Positions 1 to 64,000 of a DNA stretch of 64,000 nucleotides are shown one piece after another (position 1 is the stretch's first letter; every line of letters begins with the position of its first letter). The notes beneath the pieces are model-generated. The model saw only the letters and a list, made by a program, of their open reading frames with translations, was not told the DNA's origin and did not search any database. The DNA comes from Gammaproteobacteria bacterium (GTDB lineage Bacteria; Pseudomonadota; Gammaproteobacteria; Ga0077554; Ga007554): NCBI GenBank assembly GCA_040183005.1, contig JAMPIW010000005.1:1-64000 (forward strand), read 5' to 3'. The position numbers and the translations under genes are program-made.

Positions 1-47
1 CATATCTATGTCAGAAGTTCCTTGTGATAAACATTTGTGCGGTGAAT

Positions 48-61
48 TTGATATAGATCAA
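48..61. promoter_or_regulatory. FNR box (TTGAT-N4-ATCAA)
   Basis: The 14-mer TTGATATAGATCAA matches the FNR consensus in both half-sites. A -10-like TATTCT lies at 84-89, so a start near 96 would place the box centre at -41.5, the class II activator geometry. The box precedes the cytochrome c and glucan phosphorylase genes, which suggests induction under low oxygen. The match and spacing are seen; FNR binding is inferred. Confidence 0.7.
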
Positions 62-144
62 GACAAAGAAGCGCAAATTCATCTATTCTCTATAAAAGTA
101 GGCTGCTGAATATACTGAAACACGAATTGGAACGAGGTGAAATT

Positions 145-447
145 ATGAAAACTGTATTGATCGTTGCTGCTGCCGCTATTTTGTCGGTGGCAAGCCCTGC
201 AAACGCCGCAGACGGAAAAGCCGTATACACGTCAGCATGCGCCCTTTGCCATGCCACTGGCGCGATGGGTGCGCCCAAAACCGGTGACAAAGCGCGCTGG
301 GCCCCGCTCATCAAGGCGGGCATGGATACCCTGTACAAAAACACTATCAATGGAAAAAATACCATGCCGCCCAAGGGAGGAAAGCCCGGCATTACTGATG
401 CCGATGCGAAAGCAGCAGTGGATTACATAGTGAGCCAGTCGAAGTAA
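145..447 (+). CDS. cytochrome c5-like periplasmic monoheme protein
   Basis: This 100-residue protein has a Sec signal peptide (about residues 1-21, ending in ANA) followed by a class I cytochrome c. The heme motif CALCH is at residues 32-36, and the likely axial methionine is in the later segment KNTMPPKGG, as in cytochrome c5. It should carry electrons in the periplasm. An in-frame TTG at 127 gives a longer ORF, but the ATG at 145 has a GAGGTGA ribosome site 5 nt upstream and begins a proper signal peptide. It lies 6 nt before the phosphorylase gene, so the two are probably co-transcribed behind the FNR box. Confidence 0.9.
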   Translation: MKTVLIVAAAAILSVASPANAADGKAVYTSACALCHATGAMGAPKTGDKARWAPLIKAGMDTLYKNTINGKNTMPPKGGKPGITDADAKAAVDYIVSQSK

Positions 448-453
448 ACAGCC

Positions 454-2145
454 ATGCTTAACGACTTCACCCACGAACCGCGTATCGCCTATTTCTCCAT
501 GGAGATTGCCCTGCGCAATGAGATACCCACCTACAGTGGGGGGCTGGGGGTACTCGCCGGGGATACCCTGCGGTCCGCTGCGGACCTCGAATTACCGCTG
601 GTTGCAGTAACACTGGTAAGCCGCGCGGGTTATTTCCGTCAGGAGATCGATCCCCAGGGAAAGCAGATCGAACATCCCGACGTATGGGACCCCAGCCGCT
701 GGGCGACACGCCTGAAAGCTGGCGTCGCTATTTCCATCGAAGAGCGGGACGTGTGGGTAAGTGGTTGGCTCTATATCCTGCAAGGCCATATGAATGGCAG
801 AGTGCCCGTTATTCTGCTGGATACCGACTTGCCTCTAAATGGCAGCGAAGACCGGGAAATCACCCATCACCTGTACGGCGGCGATCTGGCCTACCGACTC
901 AAACAGGAGATCGTTCTGGGGGTCGGCGGGGCGCTAATATTGCAGGCATTGGGATTTCAAATCCGCCAATACCACATGAATGAGGGCCATTCCGCCTTAC
1001 TGGCACTGGAGCTGCTGCGGCGTTACGCCTACCCCCCGGACGATGTAAGGGCGGGAGAGAGTCCTTATGATATTCCCAGGGTCAGAGAGCTATGTAACTT
1101 CACTACCCACACTCCGATTGAAGCGGGGCAGGATAAATTTCCTTATGACCTGGTGCACCGTACCCTTGGGGATCTTGTCAACCTCCCAACAATAAAATCG
1201 CTGGCAGGCGAGGAAAATCTCAATATGACGCGCCTTGCCCTCAATCTCAGCGAATACGTCAATGGTGTCGCCAAAAGCCATGCCGAAGTGTCCAAAAAGC
1301 TTTACCCCGGGTACCGGGTTCACGCCATCACCAACGGGGTGCATCCTTTTGCCTGGACTCACCCGAGTTTCGCCAAACTCTATGATACTCACCTGCCCAG
1401 TTGGTGCCATGAACCGGGAATTTTAGTACGGGCAGACCGCATACCGGATGCGGCGATTTGGGAGGCTCATACCCACGCCAAGAATGATCTTATCGAGAAA
1501 GTGAAGTCGCTGACGGGCATCGAGCTGTATCCCAAGATACCGATCATTGGTTTCGCCCGGCGCATGACTGCCTACAAGCGTCCCGATCTGCTGTTTTCAG
1601 ACCTCCAGCGGCTGAAAACCATAGCGCAGGAGCGGCCTTTCCAAATCGTGCTCGCCGGCAAGGCCCATCCCCGTGACGAAGGAGGCAAGCGCCTGATCGA
1701 ATTACTGCATGCCCACATGCGTGACCTCGCCGATGTTATACGGATTGCCTATCTTCCCAACTATGACATGGAGGTTGCACTATCCATGGTGTCCGGCGCA
1801 GACGTATGGCTGAACACCCCCTTGCGCCCCCTCGAAGCCTCCGGCACCAGCGGCATGAAGGCCGCCTTTAACGGTGTGCCAAGTCTGAGCGTTATGGATG
1901 GATGGTGGGTCGAGGGATGCATCGAAGGGGTGACAGGCTGGGCGATAGGCGACTCCACGGAATTAGCCAACGGCAATGATGCGGATTCGCTGTACAACAA
2001 ATTGCTGCAAGTGGTTCTGCCGCTTTATTACATGGACCGTCCCGCCTGGATCACGGTGATGAAAGGCGCCATCTGCAAGAATGCGTCCTTCTTCAACAGT
2101 CATCGCATGATGCGGCGTTATGCCACCGAGGCTTATATCCGATAA
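454..2145 (+). CDS. glgP: alpha-glucan (glycogen/maltodextrin) phosphorylase, short type
   Basis: This is a 563-residue GT35 phosphorylase releasing glucose-1-phosphate from alpha-glucans in the cytoplasm. The N-terminal part contains YFSMEIAL and YSGGLGVLAGD, and a middle motif reads NEGHSAL. The PLP-lysine region EASGTSGMKAAFNGVPSLSV is near residues 463-482, and the next residues include DGWWVEG. The sequence belongs to the shorter alpha-glucan phosphorylase type, not the ~830-residue GlgP of E. coli. It follows the cytochrome gene by 6 nt, with no clear ribosome site of its own. Anaerobic induction would fit glycogen mobilisation when respiration is limited, which is an inference. A glycogen synthase gene lies about 15 kb downstream. 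Confidence 0.92.
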   Translation: MLNDFTHEPRIAYFSMEIALRNEIPTYSGGLGVLAGDTLRSAADLELPLVAVTLVSRAGYFRQEIDPQGKQIEHPDVWDPSRWATRLKAGVAISIEERDVWVSGWLYILQGHMNGRVPVILLDTDLPLNGSEDREITHHLYGGDLAYRLKQEIVLGVGGALILQALGFQIRQYHMNEGHSALLALELLRRYAYPPDDVRAGESPYDIPRVRELCNFTTHTPIEAGQDKFPYDLVHRTLGDLVNLPTIKSLAGEENLNMTRLALNLSEYVNGVAKSHAEVSKKLYPGYRVHAITNGVHPFAWTHPSFAKLYDTHLPSWCHEPGILVRADRIPDAAIWEAHTHAKNDLIEKVKSLTGIELYPKIPIIGFARRMTAYKRPDLLFSDLQRLKTIAQERPFQIVLAGKAHPRDEGGKRLIELLHAHMRDLADVIRIAYLPNYDMEVALSMVSGADVWLNTPLRPLEASGTSGMKAAFNGVPSLSVMDGWWVEGCIEGVTGWAIGDSTELANGNDADSLYNKLLQVVLPLYYMDRPAWITVMKGAICKNASFFNSHRMMRRYATEAYIR

Positions 2146-2174
2146 TCCTGAAAACGGCAGTTGGACGGACGCCT

Positions 2175-2591
2175 CTATGACTTGAGTGACCCCCTATCCT
2201 CGAGCAGCATTTTCAGTGCATCCAGCGCGCTCGTTATAACAGCCCGAAAGACCTGCCACAGACGCGGGCATAATCGATATTGACATATCGTTCGCCGTGA
2301 GCTGCTTGCGTATCCCGACGCCTTTCTCATTGACGACCCCAAGGTCAAAACCTGCTGTCCGATGACATACCGACCCGAGACATGGTCAATATGACTGGAA
2401 ACGCCCGGCATCCTTTTTCCATGGCGCGTCCGGATGGAATCATCCAACATAAAAGCACCCGGCTGGCTCGATTCTTTCGCGCCTCGCACGGCTTGTTGCA
2501 CTACCTCCATGTGCAGACAGAACCAGCTCCAGTCTTCGTGCCATAGTGAAATAGCCCGCCTGCTCTGCGGGCCACTCACCGGCATTTTCAT
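2175..2591 (-). pseudogene. degraded DDE transposase remnant (IS4/IS701-like)
   Basis: The minus-strand reading frame contains FMLDDSIRTRHGKRMPG followed by HIDHVSGRYVIGQQVLTLG. This is the pattern of the first catalytic aspartate region in IS4/IS701-type DDE transposases (DDT..K.GK..G....DH..G..V.G.QV.TLG). After LGSSMRKA the frame no longer looks like a transposase, and the start and the later catalytic D and E are missing, so this is a fragment. No terminal repeats were found. It lies directly upstream of the AT-rich promoter region of the Fap-like locus. Confidence 0.6.
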
Positions 2592-2611
2592 CTGTCGGAA
2601 TCCTTAACTCT

Positions 2612-2628
2612 TGTCGATTTTTTTTACA
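2612..2628 (+). promoter_or_regulatory. 17-bp TGTCG-N9-ACA motif, copy 1
   Basis: TGTCGATTTTTTTTACA has the same length and ends as the copy at 2804 and the three copies before the PEP-CTERM gene. It opens a roughly 390-bp AT-rich non-coding stretch before the repeat-protein gene. A degenerate relative, starting TGTCGGAATC, lies at 2593. It is proposed as a binding site for an enhancer-binding regulator. Confidence 0.5.
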
Positions 2629-2803
2629 CAATTATTTAGGAATGAATTCTGGTTATTAATATCGTATTAATTTTATCTGTAATTATTCATTAAATGCATA
2701 CACATCAAAGTGTTAATTAATTTAATTATTATATTAATATTTTATTTTTTAAATAAAAAATACGTTTTTAATCATGCGTTTAACATGTCTATTTATGGGT
2801 TAA

Positions 2804-2820
2804 TGTCGGGATTTTTTACA
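2804..2820 (+). promoter_or_regulatory. 17-bp TGTCG-N9-ACA motif, copy 2
   Basis: TGTCGGGATTTTTTACA lies 79 nt upstream of the -24-like TGG at 2900. The nearest copy before the PEP-CTERM gene has almost the same offset to its own -24/-12 sequence (72 nt). Sequence and spacing are seen; the regulator is inferred. Confidence 0.6.
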
Positions 2821-2899
2821 CATAGCTAATTGTGAGGAATGGTAAAAAACAACATTTTATTATTATTTTTCATATCGTTATCAATGGATGTTAAATTGT

Positions 2900-2915
2900 T
2901 GGCATGCATCATGTA
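2900..2915 (+). promoter_or_regulatory. candidate sigma-54 promoter (-24/-12) of the Fap-like locus
   Basis: TGGCATGCATCATGTA resembles the TGGCAC-N5-TTGCA consensus. The GG pair is followed by 10 nt and then GT, where the consensus has GC, so the -12 element is imperfect. It lies about 100 nt before the start codon at 3016. Confidence 0.4.
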
Positions 2916-3015
2916 TAAGCTTAATCCGAAAGTTCGAAAAGACTTTCGCTCTACTAAATAACTGTATTTCAAGGGTAAGACGTTTCGTCGTCCAACAAGT
3001 AACACGGAGACTACA

Positions 3016-4509
3016 ATGAACAAGACACTACTATCCACTGCGATCGCGCTTGCGCTGGGAATTACAACCCCGGCTTGGGCAAACCCCACCAACACCGCGA
3101 CGGAATCGGCACAGAGCCAGACAGCCACGGCATCATCGGCCGCTGACAACAAGGGCACTTCAGCGAATGAAGCCTCGAACGCAACCAGCACCAACGAGTC
3201 CAATAACGGTAATACCGACGATAACAGCGATAACTCAAATAACAGCACCAACGATTCGGCGAACGACAGCTCCAACAATAGTGACAACTCCGACAACAGT
3301 GACAGCAGTAACAACAGCACCAACACATCCGATGCCAACAACGATAAGAGTACCAACACATCTGACACCAACAACGACAAGAGCACTACCGCAACGACAA
3401 CCAGCACCGACAGCTCAAACAACAGCACCAACACATCCGATGCCAACAATGATAAGAGCACCAACACCTCTGACGCCAACAACGACAAGAGTACTACCGC
3501 AACGACAACGAGTACCGACAGTTCAAATAACAGCACTAACACGGCTGATTCGGCGAACGACAGTTCCAACAATAGCACCAACACTAGCGTTGCCGATTCA
3601 GGAAACGACAACTCCAACAACAGCACAAATGACTCAGGTAATGACAGTTCCAACAACAGCACTAACACCAGCGTTGCTGATTCTGCTAATGACAGCTCCA
3701 ACAACAGTACCAATGATTCCAACAATGACAACTCTGACAACAGCACCAATGTCGCTGACTCGGGAAACGGAAATGATCTGAGCAGCAACAGCAGCACAAA
3801 TGACTCAGGCAATGACAGCTCCAACAACAGCACCAGCACCAGCACCGCTGATTCTGGGAACGATAACTCAAACAACAGCACCAACGACTCAGGGAACGAT
3901 AGCTCCGACAATAGCAACAACAGCGTTAATACTGCTGATTCAAACAACGACAGCAGCAATAACAGCGTTAATACTGCTGACTCTAACAACAACAACAGTG
4001 TTAATGACTCAAACAACACAACCACCACTACCACGGATAATGATGTCAACACAGCCAGTGACAGCGCTATAGTGGCTACACGTGGTGCAACCGTAACCTT
4101 CGACCAGAGTGACAACAGCGACAACAGCACTAATAACTCTAATAACACCACAACCACCGACAGCGATAGCATTTCGGATAACACTGGTATTGTCGCTACT
4201 CGTGGTGCAACCGTTGACCAAAGCAACAACAGTGTCAACGACTCCAACAACAACAGCAGTGTCAACAACTCCAACAATGACAGCAGTGTTCAGACTGTTG
4301 CCTCTGCCGCGCTGGATGGCACCGTCACTGGCAATACGGTGAACATAAATGCTGGAGACACGCCTCCTACTAGCACTTACAATGGCAACAACACCCTTGA
4401 CAATGGTTCAGTTGCCAGCAATACCGGCATCTCTCAGGTGGCTCAGAATAGCGGGCACAACAGCCTGGTTCAGCAGAACTTCACGATACAGGGTAATGTA
4501 AGCCCGTAA
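3016..4509 (+). CDS. secreted Asn/Ser/Thr/Asp-rich repeat protein, putative amyloid-like matrix subunit
   Basis: The 497-residue product has a clear Sec signal peptide ending in PAWA (residue 22). It continues with about 300 residues made almost only of N, S, T and D, in units such as NDSSNNSTNTS. Two IVATRGATV segments follow at about residues 350-410. The C-terminus is more ordinary and holds QNSGHNSLVQQNFTI. I see no cysteine, so the CxxC of FapB/FapC is absent. Its position before a C39 peptidase and a FapF-like porin corresponds to FapB/FapC, which suggests an exported fibre subunit. The function is inferred; a calcium-binding or adhesive low-complexity surface protein is an alternative. 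The ribosome site ACGGAGA precedes the ATG. Confidence 0.75.
   Translation: MNKTLLSTAIALALGITTPAWANPTNTATESAQSQTATASSAADNKGTSANEASNATSTNESNNGNTDDNSDNSNNSTNDSANDSSNNSDNSDNSDSSNNSTNTSDANNDKSTNTSDTNNDKSTTATTTSTDSSNNSTNTSDANNDKSTNTSDANNDKSTTATTTSTDSSNNSTNTADSANDSSNNSTNTSVADSGNDNSNNSTNDSGNDSSNNSTNTSVADSANDSSNNSTNDSNNDNSDNSTNVADSGNGNDLSSNSSTNDSGNDSSNNSTSTSTADSGNDNSNNSTNDSGNDSSDNSNNSVNTADSNNDSSNNSVNTADSNNNNSVNDSNNTTTTTTDNDVNTASDSAIVATRGATVTFDQSDNSDNSTNNSNNTTTTDSDSISDNTGIVATRGATVDQSNNSVNDSNNNSSVNNSNNDSSVQTVASAALDGTVTGNTVNINAGDTPPTSTYNGNNTLDNGSVASNTGISQVAQNSGHNSLVQQNFTIQGNVSP
3313..3528 (+). repeat. two tandem 108-bp units inside the repeat protein
   Basis: The string AACAGCACCAACACATCCGA begins at 3313 and again at 3421, and a close version begins at 3529, a period of exactly 108 bp (36 codons). 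The units differ mainly by silent changes. Each encodes the pattern NSTNTSDANNDKSTNTSD followed by a Thr-rich tail. The number of units may vary between strains. Confidence 0.8.
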
Positions 4510-4522
4510 CTGCCTCACATCA

Positions 4523-4556
4523 CCGGCGGGCGCTCAGGGCGTCCGCCGGGTTTTTT
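4523..4556 (+). terminator. rho-independent terminator after the repeat-protein gene
   Basis: CCGGCGGGCGC pairs with GCGTCCGCCGG across a 5-nt loop (one G-T pair), followed by a run of six T at 4551-4556. It lies 13 nt after the stop codon and 21 nt before the next gene of the same locus. It could let the repeat protein be made in excess over the export genes by partial termination. Confidence 0.8.
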
Positions 4557-4577
4557 AGCGAGACGGGGGAACAGGCT

Positions 4578-4943
4578 ATGCACTACAGAGCGTGTCGTGT
4601 TATTGCGGCCATGGTACTGGTTGCCTATGGGGGGGGAATCACCCCGGCATTGGCGAATCAGGAAGATGTGGTTATCGATGATATCGAGTTCGGAGAGGCA
4701 GTTTCTAATGCTTTCCTGGAAGAGCAAAGCGGTCGGGCGGGATTGCCAGAGCAGCCACTCAGTAACGCTGACTTGAACGCGAGACTGAATGATAACGTGG
4801 TTTATTCCAGCATTAATGGAAACAATAATGTTGGGAGAGGGGCATTTGCGGATTCGGTGGGCTTCCCGACGGTGATTCAAAACTCAGGGAACAATGTGAT
4901 TATTCAGAACAACACCATATTGAACATGACGCTGAATAACTAG
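4578..4943 (+). CDS. small secreted protein, putative minor subunit or nucleator
   Basis: This 121-residue protein has a signal peptide ending near PALA (residue 26). An acidic segment (DVVIDDIEFGE) follows, then an Asn-rich C-terminus. Residues 101-113 read QNSGNNVIIQNNT and match the end of the large repeat protein and of the product at 5672. I recognise no family. By position between the major subunit and the C39 peptidase it could be a FapB-like nucleator or a minor fibre component. Start ATG at 4578. Confidence 0.7.
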   Translation: MHYRACRVIAAMVLVAYGGGITPALANQEDVVIDDIEFGEAVSNAFLEEQSGRAGLPEQPLSNADLNARLNDNVVYSSINGNNNVGRGAFADSVGFPTVIQNSGNNVIIQNNTILNMTLNN

Positions 4944-4959
4944 GGCACCACCAAATTCA

Positions 4960-5643
4960 ATGCGCCTTCTTTTTCTTGTCTTCATGATTTTTTTTTCCTT
5001 TTCTTCGGCGGCGAAGGCGGATTTACTAAGCGTGACAGGCGCCGGAGGGACTTTCTCCGTTCCGGTAGTGAGCATGAAGGAAGCCCGCTTCCTGAAGGTT
5101 GTGAAGCAGCAGTATGATTTCAGTTGCGGGTCAGCGGCGCTGGCGACGTTATTGACTTATTATTATCAACATCCGGTCAACGAGCAGATTGTATTTACGG
5201 CCATGTATGAAAATGGCAACAAAGAGAAGATTCACAAAGAAGGTTTTTCTCTTCTTGATATAAAGCGCTACCTTGAGGCGAATGGTTATCGCGCCGATGG
5301 TTTTGTTGCGTCTCTGGATATGTTGCTAAAAAAGAGGGTCCCTGCCATCACCCTTATCAATGATCATGGTTACAATCATTTTGTTGTGGTCAAAGGGGTG
5401 AGCAACACCCAGGTATTGGTGGGGGACTCTACCACGGGCACCAAAATCATCCCACGCCAGGAATTCGAAGAAATGTGGAACAAAATACTCTTTATTATCC
5501 GCAACAAGGAAGAGATAGCGGGCCAATACTTTAATAGTGAAAAAGAATGGAAGGTGCGGGAACGGGCACCTTTGGAGGCGGCGGTAAACCGTGATAGCCT
5601 GTCTTCATCGACGCTGCTGTTGCCTAATATCTATGACTTTTAA
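4960..5643 (+). CDS. periplasmic C39-family cysteine peptidase (FapD-like)
   Basis: This 227-residue protein has a signal peptide (about residues 1-20) and a papain-like C39 peptidase domain. The catalytic Cys56 lies in QQYDFSCGSAALATLL with the oxyanion Gln just before it. His140 is in GYNHFVVVKG and Asp156 in VGDSTTG, so the triad looks complete. It lacks the ABC-transporter parts of bacteriocin C39 exporters, as FapD does. The ATG at 4960 gives the full signal peptide. It follows the previous gene by 16 nt. The likely substrate is the product of the next gene, which carries an LRGG site; this is inferred. Confidence 0.85.
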   Translation: MRLLFLVFMIFFSFSSAAKADLLSVTGAGGTFSVPVVSMKEARFLKVVKQQYDFSCGSAALATLLTYYYQHPVNEQIVFTAMYENGNKEKIHKEGFSLLDIKRYLEANGYRADGFVASLDMLLKKRVPAITLINDHGYNHFVVVKGVSNTQVLVGDSTTGTKIIPRQEFEEMWNKILFIIRNKEEIAGQYFNSEKEWKVRERAPLEAAVNRDSLSSSTLLLPNIYDF

Positions 5644-5671
5644 GAGGCTGTGGTTGTAAACACACGATCCC

Positions 5672-6139
5672 ATGATGAGCCTGCGTCAAACATTAAATTT
5701 TATACCGGGCATCACGTGGGGTATTTTTGCGAGTGCTTTTATTTTTTGTTCAGCCATTATTTCTCCATCCAAAGCTATGGCAGACGAAGAAGATTTTCAA
5801 TGGCTCGATGATGAAATGCTGGACACCCTGCGTGGCGGGTTTGTGACTTCAGATGGATTGCAGATAAATTTCAGTATCGAACGCGCCGTGATCATAGACG
5901 GTGGGCTTGTGTCCAGAACGGTTATTGATTTCCCGCAGTCGAAAATAACCAATGACCACCAGGGCGATATGGCCAGCATTTTTCCTTCCGGTTTCATGAC
6001 GTTGGTACAAAACTCCCTGGACTTCAAGACCATTCAGAATTACACCCTGATTAATGCGGAAATTTCGAATCTCCGTGCTTTAGCATTGGGCGCACTTCAC
6101 TCGTCATTGAGCGATCAGATAGCGGCGTCAATTCGGTAA
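5672..6139 (+). CDS. secreted protein with double-glycine leader-like site, Fap-locus accessory protein
   Basis: The 155-residue product has a hydrophobic signal segment (about residues 11-37, ending AMA). Residues 43-56 then read QWLDDEMLDTLRGG, which resembles the double-glycine leaders (L-S-x-x-E-L-x-x-I-x-G-G) cut by C39 peptidases. After this comes GFVTSDGLQINFSIERAV and, at residues 113-125, QNSLDFKTIQNYT, sharing the motif of the other two secreted proteins of the locus. It occupies the place of fapE between the C39 peptidase and the FapF-like porin. I cannot confirm FapE homology. An exported peptide-like effector or chaperone is possible. Confidence 0.75.
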   Translation: MMSLRQTLNFIPGITWGIFASAFIFCSAIISPSKAMADEEDFQWLDDEMLDTLRGGFVTSDGLQINFSIERAVIIDGGLVSRTVIDFPQSKITNDHQGDMASIFPSGFMTLVQNSLDFKTIQNYTLINAEISNLRALALGALHSSLSDQIAASIR

Positions 6140-6164
6140 TCTGAAACACTTTAATACAATGATA

Positions 6165-6318
6165 AACCCAGATTGTCCAATTAGGCGAAATAGAGCGTAC
6201 ACCGCCGTTCGTGGTGACCCTTCGGCTACGCTCAGGACTAAAGGCCTTGTCGAACCATGAATAGCCCTTCGACAGGCTCAGGGCGAACGGTTTTTTGGCT
6301 TATGGGCAATGGGATAAA
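6165..6318. repeat. dispersed inverted-repeat element, copy 1 (divergent)
   Basis: The element begins AACCCAGATTGTCCAATTAG, continues with GGCGAAATAGAGCG and the CCTTCGACAGGCTCAGGGCG core, and ends near CTTATGGGCAATGGG. It is longer than copy 2 (53393-53517) through an internal addition at about 6218-6242, and its right end is degenerate. It fills most of the gap between the LRGG-protein gene and the porin gene. Confidence 0.7.
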
Positions 6319-6396
6319 ACCATCAGGAAACCGCAACCCTCTTGACGTGACTGCTTGAGTTTATGATAACCAAAAATTCCATTATGGTGGGGTGCT

Positions 6397-7662
6397 GTGA
6401 TTATAAATATAAAGAATATTTTCATCTGTGGCGGATTTTTCGGCATATTGTTGATGTCTTTCCACGCGTGGGGAGAAGATGCCGCTTCTGAAAATAAAAC
6501 GGATATTCAGAAACTCCAGCAGTTACTGGAAGAGCAGCGCAAACAACTGGAAATTCAGAAAAACCAGCTTGAGGGTATGCGTCGCCGTCTTGATACGCTA
6601 CAGGTAAAACCAGAGGATGCCGTAAAACCGCCTGCTCCGGCATCTCGACCGGAGCAGATCACGCCTTCTTTGCCGGCGAAAGATGCGTCACCCGTTCAGC
6701 CGGTAGGGAAGGCGCCGGAACGGCCGCAGCGCCCGCCTGACATCCTGATTGCTTCCGAGCAGCGTGGCGTGCTGACCCCGCGCGGCACACTTATAGTGGA
6801 GCCTTCCTTCCAATATACCAATTCGTCGGTTCATCGTGTGGCACTGGAGGGTTTTACATTCCTTCCGGCGCTACTCATTGGAAGAATTGACATAAAAAAG
6901 GTTAATCGTGACACCTACATTGCCGCTGTTGCGGCGCGTTATGGCATTACCCCCCGGCTTGAGGTTGAGGTAAAAATACCCTATGTGAATCGTTCCGATA
7001 CCACAACGGCACGCCCGCTTAATCTGGGGGCAGGCGAAGATCAACGACTAATAACTGAAAAAGTAGGCGGCGAAAATATTGGCGACGCCGAGTTTGCCTT
7101 GCGCTATCAGATGACTCAAGGCCAGGGTGGATGGCCCTACTTAATAGGTAATTTCCGTGCCAAAAGCCACACCGGCACATCTCCCTACGATGTAGAGTTC
7201 GACGATAAGACTGGCCTGCAAAAGACTCTGCCCACCGGTTCTGGATTCTGGGGTGTGCAACCTAGCCTGACGATGATAATCCCCTCCGATCCGGCGGTGA
7301 TTTTTGCTAACGTCAGCTATCTTTGGAATATCGAGCGCAAGCTTGAGCAATATGGCCGGATCGACCCTGGCAATGCCATCGGCGTTAATTTCGGCATGGG
7401 TTTGTCCTTGAATGAGAAGGCGTCGTTTAGCCTCGCTTACGACCTGAATGTTATTGGAAAAACAAAGCAGAACGGTGAACCTATACCGCTATCGGAAACC
7501 CTCAAAATCGCATCTTTGCTGTTTGGATATTCATATCGGGTAACCCCGGACACCAGCGTCAATATCTCCATCGGCACCGGCGTCACTGCGGATGCGCCGG
7601 ACATGCAATTGGCGGTGCGTGTGCCAACGGCGTTTTTTTCAAAGGCGCAGGGCAAGCGGTAG
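6397..7662 (+). CDS. FapF-like outer-membrane export porin
   Basis: This 421-residue protein starts with a signal peptide ending near AWG (residue 26). A heptad coiled coil follows (about residues 35-70, QQLLEEQRKQLEIQKNQLEG), then a Pro-rich linker (75-120). A beta-barrel domain runs to the end (from about 125: GTLIVEPSFQYTNSS). Coiled coil, linker and barrel is the architecture of Pseudomonas FapF, the trimeric pore that exports Fap amyloid subunits. The barrel resembles the phenol-degradation MetA-type porin family. The start is GTG at 6397. A 257-nt gap holding a dispersed repeat separates it from the preceding gene, so it may have its own promoter or the operon may have been invaded. Confidence 0.8.
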   Translation: MIINIKNIFICGGFFGILLMSFHAWGEDAASENKTDIQKLQQLLEEQRKQLEIQKNQLEGMRRRLDTLQVKPEDAVKPPAPASRPEQITPSLPAKDASPVQPVGKAPERPQRPPDILIASEQRGVLTPRGTLIVEPSFQYTNSSVHRVALEGFTFLPALLIGRIDIKKVNRDTYIAAVAARYGITPRLEVEVKIPYVNRSDTTTARPLNLGAGEDQRLITEKVGGENIGDAEFALRYQMTQGQGGWPYLIGNFRAKSHTGTSPYDVEFDDKTGLQKTLPTGSGFWGVQPSLTMIIPSDPAVIFANVSYLWNIERKLEQYGRIDPGNAIGVNFGMGLSLNEKASFSLAYDLNVIGKTKQNGEPIPLSETLKIASLLFGYSYRVTPDTSVNISIGTGVTADAPDMQLAVRVPTAFFSKAQGKR

Positions 7663-7663
7663 T

Positions 7664-10600
7664 TTACATGTTGGCAGAAACAATCCGCTTGCGCATAAAC
7701 GCGTAATACATCACCGGTATCACCACCAGCGTCAGCAGAGTAGAGACAAGGATGCCGAAGATCAACGAAATCGCCAGTCCGTTGAAGATCGGGTCATCCA
7801 GAATAAATAGTGCGCCGAGTATGGCGGCCAGGCCGGTGAGCACGATTGGTTTGGCGCGCACGCTGCCGGCGCTAATCACTGCCTCTTCGAATGACACACC
7901 GCGGCTCACTTCCTGATTAATAAAGTCCACCAGCAGGATCGAGTTGCGCACGATAATGCCGGCCAGCGCGATCATGCCGATCATGGAGGTGGCGGTGAAT
8001 TGCGCGCCAAGCAGGGCGTGGCCTGGCATTACGCCGATGATGGTGAGCGGAATCGGCGCCATGATGATCAGCGGCGTCAGGTAGGAGCGGAACTGCGCGA
8101 CTACCAGCAAATAAATAAGGATCATGCCGACGCCGTAGGCAATCCCCATGTCGCGGAAGGTCTCGTAGGTAATCTGCCACTCTCCATCCCACTTTAATCC
8201 GTAGTTATAAGGGTCACTCGGCTGACTGAGCAGCGACTGATCCAACACCGCACCCTGTTCCATCGGAGTATCACCAAGTGTGCCGAGCATGTCGAACATG
8301 CCATACAGCGGGCTGTCGAGTTTTCCCGAGGCATCGCCGGTGACAAACACCACAGGCATCAAATCCTTGTGATAGATAGCATGTTCGCGCGTGCTGTGCT
8401 CCACAGTGGTGATTTCGGACAAGGGCACGAGCTTGCCCTGATTGCTTCGCACTTTAAGGTCCAACAGCGACTGGATAGCGGCCTTGTCCGCCACCGGCAA
8501 TTCCAGGCGGATTGGTACTGCATATTTGGCATGAATGTCATGCAGGTAGCTGGCGTCATCGCCACCCAGCGCGGCGCTGAGCACGTCCACCACGCCCTGT
8601 TGCGACACACCCAGCTGCGCCGCCTTCTGCCGGTCAATATGCACGATCAAGCGTTTTTCGTTGACCTCGATGCTGTCATCCACATCGACAACATCCTGGG
8701 TATTTTCAAATATTCCGCGCACACGTTTGGCGATACGCATCTGGCCGTCATAGTCCAAGCCATAGATCTCGGCGACAAGCGGCGATTGCACCGGCGGGCC
8801 TGGCGGCACCTCGACGATCTTGACGTTGGCCCCCAGGCGGCGCCCTATCTCCTGCAAGGGCGCGCGCACGGATGCCGCAATCTCATGGCTCTTGCGGTCG
8901 CGCTTGTGCTTGTCCACCAGATTCACCTGGATGTCGCCGACATTCGCGCCCTTGCGCAGATAATACTGGCGCACCAGGCCGTTGAAGTTGATCGGCGCGG
9001 CAGTGCCTGCATAGGTCTGGTAATCCGTCACCTCTGGCACGGTGGCCAGATACACACCCAGCTCACTGAGCACGCGTGCGGTCTGCTCCACGCTGACGCC
9101 CTCCGCCATGTCGACCACCACCTGAAACTCGGATTTGTTGTCGAATGGCAGCATCTTGAGTACCACCAGTTTGGCCACACCCAGGCCGACGGAGATCACT
9201 ATCAGCAGCATGATGACGCCAAACAGCGCCCAGCGTCGTGGCTTGCCCACGTCACCTTGCAAAAACATGCCGACATATTTTTTGAAAAAACCATAGAGTG
9301 GTCCGCTGCCCTCGCCTTCCGTATGTGCCTGGGCGCCTTCCACAAGGGCCGTGTGACTCTTCTTGTGTTTGACGTTACGAAGCACCTTATAGGTCAGCCA
9401 CGGCGTTACCACAAAAGCGACCGCCAGCGAAATCAGCATGCCCATGCTGGCATTGATCGGGATTGGCCCCATGTACGGCCCCATCAGTCCGGTAACGAAG
9501 GCCATCGGCAAAAGTGCGGCGATGACGGTGAAGGTGGCGAGTATGGTTGGGCTGCCGACCTCATCCACTGCCAGCGGAATAGCCTCGGCCAGAGGCTTGT
9601 CGCCGATCTGCATATGGCGATGAATGTTTTCCACCACCACGATGGCGTCGTCCACCAGGATGCCGATGGAGAAGATCAGCGCGAACAATGACACGCGATT
9701 GAGCGTGAAACCCCACGCCCACGAGGCAAACAGCGTGATCATTAGCGTAATGACCACGGCACTGCCGACGATCAGCGCCTCGCGCCAGCCCAGCGCGAAC
9801 AACACCAGCAGCACCACAAATGCCGTGGCGAAAGCCAGCTTGCCGATCAGCTTCATGGCCTTGTCGTTGGCGGTTTCGCCGTAATTGCGTGTCACGGTGA
9901 CATGCACGCCCTGTGGCACGAAAGTGCCTTCGAGCTGCTCATAGCGCTCGATCACCTGCTCGGCAATACTGACTGCATTGGTGCCCGGCTGTTTGGCGAT
10001 GGCTACGGTGACAGCGGGAAATTCGCCTTTGAGCGTAACGCCCTTATCCTGCGCGGCAGGCCCGGTACCGAAAGAAACATACTGCTCAGGCTGATCCGCC
10101 CCTTGCGTCACGTTCGCCACATCGCGAAGATAAACGGGCGCATTATTGCGTACGCCAACCACCAACGCAGCGACCTCTGCGCCGTTCGTCAAAAAGGTGC
10201 CGGCCTGCACTTGTATCTCACGATTGCCAGAGACCAGTGCGCCCGCCTCGCGCGATGTATTAGCCGCTGTCAACGCGGCGCGCAGATCGTCTATTGCAAT
10301 GCCATAGGCCGCCATGCGCTTGGGGTCAAGCTGCACATGCACCACCCGATCCGGGCCGCCGACAGTGTAGATGTCCCGCGTGCCGGGGACGCGCTTCAAT
10401 TGCGCCTCGATAGCATGAGCTACCCGTTGCAGCTCATGACCGCCCCGCTTCGCGTCATCGGTCCACAGGGTAAGCGTAACGATAGGCACATCATCCATGC
10501 CCATCGGTTTGACAATGGGCTGCCCCACGCCCAGATGGGCGGGCAGCCAATCCTGATTGGAGTAAATCGCGTTATACAGATTCACGATCGATTTCGTGCG

Positions 10601-10921
10601 ATCCTGCCCCACATCGAACTGCACAGTAAACACCGCCATGCCCGGCTGCGACACCGAGTAGATGTGCTTGATGCCTTCAATCTCCGACATCACCTGTTCG
10701 CCAGGTGTGCTGATCAGAGATTCAACCTCTTTTGCCGTCGCGCCAGGGAAGGCGACAAAGACGTTGGCAAAAGTAACATTGATCTGCGGCTCTTCCTCGC
10801 GCGGCGTCACCAGCACCGCAAACAGGCCTAGCAGCAGCCCGACCAGTGCCAGCAGAGGCGTGATCTGGGAGTGTAAAAATTTCCTGGCGATGACGCCGGA
10901 TATCCCCATGCGTTCGCTCAT
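7664..10921 (-). CDS. RND efflux permease (HAE1/AcrB-type)
   Basis: This 1085-residue inner-membrane permease exports substrates using proton motive force. The N-terminal TM1 is followed by a porter domain beginning FANVFVAFPGATAKEVE. TM4 carries FSIGILVDDAIVVVENIHRH, with the paired aspartates of hydrophobe/amphiphile RND pumps and not the heavy-metal signature. The second half repeats the fold and ends in the TM bundle ...LLTLVVIPVMYYAFMRKR. It overlaps the adaptor gene by 4 nt (ATGA), so the two are translationally coupled. No outer-membrane channel gene is adjacent. The substrate is unknown. Its stop lies 2 nt from the convergent porin gene end, with no terminator visible between them. 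Confidence 0.92.
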   Translation of the reverse strand: MSERMGISGVIARKFLHSQITPLLALVGLLLGLFAVLVTPREEEPQINVTFANVFVAFPGATAKEVESLISTPGEQVMSEIEGIKHIYSVSQPGMAVFTVQFDVGQDRTKSIVNLYNAIYSNQDWLPAHLGVGQPIVKPMGMDDVPIVTLTLWTDDAKRGGHELQRVAHAIEAQLKRVPGTRDIYTVGGPDRVVHVQLDPKRMAAYGIAIDDLRAALTAANTSREAGALVSGNREIQVQAGTFLTNGAEVAALVVGVRNNAPVYLRDVANVTQGADQPEQYVSFGTGPAAQDKGVTLKGEFPAVTVAIAKQPGTNAVSIAEQVIERYEQLEGTFVPQGVHVTVTRNYGETANDKAMKLIGKLAFATAFVVLLVLFALGWREALIVGSAVVITLMITLFASWAWGFTLNRVSLFALIFSIGILVDDAIVVVENIHRHMQIGDKPLAEAIPLAVDEVGSPTILATFTVIAALLPMAFVTGLMGPYMGPIPINASMGMLISLAVAFVVTPWLTYKVLRNVKHKKSHTALVEGAQAHTEGEGSGPLYGFFKKYVGMFLQGDVGKPRRWALFGVIMLLIVISVGLGVAKLVVLKMLPFDNKSEFQVVVDMAEGVSVEQTARVLSELGVYLATVPEVTDYQTYAGTAAPINFNGLVRQYYLRKGANVGDIQVNLVDKHKRDRKSHEIAASVRAPLQEIGRRLGANVKIVEVPPGPPVQSPLVAEIYGLDYDGQMRIAKRVRGIFENTQDVVDVDDSIEVNEKRLIVHIDRQKAAQLGVSQQGVVDVLSAALGGDDASYLHDIHAKYAVPIRLELPVADKAAIQSLLDLKVRSNQGKLVPLSEITTVEHSTREHAIYHKDLMPVVFVTGDASGKLDSPLYGMFDMLGTLGDTPMEQGAVLDQSLLSQPSDPYNYGLKWDGEWQITYETFRDMGIAYGVGMILIYLLVVAQFRSYLTPLIIMAPIPLTIIGVMPGHALLGAQFTATSMIGMIALAGIIVRNSILLVDFINQEVSRGVSFEEAVISAGSVRAKPIVLTGLAAILGALFILDDPIFNGLAISLIFGILVSTLLTLVVIPVMYYAFMRKRIVSANM

Positions 10922-11979
10922 GGTTTGGCCGCGCGCTGCTGTTTGAGATGTGCCATTGCGCGTATCGGATCAAGCGCAACATTCTCGCCTGCATCCAGCC
11001 CCGCCAGCACCTCGATCATGCCATCGGCATAGTGCTGCCCCACGCGAATCTGACGTAGCGCTACACGGCCATCCTTACTGACCACATACACGCCGGTCAT
11101 CTCACTGCGCTGCACCACGGCGGCTTGCGGCACCAGCAGGGTCTTTTCCTCATCACCGGCAAAAGAGGCCTTGAGGAACATGCCAGGATAAACACCTTGC
11201 AACCCCTCAGGAAGATCAGCACGCACCTTCACCGTATTCGTCACCGGATCGGCGTAAGGGAACACCGTGAGGTGAGCGGCCTCAACTGTGCGCGGGCTGG
11301 CGCCATTTTGTGCAGGCAACACAATATGAACGCGCCCCTGGGTACGCACGGTCTTGATGAAGCTTTGTGGAACCTCAATCGAAACACGCAAGCGATCCAA
11401 TGCGAGCAGCGTCAGCAAGGGTTGGCCCGCCTGGGCCGTCTCGCCTACCTCGACATGGCGCTTGACCACAATGCCGTCATACGGCGCCTTCACCACTGCG
11501 TAGTCAAATTGCTGGCGGCTTTCCGTTACGCGCGCCTGGGCGGCCTCCAGCCGCGCCTTGGCCGCATCGAGCGCGGCGCTTGCACGATCCATCTCGACCC
11601 TGGCAATCAGCCTCTTTTCATAAATCCCTTTGATGCGCTCGAAATCCTGTTGCGCCTCCTTGTAACGGGCCTGCGCCTCACTCAGCCCCGCCTGCTCCCG
11701 CGTCAGCCGCGCGCGCGGCTCGGCATCCATCACGCGCACCAGCACCATTCCCTTGGCGACACGATCATCCACATCGACAGCAATTTCCTGGACGCGCCCG
11801 CTCGTCTGCGCCGAGACGGTGGATTGCTTGACGGCCTCAACCACCGCGTCAAACGCCTGTTGCGCGGCCACGCTACGGTATTGCGCCTGCGCGACAGCAA
11901 GCGGGGGTTCGGCGGCGGATGGCGCCTGCGATACGCCCAGCAAACCAGCCAGCAGTATGATCATCGGTAATGTGCGCAC
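10918..11979 (-). CDS. RND periplasmic adaptor (membrane fusion protein)
   Basis: The 353-residue adaptor has a signal peptide ending PSAAE. The lipoyl half-motif VSAQTSGRVQEIAVDVDDRV comes first, then a coiled-coil hairpin (about residues 95-150) and the second lipoyl half VKAPYDGIVVKRHVEVGE. Beta-barrel and membrane-proximal domains complete it. It links the adjacent RND permease to an outer-membrane channel encoded elsewhere. A perfect 10-bp palindrome lies about 36 nt upstream and may control both genes. No regulator gene is adjacent. Confidence 0.92.
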   Translation of the reverse strand: MRTLPMIILLAGLLGVSQAPSAAEPPLAVAQAQYRSVAAQQAFDAVVEAVKQSTVSAQTSGRVQEIAVDVDDRVAKGMVLVRVMDAEPRARLTREQAGLSEAQARYKEAQQDFERIKGIYEKRLIARVEMDRASAALDAAKARLEAAQARVTESRQQFDYAVVKAPYDGIVVKRHVEVGETAQAGQPLLTLLALDRLRVSIEVPQSFIKTVRTQGRVHIVLPAQNGASPRTVEAAHLTVFPYADPVTNTVKVRADLPEGLQGVYPGMFLKASFAGDEEKTLLVPQAAVVQRSEMTGVYVVSKDGRVALRQIRVGQHYADGMIEVLAGLDAGENVALDPIRAMAHLKQQRAAKP

Positions 11980-12014
11980 GTTGTTTTCTCCTTTCCGGGT
12001 ACAGCTTTGCGTTA

Positions 12015-12042
12015 TTGTATATTAGAGTTTGTTAATATACAA
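12015..12042. promoter_or_regulatory. perfect palindromic operator candidate upstream of the RND pair
   Basis: TTGTATATTA and TAATATACAA form a perfect 10-bp inverted repeat with an 8-nt spacer, 36 nt before the adaptor start. The size and symmetry suit a TetR- or ArsR-type repressor. The palindrome is seen; the regulator is unknown. Confidence 0.55.
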
Positions 12043-12197
12043 ATGCTCGGGAGGGATAGAAATCTTGCGCACTTTGCATACTGAGACGCCCTGCCAACAG
12101 CGGATACCCCCGCTTCAACCGTCGGCCTGCTGTTTGTTGATATTGTCACGATGAATCCCCGCAAAGGGGACAATGCCGGTCGCGGCAGCGCCAACGG

Positions 12198-12512
12198 TTA
12201 CTTCTTCTTGCCCTGCGTCTTCTTGGAAACCGCGTCCTTGAAGGCTTTGCCTGCGGTGAACTTCGGCACGGTGGACGCGGCAATTTGGAGCTCTTCGCCG
12301 GTGGCCGGATTGCGCCCGGTGCGCGCCGCGCGCTGGGTCGCATGAAACTTGCCGAAACCGATCAGGCTGATCTCATCACCCCTGGCGACTGTGTGCGTCA
12401 CCTCATCGAACAAGCTCTCAATGACCGCCGCCACATCCTTCTTCGTCAGCGTGTCGTGCCTGCCATGAATGGCGTCGATCAGGTCTGCTTTATTGATTAC
12501 CTTATTGCTCAC
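12198..12512 (-). CDS. HU-family histone-like DNA-binding protein
   Basis: This 104-residue protein begins VSNKVINKADLIDAI from a GTG at 12512, with AAGGAGA 7-13 nt upstream. A longer in-frame ATG at 12560 would add an unlikely basic N-terminus. The HU/IHF core is clear: KKDVAAVIESLFDEV, then EISLIGFGKFHATQRAARTG and the DNA-binding arm tip GRNPATGEELQI. A Lys-rich tail KKTQGKKK extends beyond the usual 90 residues. HU bends DNA and compacts the nucleoid. It appears monocistronic. Confidence 0.93.
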   Translation of the reverse strand: MSNKVINKADLIDAIHGRHDTLTKKDVAAVIESLFDEVTHTVARGDEISLIGFGKFHATQRAARTGRNPATGEELQIAASTVPKFTAGKAFKDAVSKKTQGKKK

Positions 12513-12788
12513 TATATATCTCCTTCGTTTGGCATGAATAATCTGGCGCCATCGCGCCATGGGACAACCGAGACTGGGACTCCCGAATCAAGGACAGCAT
12601 CAATATACGCTACGCTGCCCTACTCTTCCTTGCTATTTTTTCTCGATTTACTTGACGGCGAGGGCAATTTCCAAAGCCGTTTCTAATCGAATCACGCGCT
12701 CAGTCAGATTTTCGATCTTGACCTGTTACTCCTTCGTGGCGATTGCCAACCGTTCGACCTTATCGTCCACACCGTGCTTATCCGGTTG

Positions 12789-13272
12789 TCACACACAACC
12801 AATAGATATAGTGGGGCGTGATTTCTTGGCATAAAGCTCAGCATAGGTCGGCGCAGTGATGTCGCCGGCGATGCCGAGCAGGGAGCGGAAGGTATTGAAG
12901 GGGTAAAAGCGGCGGTTGAAGCGGAAGGTGAATTCGTTGAGGTAGGCTTGAAGATGCTGCGGGCTGACGCCGTGATGAATGCCGCGCAACCAGGTTTTGA
13001 GATTGGAGAACACGAGGTGGATGATGGGCAGAAAGGTTTCGGCGACTTGCATGTCGCCCCGCTCTGGAACGGGGGTATGAAGATAGCCACGTTTTCCGAG
13101 TGTCGCATAGCTGCCCCAGTCGTCGGTGATGATGGTGGTGCCTGGCGTAACCGCGCGCTCGATGAAGCCGACCAGCGATTTGGCGCTTCGATCCGGCGCG
13201 ACTGCGAGACGGACGCGTCCGGCATAGCGACCAGTCCTCCGCTTATCGAGACTTCCGCCCCGCGGACGGCAA
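12789..13272 (-). pseudogene. 5'-truncated IS1595 (ISXO2-like) transposase
   Basis: The minus-strand frame holds the C-terminal part of an IS1595-type transposase: SLDKRRTGRYAGRVRLAV, then IITDDWGSYATLGKRGY and VFSNLKTWLRGIHHG, then AYLNEFTFRFNRRFYP. The zinc-ribbon N-terminus and the first catalytic Asp region are absent, and the frame runs into a small inserted element at 13281. A matching terminal repeat (CGTGCTTATCCGGTTGTC) lies at 12773-12790 just past the 3' end. It is therefore a decayed element, not an active one. Confidence 0.8.
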
Positions 13273-13280
13273 GAATAATT

Positions 13281-13472
13281 CGTGCTTATCCGGCTAACAC
13301 ACACAACGAAAGGGGTAACTTAATGCCGCACAGAGCGTCTCAACGAATCGCTATGCGATTTTTGCGTGCAAACCAAGGCCCAATGGCCTGCGCAAAACGC
13401 GCCGCGCCATGTGGCTGTCTGGGCTGGCAATACACCTTATACGCACCTGTGTATGTTAACCGGATAAGCACG
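13281..13472. mobile_element. 192-bp MITE with IS1595-type ends and 8-bp target duplication
   Basis: The element starts CGTGCTTATCCGG and ends CCGGATAAGCACG, a perfect 13-bp terminal inverted repeat. It is flanked on both sides by GAATAATT (13273-13280 and 13473-13480), an 8-bp target duplication typical of the IS1595 family. The same end sequence occurs at 12773 beside the transposase remnant, so a related transposase probably moved it. It holds no convincing gene. Confidence 0.85.
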
Positions 13473-13558
13473 GAATAATTCAATGGCAAACGGGTTCACC
13501 GCTTGTTTCCAGCCTCGACAGCCCGGCCCTCAACGCCGAGGTCTTCTAACCTCCGCTA

Positions 13559-14002
13559 TCAGCCCCTCGGCGCCGCCTCAATCAGATCCAGCACACGCTC
13601 GAAACCGGTGGGTCCACCATAATACGGATCGGGCACTTCCTTCTCACCGAAGTGGGGGGCGGATTCAAGAAACAGCTTGAGTTTGCGCTGATACCCGGGA
13701 GGACAAACCGCGCGCAGGTTATCCAGATTTTCCTCATCCATCGCCAGGATATAATCAAAGTTTTCAAAATCCGTTGCCTCCACCCGGCGCGCGCGTTGTG
13801 AGCCAAGATCAACCCCGCGCCGCAACGCCGCCGCCTGGGAACGCCGGCCCGGCTCATGGCCAATGTGATAGGCGTGCGTACCCGCCGAATCGATCTCGAC
13901 AATGGACTCCAGGCCATGCTGGCTCACCAGATTCCGAAACACGCCCTCAGCCGTCGGCGAACGGCAAATATTACCCATGCAAACGAATAAAACGCGCACC
14001 AT
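13559..14002 (-). CDS. low-molecular-weight protein tyrosine phosphatase
   Basis: The 147-residue enzyme has the LMW-PTP P-loop CMGNICRSP at residues 8-16, starting VRVLFVCMGNICRSPTAEGV. The general-acid loop PDPYYGG lies near the end. It hydrolyses phosphotyrosine on proteins in the cytoplasm. In many proteobacteria such enzymes oppose a Wzc-type tyrosine kinase in polysaccharide export, but no kinase or export gene is adjacent here. It appears monocistronic. The start GTG and ATG options nearby differ by only a few residues. Confidence 0.92.
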   Translation of the reverse strand: MVRVLFVCMGNICRSPTAEGVFRNLVSQHGLESIVEIDSAGTHAYHIGHEPGRRSQAAALRRGVDLGSQRARRVEATDFENFDYILAMDEENLDNLRAVCPPGYQRKLKLFLESAPHFGEKEVPDPYYGGPTGFERVLDLIEAAPRG

Positions 14003-14046
14003 TTTCTACTCCAGAATACAGTGGCTTAACCTAAAAAACTATATGA

Positions 14047-14172
14047 ACCGCAGAGCGCGCGGAGAGCGCAAAGAAATTCATATGGTTAGCGTAAGGCGCA
14101 CTTTCACCAGCGGGTGACTCGACACAACTTGCCAAGGTCTTTTTTCTCTGCGTTCTCCGTGCGCTCTGCGGT
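14047..14172. repeat. 126-bp element with 12-bp terminal inverted repeats
   Basis: ACCGCAGAGCGC at 14047-14058 is the exact reverse complement of GCGCTCTGCGGT at 14161-14172, and pairing continues imperfectly inward (GGAGAGCGCAAAG with CTCTGCGTTCTCC). No gene lies inside. It looks like a non-autonomous mobile repeat of the ACCGCAGAG type. Confidence 0.6.
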
Positions 14173-14231
14173 GAATCGCCGTTTTTAAGCCTTACCTTGC
14201 TTTTCAATCTGACTACTTCTAGCATAGGATC

Positions 14232-14513
14232 ATGACGTACCTCGAACACACGCCCTCTTACTCCCTGACGCAATTGCGCGGCCTGATCGGCCTGCATGTT
14301 CACTATAACGGCGCGCGCTGCCAGATTATTGAAGTGCTGGAGGATGAGCCCGCGCTAATCCTTCAGGATTGCGAGAGGCATACCATGATCCAGCCGGATC
14401 AACTCGGCGAAGCCAACCGCCGCGTGCCCTCTACCTTTACCATCCCTGTCCTGAGCGGCGATAAAACCGAGATCAATCCGATGTTTTTGGACCTGAATTT
14501 GCTTGATACCTGA
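14232..14513 (+). CDS. conserved hypothetical protein (93 aa)
   Basis: The small cytoplasmic protein starts MTYLEHTPSYSLTQLRGLIG and contains NGARCQIIEVLEDEPALILQ, which reads as a compact beta-barrel-like (SH3-like) segment. It has no signal peptide or membrane helix. The ATG follows a short AT-rich region after the 14047-14172 repeat. I do not recognise the function. Codon use looks normal for the window, so it is probably real. Confidence 0.65.
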   Translation: MTYLEHTPSYSLTQLRGLIGLHVHYNGARCQIIEVLEDEPALILQDCERHTMIQPDQLGEANRRVPSTFTIPVLSGDKTEINPMFLDLNLLDT

Positions 14514-14552
14514 CGCTTTTCCCATTTCTAAAGCATATAGAGTGAAGTCCTG

Positions 14553-14597
14553 GGGTGCATCCCACGCACCAATGGTTGTGGTGCGTGGGATGCACCC
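14553..14597. repeat. perfect 19-bp palindrome (REP-like) after the hypothetical gene
   Basis: GGGTGCATCCCACGCACCA is followed by a 7-nt loop and its exact reverse complement. There is no T-run. The same GGGTGCGT...ACGCACC design recurs at 33480-33530 and, degenerately, at 17698-17772, so it is a dispersed palindromic family that may also stop transcription. Confidence 0.75.
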
Positions 14598-14666
14598 TCC
14601 ATCTCGTCTTCCAGAAACAAACGAGGAGAAGGGGGTCTAAATATTAACCGTTTTTTTTGCGATAAA

Positions 14667-14954
14667 TTAAAATGTGATCTGCATCACCCTTTTTACCCCC
14701 GCCTTTTCTAACTGGCGGCATCTCTCTATGAGATCAATGGCTTGGGCCTCAATCTGCTCCCTGACCTTGCGGAGCCCATCATCAGCCAGGTGCTTGGGGT
14801 CGGGAAGACCCCAGTCTTCTAGATGTTTCGTCAGCAGGTAGGGACATTCATCGCCGCAACCCATGGTGACGACATAGTCGTATTCGATGGCGGGGATTGC
14901 GTTTAAAGATTCAGAGGTGTGGCGGGAGAGGTCGTAGCCTTTCTCCGCCTGCAT
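14667..14954 (-). pseudogene. arsenate reductase (ArsC)/LMW-phosphatase fragment lacking the P-loop
   Basis: The 95-residue frame matches the C-terminal two thirds of thioredoxin-type ArsC: GYDLSRHTSESL, then YDYVVTMGCGDECPYL, then GLPDPKHLADDGLRKVREQI. The N-terminal CxxNxxRS P-loop is absent. An in-frame TGA lies nine codons upstream of the apparent start, and no P-loop is visible in the adjacent sequence. It is therefore a remnant that should not be an active reductase. Confidence 0.7.
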
Positions 14955-15447
14955 CGGCAGGTATATAGCCCGAATGTTTCATAAACCTATTTTCCTCAGT
15001 TGAACCCTGTAAAATTGCTGCGCCTGTGTATCGTCGGCCAGCCTTCTAATCTGACAAAGTAGAATTAAGCATCGTTTCGGGTGCGCCATTGTTGAGCGTC
15101 GCAATATCACGGTTAAGCAGCTTTCCAAGTTCGGTCAATGTCCCGTCACCGCCAGGTGAGGATATACGAGGAAGTGAGCCACTTATGGTTGCTGTCCTTG
15201 TCCGGAGTGAAATGCTGCCCTTACGAATTCACATTGCGCCTCGCGCTGGTGGGGCGTCAAGGCGCAGCCTTATCCAAGTACAGCATGGCTGATGCAATTT
15301 ATGCGATGCAAGACCGGGACGCGAGCAATCTACAATCTAATAAACACCTCCCACCGTTTGATCCCGCACGTAGCGCGCGCTACACTGCCTTTCTTACGCT
15401 GCCACCATTGGATATATGTAACAAAGCTGTGCGACAAGGAGCCGGAC
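14955..15447. other. non-coding gap, no supported gene
   Basis: This 490-nt stretch between the ArsC fragment and the CHAP lipoprotein holds only short overlapping frames without recognisable motifs or ribosome sites. It may be decayed sequence that once held the rest of the ArsC gene's neighbourhood. Confidence 0.5.
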
Positions 15448-16131
15448 ATGACTTTAACCCACAGATCCCTGTTGAGCTTCATTGCTGCTATTATTTTTCC
15501 GGTCTTGCTCGCCGCCTGTGCCAGCCCGGGTGGTGCGCCTGTTGCCGGGGTGCCGCCAGTAGAACCCGGGGCGGTGCTGCCGCTGAGCTGCCGGAGTGAT
15601 TGTGTGACGCCTTTCGGTGCGTTGTTGGGGGTGTCGCCGGACCATGTGTCGGCCTATTCCAATTGCAGCGCAAAGTGTTTCGTGTTTGCCCCGAACCAGG
15701 AACACGGCACTTTTACTGGAATCAAATGGCAGTGCGTGGAGTTCGCGCGGCGCTGGCTGCTGAACAACAAGGGGGTGGTATACGGCGATGTCGACACCGC
15801 TTCCGACCTATGGGGCAAGATCACTGCCGTTACGCGTGTCGCGGACGGTACGCAGATCCCGCTTCAGACCTATCTCAATGGCTCGGCGGACGCGCCGCAG
15901 CGAGGTGATCTGTTGATCTACGCGAAGGAATTTCTCAACACCGGCCATGTCGCGGTGATAACAGAGGTGGATGAGGCCGCGGGCATCATCCGGGTGGCGG
16001 AACAGAACTTCCTCAACAAGCCGTGGCCAGCCAATTACGCGCGGGAAATAACGTGGGTGCACAAGGATGGTAAATATTGGCTACTGGACCCCTATCTGCT
16101 CGGCTGGAAACGCGTCGCGGCCCATTCTTGA
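15448..16131 (+). CDS. CHAP-domain lipoprotein (glutathionylspermidine amidase-like)
   Basis: This 227-residue protein begins at ATG 15448, with ACAAGGAG upstream; longer in-frame starts lack such a site. The N-terminus is a lipoprotein signal with lipobox LLAAC (Cys24). The CHAP amidase/peptidase core has the catalytic Cys in GIKWQCVEFARRWL, a loop with RGDLLIY, and the catalytic His in NTGHVAVITEV followed by VAEQNF. This pattern is closest to the amidase half of glutathionylspermidine synthetase/amidase, but the lipid anchor suggests cell-envelope amide or peptidoglycan hydrolysis. The substrate is not established. Confidence 0.82.
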   Translation: MTLTHRSLLSFIAAIIFPVLLAACASPGGAPVAGVPPVEPGAVLPLSCRSDCVTPFGALLGVSPDHVSAYSNCSAKCFVFAPNQEHGTFTGIKWQCVEFARRWLLNNKGVVYGDVDTASDLWGKITAVTRVADGTQIPLQTYLNGSADAPQRGDLLIYAKEFLNTGHVAVITEVDEAAGIIRVAEQNFLNKPWPANYAREITWVHKDGKYWLLDPYLLGWKRVAAHS

Positions 16132-16370
16132 GGTTATCATTCTATTTCGGAACACCAACAATTATGATCGGGCTGAGCAACGGGATTGTGCCCGTCAGCC
16201 CTCCCACGCCAAAAACCGGCATCTCGGATATACGCAAGCAGTTCACGGCGAACGCTACGTCAATCGATTATGCCGCGCATCTGTGGCAGATTTTTCGGGC
16301 TGTCATTGCTGGTGCTATAGCCTGTTGCCGGTATACTGATGCCCGTGCGTAAATTAACATTGGAATCGCC

Positions 16371-17690
16371 ATGCAAAATATAGACACGCTCATCCATGCC
16401 CGCTGGATCATCCCTGTTGAGCCTGAGCATACGGTGTATGAACAGCATAGTTTGGCGATTCAAGACGGACGCATTCTGGAGATCCTGCCCACCACAGAGG
16501 CAAGCGCGAAATACCAGTCACATTCGACACTGCATCTGAGCGAGCACGCCCTCATTCCCGGTCTGATCAACGCCCACACGCATGCCGCAATGTCGTTGTT
16601 CCGCGGCCTGGCCGACGATCTGCCTCTGATGGAGTGGCTGAATAATCACATCTGGCCAGCCGAGGGGGCGTGGGTGAGTCCTGAGTTCGTGCAGGACGGG
16701 ACGCAACTTGCCATTGCGGAAATGCTGCGTGGCGGCACCACCTGCTTCAATGATATGTACTTCTTCCCCGATGAAACCGCACGCGTGGCGGATGATTGCC
16801 ACATGCGTGCATGCGTCGGGTTGATCGTGATCGACTTTCCCACGGTGTGGGCCAGCGATGCCGGGGACTATTTGCGCAAGGGACTGGAGGTACATGATCG
16901 TTACCGAGATCATCCGCTGATCCGCACCGCCTTTGCGCCGCACGCACCTTATACGGTGTCGAATGATCCGCTTGATAAAATTCGCATCTATGCCGATGAG
17001 CTGGATATTCCGGTGCATATGCACATCCATGAGACGGCGGACGAAATCGGGCAAAGCCTTACGCATTACAATGAGCGTCCGTTGCAACGGCTGGATCGTC
17101 TTGGCCTGCTGTCGCCGCATTTGATCGGTGTGCACATGACGCAGCTGACCAATGAAGAAATCAGCCGCTATGCGGAAACGGGGGGATATGTTGTTCATTG
17201 CCCCGAGTCCAACCTGAAGCTGGCTAGCGGGTTTTGCCCGGTGCAAAAACTGATCAAGGCAGGGGTGCACGTTGCTATCGGTACCGACGGCGCAGCGAGC
17301 AATAACGATCTGGACATGTTTGGCGAAATGCGCACCGCCGCGCTGCTCGCCAAGGCTGTGGCGGGCGATGCCAGCGCAGTAAGCGCCGCCACGGCGTTAC
17401 GCATGGCAACTCTGAACGGCGCCAAGGCATTGGGGCTGGACGAGGAAACTGGCTCGTTGCTGCCCGGCAAGGCTGCCGACATTACCGCGGTGCATCTGGG
17501 CGGCATAGAGACACAGCCTGTTTATCACCCCATTTCACAACTGGTATATGCCACAGGCCGCGACAAGGTTACCGATGTGTGGGTGGCGGGCAGACACCTG
17601 CTCAAGGACCGCGTCCTGACCACCCTCGACGAGCATGCCATTTTGGCCAAGGCGCGGCAGTGGCGGGAGAAGATTAAAAAATACGATTGA
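16371..17690 (+). CDS. mtaD: 5-methylthioadenosine/S-adenosylhomocysteine deaminase
   Basis: The 439-residue amidohydrolase (TrzA/AtzA subgroup) deaminates methylthioadenosine and S-adenosylhomocysteine to inosyl forms. Metal ligands are visible in NAHTHAAMSLFRGLADD, HIHETADE and GTDGAASNNDLDMFGEMRTA. The C-terminal part is the composite beta domain with LLPGKAADI. The ATG at 16371 follows a weak ribosome site. In many gammaproteobacteria mtaD precedes ubiG; here a palindromic repeat and glgA follow. Confidence 0.92.
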   Translation: MQNIDTLIHARWIIPVEPEHTVYEQHSLAIQDGRILEILPTTEASAKYQSHSTLHLSEHALIPGLINAHTHAAMSLFRGLADDLPLMEWLNNHIWPAEGAWVSPEFVQDGTQLAIAEMLRGGTTCFNDMYFFPDETARVADDCHMRACVGLIVIDFPTVWASDAGDYLRKGLEVHDRYRDHPLIRTAFAPHAPYTVSNDPLDKIRIYADELDIPVHMHIHETADEIGQSLTHYNERPLQRLDRLGLLSPHLIGVHMTQLTNEEISRYAETGGYVVHCPESNLKLASGFCPVQKLIKAGVHVAIGTDGAASNNDLDMFGEMRTAALLAKAVAGDASAVSAATALRMATLNGAKALGLDEETGSLLPGKAADITAVHLGGIETQPVYHPISQLVYATGRDKVTDVWVAGRHLLKDRVLTTLDEHAILAKARQWREKIKKYD

Positions 17691-17697
17691 CTCAATG

Positions 17698-17772
17698 TAG
17701 GGTGTGTCCCACGCACCACATGAAAATGAACGGTGCGCACATTGCGCCCTTCATGGGTACAGCGCACCCTAT
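17698..17772. repeat. degenerate member of the GTAGGGTG palindrome family
   Basis: The left end GTAGGGTGTGTCCCACGCAC and the right end AGCGCACCCTATG flank a diverged centre. It resembles the perfect copies at 14553 and 33480 and fills the gap between mtaD and glgA. Confidence 0.5.
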
Positions 17773-17808
17773 GTTTACCCGGAAGCCAAAACTCGAAGCC
17801 AGAAAAAA

Positions 17809-19293
17809 ATGCAAACCCATAAAATTTTATTCGCCGCCAGTGAGGCCCATCCATTGATGAAGACCGGGGGATTGGCGGACGTCGCGGGCAGCCTGCCTGT
17901 TGCGCTGAAATCTCTGCGCCAAGACGTGCGTCTGATTATCCCCGCCTACCGTGATGTGCTGGCGCGCGCAGGTAAACTTACCCTGGTTAACCCTGTTCTT
18001 GCCGGCTTTGCGGAGCCGGTGCGCATCCTGGAAGGCAAGTTGCCGGGCAGTACGCTGAAGGTGTGGCTGGTGGATGCCCCCGCCTGGTTTGATCGCCCCG
18101 GCAACCCTTATCTTGGGCCGGACGGCAAGGATTGGCCGGACAATGCCCAGCGCTTTGCGTTGTTTGCCAGAGCCGTGGCTGCGGTGGCGCGAAATCAGGC
18201 CGGATTGGATTGGCAGCCTGACGTGGTGCATTGCAACGACTGGCAATGCGGCTTGATCCCCGCATTGCTGGCTCAGGATGCAACGCGTCCGGCTACGGTG
18301 TTTACTATCCACAACCTGGCGTATCAGGGGCTTTTTCCACTTGCACCTTTAAAGGTGGAAAATACATTTAAAGATCTAAATTTGCCACCTGAGCTTTGGT
18401 CGCCTGAGGGCCTGGAATTTTATGGTGGGCTATCCTTTATCAAAGGTGGCCTGGTGTACGCGGACATGTTGAGCACAGTCAGCCCGAACTACGCGCGTGA
18501 GATTCTCACCCCCGAATACGGCTGCGGTCTGGAAGGCCTGCTCAGCCACCGGGCGGATCGGTTGGTAGGTATCCTGAACGGAGTGGATTACCACGAGTGG
18601 GATCCGCAGCGCGACACTTTAATTGCGCAACCCTACAGCGCGCGCAATTTGTCCGGCAAGGCCGCAAACAAAGCCGCGCTACAGGCGCGCGTAGGTTTGC
18701 CGGTAGTGCCGGAGATACCCGTGATTGGATTGATCGGACGCCTTGTTGAACAGAAAGGCGTCGACCTGGTGCTTGCCAGCCTGCCCGAAGTGTTGCAGCA
18801 GCCGGTGCAGGTGGTGATGCTGGGCGGCGGTGAAAAGCGCTTTGAAGCCGCGTTTACAGAGCTGATGGTGCATCATCCGCAGCAGCTTGCAGTGCAGATC
18901 GGCTTTAACGAAGGATTGGCGCATCTCATTGAGAGCGGCGCCGATATGTTTGTCATGCCGTCACGCTTTGAGCCCTGCGGCCTAAACCAGATTTACAGTC
19001 TGCGCTATGGCACCGTCCCCATCGTGCGCCGCACTGGCGGTCTGTCCGATACGGTGGTGGATGCCACGTCGGACAATCTGGCCAGCGGCAGCGCCACCGG
19101 CGTTGTATTTGACAAGGCCACCGCCCCGGCACTGCTGGAGGCTATCCAGCATACACTGACACTATACCGGCAACCCTCAATCTGGCAGCAGATCATACGC
19201 ACCGGCATGCTACAGGATTTCAGCTGGCGGCGCAGTGCCAAGTATTATTTGGAGCTTTATGAGCAGGCGATTGCCTTGCGCCTGAGCGCCTGA
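17809..19293 (+). CDS. glgA: glycogen synthase (ADP-glucose, GT5)
   Basis: This roughly 494-residue enzyme extends alpha-1,4-glucan from ADP-glucose. The start ATG at 17809 gives MQTHKILFAASEAHPLMKTG, with the KTGGLADV nucleotide-sugar motif. Further GT5 features are VVHCNDWQCGLIPAL, TIHNLAYQGLF, GRLVEQKGVDL, and the C-terminal FEPCGLNQIYSLRYGTVPIV with TGGLSDTV. An upstream extension in the same frame (to 17704) lies inside the repeat and is not credible. With glgP at 454-2145 the window encodes synthesis and breakdown of glycogen, but they are not in one operon. Confidence 0.94.
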   Translation: MQTHKILFAASEAHPLMKTGGLADVAGSLPVALKSLRQDVRLIIPAYRDVLARAGKLTLVNPVLAGFAEPVRILEGKLPGSTLKVWLVDAPAWFDRPGNPYLGPDGKDWPDNAQRFALFARAVAAVARNQAGLDWQPDVVHCNDWQCGLIPALLAQDATRPATVFTIHNLAYQGLFPLAPLKVENTFKDLNLPPELWSPEGLEFYGGLSFIKGGLVYADMLSTVSPNYAREILTPEYGCGLEGLLSHRADRLVGILNGVDYHEWDPQRDTLIAQPYSARNLSGKAANKAALQARVGLPVVPEIPVIGLIGRLVEQKGVDLVLASLPEVLQQPVQVVMLGGGEKRFEAAFTELMVHHPQQLAVQIGFNEGLAHLIESGADMFVMPSRFEPCGLNQIYSLRYGTVPIVRRTGGLSDTVVDATSDNLASGSATGVVFDKATAPALLEAIQHTLTLYRQPSIWQQIIRTGMLQDFSWRRSAKYYLELYEQAIALRLSA

Positions 19294-19433
19294 AATTTTT
19301 TTATGGTAACTTCACGATCCGTTGCGGACGTATCCAGTAACTGACGGGGTTCCGTTGGACTTGAACCTTTTCTGGTACCTTATGTCTATGGTAATCAACT
19401 CTAACAAAAAATATTCTTTGGATTCCATCGTCA

Positions 19434-20741
19434 ATGCCTAGGTTTGGATGTATCGCTTTGCTGGTGTTGTTCATGGGCATCCTCATCCCGTCCTTTGTGC
19501 CAATCACCGCATTTGCCGGGGATGTGCCTCTCACCGAAGATCAGGCCATCGCCCTTTTTTATCAGCGCAATCTTGATCTGATCGCGGCGCGTTACAATGT
19601 GGATGCGGCGCGGGCTCAACGGATCATCGCCGCCGCCATCCCCAATCCTGTGCTTTCGATGTACAGCCAGTCTCCCGGCGCTGCTGCGATAGGAAGGCGC
19701 AATGGTTTCGCTGGGACGCAGTATGACACTATCGCGAGGCTGGAACAGCTCATTGAAACGGCAGGCAAGCGCGGGCTGCGCAAGGAAGGCAGCGGGTTTG
19801 CCCTGCAGGCCTCAGAGAGCGACTTGCGTGATGCCATACGCGTGCTCAGTAATGAGGTGCGGCATGCCTACTACAATTTGCTGTTGAGCCAGAAGGTGGT
19901 TGATTTGACCCGGGAAACCCTGGCGCGTTATGACGATATAGTGCGCACCAACAGCTTGAGGCTGGAGAGTGGGGATATTGCCGAATCGGATTTTTTGCGC
20001 GTGGAGGTGGAGCGTTTCAAGGCGCAGGGGGATCTGGATCAGGCATTGCGCAGTCTCACTGGCGCGCGAACCGGTCTGGCGGTATTACTTGCCTGGCCCG
20101 GTGACGCGATGAATTTTGCCGCCCAGGATGTCTCGCTCAAGCGCAGCGAGGTTGATGCGAAACAGCCCCCCGAAGCTTTTATTGACCAAGCCCTGATGCA
20201 ACGGGCGGATCTGCAGGCTGCACGGTTGCGAGTAAATCAGGCAGAAAAAGCCCTTGCACTGGCCCGCGCCAGGCGCATTCCGGATGTCACTGTTGCGGTG
20301 CAGGATGAGGCGTGTCCTTTTTGTTATCCCAATGCCGACAATGCCATTGGTCTGGGGATCAGCGTTCCTCTTCCGGTTTTTTACCGGAACCAAGGCGAGA
20401 TAGCCCTGTCGGAAGTTAATCTCAACAACTTCAATCTGCAAGTCCAGCAACTTGAGCAGAATGTTCGCGCGGAGGTTGTGGGGGCGACTGTCGCCTGGCG
20501 TACCGCCGATGCCCAGGCACGCCGCTTCGAGGAAGATGTCATAGGCCGGGTCAAAGCGGTTCGCCAGGCCGCAGAACTCGCCTACAGCAAGGGCGCGACG
20601 GGTATCCTGGATTTTATCGAGGCGCAACGCAGCTACAAAAACAATGTACTCGAATATCAAAACGCGCTTTATAATCGGGCGGTTGCCTATGCTGATCTCG
20701 TCAAGGTGCTGGGTGTAGAACAGGTGCCGCCGTCCCCGTAG
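19434..20741 (+). CDS. czcC: outer-membrane efflux channel, CzcC-like (TolC family)
   Basis: The 435-residue product has a signal peptide ending TAFA (about residue 28) and two OEP repeats with long coiled-coil helices (for example LRDAIRVLSNEVRHAYYNLL). It is the outer-membrane channel of the tripartite pump whose adaptor and permease follow directly. An unusual CPFC pair lies in QDEACPFCYPNADNAI. It is the first gene of the set; the 140-nt gap upstream should hold the promoter. No metal-responsive regulator gene is adjacent. Confidence 0.88.
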   Translation: MPRFGCIALLVLFMGILIPSFVPITAFAGDVPLTEDQAIALFYQRNLDLIAARYNVDAARAQRIIAAAIPNPVLSMYSQSPGAAAIGRRNGFAGTQYDTIARLEQLIETAGKRGLRKEGSGFALQASESDLRDAIRVLSNEVRHAYYNLLLSQKVVDLTRETLARYDDIVRTNSLRLESGDIAESDFLRVEVERFKAQGDLDQALRSLTGARTGLAVLLAWPGDAMNFAAQDVSLKRSEVDAKQPPEAFIDQALMQRADLQAARLRVNQAEKALALARARRIPDVTVAVQDEACPFCYPNADNAIGLGISVPLPVFYRNQGEIALSEVNLNNFNLQVQQLEQNVRAEVVGATVAWRTADAQARRFEEDVIGRVKAVRQAAELAYSKGATGILDFIEAQRSYKNNVLEYQNALYNRAVAYADLVKVLGVEQVPPSP

Positions 20742-20776
20742 TTCGATCAATAATACTTATAGCAGAGAACCAGCAC

Positions 20777-21883
20777 ATGAAGTATTCCAGACGTTTTCTA
20801 CTATTGCCGGTATTGTTGTTTTTTTGCGTCCATGCCGCCCCGGCGGCGGAGGAACCACAGGACGCAGGCGTGCTGCGCTATAAGCCCAATGCCCCACAGC
20901 TTTCCGCTCTAAATATCGCCGTGATTAACCCCCGCCTTCGTCCTCTGAGTGAACCGTTGCCCGGCCGTATTGCTTATGATGAAGATCACACAAGCCGCGT
21001 TAGCTCGCCCGTCGTCGGGCGCGTCACCCGCATCAGCGCCGAGCCTGGGGACACTGTGCGCAAGGGACAGGCGTTGCTGGATCTGGATGCGCCGGAGCTG
21101 GGAGTGGCCCTTGCCGATGTCGCCAAGGCCGATGCCGACTTGGCACAGTACCGCGCCGCCTACGAGCGCGCACGGACGCTCTTCGAGGGGCAGGCTATCG
21201 CGCGTAAAAATCTGGAGCAGGCCGAGGCCGATCTGAGCAAGGCCGAGGCGGAGGCGCGCCGTGCCAAGATGCGCCTGCACAACCTGTTGCCCCAGGGCGG
21301 AAAATCTCCAGGGGAGACTTATATTTTGCACGCACCCATCAATGGGGTTGTCACAGAACGTCGCGTTAATCCTGGCATGGAGATCCGCCCGGACCTGTCC
21401 GACCCGCTGTTTGTGATCAGCGATCCCACCCATCTCTGGGTGATAGTTGAATTGACCGAACGTGATCTGGGCAAGCTGCGCACCGGGCAATCGGTGGCAG
21501 TGAGCGTTGACGCCTATCCTGGGCAGACTTTCATGGCGCGAGTGGCAAACATTGCCGACGTGCTTGATCCCGCTACGCGCCGCGTCCGGGCGCGGGTGAT
21601 TCTGGATAACCCCGAGCGCCGTCTGAAGCCGGAGATGTTTGCACGTGTGATGCCCCTTGAGGACAGGAGTCAGCCAGTGTTGGTGATACCTAACAGCGCC
21701 TTGGTGACGGAAGGGAGGCGTACCTTTGTGTTTGTGGAAACGGCCCCCGGCGAGCTGCATAAACGAGCCGTGCAGCTTGGTTTGCAAACTCGCGACTTCA
21801 GCGTTGTGGAAAACGGGCTGCGTGCCGGTGACCGGGTCGTCACGAGTGGCGCCGTTCTTTTGAATTCCGACCTGCAAAGGTAA
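20777..21883 (+). CDS. czcB: CzcB-like periplasmic adaptor
   Basis: The 368-residue membrane fusion protein has a signal peptide ending PAAAE. The lipoyl half VSSPVVGRVTRISAEPGDTV comes first, then a coiled-coil hairpin (about residues 115-165), the second lipoyl half LHAPINGVVTERRVNPGM, and a beta-barrel with VIVELTERDLGKL. It joins the CzcA-like permease and the CzcC-like channel. It starts 35 nt after the channel gene and ends 59 nt before the permease gene. Confidence 0.9.
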   Translation: MKYSRRFLLLPVLLFFCVHAAPAAEEPQDAGVLRYKPNAPQLSALNIAVINPRLRPLSEPLPGRIAYDEDHTSRVSSPVVGRVTRISAEPGDTVRKGQALLDLDAPELGVALADVAKADADLAQYRAAYERARTLFEGQAIARKNLEQAEADLSKAEAEARRAKMRLHNLLPQGGKSPGETYILHAPINGVVTERRVNPGMEIRPDLSDPLFVISDPTHLWVIVELTERDLGKLRTGQSVAVSVDAYPGQTFMARVANIADVLDPATRRVRARVILDNPERRLKPEMFARVMPLEDRSQPVLVIPNSALVTEGRRTFVFVETAPGELHKRAVQLGLQTRDFSVVENGLRAGDRVVTSGAVLLNSDLQR

Positions 21884-21942
21884 TAAGCCAAGCAATTTCA
21901 TTGCCGGTTCAACTACTGATGCAATACCCAGGTTAGATCTCT

Positions 21943-24900
21943 ATGCTCGATAAACTGATTACCTTTGCGTTAAAGCAAAGGATTTTTGTTCTCGGCGCAG
22001 CCGTGGTGATATTGATTGCGGGCATTCTGGCGGTGCAAAGGTTGCCCATCCAGGCCTTTCCGGATGTGCAGGACGTGCAGGTGTCGATAGTCACGCAAAT
22101 GCTGGGGCAGGCGCCGCCTGAGGTGGAGCGTAGCGTCTCCCTGCCTATCGAGCGCGAGATGAATGGCATTCCCGGCCTTACCCAGGTGCGCTCCGTTTCC
22201 ATCACCGGACTGTCGGTTGTCACGCTGACATTTGCTGACAAGACTGATGATTACTTTGCCCGCCAGCAGGTGCTGGAAAAACTCGCCAACGTCAGCCTGC
22301 CTGCCGGGATTCAACCCGGACTTGCCCCGCTAACCACCGCCGTTGGCGAGATTTATCGCTATGTCCTCGAAACACCCAAGGACATGCCGATGATCGAGGT
22401 GCGGGCGATTCAGGATTGGATCATCCGGCCCGCTTTGCGCAGCGTGCAGGGCGTGGCCGATGTGGTGAGCTTCGGCGGCGCCATCAAGGAATATCAGGTG
22501 CGCGTCGATCCCTACAAGTTGCGCAAGTACAACCTCACCCTCGACCAATTGTCTCAGGCGCTCGCGAATAACAGCATGAATACCGGCGGCGGCATGATTC
22601 GCCGTGGTGATGAGGCTCTGGTGGTGCGCGGAGTCGGTCTTTTTACCAGCTTGGATAGCATCCGCCGTGTGGTGATTACGAGTATCAATGGTTCGCCAGT
22701 ATTTATCGATGACGTGGCCGATGTCGAAATCGGCCCGCGCACGCGCGCAGGTTATGTCGCCTACAACCAGCAGAATGATGTTGTGGAAGGCATCGTACAG
22801 ATGGTCAAGGGCCGCAATCCGGCGCTGGTCATTTCCGACTTGAAAGACGAAATAAGCCAGCTTAACGCGCACAAATTACCGCCTGGGGTGAAGCTTCACA
22901 CCATCTATGACCGCACCCAGCTGATTGCGCATACCGTGCATACGGTCACGGAAAATCTGCTCGTCGGTGCGCTGCTGGTGGTAGTTATCCTGGTTGTTTT
23001 TTTGCGCAACTGGAAGGCGGCGCTGATTGTCGCAAGCGTGATTCCCTTGTCGTTGCTGTTCGCTTTTATCGGTATGGACATAAAAGGTGTTTCGGCCAAC
23101 CTGATTTCATTGGGAGCGGTGGACTTCGGCATTATTGTGGACAGCGCCGTGGTGCTGGTGGAGGCCCTGATGGTGCGCCTGGCGCTGGCTCAGGCGGACC
23201 AGGCTGAGCACCCCAGTCATGGCACGGTCTCCTGGCGCTGGAATGCCTTGAAGAGCACTACCCTTCAGGTGGGAAAACCCGTTCTTTTTGCCAAGGCCAT
23301 CATCATCTGCGCCTTCCTTCCCATTTTCACTTTCGAGCGCGTCGAGGGAAAGATCTTCTCGCCCATGGCCTTCACCCTGAGTTTTGCTTTGCTCGGCGCG
23401 ATTCTTCTGACGCTGACGCTGATTCCCGTACTGCTCAGCTATACCCTCAAGAACGATAGCATGGCGGAACGCCATAGCGCCTGGATGCACGCATTGCAGG
23501 GATATTATCAACGCCTGCTCATTCGTGCGTTTCAGTATCGCAAGATCGTAGTGGGCCTCGCCGTGGGTGTTCTTGCGGTAAGTCTGACTCTCGCGCCGCG
23601 CCTAGGCAGCGAATTTTTGCCCAAGCTCGACGAGGGGAATATATGGCTAACCATTACACTGCCGCCCTCCACGGCATTGGATAAAACCAAGACCGTGGAA
23701 GGACAGATCCGCGACATTCTTCGCAGTTATAAAGAGGTGGACAGCATCATCAGCCATGTGGGTCGTCCAGATGACGGCACTGACCCCAAGGGTCCCAACA
23801 ATATGGAAATCATGGCTAATCTAACGCCGCGTGATAACTGGCGTTTTCACAGCAAGGAAGATCTCATCGAGGACATGGCCAAGCGTATGGAGACTATCCC
23901 CGGTATCCACACCAACTTCTCTCAGGTGATTCAGGATAGCGTGGAGGAGGCGATGAGTGGCGTTAAGGGAGAAATCGCCATCAAGATTTTTGGCCCCGAC
24001 CTGGAAATACTCGAAGAAAAGTCCGAGGAAACCGCGCGCGTGGTGAGTACCATTCGTGGTGCGACAGACGTCGCGGCCATTAAAGTGGGAGGGTTAAGCC
24101 AGCTTAATATTGAGATCGACCGTGAGCAACTGGCCCGATATGGACTCAACATCAGTGATGCAGCCAGCGCGATCCAGACCGCGTTGGCTGGAAACGCAGC
24201 CAATAGTTTTTATGATGGCGAGCGGCGCTTCGACGTTACCCTGCGTCTGGACAAGCCCTACCGCGACAACGTGGAAGCCATCAGCAGCCTGATGGTGAGC
24301 GTGCCCGGCAGTAATATTCAATTGCCGCTCTCCACGCTTGCCGATATCAGCATACGCGAAGGCGCCGCCCGCATCAGCCGCGAGGACGGCGGCCGCAACG
24401 TCGCTGTAAAGGTTAACCTGCTCGAGCGCGATCAGGGTGGTTTCGTGGCCGAGGCCATGGAAAAGGTACGCAAGGAAGTCAAACTGCCTCCAGGTTACGA
24501 GATGACGTGGGGCGGGCAGTTCGAGAACCAGCAGCGCGCCACGAAACGTTTGGAAATCATTGTTCCAGTCAGCATTCTGCTTATTTTTATTCTACTGTTC
24601 TGGGCCTTCCAATCGGTAAAAAATGCACTGCTGGTGTTGCTCATGGTGCCCTTTTCCCTGATTGGCGGACTTGCAGGGTTGGGCATTAGCGGGCTGCATC
24701 TGTCGGTATCCGCTGCGGTCGGCTTTATCGCCCTGGCGGGGATTTCTGTGCAAAACGGTGTGATCATGGTGGAACAGATCAAAGAGCTTGTCCGGGAAGG
24801 AAAAGACATGATGACTGCCACCGTGGAAGGCGCCGTGCGCCGTCTGCGTCCGGTGTTGATGACGGCGCTGATGGCGGGCATCGGCCTACTGCCCGCTGCG

Positions 24901-25038
24901 CTATCTCACGGCATAGGTTCTGAGACCCAGCGTCCCTTTGCCGTGGTTATAGTGGGCGGATTGGTTTCTGCCACGCTTTTAACGCTGCTGCTCCTGCCTA
25001 TATTGTTTCCCTATTTTAGTGATGAAAAACAGCCTTGA
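21943..25038 (+). CDS. czcA: heavy-metal RND efflux permease, CzcA-like
   Basis: The 1031-residue inner-membrane proton/metal antiporter has TM4 sequence DFGIIVDSAVVLVE, with the two Asp and one Glu known to be needed in CzcA. This separates it from the HAE-type pump at 7664-10921. The porter domain begins FPDVQDVQVSIVTQMLGQAP. The second half contains LGSEFLPKLDEGNIWL and the metal-RND-typical LPPGYEMTWGGQFENQQRAT. The C-terminal TM bundle ends LTLLLLPILFPYF. Cu/Ag (CusA) or Co/Zn/Cd specificity cannot be settled by reading. Confidence 0.92.
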   Translation: MLDKLITFALKQRIFVLGAAVVILIAGILAVQRLPIQAFPDVQDVQVSIVTQMLGQAPPEVERSVSLPIEREMNGIPGLTQVRSVSITGLSVVTLTFADKTDDYFARQQVLEKLANVSLPAGIQPGLAPLTTAVGEIYRYVLETPKDMPMIEVRAIQDWIIRPALRSVQGVADVVSFGGAIKEYQVRVDPYKLRKYNLTLDQLSQALANNSMNTGGGMIRRGDEALVVRGVGLFTSLDSIRRVVITSINGSPVFIDDVADVEIGPRTRAGYVAYNQQNDVVEGIVQMVKGRNPALVISDLKDEISQLNAHKLPPGVKLHTIYDRTQLIAHTVHTVTENLLVGALLVVVILVVFLRNWKAALIVASVIPLSLLFAFIGMDIKGVSANLISLGAVDFGIIVDSAVVLVEALMVRLALAQADQAEHPSHGTVSWRWNALKSTTLQVGKPVLFAKAIIICAFLPIFTFERVEGKIFSPMAFTLSFALLGAILLTLTLIPVLLSYTLKNDSMAERHSAWMHALQGYYQRLLIRAFQYRKIVVGLAVGVLAVSLTLAPRLGSEFLPKLDEGNIWLTITLPPSTALDKTKTVEGQIRDILRSYKEVDSIISHVGRPDDGTDPKGPNNMEIMANLTPRDNWRFHSKEDLIEDMAKRMETIPGIHTNFSQVIQDSVEEAMSGVKGEIAIKIFGPDLEILEEKSEETARVVSTIRGATDVAAIKVGGLSQLNIEIDREQLARYGLNISDAASAIQTALAGNAANSFYDGERRFDVTLRLDKPYRDNVEAISSLMVSVPGSNIQLPLSTLADISIREGAARISREDGGRNVAVKVNLLERDQGGFVAEAMEKVRKEVKLPPGYEMTWGGQFENQQRATKRLEIIVPVSILLIFILLFWAFQSVKNALLVLLMVPFSLIGGLAGLGISGLHLSVSAAVGFIALAGISVQNGVIMVEQIKELVREGKDMMTATVEGAVRRLRPVLMTALMAGIGLLPAALSHGIGSETQRPFAVVIVGGLVSATLLTLLLLPILFPYFSDEKQP

Positions 25039-25136
25039 GATTATCCTGAAAACCGCACACTCCACCCCGTCCAACTGCCGTTTTTAGGATTGTGGTATAT
25101 TTTAAATGTTAGCCGCAGCAATCAAGGTATGAACCG

Positions 25137-25646
25137 ATGACCGTGTATTCGGTAGACAAACTCATCGCAGAGGCGCGCCGCCTGTCGGCCGAATACCGCA
25201 AGGTGACCGGCAGGCCATTGGGCGGTGTGAGCGGCGAAATCGCCGAGCATGATGCTGCGCGTCTGCTGGAGCTGGATTTGTGCGATCCCAAGCCGGGGGG
25301 GTATGACGCCATCGGGCGCGGCAGGCGTGCAGGCAAGCGCATCCAGATCAAAGGCCGCGCCATTTTTGACGAAGGCAAGGCGGGCCAGCGCATCGGGCAA
25401 ATGAAAACCGACCAGGAGTGGGACAGCGTCATGCTGGTGCTGATGGACGAGGATTTCGAGCCTTATGAAATCTATGAGGCGGAGCGCGAAGATATCCTGC
25501 AAGCCATTGCCGATTCCGATGCAAGCAAACGCAACAAGCGTGGCGCAATGTCTGTAGCTAAATTCAAGATCATCAGCCAGTTGGTGTGGACGCGTGAAAC
25601 CGGCGCTGAAGAAGGTGATGCCTGGGATAATCAAGCGGTACGCTAA
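25137..25646 (+). CDS. hypothetical protein with PD-(D/E)XK nuclease-like pattern
   Basis: This 169-residue cytoplasmic protein begins MTVYSVDKLIAEARRLSAEY. The pattern GEIAEHDAARLLELDL, then GGYDAIGRGRRAGKRIQIKG, gives an E, a D and a QxK spaced as in PD-(D/E)XK nuclease folds. The rest (DSVMLVLMDEDFEPYEIYEA) reads as the following strand-helix. No methylase or toxin-antitoxin partner is adjacent; a DinG-type helicase follows after 80 nt. The nuclease assignment is an inference from motif spacing only. Confidence 0.6.
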   Translation: MTVYSVDKLIAEARRLSAEYRKVTGRPLGGVSGEIAEHDAARLLELDLCDPKPGGYDAIGRGRRAGKRIQIKGRAIFDEGKAGQRIGQMKTDQEWDSVMLVLMDEDFEPYEIYEAEREDILQAIADSDASKRNKRGAMSVAKFKIISQLVWTRETGAEEGDAWDNQAVR

Positions 25647-25726
25647 AATAAAGCCACCTGAATTATTTCATCCCTGTTTTTTGAGGCCATCGGTCCTTGC
25701 GCCACACATAAATCAGGAGATTCTCA

Positions 25727-27712
25727 ATGCAATCCCCCGCTGAACTCCTGGGTCCTGATGGCCCGCTAGCAAAGCGTATTTCAGGTTTCGCGCCTCGTGC
25801 CGCGCAGCAAGAGATGGCGGAGGCCGTCGCGCAGGCGTTCAACGATTACGGCCTGTTGATCAGCGAGGCAGGTACCGGCACGGGTAAGACCTACGCCTAT
25901 CTGGTACCCGCGATCCTGTCCGGCAAAAAGGTCATCATTTCCACTGGCACCAAAAATCTTCAGGATCAACTCTTTCACCGTGACTTGCCCGTAGTGCGCA
26001 ACGCCTTGGGTGTGCCGTTGCGCGCCGCGCTGCTCAAAGGCCGCGCCAACTATTTGTGTTTGCATCGCCTGGAGCTTGCTGATCTGGACGGGCGCGGCCA
26101 TACGCGCGAGAACCGCGCGATGATGCAACGGATCAAAGAATGGGCAGGACGTACCCGCAGCGGTGATGTCGCCGAGGTAGTGGATGTCCCCGAGGACTCG
26201 CCGCTGTGGTTTCAGGTCACCTCCACAGCGGATAACTGCCTGGGCCAGGAATGTCCCGTGTATTCAGATTGCCATATCATGAAGGCGCGGCGTGCGGCAC
26301 AGGAGGCGGATCTGGTGGTGATTAATCATCATCTGCTGTTTGCCGACATGGCGCTCAAGGATGAAGGCTTCGGCGAGCTGTTGCCGGGCGCGAACGCATT
26401 TATTATTGATGAAGCGCACCAGCTCCCCGAGGTGGCATCAAATTTCTTCGGTACCTCATTGAGTAGCCGTCAGATGTTGGAGCTGGCGGACGATACCATC
26501 ACGGAGCATATGCGCGAAGCGGGCGACATGAGCGAGCTGCCTGAAGCAGCGGACACACTGAAAAAGGCCGCGCTGGATTTGCGTCTGGCACTGGGGCGCG
26601 ATACGCGCCGTACCGCGTGGCGCGAGGTGGCGGCTCTCCCCGAAGTAACCACAGCCATGCAACAATTACGCGATGCGCTAACATTGCTGCAAAAACGGCT
26701 GGAACCGGCGGCGGTGCGCGGCAAAGGGCTGGAGAGTTGTCAGCGCCGCACAGGCGAGTTGTTGGTGCGACTGGATAGCCTGACAGGCGCGGGTCCGGCA
26801 AACCACGTCATATGGTTTGAAACCTACACTAAAAGCTTCACCCTCAACAGCACGCCGCTCGATATCGCCGAAATCTTTCGCGCTCGCACGGATGCGAGCA
26901 AATGCGCCTGGATCTTTACTTCCGCCACGCTGGCGGTGGGTGGTAGCTTCGAACACTTTGCCTCACGCCTGGGCCTGCACGACGCCGTGACAAAGTGCTG
27001 GGACAGCCCCTTCGATTTCTCACGCAATGCCGTATTCTATGCACCCCTGTCCATGCCTGATCCCAATAGCCCAAACTACATCGAGGCGCTGGTGGAGGCC
27101 GCTCTGCCGGTGCTTGAGGCCAGCCGTGGACGCGCCTTTCTGCTGTTCACCAGCCACCGCGCCCTGCAAGAGGCGCATGAACGGCTACAGGGCAGAGTAG
27201 CCTATCCACTGCTCGTGCAAGGCAGTGCCCCACGCGGCGAGCTGGTGGAACGTTTTCGCGCCATGGGCAACGCCATCCTGCTCGGCACCAGCAGCTTCTG
27301 GGAGGGTGTCGACGTGCGCGGCCCGGCGCTATCCTGTGTCATCATCGACAAACTGCCTTTCGCCTCGCCGGGCGATCCCGTCTTGCAAGCCAGGCTTGAT
27401 GCCTTGCGCGCACAAGGCGGCAATCCCTTTATGGATTACCAGTTGCCGCACGCGGTGATCACCCTCAAACAGGGGGTAGGACGGCTGATTCGCGATGTTA
27501 ATGATCGAGGGGTGATGATGCTGTGCGACCCACGGCTGTTTTCCAAACCGTATGGGCGTACTTTTATCAATAGTCTGCCGCCGATGATACGCACACGCAA
27601 ACTGGAAAATGTGCAACGCTTTTTTGAGTTGGAAACACAGAGCGCAGCCCCCATGCCTACAATAGAGGTCGAAAGTGAAACTCAGCAAGATGGAGACAGA
27701 AAATCCATGTAA
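25727..27712 (+). CDS. ATP-dependent DNA helicase, DinG/YoaA (XPD-like) family
   Basis: This 661-residue superfamily 2 5'-3' helicase unwinds DNA in repair. Walker A is in SEAGTGTGKTYAYLVP and the DEAH box in FIIDEAHQLPEV. Four cysteines for an iron-sulfur cluster are in NYLCLH, DNCLGQECPVYSDC. Motif VI is QGVGRLIRD. It lacks the N-terminal exonuclease of Gram-positive DinG and is closest in size to YoaA. The next gene overlaps its 3' end. Confidence 0.92.
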   Translation: MQSPAELLGPDGPLAKRISGFAPRAAQQEMAEAVAQAFNDYGLLISEAGTGTGKTYAYLVPAILSGKKVIISTGTKNLQDQLFHRDLPVVRNALGVPLRAALLKGRANYLCLHRLELADLDGRGHTRENRAMMQRIKEWAGRTRSGDVAEVVDVPEDSPLWFQVTSTADNCLGQECPVYSDCHIMKARRAAQEADLVVINHHLLFADMALKDEGFGELLPGANAFIIDEAHQLPEVASNFFGTSLSSRQMLELADDTITEHMREAGDMSELPEAADTLKKAALDLRLALGRDTRRTAWREVAALPEVTTAMQQLRDALTLLQKRLEPAAVRGKGLESCQRRTGELLVRLDSLTGAGPANHVIWFETYTKSFTLNSTPLDIAEIFRARTDASKCAWIFTSATLAVGGSFEHFASRLGLHDAVTKCWDSPFDFSRNAVFYAPLSMPDPNSPNYIEALVEAALPVLEASRGRAFLLFTSHRALQEAHERLQGRVAYPLLVQGSAPRGELVERFRAMGNAILLGTSSFWEGVDVRGPALSCVIIDKLPFASPGDPVLQARLDALRAQGGNPFMDYQLPHAVITLKQGVGRLIRDVNDRGVMMLCDPRLFSKPYGRTFINSLPPMIRTRKLENVQRFFELETQSAAPMPTIEVESETQQDGDRKSM

Positions 27713-29018
27713 GCAGCACGAAGATAATGAGCCCCTTATCGAGGCGCTCAACCGTGCCTGTTATTGCATCAGCCTGGATCAGGACGCATTGCGCCGTGAG
27801 CTGGAGAAAGGCTTCGAACTTCGTGGCTTGTACCGTTCCATTCTAGATAGCCACCCCCATCTGTTTTCTGCCTTGCCTGTTTTTGTATCACGTCAGCACG
27901 TCGACGGCATGGTACGGATCATCCATGCCGTCGAATCTGTCGTTGCCATGCCCGCCTATCGTGACAGAGTGATGCAATGGGCGCCTGAGATTGCCCAGTT
28001 TGATCCCGGACCTTTGGGCGTATTTTTGAGTTATGATTTCCATCTGGGTATGCGCGGACCGCAACTTATCGAAATCAACACCAATGCTGGTGGCGCTCTG
28101 TTGAATACTGTGCTCGCGCGTGCGCAGCGAGCCTGTTGCGAGGACGTGGAAAGCCTCTTCGTGGGGCCGGTTGATTTAGCCCTGCTGGAAGAAAAATTCT
28201 TTGCCATGTTCGTGGCGGAGTGGCGGCGTCAACGTGGTGAACAGCCATTGGCTACTCCCGGCATCGCGCCTCATGCGTCGCACACCATCGCGATTGTGGA
28301 TGACGAACCGCAAGGGCAATATCTCTATCCTGAGTTCTTGCTGTTTCAACAGCTCTTCAAACGGTTTGGCGCGGAGGCTGTGATTGCCGATGCCAAAGAC
28401 TTGGTTTTTCATGGCGGTAGATTGCACTATAAAACCTTGCCGGTTGATCTGGTATACAACCGGCTTACCGATTTTATGTTGGATAGACCGGAGCACGCGG
28501 CATTGCGGGAGAGCTACCTTGATGGTAGCGTTGTGGTCACACCCAGCCCGCGTAGCTATGCACTGTATGCCGACAAACGTAACCTTGCGGTGTTGAGTGA
28601 TCAGGCGCTACTTCGTTCGTGGGGTGTTGCAGATCACATCATGGCAGTGTTGGAAAACGGTATTCCCCATACGTTTGTGGTTGACCCCGCACAGGCGGAT
28701 GACCTGTGGAAAGCGCGTCGCGGACTATTCTTCAAGCCCGCGACAGGTTTTGGTGGCAAGGCCGCCTACCGCGGCGATAAACTGACCCGGCGGGTGTGGG
28801 ACGATATTCTGGCGGGGCAATATATCGCACAGGAGTTGGTCCCGCCGAGCGAGCGAAATATCCAGGATGCGGATGCACCACTGGCACTGAAACTGGATCT
28901 GCGCAATTATGTCTATGACGGAAAGGTACAACTGCTGGCCGCGCGGATGTATCAGGGGCAAACCACCAACTTCCGCACGCCGGGCGGAGGCTTTTCGCCA
29001 GTTTATTATCCGTTGTGA
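27690..29018 (+). CDS. ATP-grasp-like protein of unknown role
   Basis: The product is about 442 residues from ATG 27690; a GTG at 27675 would add five. It contains GPQLIEINTNAGGALLNTVL near residue 125, resembling the metal-binding ExN of ATP-grasp ligases. Near the C-terminus are FFKPATGFGGKAAYRG and IAQELVPPSER, like the ATP-grasp nucleotide loop and hinge. The order suggests a permuted or glutathionylspermidine-synthase-like ATP-grasp. It overlaps the helicase gene by 23 nt. The substrate is unknown; the fold is inferred from motifs. Confidence 0.7.
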   Translation: METENPCKQHEDNEPLIEALNRACYCISLDQDALRRELEKGFELRGLYRSILDSHPHLFSALPVFVSRQHVDGMVRIIHAVESVVAMPAYRDRVMQWAPEIAQFDPGPLGVFLSYDFHLGMRGPQLIEINTNAGGALLNTVLARAQRACCEDVESLFVGPVDLALLEEKFFAMFVAEWRRQRGEQPLATPGIAPHASHTIAIVDDEPQGQYLYPEFLLFQQLFKRFGAEAVIADAKDLVFHGGRLHYKTLPVDLVYNRLTDFMLDRPEHAALRESYLDGSVVVTPSPRSYALYADKRNLAVLSDQALLRSWGVADHIMAVLENGIPHTFVVDPAQADDLWKARRGLFFKPATGFGGKAAYRGDKLTRRVWDDILAGQYIAQELVPPSERNIQDADAPLALKLDLRNYVYDGKVQLLAARMYQGQTTNFRTPGGGFSPVYYPL

Positions 29019-29061
29019 CGGATTCAACCCGTATCCATCAATCAAGAAAGGAGAAAGCATC

Positions 29062-29460
29062 ATGCTGCAATCGCACACCTACGGTTTTGGCAGGATCGTC
29101 AACATGAGCGTGGAGCAGGCCGAGGCGCGTGTAACCGAAACCCTCAAGGGCAAGGGCTTCGGTATACTCACGCGCATCGACGTGGCGGCCACGCTCAAGC
29201 AAAAACTCGGCACGGACATGCCGCCCTATGTGATCCTGGGAGCCTGCAATCCACCACTTGCTCATCAGGCCATCAGCGCGGAACCTGAGATCGGTCTGTT
29301 CTTGCCTTGCAATGTAATTGTTTATCAGGATGCCCAGGGACAGGTGCATATTTCGGCCATGGATCCACAGCCGATGGTCGACATGATCAAAAATCCCCAG
29401 CTTGATTCCGTTGCAACGCAAGCGCGCCCCTTGTTGCAAGAGGCATTGGAAGCAGTTTAA
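29062..29460 (+). CDS. DUF302 family protein
   Basis: The 132-residue protein starts at ATG 29062 after AAAGGAGAAAGC; the longer frame from 28909 overlaps the preceding gene and is not needed. It contains SVEQAEARVTETLKGKGFGI, DMPPYVILGACNPPLAHQAI and LFLPCNVIVYQD, the DUF302 core. Such proteins are small cytoplasmic domains of unknown function, often near metal or redox genes. It is 30 nt upstream of the ABC1 kinase-like gene, so probably co-transcribed. Confidence 0.88.
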   Translation: MLQSHTYGFGRIVNMSVEQAEARVTETLKGKGFGILTRIDVAATLKQKLGTDMPPYVILGACNPPLAHQAISAEPEIGLFLPCNVIVYQDAQGQVHISAMDPQPMVDMIKNPQLDSVATQARPLLQEALEAV

Positions 29461-29490
29461 CAGCAACAACATGCTGTAAGGACGGCGAAG

Positions 29491-31173
29491 ATGGACTCAC
29501 CGAAGTTTACTCCAGTGCATCCTCCTGGCCGTGACTTGCGACGGCTGGCCCACATCCTCCATGTAATGGTAGAGAAGGGCTGGGGCCATTATGTAGAACG
29601 CCTGCGCCTGAAAGGCTATCTGCCCAAGGGCACGGTGGAGCAAGTATCCACCGTGTTGAGCGACGCCCAGCGTTTCCGTCTGGTGCTGGAGGAGCTCGGC
29701 ACGACGTTTATCAAGTTCGGGCAGATGCTCAGTGTGCGGCGCGATCTGCTGCCGGATGAAGTGCTCCGCGAATTGCAAAAACTGCAAGACACCGTGCCGC
29801 AGTTTTCTGCGGAGCAGGCGCGGCGGATTATAGAGGAAGATCTCAGGCAACCCGTATCCCAGCTCTTCACGTCGTTTGACAACGAACCGCTTGCCGCCGC
29901 TTCCATCGCCCAGGTACACACCGCAACGTTGCCCGATGGCGCAGAGGTCATCGTCAAGGTGCAACGTCCCGATATCGAGCAGGTCATCCAGGCGGATCTG
30001 GAAATCCTCTTCTTCATCGCCAGACTGCTGCATAAGCATGTTGCTGAAAGCCGGCGTTATGATCCCGTCGGCCTGGTAGAGGAGTTCTCGGAAACCATCC
30101 TGCTCGAACTGGACTTCCGCCGCGAGGGCCACAATGCGGAACGCTTCCGTGACAACTTCAAGGATGAGAACTCGGTGATCGTGCCAGAGGTATTTTGGGA
30201 ACTATCCAGCAAACGGGTGTTGACCATGGCACGGAGCATTGGGCACAAGATCAGCACAGAATATCCGTCAGAGGCTTTGGCGCGCCAGCGCTTGGCCGAA
30301 CTGCTTGTGCATGTTTATCTTGTCCAGTTTTTTGAACATGGCTTTTTTCATGGCGATCCCCATCCGGGAAATCTGTTTATCATGGAGGATGGGCGCCTGT
30401 GCTTTCACGACTTCGGCATTGTGGGCCACCTCACAAAACGGGATCGGAGCAATCTTGCGCAACTCTTTCTGGCCCTCGTCACACGTGATGCGGAGTGGAT
30501 GGCGGATATCTATCTGGATATGGGCGGCGGGGCATCGGACGTAGACCGCGCGGCTTTTGCCAGGGATCTGGGCATAGCCCTGGATGAGTATTATGCCGTG
30601 GCTGCGCAAGAGGTTTCCTTCTCCGAAGCCCTGTATCAGTTCATCCGCTTAATGGGTCGTCATCATATTCAGGTGCTCAGGGAGTTGTTGTTGGTCACAA
30701 AGGCGTTGATGACCATGGAGTCGGTGGTGCGCTCTCTTGATCCCCGCTTTGACATGATCGCCGCCTTGCAGGCCTACGCGCCGCGCATGATAGGACGGCA
30801 ATTGCTGCCGGATTTTAATCGGACGGAGATTCTAGGAAAAGGCTACCGCACCTTAAGCACATTACGCATGGCCGTCTCCGGATTTCCCCGCACGCTGGCC
30901 AGAGCTGTTCAGCAATTACAGCGGGGCGATTTTGCGCTCAAACTCCGCCACGAGCAACTGGAAGGACTGGAGCAGCATTTGGACCGTGCCAGCAACCGCC
31001 TGAGCCTGAGCATGATCATCGCCTCCATTGTGGTGGGTTCATCGATAGTGATGAGTACAGATGTCGGCCCGCATTATGGGGATGTCCCGTTATTGGGCCT
31101 GTTCGGATACCTGGTGGCGAGCTTTCTCGGCTTATGGTGGGTGGTGGCGATGCTGCGTTCAGGGAAATTCTGA
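29491..31173 (+). CDS. ABC1/AarF/UbiB family atypical kinase
   Basis: The 560-residue protein carries the UbiB-family signatures. They are KxGQ (TTFIKFGQMLSVRRDLLPDE), an Ala-rich nucleotide loop (AAASIAQVHTATLPDGAEVI), a conserved Lys in VKVQRP, and HGDPHPGNLF with HDFGIVG for catalysis and metal binding. Two hydrophobic helices at the C-terminus (about residues 500-555) anchor it in the membrane. UbiB supports ubiquinone synthesis or lipid handling by ATPase activity. Whether this is the ubiquinone-pathway copy is unclear, since no ubi genes are nearby. Confidence 0.9.
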   Translation: MDSPKFTPVHPPGRDLRRLAHILHVMVEKGWGHYVERLRLKGYLPKGTVEQVSTVLSDAQRFRLVLEELGTTFIKFGQMLSVRRDLLPDEVLRELQKLQDTVPQFSAEQARRIIEEDLRQPVSQLFTSFDNEPLAAASIAQVHTATLPDGAEVIVKVQRPDIEQVIQADLEILFFIARLLHKHVAESRRYDPVGLVEEFSETILLELDFRREGHNAERFRDNFKDENSVIVPEVFWELSSKRVLTMARSIGHKISTEYPSEALARQRLAELLVHVYLVQFFEHGFFHGDPHPGNLFIMEDGRLCFHDFGIVGHLTKRDRSNLAQLFLALVTRDAEWMADIYLDMGGGASDVDRAAFARDLGIALDEYYAVAAQEVSFSEALYQFIRLMGRHHIQVLRELLLVTKALMTMESVVRSLDPRFDMIAALQAYAPRMIGRQLLPDFNRTEILGKGYRTLSTLRMAVSGFPRTLARAVQQLQRGDFALKLRHEQLEGLEQHLDRASNRLSLSMIIASIVVGSSIVMSTDVGPHYGDVPLLGLFGYLVASFLGLWWVVAMLRSGKF

Positions 31174-31225
31174 GCTGTCGCCAGCGGTGTAACTTTTTTA
31201 GGTTTAACCTGGGGTATCGGCTGAT

Positions 31226-31545
31226 ATGCTGTGGCTGGCCGTCAAAACACACTTTCACAAGAAGGTGAGGCCGATCATAACCTTGATCGGGATCACCACT
31301 CCACTGTGCTGACCCTCATGGAGACAAGCATCTATCTGGTGGTGATGGGTGATGCCACCGCTGTTATTCGCAATACCGATGCCGACATTTGGATTGCCTC
31401 AAAGAACATCCAGTCCTTTGATTTTGCCCTGCCGTTTCCCGAGCACAGAATCAATCAGGTGCGCGCGCTCCCCGATGTTTTGTGGGCGCAAAAGCTCTTC
31501 CTTTCCTGGGGTTTTCTGAAATTGGCCAACGGCGGCACTATCGTT
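31226..31545 (+). pseudogene. frameshifted N-terminal fragment of a DevC/MacB-type ABC permease
   Basis: From ATG 31226 the frame reads MLWLAVKTHFHKKVRPIITL then IGIT before a stop at TGA. A shifted frame continues STVLTLMETSIYLVVMGDAT, then NTDADIWIASKNIQSFDFA and WAQKLFLSWGFLKLANGG. Together they form the N-terminal TM helix and start of the periplasmic domain of a DevC/MacB-like permease. The similarity ends near 31545 and the rest of the gene is absent. It is a dead remnant. Confidence 0.7.
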
Positions 31546-31830
31546 TTCTGTATGCGTATATTGTATGCGCGCAATGACTGCGCCACAAGCGCCGTACCTT
31601 GCTTGGCTGGGCAGGCGTGCCGATCAGAAGTTGAGCGTGCCAACTAATTGGGCAGCAACTCGTCGGGATTGACGGAGCTTCCAGATAGGTTCACAAATAT
31701 AAACCCAAAGCTGATTAGGTTTCTAGAAAGTAACCCGGATGACAAACCGGGAACACCGTATCGGCTCAGTACGGCGGTTGCTCTACTTGCTTTGCCGGGC
31801 GCTCTTAACAAGCTCACGACAAAATTTTTA
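31546..31830. other. gap with no supported gene
   Basis: Only short frames without motifs are visible between the permease fragment and the repeated regulatory region. Some of it is probably further decayed sequence. Confidence 0.5.
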
Positions 31831-31847
31831 TGTCGGAAATTTTTACA
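31831..31847 (+). promoter_or_regulatory. 17-bp TGTCG-N9-ACA motif, PEP-CTERM copy 1
   Basis: TGTCGGAAATTTTTACA, first of three copies before the PEP-CTERM gene. It begins the first of two tandem ~190-200-bp units. A CCCTCGCAAG-like tail follows in this copy and partly in copy 2. Confidence 0.6.
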
Positions 31848-32030
31848 CCCTCGCAAGTCCTATTTCTCCTCCCTTTCAGGGGGAAATTCTGGGGCAACTG
31901 AATATATAATATTTACATTTAAATCATTAACTTAAACTTAATATTCCACCAAAAAATCCTTTCACACCGCTTCGCCATCAATAACTTCTTCAGAATATTT
32001 CTTTTCTTGGCCCTCAAAAACCACATAAAC

Positions 32031-32047
32031 TGTCGGAAATATTTACA
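32031..32047 (+). promoter_or_regulatory. 17-bp TGTCG-N9-ACA motif, PEP-CTERM copy 2
   Basis: TGTCGGAAATATTTACA differs from copy 1 at one position. It starts exactly 200 bp after copy 1. Confidence 0.6.
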
Positions 32048-32219
32048 CCCCGCAATCTCCCTTTAAATGGAAAATCCCGGGGCAACTTATTCTGTATGTT
32101 GTATATTTAAATCAATATGTTGAAATTATTATTTCACAAAACAATCCTTTCTCACCCTCTGCTAATAGAAGAATTTCTGTAGAACCTTTCATTTTTTGGC
32201 TCCCAAATACCCTATAAAC

Positions 32220-32236
32220 TGTCGGTAAAATTTACA
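32220..32236 (+). promoter_or_regulatory. 17-bp TGTCG-N9-ACA motif, PEP-CTERM copy 3
   Basis: TGTCGGTAAAATTTACA lies 72 nt before the -24 element at 32309, a usual distance for a sigma-54 enhancer-binding protein. The copy at 2804 has nearly the same offset to its promoter. Confidence 0.65.
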
Positions 32237-32308
32237 ATCCTCACGATTTTTTTTCAAAATTTTTGACAATTTTTACTAACATATTGATTTTTTAATTAAT
32301 AATAAATA

Positions 32309-32324
32309 TGGCTCAGGTTGTGCA
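32309..32324 (+). promoter_or_regulatory. sigma-54 promoter candidate of the PEP-CTERM gene
   Basis: TGGCTCAGGTTGTGCA has GG and GC separated by exactly 10 nt, as required for -24/-12 promoters. It lies about 100 nt before the start codon. Sigma-54 control through PrsK/PrsR is known for PEP-CTERM systems of some environmental proteobacteria; its use here is inferred. Confidence 0.6.
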
Positions 32325-32425
32325 TAGTTATATGCAACAACAATAAAAACCCATGTATCAAGGAATGTGTAACGGATTTTCACAACAGAAGTAGATGGTA
32401 CGGACGACCCAAAGGAGGGTTTTTT

Positions 32426-33349
32426 ATGAACACTTTAAGATGCTTCAACAAAAAGTTGCTTGTGGCCGCCACCGCCTCGGTGGTATTGGGAATGGGGATG
32501 GTGGGGAATGCCAGTGCAGGTGCCTATGCGCTCGCCTATGATGACGTCAGAAACTTCCTTATCACCGGCATCCCTGGGTTTAACTCTGTGGCAACCACGT
32601 CCAACACTGCGGCATTGCACATTCCCCCTGGCGGCCCTGGCCTCCCTGGCGAAGAAGCCCACACGGATCCTCTGGACGCGCTTCAGTCATACACCACAGG
32701 CACCATGGCGGCGCAGCCGCAGCGCCCTCCGGAAAATACCTTCGCGCCGTTGGGCATGGCCCCACTTGGTTATGACCGAAGCGACGCCTGGATCATAAAC
32801 CCAGACGTATTGACGCCACCCGGCGGCCGGGCGATAAATATCGCTGAAGGCTGGATCCCTGATCCCGTTGCCGCCACCATCACCTCGACCGCGTTCGCCA
32901 ACAACTTGCTGAGCGGTCAGTTTACGCTTGGGCAAAGTACCGACATAGTGATCGCTTTCGAAGCAGACGCTTACATGAATACGGTGCTTCTCCCGAGCAG
33001 CTTGCCCGGTTCGTTCGCCCTGGCTGGCCTGGACTTTAATATAACAATTTCCGATCTCGTGGGCAATGTTATACATGAATACGTACCAGGGGATCTCAAT
33101 CATGGCATCTCCTCGCTGGTAGCGGGCCAGGTGTCTGAATGGGACCCCACAGGTGATGGCATCGGCGGCGCCTATAACTCCTACAACGATGCTTTCACTT
33201 TGGCCGCTGGCACCTACAACATCGACATCCGGATGGGCGAAAGGGAAAGCATAAAACAAGTCCCCGAACCCGGCACAGTATTTCTGTTAGGCGGTGGTTT
33301 GGCGGGACTTGCGGTTGCCGCACGTCGGCGCACTGCCGCCAAGGCATAA
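32426..33349 (+). CDS. PEP-CTERM sorted extracellular protein
   Basis: The 307-residue protein starts at ATG 32426 after AAAGGAGGG. It has a signal peptide ending NASA (about residue 31). The C-terminus is a textbook PEP-CTERM sorting signal: VPEPGTVFLLGGGLAGLAV then basic AARRRTAAK. Exosortase cuts such signals and couples export to exopolysaccharide; no exosortase gene is in the window. The body is rich in Gly, Pro, Asp and Asn and resembles no enzyme. It is probably a biofilm or floc matrix component. It is a single-gene unit, with a promoter array upstream and a strong terminator downstream. Confidence 0.92.
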   Translation: MNTLRCFNKKLLVAATASVVLGMGMVGNASAGAYALAYDDVRNFLITGIPGFNSVATTSNTAALHIPPGGPGLPGEEAHTDPLDALQSYTTGTMAAQPQRPPENTFAPLGMAPLGYDRSDAWIINPDVLTPPGGRAINIAEGWIPDPVAATITSTAFANNLLSGQFTLGQSTDIVIAFEADAYMNTVLLPSSLPGSFALAGLDFNITISDLVGNVIHEYVPGDLNHGISSLVAGQVSEWDPTGDGIGGAYNSYNDAFTLAAGTYNIDIRMGERESIKQVPEPGTVFLLGGGLAGLAVAARRRTAAKA

Positions 33350-33377
33350 TAACAACCCAATCATCGGGTTCTTTCAG

Positions 33378-33408
33378 CCGGGGGCGGGAAACCGCCCCCG
33401 GTTTTTTT
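33378..33408 (+). terminator. rho-independent terminator of the PEP-CTERM gene
   Basis: A perfect 10-bp stem (CCGGGGGCGG with CCGCCCCCGG) is closed by a GAAA tetraloop and followed by seven T. It lies 29 nt after the stop codon. Confidence 0.95.
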
Positions 33409-33479
33409 GTGCCGGCACCCTACCCAGATCTTTCGCACCAAGACAATACCTGCTCTGACTCCATTTCTATAGTGGAGTC

Positions 33480-33530
33480 GTAGGGTGCGTCCTACGCACC
33501 ACAATCATTGGTGCGTAGGACGCACCCTAC
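33480..33530. repeat. perfect 22-bp palindrome, GTAGGGTGCGT family
   Basis: The left arm starts GTAGGGTGCGTCCTACGCAC. It is followed by a 7-nt loop and the exact reverse complement. It sits between the PEP-CTERM terminator and the convergent aminotransferase gene. It is the same family as 14553-14597. Confidence 0.8.
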
Positions 33531-33536
33531 ATAACC

Positions 33537-35255
33537 TTACGGCATGCAAAAAAACTGCAGCGCCGCGAGATCCCCCTCCAGCACTGCTTTCGCCTTGGGG
33601 GCATTCTGCTTCAGCCGCCAGATCCACTGATGCGCCTCTTGCAGATGGCGGGCATAGAGACTACGCCTGACATCGGCAGCCAGCGCGGAGCTGCCCTGCG
33701 GCACCGCCCGCAGGGCGTCGTTCAGGGAAAACTGTTCCTGCATGCCGGGGTCGCGTTCATGTATCCATGCGCCGCTGCGCAGGTCAAACGCGTACAGCGA
33801 GGTAAACAGATGGCCATGCTGCCCGATAAAATCCACGGCATCGATCACATACTCGGCCTCCAGGTCGTCCATCACGTAGTGGAAGCCCAATCGGCACCAG
33901 CCTGGCTTGATGCCAAAATAACCCTCGCGTACCGATTGCCGGTAGCGCTCCGAGGTCTCGCTGTCGATATCCAGCAGGCGATGCCCGTAAGGCCCGGCAC
34001 AGGAGCAGCCGGCGCGCGACTGGATGCCAAAAAGGTCGTTGAGTAGCGTGGTGACCAGTTTGGGATGCAGGTAACGGCCCTCCCCGTCTCTGACGTTAAA
34101 GGAAACAATCGCCAGGCGGCGCGCCGGGTCCGGATTGCCGAGAATCTCGATGTTGGGGTTGACCTTCCATTTTACGCAGGCACGCTGAAGCAGCGCTTGC
34201 TCGCGGACTTCGATCCGCTCCACTGTCACGGCCTGCTTCACCTGAAAGGCCAGCGCTGCCTTCATGGTCTGCAGGGCGCCTGGGGTGCCGGCCTTCTCGC
34301 GTTGTTCAATATCCTGAGTGAAGTCATGCTCCTCATAGCCCACGTAGTCCACCGTCCCGCCGCCTCCGACGCTGGGTGCCAGGTGGCGCTGATAGATCCG
34401 CTCGTTGAATATCAGCACACCACTCGAACCGGGACCGCCCAGGAACTTGTGGGGCGAGATAAAAACCGCATCCAGAGACGGATCGCCGCCATCGGGGCCA
34501 TGAGGCGGGTTCATATCGATATCCACATAGGGTCCGCTCGCCGCGAAGTCGAAGCAGGCCAAAGCGCCGTGGCGATGCAGCAGGCGCGCAATCTCGTGTA
34601 CAGACGAGATCATACCCGTGACATTAGAGGCGGCGGAAAATGAGCCGATACGCAGCCGGCCCTGGTAGGCAGGCTCTTGCAGCAGCGCCTCCAGATGCGC
34701 AAGATCGATACTGCCATCGGCAGCCATCTGAACCTTCACCACCGTAGCCAGACCCTCGCGCCAGGTGACCTCATTGGAGTGATGTTCGTAGGGGCCTACG
34801 AAGACCACGGGGGAGCACGCCTTCACAAAATAGGTAACGGCATCCACTTCATCGGCGCCGAGCCAGTCCCCGAGAATGCCAAACAACATCTGACGGGTGG
34901 CAGGCGGACAGGCTATTCCCACCAGTTGCTGGAACTTGTCGATGGCGCCGGTAGAACCGGTGCCGCAGGCGATGATACGGCCCTGCGGCCCCGCATTGAC
35001 CGCATCCTTGATGATCTGCTCCGCCTCGTGCAGGCGTTGCGTCATGCGCCGCCCAGTGATGTCATCCTCAGTGTGCGTGTTGGCGTAGCTGCGCTGCAGC
35101 TGTATCAGGTAGTTTTCTATGAAGTGGAGGCTGCGGCCGGAGGCGGTGTAGTCGCAATACACCATCAGGCGCTCGCCAAAGGGGGTCTGGAAGGGGGCGT
35201 CTATCCCCACAACCTGCGTGCGCAGAAAAGCAAAATCCAGCGGGGGAATATTCAT
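33537..35255 (-). CDS. class V aminotransferase-fold PLP enzyme (cysteine desulfurase-like)
   Basis: The 572-residue protein (ATG 35255, with GGAG 9 nt upstream; an ATG at 35276 is less well placed) has the class V PLP fold. Motifs are YCDYTASGRSLHFIENYL, ACGTGSTGAIDKFQQL, FDFAASGPYVDIDMN and the PLP-lysine region VFISPHKFLGGPGSSGVL. A cysteine loop GIQSRAGCSCAGPYGHRLL resembles the active-site Cys region of desulfurases. About 120 extra C-terminal residues extend beyond the usual ~400. Its substrate is unknown. It is transcribed alone. Confidence 0.85.
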   Translation of the reverse strand: MNIPPLDFAFLRTQVVGIDAPFQTPFGERLMVYCDYTASGRSLHFIENYLIQLQRSYANTHTEDDITGRRMTQRLHEAEQIIKDAVNAGPQGRIIACGTGSTGAIDKFQQLVGIACPPATRQMLFGILGDWLGADEVDAVTYFVKACSPVVFVGPYEHHSNEVTWREGLATVVKVQMAADGSIDLAHLEALLQEPAYQGRLRIGSFSAASNVTGMISSVHEIARLLHRHGALACFDFAASGPYVDIDMNPPHGPDGGDPSLDAVFISPHKFLGGPGSSGVLIFNERIYQRHLAPSVGGGGTVDYVGYEEHDFTQDIEQREKAGTPGALQTMKAALAFQVKQAVTVERIEVREQALLQRACVKWKVNPNIEILGNPDPARRLAIVSFNVRDGEGRYLHPKLVTTLLNDLFGIQSRAGCSCAGPYGHRLLDIDSETSERYRQSVREGYFGIKPGWCRLGFHYVMDDLEAEYVIDAVDFIGQHGHLFTSLYAFDLRSGAWIHERDPGMQEQFSLNDALRAVPQGSSALAADVRRSLYARHLQEAHQWIWRLKQNAPKAKAVLEGDLAALQFFCMP

Positions 35256-35276
35256 CGAATCGATAACTCCTTGCAT

Positions 35277-35737
35277 ATGGCAGTGAGGAAGCCCCCTAAG
35301 GACTCCGCCCAGGAACTCACACTTCCTTACCTGCTTTAACCATCCAGGGTATTTATAAATTATTATCCAACATTATCACTATAAATAACAAGGTCAATAA
35401 AGGCGCGCCCAGAAACCAGGTCGTCTTTCAACAGGCGGGATTAGAGGTGTTATTGGCATTAGTGGGAGAAACTTTAGGGAGGCTGGCTCATAAGCCAAAG
35501 GGCACAAAAAGTACGCGGTTTGTGCCATAACACAGCAGATGTGGCACCAGGTGTTCGGCCGCACCGATGCCTGGCAGCATCCGGGCCGCCAGACCTTTTC
35601 CCAATCCTTCTCGACGATATTCCGAATCGCGCGGCGTTTTTATGAGGGGCGCGCTCAAAAACCAAGTGCAACATTTTTAGGGGGGCGGAAAGGGTGGCAA
35701 AAGCTGGCACCAAGGAACCGAAATAACCACCTATTAA
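35277..35737. other. divergent intergenic region without a supported gene
   Basis: Short overlapping frames here have no recognisable motif. The region separates the minus-strand aminotransferase from plus-strand genes and should hold both promoters, but I see no strong box. Confidence 0.5.
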
Positions 35738-35896
35738 GTGCCTTCCTTCATCTCACAGATTCATCAACTTATCGAAGAGCACCCTCTCGTATTTGCAGCA
35801 TGGTTGGGGATGGTATTATTAGTTTCGGCCGCTTTTGTGTACAAAGGCATGCAGCGTCGCGCCACAACCCACATGAGTCCGGAGACAGAACCGCCC

Positions 35897-37480
35897 ATGA
35901 ATGCCAGCCAAAACGCCCCTCTGATCCGCTCACTGCAAAACCCAGCACTATATGACCATCCGGCACAATGTTTCGAGGTCATCGAAACGCACATCTCCTG
36001 GGTAATACTGACCGGCCCCTATGCCTATAAGATTAAAAAGCCGGTAGACCTGGGATTCCTCGACTTCTCCACTCTGGAAAAACGCCGCTATTACTGCGAA
36101 GAGGAGCTGCGTCTCAACCGGCGCCTCGCACCGCAGCTTTATATCGGGCTTGCCGCTATCACGGGCAGCCCTGCCAAGCCCGCCTTAAATGGCGCGGGGC
36201 CACCCTTCGAGTATGCGGTCAAAATGGCGCAGTTCCCGCAAGAGGCGCAGCTCGACCGTGTCATGACCCACGGCGGACTCCGGCCCGTACATATCGACAG
36301 CCTTGCGCAACTCATTGCCGGATTCCATCAACGCATTGCCATTGCCGGACAAGACACCCCCTACGGTAGCCCCACGAATGTCTATCAGCCGGTGGAGGAA
36401 AATTTCTTACATATACGGCCACATCTCACCGAACCCGCCAGCATTGAACAACTCGAACGCCTACACACCTGGAGCGAGACCGAAAATACCCGCCTTCTGC
36501 CCTTGTTGCAGCAGCGCAAGGCGGACGGCTTTATCCGTGAATGCCACGGCGACATGCACCTGGCCAATATGGCGTTGCTGGATGACCAGATAACCATCTT
36601 CGATTGCCTGGAATTCAACGAAAACCTGCGCTGGATAGATGTGATGAGCGAGGCGGCCTTTCTGATGATGGACCTCGACAACCGCGGCGCGAGCACGCTG
36701 GGGTGGCGCTTCCTCAATGCCTATCTCGCCGCCAACGGCGATTACCCGGGGTTGCACCTGCTGCGCTACTATCTGGTCTACCGCGCCCTGGTCCGCGCCA
36801 AGGTGGCATGCATCCGGCTCGGGCAAGCCAGTCTGAGCGAAGAGGAAAGACGCGCTGCCCGCCTGCAATACCAGCGCTATGCTGGTTTGGCCGAAAGCTA
36901 CACGCAACCCCGTGCGACGCCGCTAATCATCACCCACGGCCCGTCCGGCTCCGGCAAGACTACCCATACCCAGCGGCTGCTCGAAACATTGGGCGCCATC
37001 CGCGTGCGTTCTGATGTGGAGCGCAAACGCCTGTTCGGCCTTAACCCGGAAGCGCGCACGGCTGCCGGCATCGGCACCAGCCTGTACACAGCCGATACCA
37101 GCCACCGCACCTATCAATACCTCGCCGGCCTGGCGCGCACCATCATCGAATCCGGCTATCCGGCGATTATCGACGCCGCCTTTCTCAAACGCGCGCAACG
37201 CGACATGTTTCACGAGCTCGCCGCGCACTTAGGCGTACCCTTGGTAATCCTCAACTACCACGCGCCCGAAGCCGTGCTGCGCGCGCGCATCACCCAGCGG
37301 GCGCAAGAAGGCCATGACGCATCGGAGGCGGATATCAAGGTGTTCGAACACCAACTCGCCACTTTCGAACCCATTACGCCGGAAGAATCGGCCCATGCGC
37401 TGAGTATTCACAGCGAACATCCGCCCGAGCCGGAAAAAATCCGGGAGTTTATTGAAATCCGGGGTAAAATAAGCCACTGA
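35897..37480 (+). CDS. bifunctional aminoglycoside phosphotransferase-like/AAA ATPase protein
   Basis: From ATG 35897 the product is 527 residues. The N-terminal kinase-like half starts with VIETHISWVILTGPYAYKIK, and ECHGDMHLANMALLDDQ with IFDCLEFNENLRWIDVMSE forms the phosphotransferase catalytic and metal loops. The C-terminal half is a P-loop kinase with THGPSGSGKTTHTQRLL. This two-domain family is widespread and uncharacterised. The frame extends upstream to a GTG at 35738, adding a predicted membrane helix (HPLVFAAWLGMVLLVSAAFV) like the start of membrane rhodaneses; whether it is translated is unclear. Confidence 0.85.
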   Translation: MNASQNAPLIRSLQNPALYDHPAQCFEVIETHISWVILTGPYAYKIKKPVDLGFLDFSTLEKRRYYCEEELRLNRRLAPQLYIGLAAITGSPAKPALNGAGPPFEYAVKMAQFPQEAQLDRVMTHGGLRPVHIDSLAQLIAGFHQRIAIAGQDTPYGSPTNVYQPVEENFLHIRPHLTEPASIEQLERLHTWSETENTRLLPLLQQRKADGFIRECHGDMHLANMALLDDQITIFDCLEFNENLRWIDVMSEAAFLMMDLDNRGASTLGWRFLNAYLAANGDYPGLHLLRYYLVYRALVRAKVACIRLGQASLSEEERRAARLQYQRYAGLAESYTQPRATPLIITHGPSGSGKTTHTQRLLETLGAIRVRSDVERKRLFGLNPEARTAAGIGTSLYTADTSHRTYQYLAGLARTIIESGYPAIIDAAFLKRAQRDMFHELAAHLGVPLVILNYHAPEAVLRARITQRAQEGHDASEADIKVFEHQLATFEPITPEESAHALSIHSEHPPEPEKIREFIEIRGKISH

Positions 37481-37560
37481 GAACCGTACAAAAACCCCAA
37501 CCTTGTCATCGCATTGTGTCGCAAGTACTATGACATCTTTTGCAGTCGCGGAGATTTCCC

Positions 37561-38436
37561 ATGTTTCACGGTAGTATGGTGGCCTTGGTCACCCCCATGC
37601 ACGCGGACGGCTCGCTGGATCACAACAGCTTGGCCAGTCTCATCGAATTTCACGTCGAGAACGGTACTGACGCCATCGTCGCAGTCGGCACGACGGGCGA
37701 ATCAGCCACGCTCGACATGAAAGAGCATAGTGACCTGCTGCGCGAGATAGTTGACCGGGTGCGCGGGCGCATACCGGTAATCGCCGGCACCGGTGCCAAT
37801 TGCACCCGCGAGGCCATCGAACTGACACGTTGCGCGATGGAAGCCGGGGCCGACGCCTGCCTGCTGGTGACCCCGTATTACAACAAGCCCACCCAAGAGG
37901 GACTTTATCTGCACCACAAGGCGATTGCCGGCGCCGTGCCCATCCCGCAAATACTCTATAATGTACCGGGACGCACCGCATGTGACATGCTGCCGGAGAC
38001 GGTGGAGCGCCTATCCAGCATTTCCAACATCGTCGGCATCAAGGAGGCAACTGGCAATCTGGAACGCGGGCGGGAGATTCTTGAGCGCTGCGGCGGCCGC
38101 CTTGACCTCTACTCGGGCGACGATGCCACCGCCATGGAGCTGATATTAATGGGAGCCAAGGGCGACATCTCGGTGACGGCCAACGTGGCGCCCCGGGCCA
38201 TGCACGAAATGTGCGCCGCCGCGCTTCGGGGCGACCGTGAACAGGCACACGCCATCAACCACCGTCTCATGGCCCTGCACCGGGATTTGTTCGTCGAGTC
38301 CAACCCCATTCCCGTGAAATGGGCATTGTATGAAATGGGGCTGATACCACCCGGCATCCGCCTGCCATTGACTGTGCTCTCGGAACGCCACCATAACACC
38401 GTCAGAGCCGCCTTGCGCGAAGCCGGCGTGCTATAA
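37561..38436 (+). CDS. dapA: 4-hydroxy-tetrahydrodipicolinate synthase
   Basis: The 291-residue enzyme starts the lysine/diaminopimelate branch by condensing pyruvate with aspartate semialdehyde. Seen are [14 protein letters not shown] (substrate loop), [24 protein letters not shown] with the catalytic Tyr, and the Schiff-base Lys in [10 protein letters not shown]. The ATG at 37561 begins [13 protein letters not shown], the usual N-terminus; an earlier start at 37540 is unlikely. bamC follows by 65 nt, a classical pairing. Confidence 0.96.
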
Positions 38437-38501
38437 TTTTCGGCATCAGGAATCGGCAAGGGAATACCCTCCGCAGCAAAAACCACAGGATCACCGAAAA
38501 T

Positions 38502-39638
38502 ATGCCGTTTATCCATCGCGTGCTCAGGGCTGGTGCAATTGCATCGTGTGTCGTGGCAATTTCAGCATGCAGCATGGTTTCCAGCAAGGAAGCCGAATAC
38601 AAAAAGAGCACATCGCTACCTTCTCTGGAAGTACCACCGGACCTTATTGCTCCGGCGATAGATGACAACGCCATCATCCCGGGCCGCACATCAGGTGGCA
38701 TAGCGGCGCCTTCTCCGCCTTCTCCATTGAACAGTGCGCCCATCGCGCCTCAAGAAACACGTGCAGACAAGCTGCTCGCTCCAACGTCGGGCAATATCCG
38801 TGTCGAGCGTGACGGCAGCCTGCGCTGGCTGGTCATCAAGGAAGACCCTGCCCAGCTATGGCCGAAAGTGCGCAGTTTCCTGGCGGAAAGCGGTTTTGCC
38901 ATAACAAAAGAAGAACCGCGCCTGGGCATCCTGGACACCGACTGGGTGGAAAACCGCCCCGGCACCGGAAAAGGCGGACCGAGTTCCTTCTTGCGCAAGT
39001 CGCTTGATTTTCTGCATTCATCTTCCACGCGCGACACGTTCCGCGTGCGCCTGGAGTCCGGCGCGACACCCGGCACTACCGAACTCTACCTGAGTCACCG
39101 TGGCATGGTGCAGGTAGTAAAAGGCGACTCGGTGAACTGGCTGCCCCGCCCGTCCGACCCTGAACTGGAGGCCGAGATGCTCAAGCGCCTGGCGCTGAAT
39201 TTAGGCACGGGTGAAACCAAGGCCCAAGAGATCAAAAACGAGCTGACCGGCCAACCCGCGCCGCGCGCCACCCTGGCCAACGACACGCAGGGCCAACTCA
39301 CACTGACCCTGCAAGAGGAATACGCCAACGCCTGGCGCCGCACCGGCCAAGCACTCGATCATATGGGTCTCAAGGTAGAAGACCAGGACCGCGCCAAAGG
39401 CATCTATCAGGTGCGTTTCAGTGGCACTGTTGCCCAGGACGGAGAAAAGCAGGGACTCTTCTCCAAGCTGTTCTCCTCGGACTCGGACGACAAAAAAACA
39501 GGCGTTTCATATCAGATCAATCTGGTAAGCCAGGGGGACAAGGAAACGCGCATTATCGCGCTGGACATGGCAGGCGGCCGCGACAACTCGCCCATGGCGC
39601 AGCGCCTCCTGACGCTGCTGCATGAACAACTGAAATAA
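38502..39638 (+). CDS. bamC: outer-membrane assembly lipoprotein BamC
   Basis: This 378-residue lipoprotein of the BAM complex has the lipobox ISAC (Cys23). An unstructured N-terminal segment (EYKKSTSLPSLEVPPDL) follows; in E. coli this part contacts BamD. Two helix-grip domains follow, the first with DGSLRWLVIKEDPAQLWPKV and the second with AWRRTGQALDHMGLKVEDQD. Gene order dapA-bamC is conserved in gammaproteobacteria. The next start codon is 6 nt away. Confidence 0.93.
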   Translation: MPFIHRVLRAGAIASCVVAISACSMVSSKEAEYKKSTSLPSLEVPPDLIAPAIDDNAIIPGRTSGGIAAPSPPSPLNSAPIAPQETRADKLLAPTSGNIRVERDGSLRWLVIKEDPAQLWPKVRSFLAESGFAITKEEPRLGILDTDWVENRPGTGKGGPSSFLRKSLDFLHSSSTRDTFRVRLESGATPGTTELYLSHRGMVQVVKGDSVNWLPRPSDPELEAEMLKRLALNLGTGETKAQEIKNELTGQPAPRATLANDTQGQLTLTLQEEYANAWRRTGQALDHMGLKVEDQDRAKGIYQVRFSGTVAQDGEKQGLFSKLFSSDSDDKKTGVSYQINLVSQGDKETRIIALDMAGGRDNSPMAQRLLTLLHEQLK

Positions 39639-39643
39639 GGTTC

Positions 39644-40405
39644 GTGCGTTTCGCATCCCTCGGTAGCGGCAGCCAGGGCAACGGCGCCCTGGTGGAAAAG
39701 GGCGGCACGTGCATCCTTGTCGACTGCGGCTTTTCCGTCGCAGAAACAGAGCAGCGCCTGGCACGGCTAGGCAGACGGCCCGAGAACATCAGCGCCATAG
39801 TGATCACCCACGAACACGGTGACCACGTGAGCGGCGTGGGTCCCCTGGTCAAGAAATACGGATTGCAGGTATGGGCCACCGCCGGAACCGCCCAACATAA
39901 GTGGCTGCGCAACCTGCCGGGATTGCACCGTTTCAGCAGCTATAAACCCTTTGAAATAGGCGACCTGCAGGTGCAACCCTTTCTCGTACCGCATGACGCG
40001 CGCGAACCTACGCACTTCGTCTTTAGCGACGGTGCGCGCCGTCTTGGCATGTTGACGGATATCGGCCGCAGCATGCCGCACATCGAGCAACAGTTGACCG
40101 GCTGCGACGCACTGATGCTGGAAAGCAATTACGACGTAGATATGCTTGCGAATGGCGAATACTCAAAAAAACTGAAGCAGCGCGTCGGCGGCCCCTATGG
40201 GCATCTGAGCAATATACAAGCCGCAGAGTTGCTGGCGCAACTGGATTGCTCGCGGCTACAACACCTGGTAGCAGCGCACCTGAGCGCAAAAAATAATACG
40301 CCCGACCTGGCGCGCGCGGCACTCTCGAAAGTGATGGGTTGCGAACCGGACTGGATAGCCATCGCGGAACAGGACAAAGGTCTGGCGTGGCGCGAGATTT
40401 TGTGA
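39644..40405 (+). CDS. MBL-fold metallo-hydrolase (YycJ/VicX-like)
   Basis: The 253-residue protein begins at GTG 39644 with VRFASLGSGSQGNGALVEKG. The metal motif is THEHGDHVSGVG, followed later by the ligand loop MLESNYDVDM, with GHLSNIQAAELL. This resembles the YycJ-type metallo-beta-lactamase fold proteins, likely acting on phosphodiesters. It lies between bamC (5-nt gap) and purC, an order common in gammaproteobacteria. The exact substrate is unknown. Confidence 0.9.
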   Translation: MRFASLGSGSQGNGALVEKGGTCILVDCGFSVAETEQRLARLGRRPENISAIVITHEHGDHVSGVGPLVKKYGLQVWATAGTAQHKWLRNLPGLHRFSSYKPFEIGDLQVQPFLVPHDAREPTHFVFSDGARRLGMLTDIGRSMPHIEQQLTGCDALMLESNYDVDMLANGEYSKKLKQRVGGPYGHLSNIQAAELLAQLDCSRLQHLVAAHLSAKNNTPDLARAALSKVMGCEPDWIAIAEQDKGLAWREIL

Positions 40406-40445
40406 ATTCCAAACCTGTATTTTTTCAAATTTGTGAGAACGTGCA

Positions 40446-41174
40446 ATGCAAAAACTAGCTGAACTCTATTCCGGCAAAGCCAAAACAGTTTATGCCACCG
40501 ATGACGCGGATCGAGTGATCATGCACTTTCGTGATGACACATCAGCCTTTGATGGACAGAAAATCGTCCAACTGGCGCGCAAGGGCATGGTCAACAACAA
40601 ATTCAATGCCTTTATCATGGGCAAACTGGCGGAAGCGGGTGTGCCCACGCATTTCGATTGCCTGCTGTCCGACAACGAATCCCTGGTCAAAAAGATGGAG
40701 ATGATCCCCATCGAATGCGTTGTGCGCAACATCGCCGCAGGGAGCCTTTGCAAGCGGCTGGGCATCCCCGAAGGCACAGAACTGTCACCAGCAACGCTCG
40801 AATTCTTCCTCAAAAACGACGCCCTGCATGACCCGATGATCAACGAATACCATATCAGAGCCTTCAACTGGGCAACGGATGCTGAAGTCGAGCGCATGAA
40901 AGACCTTACCTTCCGCGCCAACTATGTCCTCAAAACTATCTTTCTGGAAGCGGACATTCTGCTGGTGGATTACAAGCTGGAATTCGGCCGTTTTCATGGC
41001 GAGATAGTGCTAGGCGACGAATTCAGCCCCGACGGCTGCCGCTTGTGGGACGCCGCAACTCGCAAAAAACTCGACAAGGACCGCTTCCGCCAGGATCTGG
41101 GCAATGTCATCGAAGCCTACGAAGAAGTCGCCCGGCGGTTGGGCGTGGATTTGACATCATTGCCACACCCGTAA
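40446..41174 (+). CDS. purC: SAICAR synthetase
   Basis: The 242-residue enzyme of purine synthesis joins CAIR with aspartate. Diagnostic segments are [49 protein letters not shown] and [20 protein letters not shown] with [12 protein letters not shown]. Length and start (ATG 40446) are typical. A REP-like hairpin follows 26 nt after the stop. Confidence 0.96.
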
Positions 41175-41199
41175 CCACCCCGCATTTCGTAACATCCGC

Positions 41200-41236
41200 T
41201 GTAGGAGCGGCCCCTTCGCGAACCCGCTCCTACAGC
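41200..41236. repeat. REP-like hairpin between purC and the porin gene
   Basis: CTGTAGGAGCGG and CCGCTCCTACAG form a perfect 12-bp stem with a 13-nt loop. The sequence resembles the TGTAGGAGCGG REP elements of Pseudomonas and relatives. It lies between two convergent genes and could act as a bidirectional stop, though T-runs are lacking. Confidence 0.7.
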
Positions 41237-41251
41237 CACCCCACTAACAAA

Positions 41252-42529
41252 TCAAAACTGCACATCCGCCATCAGCCAAAACTTGTCGATGTCTTTGGCC
41301 AGGGTTGACGTGTTGCGCGCCACATTGGTTGCGTTGGCATCAGCGCTATAGGCGGCATATTTGGCGGTAAGCACTAATGACTTGTTGATCTTCTTCGCCG
41401 CCTGCAGATTCCATTCGGAGCCATAGTCGTAACCAAGATTATCGGAAGAATACTTGCGATAAACAGCCGTCAGGTTGACGCCGCCGAGAATTGTGCCGGC
41501 GCTCAGGAAGGTATCTTTAATCCCATCGTTTGGTGTGGCCAGAAACTTGTCCGCCCAACCGTTAAAGGCATGCAGCGTGGCCAAGGGAGTAGCAAACCCG
41601 TAGGTGCCGTTACCGCTCAACACTTCGTGACCAAGTTTGACCTGCACATCGCTGACATCGACACCCGCCATCAGGTTGGTGTAATCACCGTCCACCGTGC
41701 TCGCACCACCCGCGTACTTGCTTTGTTTGGCATATTCCGCAGTGTATAAAAATTTCACTCCCATTGACTCAGGCTTGTAGCCGCCATCAAACCGCAATCC
41801 GAGGGTTTTGTTGGATAGCGTGTTGGAAATGGTCTGTACCTTGTCGTAATCCAGAAAATAGCCATAGCCCACGATTGATACCGGTGCAAATCCCTTATAG
41901 GCAATATTCAGCAGTTCACTCGACATATTAAGATCACGCTGCGGACTGTTTTCCCCGAAAATGCGCCTGACATTCATGACATGCCCATAAAATATCGTGG
42001 TATCCGGCAGCGAATTATTGGTTACCGTGAAGGCATCAAAGGCTTGAGCATTCTGGCGCCACTCCACCGTGCCGATGAAACGCTGATTATCGAGATTGAT
42101 ACCTTGGCGGCCATACTTGAAAACGGTGTCAGGCAATCCTTTATAGCTTAAAAAGGCCTGCTGCACCTGCGCACTCTCGGGATCAGCAACAGTCGGGTAT
42201 TGTGTCCGGCCGTTTACCGTGCTGTTATAGTGTTCACTGCCTACCACACGCACATCCTGAAGTTGTATGAACCCCGCCAAATTCAGGTAATCGCCCGTCA
42301 TATAGCCTAGCCGCGTGCGCAGTGTCGACGCTCCCGCCTGTTCGGTCTTGGTCGCATCATCCACCCATTCATAACGATAACGGAGTTGCCCGGAAACCTT
42401 GCCAGTGCTTAGCGCCTCGACCAGCGTATCTGCGGCATAAGCCACCGGCATGGATGCGGCCATACCTCCAACTGTCAGAGCGACGAAAAGAGAAGGATTA
42501 AACAGCGTGTTGGAAATACCTTTTTTCAT
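41252..42529 (-). CDS. outer-membrane beta-barrel porin in the nitrate uptake operon
   Basis: The 425-residue protein has a signal peptide ending PVAYAAD (about residue 32), then GKVSGQLRYRYEWVDD and strands rich in alternating aromatic residues. It ends with the phenylalanine-terminated strand KFWLMADVQF, typical of barrels inserted by BAM. It resembles alginate-export/OprD-like porins. It is the last gene of nrtA-nrtB-nrtD-porin, 40 nt after the ATPase gene, which suggests it admits nitrate or another small solute. Substrate inferred from context. Confidence 0.82.
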   Translation of the reverse strand: MKKGISNTLFNPSLFVALTVGGMAASMPVAYAADTLVEALSTGKVSGQLRYRYEWVDDATKTEQAGASTLRTRLGYMTGDYLNLAGFIQLQDVRVVGSEHYNSTVNGRTQYPTVADPESAQVQQAFLSYKGLPDTVFKYGRQGINLDNQRFIGTVEWRQNAQAFDAFTVTNNSLPDTTIFYGHVMNVRRIFGENSPQRDLNMSSELLNIAYKGFAPVSIVGYGYFLDYDKVQTISNTLSNKTLGLRFDGGYKPESMGVKFLYTAEYAKQSKYAGGASTVDGDYTNLMAGVDVSDVQVKLGHEVLSGNGTYGFATPLATLHAFNGWADKFLATPNDGIKDTFLSAGTILGGVNLTAVYRKYSSDNLGYDYGSEWNLQAAKKINKSLVLTAKYAAYSADANATNVARNTSTLAKDIDKFWLMADVQF

Positions 42530-42569
42530 GATTTATACCCCAGGTTATAACTAATAATTTAAAAAATAA

Positions 42570-43361
42570 TCAAGCCGCTTCTTTCTTGTGCCGAGCATAC
42601 AAGAACTTCAACACCTCACCGCGCAGGTGAACATAACGCGCGTCCTCGGCCAACGACAGGCGATCGCGCGGACGCGGGAGATTGACCTCCAATATCTCGC
42701 CTATCGTTGCCGCCGGGCCGTTAGTCATCATGACGATGCGGTCGGATAACAGCACCGCCTCATCCACGTCATGCGTCACCATAATGGCTGTGCTACCCAA
42801 TGCCGCGACAATACGCATCAGCTCATCCTGGAGATGGGCACGCGTAAGCGCATCCAGCGCACCAAAAGGCTCATCAAGCAGCAACACCTTGGGCTGCATG
42901 GAGAGCGCCCGTGCAATGCCGACACGCTGTTTCATGCCACCCGAGATCTCATGCGGCAGCTTATACATGGCGTGCCCCAGGCCAACCAACTCCAATGCCT
43001 CCTTTGTGCGTTTCTTCAGGCTCGCCTTATCCTCCTTACGGCCAAACACGCGCTCCACTGCAAGATGGACATTGTCAAAACAGGTCAGCCAAGGAAGCAA
43101 AGAATGATTTTGAAATACCACGGCACGATCCGGGCCGGGACCTGCAATCTCACGGCCTGCGCAAAACAAGGCCCCGCCGGTGGCATCTATCAATCCTGCC
43201 ACCAGGTTAAGCAATGTTGATTTTCCGCAACCTGAATGCCCAATGATGGAAATGAACTCACCCTGATCAACACCCAAATCGACATCCTTTAGTGCAACGA
43301 ATTTTCCTTTTTTTGTTTCAAAAGCCATTTGCACTTTTTCTACCTGAACATATTTATTCAT
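42570..43361 (-). CDS. nrtD: nitrate ABC transporter ATP-binding protein (NrtD-type)
   Basis: The 263-residue ATPase has Walker A GHSGCGKSTLLNLVAG, the signature SGGMKQRVGIARALS, Walker B VLLLDEPFGALD and the switch His in VTHDVDEAV. It lacks the substrate-binding-like C-terminal domain of cyanobacterial NrtC, so it matches NrtD. It energises the permease encoded directly upstream (27 nt). Sulfonate or taurine ATPases are similar, but the NrtA partner and NasT point to nitrate or nitrite. Confidence 0.9.
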   Translation of the reverse strand: MNKYVQVEKVQMAFETKKGKFVALKDVDLGVDQGEFISIIGHSGCGKSTLLNLVAGLIDATGGALFCAGREIAGPGPDRAVVFQNHSLLPWLTCFDNVHLAVERVFGRKEDKASLKKRTKEALELVGLGHAMYKLPHEISGGMKQRVGIARALSMQPKVLLLDEPFGALDALTRAHLQDELMRIVAALGSTAIMVTHDVDEAVLLSDRIVMMTNGPAATIGEILEVNLPRPRDRLSLAEDARYVHLRGEVLKFLYARHKKEAA

Positions 43362-43388
43362 GATTAGGTTTCCTAATATTACAAAGGA

Positions 43389-44306
43389 TCAATATTCAAA
43401 CCGTTTTGCTACAAGCAAAAGCGCCTGCTCAAGAAGCAAACCTATGATGCCAACCACGAAAATGGCTATGATGATGTGCTCGACATTGAGGTTGTTCCAT
43501 TCGTCCCACACCCAGAAGCCTATCCCCACGCCGCCGGTCAGCATCTCCGCCGCGACAATCACCAGCCAGGCCACACCTATCGCCAGACGGACGCCGGTCA
43601 TCATGTACGGCAATACTGCAGGAAATAGGATCTTGGTGAAGATCTTCCACTCTGACAGATTCAGAACACGCGCCACGTTCATGTAGTCTTGTGGAACCTT
43701 GCTCACACCCACTGCGGTATTGATGATCATCGGCCAGATGCTGGAGATGAAAATCACCCAAATGGCAGCGGGCTGCGCTTCTTTAAACACCAGCAGACCG
43801 ATAGGTAGCCACGCCAACGGAGATACTGGACGCAGCAAGCTGATAATGGGAGACGCCATGCCACTGAAAAAGGCGAAACGCCCGATCATGAAACCCAGCG
43901 GAATACCAATCAATGCCGCCAAGCCAAAGCCCATACCGACACGCTCCAGGGAATTTAGAATATTCCAGCCGATCCCCTTGTCATTCGGACCATTGTCATA
44001 GAATGGATCGCTGAACAACTCAACTGCCGAGGCCCAGGTCTTGATAGGGCCAGGAAGGTTTTCACTGCGCTGCGCGATTAACTCCCAGAGCATCATGAAC
44101 AGCATCACTCCGAGTATCGGCGGCAGGATACGCTTTACAAAAAACTCCAACCCTGCCTTGATATTTATCAAATTAGATTTGACCTCCGCGACTACGGGCT
44201 TTTCCGTAGCCACAGGCTCATGTGTTGCCTTCTGCGCCGCAATCTCCCCAGCGGCGGGAGACAAAGCCTCACCTGTTCGAACCTGCTTGATGCTTACTAC
44301 AGTCAT
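43389..44306 (-). CDS. nrtB: nitrate ABC transporter permease
   Basis: The 305-residue protein has a ~60-residue cytoplasmic N-terminal segment, then six or so membrane helices from ILPPILGVMLFMMLWELIA. The EAA-like loop ARVLNLSEWKIFTKILFPAV couples it to the ATPase. It lies 11 nt after nrtA and belongs to the same minus-strand operon. Confidence 0.9.
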   Translation of the reverse strand: MTVVSIKQVRTGEALSPAAGEIAAQKATHEPVATEKPVVAEVKSNLINIKAGLEFFVKRILPPILGVMLFMMLWELIAQRSENLPGPIKTWASAVELFSDPFYDNGPNDKGIGWNILNSLERVGMGFGLAALIGIPLGFMIGRFAFFSGMASPIISLLRPVSPLAWLPIGLLVFKEAQPAAIWVIFISSIWPMIINTAVGVSKVPQDYMNVARVLNLSEWKIFTKILFPAVLPYMMTGVRLAIGVAWLVIVAAEMLTGGVGIGFWVWDEWNNLNVEHIIIAIFVVGIIGLLLEQALLLVAKRFEY

Positions 44307-44317
44307 GGTGCTCTACC

Positions 44318-45622
44318 TCATACCTTGATCTTGAAACTGTTGGCATACTTCTTCGGATCCTTGCCATCCCATACAACGCCATCAATCAGCTTGCTGACGC
44401 GCATCACATCTTTTGGCACCGGCACCTTCACCTGGGCTGCGGCCTCTTTGTAGAGGTCGATCTGGTTTACCTTTTTTGCGACAGCCAGATAATCCGGATC
44501 GTCTTTGAGCAATTTCCAGCGTTTATGCTGTGTCAAAAACCACATGCCATCCGACAGATAGGGGAAATTGACCGCACCATCGTTGTAGAACTTCATGTAA
44601 TCGGGATCCTTCCACTTCCTGCCCATACCATTGTCGTAGTCGCCGAGAAAACGGCCCTCGATAACCTCTTCCGGCGCATTCACATACGACTTGCTGGAGA
44701 TGGTCTTGGCTACACCGGGCCGGTTGGCAAGGGTGTCGATATATTTCGACGCCTCCAGCACCGCCATCAGCATGGCGCGTGTGGTGTTGGGATATTTCTG
44801 TGTAAATTCGAGGGTAGTACCCAGTACTTTTTCCGGATGATCTTTCCAGATATCCTGGGTGGTTGCCGCCGTAAAACCAACCTTGTCGTAAATGGCCCGC
44901 GCGTTCCACGGCTCACCCACGCAATAGCCATCCATATTTCCGATGCGCATATTGGCAACCATTTGCGGCGGTGGCACGGTGATGGTTTTTACGTCGGTCA
45001 GCGGATGTATGCCATAGGACGCCAGCCAGTAATAAAGCCACATCGCATGCGTCCCTGTCGGGAAGGTCTGGGCGAAGGTATATTCGCGTTTTTCACCCTC
45101 GATCTTATCAATCAGCTTCTTCAGCGATGCGCCATCGACCACGCCCTTGGCCTTGGACTGATTCGATAAGGTAATGGCCTGCCCGTTGTTATTCAGACAC
45201 ATCAACACAGCCATGTCCTTTTGCTGGCCGCCGATACCCATTTGTACGCCATACATCAAGCCGTATAAAACATGTGCTGCGTCAAGCTCTCCATTTACCA
45301 TCTTGTCGCGTACCCCAGCCCAGCTCGCTTCTTTTGAAACGGTTACCTCCAGACCATACTTCTTATAAAGTCCCAGTTCCTCGGCCATCACTACGCTGGC
45401 GCAGTCCGTTAGCGGAATAAAACCAATTTTGAGTGATTTTTTTTCCGGCGCATCGGAGCCCGCCGCCCATGCACCAGCACGAATGCCGGGTGAGACCATG
45501 TTCATTAGGGCAAAACCACCCAATGCCATACCTCCTGTTTTGAGAAAATCGCGGCGCGAAATTCCATCTTTTTTAATAACGCCGTTGTTTTTCTTTGATT
45601 CATTATCATCAATCATCTTCAC
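44318..45622 (-). CDS. nrtA: nitrate-binding periplasmic protein, Tat-exported
   Basis: The 434-residue substrate-binding protein of the NrtA/CmpA family begins with a twin-arginine signal, ISRRDFLKTGGMALGGFAL. The mature part starts KKSLKIGFIPLTDCASVVMA, the typical first strand of this family. Later motifs include THAMWLYYWLASYG and GYCVGEPWNARAIYDK, which form the ligand pocket. It binds nitrate/nitrite in the periplasm for NrtBD. The start ATG is preceded by GGGAGAGAG. It lies 154 nt downstream of nasT, and the gap contains a leader terminator. Confidence 0.9.
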   Translation of the reverse strand: MKMIDDNESKKNNGVIKKDGISRRDFLKTGGMALGGFALMNMVSPGIRAGAWAAGSDAPEKKSLKIGFIPLTDCASVVMAEELGLYKKYGLEVTVSKEASWAGVRDKMVNGELDAAHVLYGLMYGVQMGIGGQQKDMAVLMCLNNNGQAITLSNQSKAKGVVDGASLKKLIDKIEGEKREYTFAQTFPTGTHAMWLYYWLASYGIHPLTDVKTITVPPPQMVANMRIGNMDGYCVGEPWNARAIYDKVGFTAATTQDIWKDHPEKVLGTTLEFTQKYPNTTRAMLMAVLEASKYIDTLANRPGVAKTISSKSYVNAPEEVIEGRFLGDYDNGMGRKWKDPDYMKFYNDGAVNFPYLSDGMWFLTQHKRWKLLKDDPDYLAVAKKVNQIDLYKEAAAQVKVPVPKDVMRVSKLIDGVVWDGKDPKKYANSFKIKV

Positions 45623-45644
45623 TCTCTCCCATTTTCAAAGGCAC

Positions 45645-45692
45645 AAAAAAAGCGTCCATTCGCACAGGAATATTTCCTGTGCGAATGGACGC
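45645..45692 (-). terminator. leader terminator before nrtA, probable NasT (ANTAR) target
   Basis: On the minus strand GCGTCCATTCGCACAGGAA pairs perfectly with its complement across a 3-nt loop (19-bp stem) and is followed by seven T. It lies in the untranslated leader, 23 nt before nrtA. ANTAR proteins such as NasT and NasR prevent termination at nitrate-assimilation leaders, and nasT is the gene directly upstream. Further GC-rich pairing (CGGC/GCCG) just 5' could form the anti-terminator hairpins. Confidence 0.85.
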
Positions 45693-45776
45693 CGTTGTCC
45701 GCGCGGCAAACCGCCGTTGGCTTGCCCTATGTTTGTGATATCAACCCGCCATTGGGTAAAATCACTTTAAAAAGTG

Positions 45777-46349
45777 TTATGCCAAAATATCCGAAACCGT
45801 ATTAATGCTGTTGGCCACGTCGATCAAACGCATGTTACGATCCATCGCCATCTTGCGCAGCAAGCGAAAAGCCTCATCTTCCGTGCATTTGCGTTGCTTC
45901 ATCACCACCCCTTTGGCACGCTCTATGTGCTTGCGCTCCGCCAGGGTTTCAGTCGTCCTTTCCAGATCGCGCTTGAGCGCTTGATGCTCGTCAAATCTGG
46001 CCATCGCAACATCAATAATGGGTTTTATGCGTTCGATGCTGAGTCCGCCTACCACATAGGCACTTACGCCTGCCTTCACTGCGGCACGAATTTTTTCACT
46101 ATCGCCATCGTGCGTAAACATCACTATAGGCCGTGGCTGATCACGGCTGATCACACATATATGCTCTAAAGTATCTCGATCCGGTGATTCCGTATCTATA
46201 ATAACCACATCGGGTTGTAATTCCCGGACACGCACATACAGGTTATCACCGGGATCAACTTGCGCGACAACGCTATGCCCGGCCTCCTTGAATGCCTGAA
46301 GAAGCAAAGCGTTTCGTTGCGGGTCTTCATCTACTAGCATGATGCGCAT
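45777..46349 (-). CDS. nasT: NasT-like response regulator with ANTAR RNA-binding domain
   Basis: The 190-residue protein has a receiver domain (MRIMLVDEDPQRNALL, with an Asp in VVIIDTESPD) and a coiled coil (about residues 120-135). A C-terminal ANTAR domain reads RKHIERAKGVVMKQRKCTED and EAFRLLRKMAM. ANTAR proteins bind leader RNA and stop terminator formation. The target is presumably the hairpin just downstream before nrtA. Its usual partner NasS, a nitrate-sensing inhibitor, is not in this window. Confidence 0.92.
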   Translation of the reverse strand: MRIMLVDEDPQRNALLLQAFKEAGHSVVAQVDPGDNLYVRVRELQPDVVIIDTESPDRDTLEHICVISRDQPRPIVMFTHDGDSEKIRAAVKAGVSAYVVGGLSIERIKPIIDVAMARFDEHQALKRDLERTTETLAERKHIERAKGVVMKQRKCTEDEAFRLLRKMAMDRNMRLIDVANSINTVSDILA

Positions 46350-46576
46350 TTTGATGCATGTCCCGCATTAATCCGTGAAATTCAATCGAACCTAATAGAG
46401 CATTAGCAATCAACATGCCAAAGCCAGCTATCCCCGCGAATACCATATTAAATCAATATATTACAAACAATATTCCATTCCATCCTTTACCTTAACAGTT
46501 TGGCATGCACTTTTTTGGTGAGAACTCCCTTCCTTGCGAGCGCTCATGGTGCAGGATCATCGCCGGCGCTAGGAGC

Positions 46577-47524
46577 TCACTTGCGCAATTGCAACAACAC
46601 CGCCTCCGCCTTGGCACCGAGAAAAACATACAACCCCAGACCCACCAGCAAACCCACCGCCGCCAGCATCATCCATACCGCCTGCACCAGATCATGACCA
46701 TCGCCCAAGGCGGATTTGAACATCAGCAACAGCGATTCTATCGATACCGCGATCAGAATCGCCGCCATAAAGCGCGTAATGGTGCGGCGCGTTGAACTGT
46801 GGCGGAAGATGTCCTTGTGCATCAGCACCTCTTCTTCCAGCGTCGTCTTTCCAAGATCAAATACCGCTAATGCGAGCGTAATAAAAACAATCACACTGAA
46901 GGGCTTTAATTGCAGCTCATGCGTGTTATGTTCGGTATAAAGCAACGACACCACTTCACTGAAAGCGGAATGAAGTAGCGCTGCAACCACAGCAAACAAT
47001 CCGGCCACAATAAGAATATAAACCAGCTTGAAATACGGTTGAAAACGCCGCCGTCCGGTATCCCCCATAAGAAACTCGACAGTCTCGCCCAGGTCGATAT
47101 CAAGCACAATATAGCCCTTGACCTGTTGCTTTTCTTCAACCAGCTTCATTGCAGTAGAGATGCACAGTTTTCTGCTTGCGCTGGACAGATAAGGTTCTGT
47201 CACCACCACCGACTCACCATCACGCGCCAGAAGATAATAGGGCCGTTGACTGCGATCCTTGCCTTTGCCGTCACTGGCCGCCATAATTTTTCCGTGCGTG
47301 TTGATATTGTCACTGGTTTGAATGCCGCTGGCGTCCAATGTATATAGGAGATCAACGAAGGGATAGTGCTGAACCAGGCACTGTATCGACTTGCGCTGAG
47401 CCTCCACATCATCCAGCAGCCGTTCATCGGCAATGCCGGTGATGATCGAGGCCAGCAATTCCTGTATTGCTGCACGGTATTCGTGATAACGTTCGATAAT
47501 ACTGATATAACTCATGGTGCTCAT
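46577..47524 (-). CDS. membrane protein with PDC (Cache-like) sensor domain
   Basis: The 315-residue product, from ATG 47524 (preceded by GAGGAAG; an ATG at 47548 is possible), has no N-terminal helix. It begins with a PDC/Cache-like domain (PFVDLLYTLDASGIQTSDNI, RPYYLLARDGESVVVTEPYL, KGYIVLDIDLGETVEFLMG). Four membrane helices follow (about residues 160-310). No kinase, cyclase or chemotaxis output is present. It lies 228 nt upstream of nasT on the same strand, so a link to nitrate sensing is possible but unproven. Confidence 0.78.
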   Translation of the reverse strand: MSTMSYISIIERYHEYRAAIQELLASIITGIADERLLDDVEAQRKSIQCLVQHYPFVDLLYTLDASGIQTSDNINTHGKIMAASDGKGKDRSQRPYYLLARDGESVVVTEPYLSSASRKLCISTAMKLVEEKQQVKGYIVLDIDLGETVEFLMGDTGRRRFQPYFKLVYILIVAGLFAVVAALLHSAFSEVVSLLYTEHNTHELQLKPFSVIVFITLALAVFDLGKTTLEEEVLMHKDIFRHSSTRRTITRFMAAILIAVSIESLLLMFKSALGDGHDLVQAVWMMLAAVGLLVGLGLYVFLGAKAEAVLLQLRK

Positions 47525-47765
47525 GGACTTCCTCTTCATCAAGGACATACGACAGTCCTGTCACCTTGCAAGAGGCATTTATCACGCCAACAATATTTTT
47601 ATTGTCATACAATACGTTGCATAAATAATTCGCCGCCATCGGACAAATCCGCACTTTTTTGGAACAAGCCATCCACGCCAGCGTGACAAGATCGGGCAAA
47701 GGCGGGAGAATATGACAAGCGTGACCCAATCCATGTGCCATGGGTAAAACACCAGAGAAAACCGC

Positions 47766-48296
47766 ATGAAAATCGACCAGAAACAAGATAATTTTATCCC
47801 TATCAATATCGCTGTATTAACGGTCTCCGATACCCGCACTGAAGAGACAGACACCTCCGGCAGGCTTCTGGTTGAAAGCCTGACCACGGCAGGACACACT
47901 CTTGCCGAGAAGGTAATCGTTTTAGATGACATCTATAAGATCCGCGCCATCCTGTCGGGCTGGATTGCGCAGGCCAGTGTCGACGCGGTGTTCATCACTG
48001 GCGGTACCGGTGTCACTTGGCGCGATATCACGCCGGAGGCAGTACGCCCGTTGCTAGACAAGGAGATTGATGGGTTCGGCGAACTGTTCCGCTCCATTTC
48101 TTACCAGGACATCAAGACCTCAACTTTGCAATCACGGGCGTTCGCGGGCATCGCCAATGGCACTTTGATCTTCGCCATGCCCGGCTCGACCAACGCCTGC
48201 CGCACCGCATGGGATCATATCCTCCAGCACCAATTGGACAGCCGTCATCGTCCATGCAATTTTATTGAGCTCATTCCACGCCTGAAAAAAGGTTGA
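47766..48296 (+). CDS. moaB: molybdenum cofactor biosynthesis protein MoaB
   Basis: The 176-residue MogA/MoaB-fold protein contains NIAVLTVSDTRTEETDTSGR and FITGGTGVTWRDITPEAVRP, the molybdopterin-binding loops, and a C-terminal PGSTNACRTAWDHIL. It is thought to adenylylate molybdopterin. It heads moaB-moeA-mobA, with moeA starting 12 nt after its stop. Molybdenum cofactor is needed by nitrate reductase, which fits the adjacent nitrate uptake genes. Confidence 0.94.
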   Translation: MKIDQKQDNFIPINIAVLTVSDTRTEETDTSGRLLVESLTTAGHTLAEKVIVLDDIYKIRAILSGWIAQASVDAVFITGGTGVTWRDITPEAVRPLLDKEIDGFGELFRSISYQDIKTSTLQSRAFAGIANGTLIFAMPGSTNACRTAWDHILQHQLDSRHRPCNFIELIPRLKKG

Positions 48297-48307
48297 TCGC
48301 CACGCCC

Positions 48308-49546
48308 ATGACTGACGCTTGCTTTACTGAAAAAGAACTGATGAGTGTCGATGACGCCTTGGTGTTGCTGCTGACCAAGGCGCAGCCGGTCGATGAGATT
48401 GAATATGCCGACATTTCTAACACTCTAGGGCGAATCCTGGCGCAACCCCAAACATCGACCCTCAATGTACCCCCTGCCGACAACAGTGCGATGGACGGTT
48501 ATGCCTTCGCTTATCGTGATATCCATACACAGGGCGAGACGCAGCTATGCGTCTCACAACGCATCCCTGCGGGACAGACCGGCCACACTTTATTGCCCGG
48601 AACCGCTGCACGGATTTTCACTGGCGCACCCTTGCCACCCGGCGCCGATACGGTGGTAATGCAAGAGCACTGTCACGTCGAAGAAGATAGGGTTATCATC
48701 CAGCACCCGATAAAAAGCGGCCAAAACGTGCGGCGCGCAGGGGAGGATATTGCCGCTGGCACTATAATACTTTCGGACGGGGAAAAGCTGCGCCCGCAGG
48801 ACATGGGACTCGCCGCATCGGTGGGCTTGGCGCAACTGCCCGTCTATCGTACCCTGCGCGTGGCGATATTCTGCACTGGCGATGAGCTTGTCGCACCCGG
48901 CAACCCGCTTGCGCCGGGCAAAATCTACAACGCCAACCGCTATACCCTCACTGGACTACTACGGGCGCTTGGTTGCGAAATCATCGACTTGGGGATCGTG
49001 CCGGATAACCTGGCGGCAACCCGCACCATCCTCGCTACAGCGGCGCAGCAAGCAGATATCGTTATCACCAGTGGCGGCGTATCGGTAGGCGAAGAAGATC
49101 ATGTCAAGGCTGCCGTCGACAGTTTGGGACACATAGACTTGTGGCGCATCGCCATGAAACCAGGCAAGCCACTCGCCTTCGGCACCATCGGATCGACGCC
49201 GTTTTTCGGCTTGCCCGGCAACCCCGTCTCGGTGTTTGCCACCTTCTGTCTGTTCGCGCGGCCCTTTATTCTGCGCCGTCAGGGCATGATTAACGTGCTT
49301 CCACAAACTGTATATGTAGAAGCAGATTTCGACTGGCCCAAAGCAGGCCACCGCCGCGAATACCTGCGCGCCCGATTGACCACCGCGAAAGACGGCAAAA
49401 CCCGCGCCGTAATTTTTCCGAATCAAAGCTCCGCCGCGCTGTCTTCGGTTAGTTGGGCACAGGGCATGGTTATCATCCCCGAAGGGCATACTGTACAACG
49501 CGGCCAAATGGTCAGATTTATTCCCTTCACGGAATTGCTTATTTAA
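48308..49546 (+). CDS. moeA: molybdopterin molybdenumtransferase MoeA
   Basis: The 412-residue enzyme inserts molybdate into adenylylated molybdopterin. Motifs seen are PPADNSAMDGYAFAYRDI, ARIFTGAPLPPGADTVVMQE, FCTGDELVAPGNPLAPGKIY, TSGGVSVGEEDHVK and FFGLPGNPVSVFATF. The ATG at 48308 is preferred to a TTG at 48293 that overlaps moaB. Confidence 0.95.
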   Translation: MTDACFTEKELMSVDDALVLLLTKAQPVDEIEYADISNTLGRILAQPQTSTLNVPPADNSAMDGYAFAYRDIHTQGETQLCVSQRIPAGQTGHTLLPGTAARIFTGAPLPPGADTVVMQEHCHVEEDRVIIQHPIKSGQNVRRAGEDIAAGTIILSDGEKLRPQDMGLAASVGLAQLPVYRTLRVAIFCTGDELVAPGNPLAPGKIYNANRYTLTGLLRALGCEIIDLGIVPDNLAATRTILATAAQQADIVITSGGVSVGEEDHVKAAVDSLGHIDLWRIAMKPGKPLAFGTIGSTPFFGLPGNPVSVFATFCLFARPFILRRQGMINVLPQTVYVEADFDWPKAGHRREYLRARLTTAKDGKTRAVIFPNQSSAALSSVSWAQGMVIIPEGHTVQRGQMVRFIPFTELLI

Positions 49547-49561
49547 AATGTGAGGAGGAAA

Positions 49562-50182
49562 ATGACTGCACTATCACCCAGTAAGATCACCGGCGTCATC
49601 CTCGCTGGAGGACAAGCCCGCCGCATGGGTGGCATTGATAAAGGATTGGTCGAGTTGCGCGGCAAACCGCTTGTCGCCCATGTCATTGCCGCCCTTGAAC
49701 CGCAAGTAGGAAATATCATTATCAGCGCTAACCGCGACCTTGATCGCTACGCTGGATTTGGTTATGCGGTAGTTGCGGACACCCTGCCCGATCACCCCGG
49801 ACCGCTCGCAGGCATTCTCAGCGCGATGCTTGCGGCAACCACCGAATACATACTCACCGTTCCTTGTGATACACCCCTCCTTCCGCCGGACTTGATGCTG
49901 CGTCTGTCATCCACACTCACACGAGAACACGCCGAGGTGTGTGCCGCGCACGATGGCATGCGCATCCAACCCCTGCTCACCCTGCTGCGCCGGGAACTTG
50001 CGGCAAGCATTTTGGATTATCTCAATAAAGGCGATAACAAAGTCGAGCTCTGGCTACAACGCCAGAAGCTCACGCTTGCCGATTTTTCTGATGAAACCGA
50101 CGCGTTTTACAATATCAACACCCGCGAGGAGCTGGTGGCAATTGAGAATATAGGGACAACAACACAAAAGGAAACAGCATGA
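49562..50182 (+). CDS. mobA: molybdenum cofactor guanylyltransferase MobA
   Basis: The 206-residue enzyme attaches GMP to molybdopterin for bis-MGD enzymes such as nitrate reductase. The nucleotide loop is GVILAGGQARRMGGIDKGLV, with later LTVPCDTPLLPPDL. A strong GAGGAGG ribosome site precedes ATG 49562. Its stop codon overlaps the start of a truncated glutathione S-transferase frame (ATGA). Confidence 0.95.
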   Translation: MTALSPSKITGVILAGGQARRMGGIDKGLVELRGKPLVAHVIAALEPQVGNIIISANRDLDRYAGFGYAVVADTLPDHPGPLAGILSAMLAATTEYILTVPCDTPLLPPDLMLRLSSTLTREHAEVCAAHDGMRIQPLLTLLRRELAASILDYLNKGDNKVELWLQRQKLTLADFSDETDAFYNINTREELVAIENIGTTTQKETA

Positions 50183-50244
50183 AACTCTACGATATGTCAC
50201 TCTCCGGCAATTGCTACAAGGTCCGCCTGATGCTATCTCTGTAA
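50179..50244 (+). pseudogene. N-terminal stub of a glutathione S-transferase
   Basis: The frame MKLYDMSLSGNCYKVRLMLS with one more Leu then stop is the first strand and active-site helix start of GST proteins. The start overlaps the mobA stop (ATGA), so the lost gene was probably coupled to mobA. No further GST sequence follows, and only 21 residues remain. Confidence 0.75.
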
Positions 50245-50322
50245 GGAGTCATCAATGGATGGCAAATATCAAAAGCTTGCCAGGATATGTTGGCATGGTT
50301 GGAATTGACTAGCAGAATTACA

Positions 50323-50871
50323 TCAATCGTCCACCAATATATTGGTCGGCAGTTCATCAATACTTGTTTGATTTTTATCACGCCAGTAGTCTCGTATACC
50401 TTGCTCACCCTTTTTTTCTGCCCAACGCGATAACGTCTCGCGCTCACCCTGATATTCGTAGAATGGCACGGCATAACCGCATGACGTCTGGATGGAGCTT
50501 ATTTTCATGACCATCAATTGGCGCTCACCGGGCAGTGATCCAAACAGCGGATGCAAGGTTTCCCATTCCTTGTCTTGATGCCTGACAACACGGCCATGAC
50601 CGTACAGCCTGAGTATCTGGGGGGATTCGGCAAAACTGCAAAACATGATCGTCATCCGTCCATTTTCCAGCAGATGCGCGGCAGTTTCATTACCGCTGCC
50701 GGTGAGATCAAGATAAGCCACTGTGTAATCATCAAGACAGCGAAAGCTATCCATTCCTTTTGGAGAGACATTTATCCTGCCATTATTTGGGGCAGTGCCT
50801 GTAAAAAATATGTGTTGTTTCCTGATAAAATCCCGAAGACTGTCATTTAACGTATCATAGAATTTCGCCAT
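50323..50871 (-). CDS. pyridoxamine 5'-phosphate oxidase-family flavoprotein
   Basis: The 182-residue protein starts MAKFYDTLNDSLRDFIRKQH and shows the split-barrel flavin-binding pattern: FFTGTAPNNGRINVSPKGMD, VAYLDLTGSGNETAAHLLEN, RMTIMFCSF and ILRLYGHGRVV. It is annotated in relatives as a general PNPOx-like protein, not the vitamin B6 enzyme itself. It is probably an FMN- or F420-type redox or heme-handling enzyme. Single gene, 42 nt downstream of ppsA on the same strand. Confidence 0.88.
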   Translation of the reverse strand: MAKFYDTLNDSLRDFIRKQHIFFTGTAPNNGRINVSPKGMDSFRCLDDYTVAYLDLTGSGNETAAHLLENGRMTIMFCSFAESPQILRLYGHGRVVRHQDKEWETLHPLFGSLPGERQLMVMKISSIQTSCGYAVPFYEYQGERETLSRWAEKKGEQGIRDYWRDKNQTSIDELPTNILVDD

Positions 50872-50913
50872 TTCAGGCTCCGTTGTAAATCACGAACATG
50901 CGGATATTTACGA

Positions 50914-53325
50914 CTACGCCCGCGCCATTTTTGACTCGGCGGCGGCGATAACCAGCGCGGTTTTAATCGCCGTATCTGGGTTGAGTGAAATCGAGTCGAT
51001 TCCCTCTTCGACGAGCCAGGCGGCAAACTCAGGATAATCGGATGGCGCCTGCCCGCAAATGCCAATTGGCTTACCGGCACGCTTGGCGGTGTCAATTGCC
51101 ATGGCGATCATTTTGCGCACCGCGTCATTGCGTTCATCGAAAAGATGCGCGATCGTGCCCGAATCGCGGTCAATTCCGAGCACCAGTTGAGTCAAATCAT
51201 TCGAGCCAATGGAATAGCCGTCGAAGATGCGCAGAAATTCATCGGCCAACATGACATTCGCCGGCAGTTCACACATACCATACACTTCCAAGCCCTGCTC
51301 GCCTTGCCGCAGGCCGTTGGCCGCCATGACCTCAATCACACGCGCCGCTTCCTGAACTGTGCGGCAGAATGGGATCATCACCTTGACGTTGGTCAGTCCC
51401 ATGTCACACCGCACGCGCAGCAGCGCCGCACATTCCAGTGCAAAGCCGTCTGAGTAACGCGGATCATAGTAGCGCGATGCGCCGCGGAAGCCGAGCATCG
51501 GATTTTCCTCATCCGGCTCAAACTCGCGCCCGCCCAAAAGTTGCGCGTACTCGTTGGTTTTGAAATCGCTGGTGCGGACGATCACTGGCTTGGGATAGAA
51601 AGCGGCGGCGATGCGCCCCACGCCCTCACTAAAACGCCGTATAAAAAATTCGCGCGGGTCTTCATCTCCGATGCGCATGCCGATTTCCGTGACAGCTTGG
51701 GGATCGGTGAGATTGGGATAGCGCGCCAACGCCATTGGGTGGATGCCAATGTGATTCGTGATGATGAATTCAGTGCGCGCCAGCCCCACGCCTGCGCTGG
51801 GAATGGCGCTCAGTGCCAGCGCCTGGCCGGGATCGCCGACAGTGAGCATGATCGCGGTGCGTGTCTTGGGTACGGTTACCGCGTCGATGTGTTCTATCTC
51901 AAACGGGACGTGCCCGGCGTAGACGCGCCCCTCCGTCCCCTCGGCGCAGCAAACGGTCACATCAGCACCGTCCTGCAGGGTTCGGGTCGCGTTGCCGGTG
52001 CCCACGATGCACGGCAGGCCAAATTCACGCGACACGATGGCGGCATGGGCGGTGCGCCCCCCCTGATCGGTGACGATGGCCGCCACCTTGCGCATCACCG
52101 GCTCCCAGTCCGGATCAGTGTTTTCGGCGACGAGCACTTCACCAGGCTGCACGCTCGAAAGGCCAGAGATCTCCCTCACCACGCGCACACGGCCAACGCC
52201 GACCTTTTCACCGACGGCCTGGCCTGTCACCAGCGGCACGCCAGGCACGCCCTTCAAGTAATAGCGCTCAGCGGCGGCGGTGCGCGGTTTCGCGGAATGG
52301 ACCGTCTCCGGGCGCGCCTGCAGGATAAACAACTCGCCCGTCAGGCCGTCTTTGGCCCATTCGAGGTCCATCGGCTGCGGATGATTGACCAAGGCCGAAT
52401 AGTGCTCTTCGATCACACAGGCCCAGCGTGCCAGCGTAAGCACTTCATCATCACTCAGGGAGAAATGGTGGCGCTCAGCAACAGGCACCTGTTCACTGCG
52501 AGTGGCGCGGCCGCTATCGGCGTAAACCAGCCGCATTTCCTTTGGGCCCAGCCGCCGCCCGATAATGGGGCGCAGTCCCAGCGCCAGCGTGGGTTTAAAT
52601 ACCATCCATTCGTCGGGCGTGACGATGCCCTGCACTACAAACTCACCCAGGCCATAGGAACTCGTCACCACCACGGCATCACGAAACCCCGTTTCGGTAT
52701 CGAGCGTGAAAATCACGCCGGAACTTGCCTTATCGGAGCGCACCATCGGCATCACGCCGACCGAGAGCGCCACCTTGAGTTGGTCATAGCCCATCCGGGC
52801 GCGGTAGCTTATGGCACGATCCGTGAACAGCGATGCAAAGCATGAATGCACCGCATGCAGCAATCCCTCGCGCCCGCGCACATTAAGGAAGGTTTCTGCC
52901 GCGCCTGCGAACGAGGCCTCGGGCAAATCCTCTGCCGTTGCCGATGAGCGCACCGCCAGTTCCGGCTCCCGTCCCAGACGCTGACTAAGCTGCTCGTAAG
53001 CCGCGATGACCGCACTGCACAGCGCTTCGGGCAATGGCGTCTCCATCACCGCCGCACGCGCCTGGCTACCGCGCACCGCCAGCTCGCCTAGATCTTCGGG
53101 GTCAAAGCTGGAGAAAATCTCACCCAGCCGGTTTTTTAGATTTCTTTCTGAGAGCAACAACCAGTAGGCATCGGCCGTTGTCGCAAACCCATCCAGCACA
53201 CCCACACCCTGCGGCTTGAGCTCGTTGAACATCTGCCCCAGCGATGCGTTTTTGCCGCCAACACGCGCGACATTGTTCATATTGATCTGAGAAAAATCGA
53301 GCGTGTAAGGCAGTGCAGCGGTCAT
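50914..53325 (-). CDS. ppsA: phosphoenolpyruvate synthase
   Basis: The 803-residue enzyme makes PEP from pyruvate and ATP in gluconeogenesis. N-terminal ATP-binding domain: VARVGGKNASLGQMF, AVRSSATAEDLPEASFAGAA. Phosphohistidine loop: GGRTAHAAIVSREFGLPCIV. C-terminal PEP domain: GVGLARTEFI, GSNDLTQLVLGIDRDSG and GICGQAPSDYPEFA with the catalytic Cys. The ATG at 53325 is preferred because GGAGGAG lies 6 nt upstream; the ATG at 53331 abuts it. Confidence 0.95.
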   Translation of the reverse strand: MTAALPYTLDFSQINMNNVARVGGKNASLGQMFNELKPQGVGVLDGFATTADAYWLLLSERNLKNRLGEIFSSFDPEDLGELAVRGSQARAAVMETPLPEALCSAVIAAYEQLSQRLGREPELAVRSSATAEDLPEASFAGAAETFLNVRGREGLLHAVHSCFASLFTDRAISYRARMGYDQLKVALSVGVMPMVRSDKASSGVIFTLDTETGFRDAVVVTSSYGLGEFVVQGIVTPDEWMVFKPTLALGLRPIIGRRLGPKEMRLVYADSGRATRSEQVPVAERHHFSLSDDEVLTLARWACVIEEHYSALVNHPQPMDLEWAKDGLTGELFILQARPETVHSAKPRTAAAERYYLKGVPGVPLVTGQAVGEKVGVGRVRVVREISGLSSVQPGEVLVAENTDPDWEPVMRKVAAIVTDQGGRTAHAAIVSREFGLPCIVGTGNATRTLQDGADVTVCCAEGTEGRVYAGHVPFEIEHIDAVTVPKTRTAIMLTVGDPGQALALSAIPSAGVGLARTEFIITNHIGIHPMALARYPNLTDPQAVTEIGMRIGDEDPREFFIRRFSEGVGRIAAAFYPKPVIVRTSDFKTNEYAQLLGGREFEPDEENPMLGFRGASRYYDPRYSDGFALECAALLRVRCDMGLTNVKVMIPFCRTVQEAARVIEVMAANGLRQGEQGLEVYGMCELPANVMLADEFLRIFDGYSIGSNDLTQLVLGIDRDSGTIAHLFDERNDAVRKMIAMAIDTAKRAGKPIGICGQAPSDYPEFAAWLVEEGIDSISLNPDTAIKTALVIAAAESKMARA

Positions 53326-53392
53326 GTCCATCTCCTCCGGGATTCTCTCAAGAAACTCAAGGGCGCCTCAAAGATATCGCCCGCGCTAATTA

Positions 53393-53517
53393 AACCCAGA
53401 TTGCCCATTAGGCGAAATAGAGCGCGCAACGCCGTTCGTGGTGAGCTTGTCGAACCATGAACGGCCCTTCGACAGGCTCAGGGCGAACGGTTTTGGGGCT
53501 AATGAACAATCTGGGTT
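53393..53517. repeat. dispersed inverted-repeat element, copy 2 (complete)
   Basis: The 125-bp unit starts AACCCAGATTGCCCATTAG and ends CTAATGAACAATCTGGGTT, a 19-bp terminal inverted repeat with two mismatches. Inside are CGCCGTTCGTGGTGAGCTTG and the CCTTCGACAGGCTCAGGGCG core, which can itself fold. No gene is present. Other copies are at 6165 and 57324. Confidence 0.85.
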
Positions 53518-53536
53518 AACATGGAGAGCGATAGGT

Positions 53537-53818
53537 TTATAACACCCCATGCTCCAGCGCTTGCAAGTAAATGAAGTCTGGCGCTTTTACGCCCGCCTTC
53601 TTCCTGATTTCCACCAGCTCTGGCGATTCAAAAAATCTTCTGGCTCCTTCCAGCGAGGACCATTGTGAAAAGTGGACGATATTATTTGCGTCATTATCGT
53701 ACCTCAATAGTTGATAGCTTATTTCTCCCGCATCTTTTCTCATTGCTGCGGCTTGATCGAAAACCTGTTTCCAGGCTTGATAATTTTCGACCTCATGAAT
53801 AATTAAGACGTACTGCAC
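53537..53818 (-). CDS. small ABM-like (dimeric alpha-beta barrel) protein
   Basis: The 93-residue protein starts at GTG 53818 with AAAGGAGA 5 nt upstream; the longer frame from 53845 adds an implausible N-terminus. It reads VQYVLIIHEVENYQAWKQVF, then ISYQLLRYDNDANNIVHFSQ and ARRFFESPELVEIRKKAGV. This is the pattern of antibiotic-biosynthesis-monooxygenase-type ferredoxin-like folds. Role unknown; such proteins can be small monooxygenases or sensors. Confidence 0.75.
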   Translation of the reverse strand: MQYVLIIHEVENYQAWKQVFDQAAAMRKDAGEISYQLLRYDNDANNIVHFSQWSSLEGARRFFESPELVEIRKKAGVKAPDFIYLQALEHGVL

Positions 53819-54067
53819 ACAATCTCCTTTTCTTGAATAAATCATCGACCAAATGATCGTATCAAGCTAACGGGATTCCGCCCTTTAGCCCTCCCACACC
53901 ACTGGCCATATGGTAGCGTGAAACAGAAACGATTGAGTGGAACTTCAGTTTGGCCTCACAGCCTCAATCTGGGGTTTCGCTACGCGTGTCGTCACTACTT
54001 TTCAGATAACAAGTGCATGCCCATCTCGGGCACACTAGGGTGGGTCACACCCTGCGAATGAAATCAT

Positions 54068-54523
54068 TTAGGCGAATCCCTGCTGCCGCCATGCCTCATA
54101 AAGGATAACTGCAACCGCGTTCGACAAGTTCAGGCTACGGTTGCCGGGCCGCATGGGAATGCGTAATAGATGTTCAGGCGGCAGCGTATCAAGCAACTCG
54201 CCGGGCAAACCGCGCGTTTCCGGGCCGAACAGCAAGGCGTCACCGGGCTGGAAAACAGCATCCGCATAGCATTGTTTGCCCCGAGTGGAACATGCCAACA
54301 GCCGCGCGGGCTGGACTGCTTCCAGAAAAGCATCAAAAGTTTCATGCTCCACCACGCGCGCGAACTCATGGTAATCAAGGCCCGCGCGCCGCAGCTTGGC
54401 GTCTTCCAGACGGAAACCCAGCGGATGAATCAGATGCAAAGCCGCCCCGGCATTCGCGCACAGACGAATGATATTGCCGGTGTTGGGCGGTATTTCAGGC
54501 TGGTAGAGGACGACGTGGAACAT
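54068..54523 (-). CDS. trmL: tRNA (cytidine(34)/cmnm5U34-2'-O)-methyltransferase TrmL
   Basis: The 151-residue SPOUT methyltransferase ([20 protein letters not shown]) has [11 protein letters not shown] and [20 protein letters not shown], the trefoil-knot SAM-binding motifs. It methylates the wobble nucleotide of some tRNA-Leu species. ATG 54523 is preferred; an ATG two codons earlier is possible. Confidence 0.93.
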
Positions 54524-54593
54524 CAGCACATCTTAACTGAATATTTCATGAATTCGCGTTTTTCGTGCAGTATCCGAGGTTAAGGATAGAGTC

Positions 54594-55995
<1,402 letters not shown>

Positions 55996-56003
<8 letters not shown>

Positions 56004-57072
56004 GTGCCTTCTCCAGTGGGAGCAATACTGTAAACACCGTCCGTCCCGGACGGCTCGTGCATTCGATCAGGCCGTCGTGCTGCTGCACCAGCGACTGGGC
56101 AATGGACAACCCCAGCCCCGTGCCTTCTGGACGGGTGGTAACCATCGGGTAAAAGATACTTTCAAACATGTCGGCGGGGATCCCTGGTCCATTGTCAATA
56201 ACATCAACCCTTGCTGCCAGCTTGTAGCGGTGCTGGCCTATGGTGAACTGCCGCTGAACCCGGGTACGCAAGGTGATCTCGCCCGATCCATCGATGGCCT
56301 GCACGGCATTACGCACAATGTTGAGCAGCGCCTGGATAAGTTGATCCGGATCGGCATTGAAGTCAGGGATGCTGGGGTCATAGTCGCGGATGATCTCGAC
56401 CCCTACCGGCACCTCGGCCAGCACCACGCCACGCACGCGCTCCAGCACCTGATGGATATTGATAGAGCGCTTGTGCGGCACGGTATTAGGCCCCAGCATA
56501 CGATTCAGCAGATTTTGCAGCCTGTCAGCCTCACCGATGATGATGCCGGTGTATTCCTTGAGCGATTCATCGCTCAATTCACGCTCCAGCAACTGCGCGG
56601 CGCCGCGCAACCCGCCCAAGGGATTTTTGATCTCATGCGCCAAGCCACGCACCACAGCGCGCGCCGCCTGATGCTGCGCCAGCAGGTTTTCCTCACGGGT
56701 AATGCGCATATGATGATCGACCTGCACCATCTCCACCAGCAGTTCCTTGCCTTGCACTTCGCCCAATGGGGTAACCGTTAAATCCACCGTGATCTTACGA
56801 TCCACCGGCAGCGTCAACAGCAATTCGCGCTCAGTAAAGGGATACCCGCTCTCCAGTGCCTTGCGCATGGCATCAATGACAAGCTCGGCACCCGGCAGCA
56901 GCTCTTGCACTGGAATGGCGCGTACCCGCCTTGCGCTCACAGCAAACAGCATCTCACCTGCGGGATTAATGTAAATGAGGCGTAGCGCATCATCGAACAT
57001 CAACACGGCGGTATTGAGGGCATCAATGATGCGCCGACTTATTGCATCCTGTGTCATATCATCGGGCAACAT
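55996..57072 (-). CDS. ntrB: nitrogen regulation sensor kinase NtrB
   Basis: The 358-residue cytoplasmic kinase has an N-terminal PAS domain (about residues 10-110), then the phospho-accepting His in VVRGLAHEIKNPLGGLRGAA. The ATPase part has ALLNIVRNAVQAID (N box), VIDNGPGIPADM and TGLGLSIAQSLV (G boxes). It responds to PII proteins. No glnA gene is next to it here. Confidence 0.95.
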
Positions 57073-57323
57073 ATATAGGCTTCAGCAAAAATTGAACCAA
57101 CTCATGATATCCGCACACAAAATAAAACAAAATCTCTTAAAAGACCAATAAATACAATATATTAAAATAACACCACGAAGCTCCGACAATGGCCGGCGCG
57201 GCATGAAGGGAGAAAGATGGGAAACAGCATGATTCAATAATAACGCAAAGACTGCATGGATGCCCTATTTTGGTGCGTTGCGCACAAATGCCGGGCAAAA
57301 ACTTGTTATTCGAACTTTATTTC

Positions 57324-57418
57324 AACCCAGATTATCCATTAAGCGAAATAGAGCGCACAACGCCGTTCGTGGTGAGCTTGTCGAACCATGAACGGCCCTT
57401 CGACAGGCTCAGTGCGAA
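57324..57418. repeat. dispersed inverted-repeat element, copy 3 (right end lost)
   Basis: It begins AACCCAGATTATCCATTAAG and matches copy 2 through the CCTTCGACAGGCTCAG core, then stops without the right terminal repeat. The adjacent VOC gene ends inside it, so an insertion or deletion joined them. Confidence 0.75.
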
Positions 57419-57801
57419 ATGGAGTTAACTACCTCTACCAGCTCGAACGTGTTCCCGTCGGGATCCCGCACAAACAGTGCGGGACGCCCTGATCGGGAGC
57501 GGGTAAACGGAACACCCGCTCCATCCAGCACCAACGCCATTACCTCGACATCATCCACCGCCAGCGCCACGTGACGATCCCGCCCGCCATGCACAGGCCG
57601 GCCGTTCGCGGGATCAGGATTAGGCAGCTCCATAATATGGATCTGCTGGCCTGATTCCAGCACATACCACGCGCCAGGGAAACCCAGATCAGGGCGGGAT
57701 TCATCTGGTCTCAACCCCAGCACACCTTCATAAAACCGCCGCGCACGTTCAAGGTTAGAGACTATCCAAGTGATGTGCAAAATACCCTGAAATTTCGTCA
57801 C
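57409..57801 (-). CDS. VOC-superfamily (glyoxalase-like) protein
   Basis: The roughly 130-residue protein from GTG 57801 reads VTKFQGILHITWIVSNLERA, then GAWYVLESGQQIHIMELPNP and DRHVALAVDDVEVMALVLDG, ending RDPDGNTFELVEVVN. His and Glu metal ligands of the VOC fold are visible. Its last codons and stop lie in the truncated repeat copy 3, so the C-terminal SISH tail is probably not native. The frame extends upstream to 57864 without a good start. It could be a lactoylglutathione-lyase-like or resistance protein; substrate unknown. Confidence 0.8.
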   Translation of the reverse strand: MTKFQGILHITWIVSNLERARRFYEGVLGLRPDESRPDLGFPGAWYVLESGQQIHIMELPNPDPANGRPVHGGRDRHVALAVDDVEVMALVLDGAGVPFTRSRSGRPALFVRDPDGNTFELVEVVNSISH

Positions 57802-57963
57802 AAAAAATCTTTCCACAAAAAAATCGGATAGTACACCGGCCTGACCTTGTTTTCTACATATCAAAATCCGTGTCGAAATCTGCGATTAAAGTCACAGAAT
57901 CACGCGCCGATAACATATACGCAAGAGTTGCATGGACTTACCGACTATGAAGGAGACCAACCC

Positions 57964-58458
57964 ATGAATCAATTTATCGCCATCATTCTAGCTTCTGCCT
58001 TAACCCTATTTTCATGGGGAAATCTTGCTCGTGCTGCAGATAATAGCATTGAACTCAAGATGGTTGCTGAAAAGGAAGTAGAGACCGTCAACTCATCTGG
58101 AAAGAAGGAACTTAAACGTGTCGAGCCAGCGCTTGTCACGCCAGGTGAGGAAATAATTTACACCCTGTCTTACTCAAATACAGGCAAGGAAATCGCAAAA
58201 AATATTTTCATCACCAATCCCGTTCCACAACACATGGCATATAAGCCGAATAGCGCGGCGGGCGAAAGCACCGCCATTGTGTACTCCCTGGACGGTGGAA
58301 AAACCTTCGACAAACCTGAAAACCTGAAGGTGCGCACATCCGACGGTAAAGAAAGAGTTGCCATGGCGGCAAACTACAGCCACATACGCTGGATTATTCA
58401 AAAACCGCTGCCACCCGGAACAAAGGGTGACGTGAGTTTTCGCGCGCTATTGCAATAA
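57964..58458 (+). CDS. small secreted DUF11-domain protein
   Basis: The 164-residue protein starts at ATG 57964 after AAGGAGACC. A signal peptide ends ARA (about residue 23). One DUF11 domain follows: EEIIYTLSYSNTGKEIAKNI, then ITNPVPQHMAYKPNSAAGES and SHIRWIIQKPLPPGTKGDVS. DUF11 is an Ig-like beta-sandwich found in surface and extracellular proteins. It is the first of three secreted genes in a row. Confidence 0.85.
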   Translation: MNQFIAIILASALTLFSWGNLARAADNSIELKMVAEKEVETVNSSGKKELKRVEPALVTPGEEIIYTLSYSNTGKEIAKNIFITNPVPQHMAYKPNSAAGESTAIVYSLDGGKTFDKPENLKVRTSDGKERVAMAANYSHIRWIIQKPLPPGTKGDVSFRALLQ

Positions 58459-58484
58459 TAATTCGCTCAAGAGGATCCCCCCTC

Positions 58485-59660
58485 ATGTACTTAATAAAAA
58501 CCAACAAACATCTGCCTGGCCGCTCCCGGCATCCTGCCTCCCGCGACACTAGTACATCCCGGTACGTCGGACTGCTTTTATTCATCCTTTCGCTATTCGG
58601 CGTATCGCACTCGGCATTGGCAGCGGGTACTGTAGCGGGCACCAGTGTCAGCAATTCCGCCACAATTAATTACCAGGTCGGCGCGATCAGTCAGCCTGCG
58701 ATAACAAGCAACGCCGTTGCCTTCGTAGTTGACAAGAAGGTAAACATGACCGTTGTGACAACCGACGCCGCAGCAGTTTCAGTGACGCCCGGATCGAGCA
58801 ACAATATTGTCACCTTTACCGTGACCAACACCAGCAATGATACGATGGATTTTTCCTTAACCAGCCAGGCGCTGGTGGGTGGCACGGCGAAGTTTACCGG
58901 CACGGACAACATTAACGCATCGGCCGTTTCCGTGTTCGTTGAAAGCGGGGCCACGCCGGGATACCAATCCGCCCAAGATACTGCAACCTTTATCGACGAA
59001 CTGGCTGCCGATAGCAGTAAAACCGTTTACATCGTTGGCACTTTTCCCACCGGACTGAGCAATGGCGACATTGCGACCTATGGGATGATTGCCGAAGCAC
59101 GGGCCGCTGGTGGTGCAAGCAGCTTGGGCGCGGCACTTACCCAGGACACCGGGGCCGATAATCCGAGCACAGTACAAATCGTGTTTGGGGACGGCACAGG
59201 CACGGATGACGCCAGCCGCGATGCCAAACATTCGGATCGCAGCGATTTCAAGGTGGTCACCGCAACACTGGCTGTCACAAAATCGTCCTCGGTAATCAGT
59301 GATCCATTCAATAACACCACCAATCCCAAGGCGATACCCGGCGCGGTCATTGAATACACCATCACCATCACCAATGCAGCGAGTGCGGCAACAGCATCGA
59401 GCATCTCCGTTGCTGACAGCCTGAATTCAGAAATCACCGGTGGCAGACTGGCATTCAACACGACCACGTACGGCGCTACGCAGGGAATCCAGGTCACCGC
59501 GCCAAACATCAACGCAGGCGTCGCGACAGCGCTGACCAATGGCTCGGATGCGGATCAGGGCGATTTCAATGTTACGGCAGGCAATACGGTCACCGTCACT
59601 GGAATTTCACTCACAGGAGGTCAATCGGCCACCGTTAAGTTCAGGGTAACGGTTCAGTAA
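58485..59660 (+). CDS. secreted surface protein with DUF11-like beta-sandwich domains
   Basis: The 391-residue product has a long signal region ending HSALAA (about residue 47). TSVSNSATINYQVGAISQPA follows, then VTPGSSNNIVTFTVTNTSND and IPGAVIEYTITITNAASAAT, typical repeats of DUF11-type surface proteins. The final KFRVTVQ ends a domain without an anchor. It is Ala, Thr, Ser and Asn rich. The start at 58485 lies 26 nt after the preceding gene, with GAGGATC upstream. A hairpin at 59686-59710 follows. Probably a matrix or sheath protein; function unknown. Confidence 0.8.
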   Translation: MYLIKTNKHLPGRSRHPASRDTSTSRYVGLLLFILSLFGVSHSALAAGTVAGTSVSNSATINYQVGAISQPAITSNAVAFVVDKKVNMTVVTTDAAAVSVTPGSSNNIVTFTVTNTSNDTMDFSLTSQALVGGTAKFTGTDNINASAVSVFVESGATPGYQSAQDTATFIDELAADSSKTVYIVGTFPTGLSNGDIATYGMIAEARAAGGASSLGAALTQDTGADNPSTVQIVFGDGTGTDDASRDAKHSDRSDFKVVTATLAVTKSSSVISDPFNNTTNPKAIPGAVIEYTITITNAASAATASSISVADSLNSEITGGRLAFNTTTYGATQGIQVTAPNINAGVATALTNGSDADQGDFNVTAGNTVTVTGISLTGGQSATVKFRVTVQ

Positions 59661-59762
59661 GAGCCGGGCGGGCATCGGTATAAGATTGGCGGCACACGGC
59701 GTGCCGCCAAACCGAGCCCCATCTGCATTTCCGCCACCACATTCTAATGCTGGCTCACGGCC

Positions 59763-62063
59763 ATGAAATTTTCCAGCGCATTAGACATTGCAAGATATTG
59801 CGCACAGGTCTTTCTGCGCCTGATCGTTGGCGTATTTCAGGTGCTCTTTACACTGACATTCAGCTTCCTTCTGTTGCCCTCCGTAGCATGGACAGCGACA
59901 CCCGCTGGCACCGTGATCAATAACAGAGCACAAGTAATCTATACGCTCGGGGGTATAGGCAGCGTCAGCACATCCTCCAATGTTGATCAATTCACTATCT
60001 CCGCATTAAACACGGGCGTTAACGCGACTCTTGGCATCGCCACACCATCAGGCGCATTTTCAGCTGGGAATTCGACCATTCTCAACATCACAATTACCAA
60101 CCCGTCCAGCAATCCACTGACAGGTGGACATCTGACATTTGCCACACCCGCGGGGTCCACCCTGCAATTATTATCCGGTGCAGGTGTTGTTTCATCAGGA
60201 AATGGATATTCCATCCCTGACATTATCGCCAACGGTTCGCTGGTACTATCCATCCGCTTGACTGTTCCCCTGACGCAACCTCCCGGAAACCTTGCGGTTC
60301 CGATCAGCTATCAGGCAACAGGTCTATCACCTGTGAGCAGCAATACATCATTAGCCATCAAGGCAAGAACCCGCTCAAAAATTGAATTTCTGCAATATGA
60401 TGCCACCGGAAATGCGCCGCCCACCCCTGTTGGAATCACGCAATTTGCAAACAGTAGCGGCGCCATCGAAGACATTCCCGCGCCCACGCTGCCAGGCGGT
60501 GGAAATATCCACGTTACAGATCAGGCCGTGTCGCTTATGCCAGCTAGTGGCTACCACAAGGGGCAGACAATTTTTATCAGGGTGAGCGACCCTGACCGCA
60601 ACGCCGATTCAAACACGGTGGAAACCATTGATGTGAATGTGACGGACATACAAATGGGGGACTCAGAAACCCTGAGGCTCAAAGAAACCGGGCCGGATAC
60701 TGGAATATTTACGGGTTATGTCGCGTCCACAACCGCACAGACCATCATGAATAATGGATCGCTGAGCGTCACAACAAATGACAAAATAACTATCCGCTAT
60801 GCCGACAACATTGACAACACCGATGCCGCGACGGTCTCTGTGCTGGTTGATCCCTATGGCGTGGTTTTTAACAGCAGCACCGGGCAACCGGTCAACGGCG
60901 TCGAAGTGCGCTTTATCAACAGTGATACCGGCCTGCCCGCCGTTGTATTTGGCGATGATGGCGTGAGTAGCTATCCTGCCACAGTGATTACCGGTGGGCA
61001 GGTTGCAGACAGCAGCGGCGCCGTCTATCAATTTCCGGCGGGAAGCTACCGGTTTCCACTTTCAACACCTGGGAATTACCGCCTGGAAGTAAAACTTCCC
61101 AATAGCTCCGGCTATACCTGGCCATCCAGCGCAGCAACCTCAGCCATCCAGTCATTGCCTGGTGCGCCATTTGCAATTGACATCGGTTCACGCAGCGAAG
61201 TCTTTTCTCTACAAGCCGGTCCGCCGTTACGCCTCGACCTGCCCATTGATCCTCTTCAAACACCGCTGTTTGTTCGCAAAGCGGCGAATAAAAGTCTGGT
61301 GGCAAACGGAGATTTTCTACAATACGGCATCGACATTGAAAACACCACCAGCCTTGTTTCGGTTCCCTCCGTAGAACTCGTCGATCTATTGCCGCATGGA
61401 TTCCGCTATCAGAGCGGTTCCACCAAAATAAATAACATCGCTGCTGCCGATCCTCTCATTCTTCCGGATGGACGGACACTCAAATTCATGCTCGGCGATC
61501 TGGCCCCGGGTACACGGGCAAATCTCAGTTATGTGGTTGAGGTGGCGGTTGCACCGCTTGGAAAATCCACGAACCAGGCCACCGCCCAGAGCAATGGCGT
61601 CAGCCGTTCAAATCTCGCCGAGGCGGCAGTGGACGTGCGTGAAGATCTGATGCGCAGCCGCAGCATACTCATGGGGCGCGTCATCGTTACCGAGCCGGGC
61701 GTCACTGTCACGGATGATGTAAAAAATAACAACGGCCTCGCTGGTGTGCGCATCTATCTGGAAGATGGCAGCTTTGCCGTCTCCGACAAACGCGGCATGT
61801 TCCATTTTGAAGGCATCAGGCCGGGCACGCATGTCGTGCAGCTGGATCTCGACACCGTTCCAGAAAAATACGAAGTCATTCCGTTTGAGGAGAACACCCG
61901 CTCTGCCGGGCGTGCCTGGTCAAAGTTTATTGATGTGCAAGGAGGAACGATGTGGCGTGTCGACTTTCATGTCGCCCTTAAACCGCGCCAAGAAGGCAAT
62001 GTCACCCTCAAGATGGACAGCACGCCGCATGAAGGCGAGCACATCCAGAGTTATAAATTAGAG
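59763..62063 (+). pseudogene. large surface protein gene interrupted by an IS66-type insertion (5' part)
   Basis: 767 codons are present before the insertion. The signal region ends VAWTA (about residue 45). Repeated beta-sandwich domains follow (VINNRAQVIYTLGGIGSVST; NSTILNITITNPSSNPLTGG). A segment with IFIRVSDPDRNADSNTVETI comes next, then a Cna/SdrB-like domain (GLAGVRIYLEDGSFAVSDKR). The uninterrupted gene would continue in frame at 63783, after removal of one target copy. The insertion converts the end to a short unrelated tail and stop at 62090. It is probably a very large cell-surface or fibre protein. Confidence 0.85.
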
Positions 62064-63774
62064 GTAACTACTCACCCCCGATTAAGTTGACCTCACCCGC
62101 GAGAGCCATTTGAATCGCAATAAGAGGATTATGTCCCTTGTTGGCCATAGTTTGCAGATAGCTTGATATTCGGCAATAAGCCTGAGCATAAATCTCTGAG
62201 CGGAAACAGCCTGAGACCTTTTGCTTCACCTTGGACATTCTCAAATCACGCTCGGCCCGATTATTGGTGAAGGAGACATGCGGGTTTTTGGCGAACAGCA
62301 GGACGGATGCCTCATGTTTTTGCAATCGCTCCAGCAGATTGTGCGCATCTGACTTGGCGAGTTTGCCGCGTTTGCCGCTGGGCTTTTGGGGAATAGGTGG
62401 AAGCTCTTTTTCGCCACGGGTGAGAATCGTGCGGTAGCGCTTTTGCAACCGCGCCAGCGCTTCATCGGTCAATCTCTTTTCCGTGCTTCTGGAGACGGTG
62501 GCGCAGCTCTCCTGTAAAAGGCGTTTCATGTGGCGCGCCCAGGCGTAGTCATTGGCGTCAACAATGAACGTCAATTCGCGCAGCAGATGCGAGCCGCACA
62601 GGCCGTGAGAGCAGTGATCATAGGACAAGTAGGATGACCAACAGTCATGGATAATGGCGCCACCGTAGCGCGGAATAATATCAATCGACGAAATCGCTGC
62701 CGTGCCCCGTTTTCGATGTAAAAACTTGAGGGTGATCTCCCCTGCGGAGTACACGTGTATCCAGTGGTTTTGCTTATCCACCCGCAAGGAGGTCTCATCC
62801 ACATGCATAGAGGGTGCTTTCAGCAGCTGTGCGGTGGCGTGCTGCTCCCACCGCTCCAAGGCACGATGAAGCCGCAGCACAAAAGCCAGAAGAGTGGCTT
62901 CAGAGATCACAACACCGATCATGGAGGTCAGCAGCGTTTGCGCGCGATTGATCGCGACCATCTGAGACACCAGTAAATTGATGACAAAGGCCTTTAAGCC
63001 ATCGCCGTATTGCAACGGGCCGTGCATATCCGCCGGGAACTTCCCTTTGACCGTCGCATCGCAGACCGGGCACTGCTTGACCTCGGCATCCACATGCTCA
63101 ACGACTTTCTCAAAAACAATATCGATCTTCGTCCGTCTTTCATGGTGACTACAGGGCGTATTATCCAGATCTTCGCCACATACATCGCAGAGGCGGACTC
63201 TAGAAAGAGTCACACTCTCTTTGACGCGCGTGTTTTTCAGCAGGGCGCCGTTTTCGTTTTTCCCCTTACCCTGGCTCCCCGGATGACTCAACGAGGAGTC
63301 GTCCTTTTCCGTTTGGGAGGAGGGCTTGCTGGAGTTGCGGCTGTCTTTCTTGGTTATTCTTTCCAGAAAAATGGAGAGCATCAGCTCCATCATCATGAAC
63401 ATGCTATTCATAAGCACCTGAGTTTCGCGAGGCACTTTACCGTCGCAACTGAGCTGCTCAAAATCCGCTTTCAACCGGCTGACTTCGTTTCTGACCGAGG
63501 TTTTGTCTAGGCTTGCCATTAATAAGGGGGGCTATACGTTTGGAATAGCCAAAGGATAACATGGCATTTTTCGACCCCCTGATAACGGTCAGATCAGGCT
63601 GAAATGGTTTTTTCGACTTGAAATGGCAAGGCGGCTCATTGAAGAGATCAAAGCCCCTGCCAGCGGCAATAGAGAATAGATTTTACACCGAGATAAGGAA
63701 GTGGTTTTTTCGATAGAAAAAACCTGTCAAGAGATTTTTAAGTTATTTTTCGTGTGAAGGGAGTGAGTAGTTAC
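62064..63774. mobile_element. IS66-family insertion sequence, 1711 bp
   Basis: The element starts GTAACTACTCACCCCC and ends GGGAGTGAGTAGTTAC, near-perfect inverted ends. AATTAGAG repeats directly on both sides (62056-62063 and 63775-63782), the 8-bp target duplication usual for the IS66 family. It carries a single transposase gene, as in the ISBst12-type members that lack tnpA and tnpB. Sharp ends and an intact gene point to a recent insertion. Confidence 0.92.
62068..63519 (-). CDS. IS66-family transposase (TnpC)
   Basis: The 483-residue protein has an N-terminal coiled coil and charged linker. A zinc-finger-like segment follows (LCDVCGEDLDNTPCSHHERR, KQCPVCDATVKG). The DDE core has Asp in SMHVDETSLRVDKQNHWIHV, Asp in AIIHDCWSSYLSYDHCSHGL and Glu in NNRAERDLRMSKVKQKVSGC. 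It looks complete. It is transcribed opposite to the gene it interrupts, and its stop is 4 nt inside the left end. Confidence 0.93.
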   Translation of the reverse strand: MASLDKTSVRNEVSRLKADFEQLSCDGKVPRETQVLMNSMFMMMELMLSIFLERITKKDSRNSSKPSSQTEKDDSSLSHPGSQGKGKNENGALLKNTRVKESVTLSRVRLCDVCGEDLDNTPCSHHERRTKIDIVFEKVVEHVDAEVKQCPVCDATVKGKFPADMHGPLQYGDGLKAFVINLLVSQMVAINRAQTLLTSMIGVVISEATLLAFVLRLHRALERWEQHATAQLLKAPSMHVDETSLRVDKQNHWIHVYSAGEITLKFLHRKRGTAAISSIDIIPRYGGAIIHDCWSSYLSYDHCSHGLCGSHLLRELTFIVDANDYAWARHMKRLLQESCATVSRSTEKRLTDEALARLQKRYRTILTRGEKELPPIPQKPSGKRGKLAKSDAHNLLERLQKHEASVLLFAKNPHVSFTNNRAERDLRMSKVKQKVSGCFRSEIYAQAYCRISSYLQTMANKGHNPLIAIQMALAGEVNLIGGE

Positions 63775-63782
63775 AATTAGAG

Positions 63783-64000
63783 TTTAAAAACAATGCGGTA
63801 CCGCTGCGCAATGCACGTTTGATGATTATGCTGCCGGAGGGTGCGACTTATGTGGATGGAAGCAGCTCACTGGATAACCGCTCCTTGCCTGACCCGGAAA
63901 TAATCAATGGCGCGCTGACCTATGCCCTGGATAACATTCCAGTGGACTGGCAGGCAACGATAGCCTTCAAGGCCGTGCTTGGCACCAGCACTGGCAACGC
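63783..64000 (+). pseudogene. surface protein gene, 3' part continuing beyond the window
   Basis: After the IS the original frame resumes FKNNAVPLRNARLMIMLPEG, then TYVDGSSSLDNRSLPDPEII. This is another DUF11-like domain that completes the domain begun at HIQSYKLE before the insertion. It has no stop codon up to the window end, so the intact protein would be well over 840 residues. Confidence 0.85.

Follow-up and report, generated by a model that had tools for sequence, protein, structure and literature searches.

The organization of the locus at the end of this stretch raises the question of whether an IS66-type element has simply and recently destroyed a large envelope protein gene, or whether the gene was already lost, can be restored, or persists as two separate genes. 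The window, by which we mean the whole 64-kb stretch of DNA that was analyzed, is the initial 64 kb of a contig of 123 kb and ends within the gene, and the remainder of the gene was read on in the contig past the window. A sequence-only reading of the window had described a recent IS66-type insertion, bounded by a repeat on both sides, in a surface protein gene whose flanks would rejoin in frame with no other damage, and had raised the prospect that a functional allele is still carried in, or regained by, part of the population.

Architecture of the insertion and the empty site

The interrupted gene is on the forward strand, with its 5' part (767 codons, with a homologue in G005, a genome from a different genus within the same family) at 59763..62063 and its 3' part (1,313 codons) running from 63783 to the end of the window at 64000 and on to 67724 beyond it. 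Between the two parts, at 62064..63774, lies a 1,711-bp IS66-family element with a single ORF and an ISBst12-like organization, placed on the reverse strand and thus antisense to the gene. Its left end is the 12-bp terminal inverted repeat GTAACTACTCAC (62064..62075) and its right end the terminal inverted repeat GTGAGTAGTTAC (63763..63774), and each is directly abutted by a perfect copy of the 8-bp target sequence AATTAGAG, at 62056..62063 on the left and 63775..63782 on the right. In the window sequence, the left junction reads ...AGTTATAAATTAGAG followed by GTAACTACTCAC and the right junction GTGAGTAGTTAC followed by AATTAGAGTTTAAAAAC. The probability that 8 bp would match precisely next to the two ends of an IS by chance is ~4^-8, and this duplication, together with flanks that continue one and the same homologue, rules out a chimera of the assembly.

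When the flanks were joined by script, with the IS and one target copy taken out, a single ORF of 2,080 aa resulted, in which SYKLE is followed by FKNNA in the same frame. Frameshifts past the window, which would have indicated a gene that was already dead, were looked for, and the 3' part is open as far as 67724 with no further stop or frameshift. The repeat on both sides, the in-frame rejoining and the lack of other damage thus stand as the sequence-only reading had described them. The present-day product of the 5' part consists of 767 native residues followed by 8 IS-encoded residues, for a total of 775 aa, its frame ending at 62090.

An ISBst12-type element in multiple copies

The assignment to IS66 is borne out by the 483-aa DDE transposase (tnpC type, 62068..63519, reverse strand), which matches PF03050 (2.7e-41, 142 bits, cut-off 23.1) and NF033517 of NCBIfam (2.2e-72, 244 bits, curated cut-off 180), by GTAACTACTCAC inverted repeats that start with GTAA at both ends, and by the 8-bp target duplication. 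Terminal repeats starting with GTAA are typical of the IS66 family. The transposase ORF takes up most of the element and is overlapped by the other listed internal ORFs; in the ORF list of the element, none is placed beside the transposase as tnpA or tnpB would be. The ISBst12 group is defined by a single transposase ORF and the absence of tnpA/tnpB (PMC12898284), and the anatomy of the element, judged from its sequence, corresponds to this group in its one ORF, its ends of the GTAACTACTCA type and its repeats of 8 bp. ISDge4, a member of the group, likewise has a single transposase ORF, encoding 449 aa as compared with 483 aa here, generates an 8-bp direct repeat, as here, and has ends, GTGACTACTCAGCA and GTAACTGCTCAGCA, that nearly match GTAACTACTCAC (PMC12898284). 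Transposition of ISDge4 was observed experimentally (PMC12898284), whereas that of the present element is deduced from sequence. ISBst12 itself (IS66 family, ISBst12-group type element; Egelseer et al. 2000, cited in PMC12898284) is described as inactivating a surface-layer gene. Both host and target differ from the present case, in which an OmpA-domain envelope protein, rather than an S-layer protein, was hit, and the likeness between the two elements is one of anatomy rather than of sequence-to-sequence comparison. Searches for the IS in plasmids gave no match, and searches for the transposase in viral contigs gave no relative.

The genome (G000) contains 13 full copies of the IS, 12 besides the one in the window, with 98-100% identity, and the same IS is found in two genomes of the same genus, G002 (97%) and G003 (81%). 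A single nucleotide separates the window copy from the copy at C9:95348, and 3 nt separate it from the copy at C7:1559387. Given this single-nucleotide difference and the perfection of both target repeats, the insertion is recent, in agreement with the sequence-only reading. Perfect 8-bp duplications directly flank 9 of the 13 copies, the window copy counted; in a tenth (C7:1628545), the 8-bp duplication CTTTATCG lies beyond an extra 154-bp end sequence, and the remaining three are without target duplications. At six sites, namely that of the window and five others, the frames are open to the IS on both sides and in the register predicted by the 8-bp duplication. That the gene parts are in frame is therefore nothing special, as target duplication produces this automatically in every clean insertion. 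The window insertion has several counterparts, likewise young and clean, in other genes disrupted by the same expanding element, and this element appears to be still active in this genome.

Several further features of these copies were observed. The additional 154 bp past the right end is shared by two copies, L014 (G000:C7:418045-419912) and L012 (G000:C7:1628392-1630257), and ends in a second, diverged right terminus (~71% similar, ...GAGTAGTTAC); the location of CTTTATCG outside this extra end is as if an extended unit of 1.87 kb had moved via an alternative end. In the copy at G000:C9:118524-120250, the transposase frame is broken into two pieces, so not all copies are autonomous. The genome is heavily loaded with IS66 elements in general; the IS66 transposase domain has 38 matches, which fall into two main lineages, this IS and a second one with ~13 complete copies. 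The same IS also interrupts GGDEF-EAL, EAL-HDOD and HAMP-containing sensor genes (G000:C2:414057-415767, C7:1628545 and C7:921590), all of them signalling genes. Two of the six interrupted genes (EAL-HDOD and GGDEF-EAL) are thus c-di-GMP genes, in a genome where GGDEF has ~30 matches, and a bias cannot be claimed from as few as six sites.

The interrupted envelope protein and its relatives

The product of the 5' part starts with a hydrophobic segment resembling a signal peptide and further contains a DUF11-type repeat (TIGR01451) and a CarboxypepD_reg/SdrD_B-like domain that is just at the Pfam threshold. The 3' part encodes an OmpA peptidoglycan-binding domain (PF00691, 8.1e-15; 6e-17 for the G005 homologue), after which, past linkers, comes a strand-rich C-terminal region of 815 aa. 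AlphaFold2 modelled this region with moderate confidence (mean pLDDT 62.7, pTM 0.52) as a meander of ~30 long strands, and the best Foldseek matches in the PDB, at low TM-scores (0.1-0.24), were mostly outer-membrane barrels, chiefly TonB-dependent (siderophore) receptors but also SlpA-type barrels, SprA, LptD and ushers. Judged by how its strands are arranged and by which kinds of protein it matches, rather than by superposition, the C-terminal region is likely to be a large outer-membrane barrel. The label of surface protein given in the sequence-only reading is a fair one, although it would probably be more accurate to speak of an outer-membrane protein that carries exported repeat domains. 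In this genome, neither the 5' part nor the barrel region has a second copy, the other matches being short ones to the OmpA domain only, and a search of the literature on DUF11/OmpA envelope proteins found no paper under the terms searched.

G005 carries an uninterrupted homologue with 69.8% identity over 1,889 residues, in an alignment that is gap-free across the insertion point; this homologue is cut by the start of its contig, placing the first ~200 residues outside the comparison. Homologues at a greater distance, in G050 and G001, are likewise encoded by one open frame of ~2,000 codons each, and in 41 of the 274 sampled genomes of the class the C-terminal region has relatives, mostly located within one long ORF. 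LIS44_16320, encoded on plasmid p4 of Acinetobacter haemolyticus (CP085288.1), also ends in a domain belonging to this family (27.9% identity); it is a large envelope protein (DUF11/OmpA-family) that, at ~2,000 aa, is similar in size to the protein studied here. Its gene is uninterrupted and, in the plasmid, is directly followed by a separate OmpA-family gene. Small DUF11/NEW3 genes before it and another DUF11 gene after it resemble the surroundings of the interrupted gene, which lies within a cluster of genes for DUF11-like exported proteins (165, 391 and 2,113 aa) located at 57961-59660 in the window and from 67766 onward. This likeness of the clusters suggests a conserved envelope locus. 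The 2,113-aa gene begins 41 bp downstream of the barrel gene, beyond the window, and is probably cotranscribed with the interrupted gene.

Fate of the interrupted gene

The explanation that we consider very probable is that an active multi-copy ISBst12-type IS66 element recently transposed into the middle of the gene for the 2,080-aa envelope protein, duplicating 8 bp. The possibility that the insertion acts as a reversible switch, in which the IS leaves precisely or the population is mixed, so that the intact allele persists or returns and the envelope protein is phase-variable, draws on the perfect target repeats and the undamaged 3' half, which would let a precise excision restore the frame. 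Restoration of the frame upon removal of the IS is, however, the automatic outcome of target duplication and for that reason adds no evidence of reversibility, and the same geometry at five unrelated sites of this IS indicates that it follows from recent transposition generally. ISDge4, the group relative, is moreover described as a copy-and-paste element (PMC12898284), which would give no regular excision, and the assembly shows the filled site. A switch of this kind, and with it the functional allele envisaged in the sequence-only reading, thus seems very unlikely.

Equally slim is the chance that the IS landed in a gene that was already non-functional. The 5' part has no match in G002 and G003, both of the same genus, and only a distant homologue in G001 (31%), which implies that the gene can be dispensed with on evolutionary time scales, and inactivating missense changes may be present. 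However, apart from the IS, the gene has 2,080 codons without a stop or frameshift, and dN against G005 is much below dS on both sides of the insertion (0.26 versus 1.99 and 0.18 versus 1.59 in the two parts, with dS near saturation). We give almost no credence to the idea that the halves are now separate functional genes, with expression of the 3' half beginning in the IS or at an internal start. In its favor, the frame of the 3' half is open and contains an in-frame TTG/ATG cluster at 63819-63830, but promoter-like sites on either strand of 62000-64000 numbered 0, with 1.7 expected, the 3' part encodes OmpA and barrel-like domains without an export signal, and too little time has passed since the insertion for selection to be visible. 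An IS-borne promoter driving the 3' half was also considered, and none was found in 62000-64000.

Under the preferred explanation of a recent transposition, the target was a chromosomal gene encoding an exported DUF11/CarboxypepD_reg N-terminal part, an OmpA domain and a C-terminal barrel-like domain, and transposition with 8-bp target duplication, which is evident from the sequence, divided this gene in two. The first product stops after its 767 native residues and lacks the OmpA and barrel portions, and the 3' portion has no signal sequence of its own; for these reasons we infer that the allele is null and that the envelope protein is most likely inactivated. The truncated, exported part of 767 residues could retain some function. 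Transcription of the 2,113-aa gene may also be reduced by polarity.

The event itself is an ordinary one and opens no new mechanism. For annotation, its value lies in the recognition of one interrupted gene rather than two genes, and the insertion also serves as a marker of the expansion of the IS. It also records how an apparently active IS has recently and cleanly knocked out an envelope protein that is conserved but has a patchy distribution.
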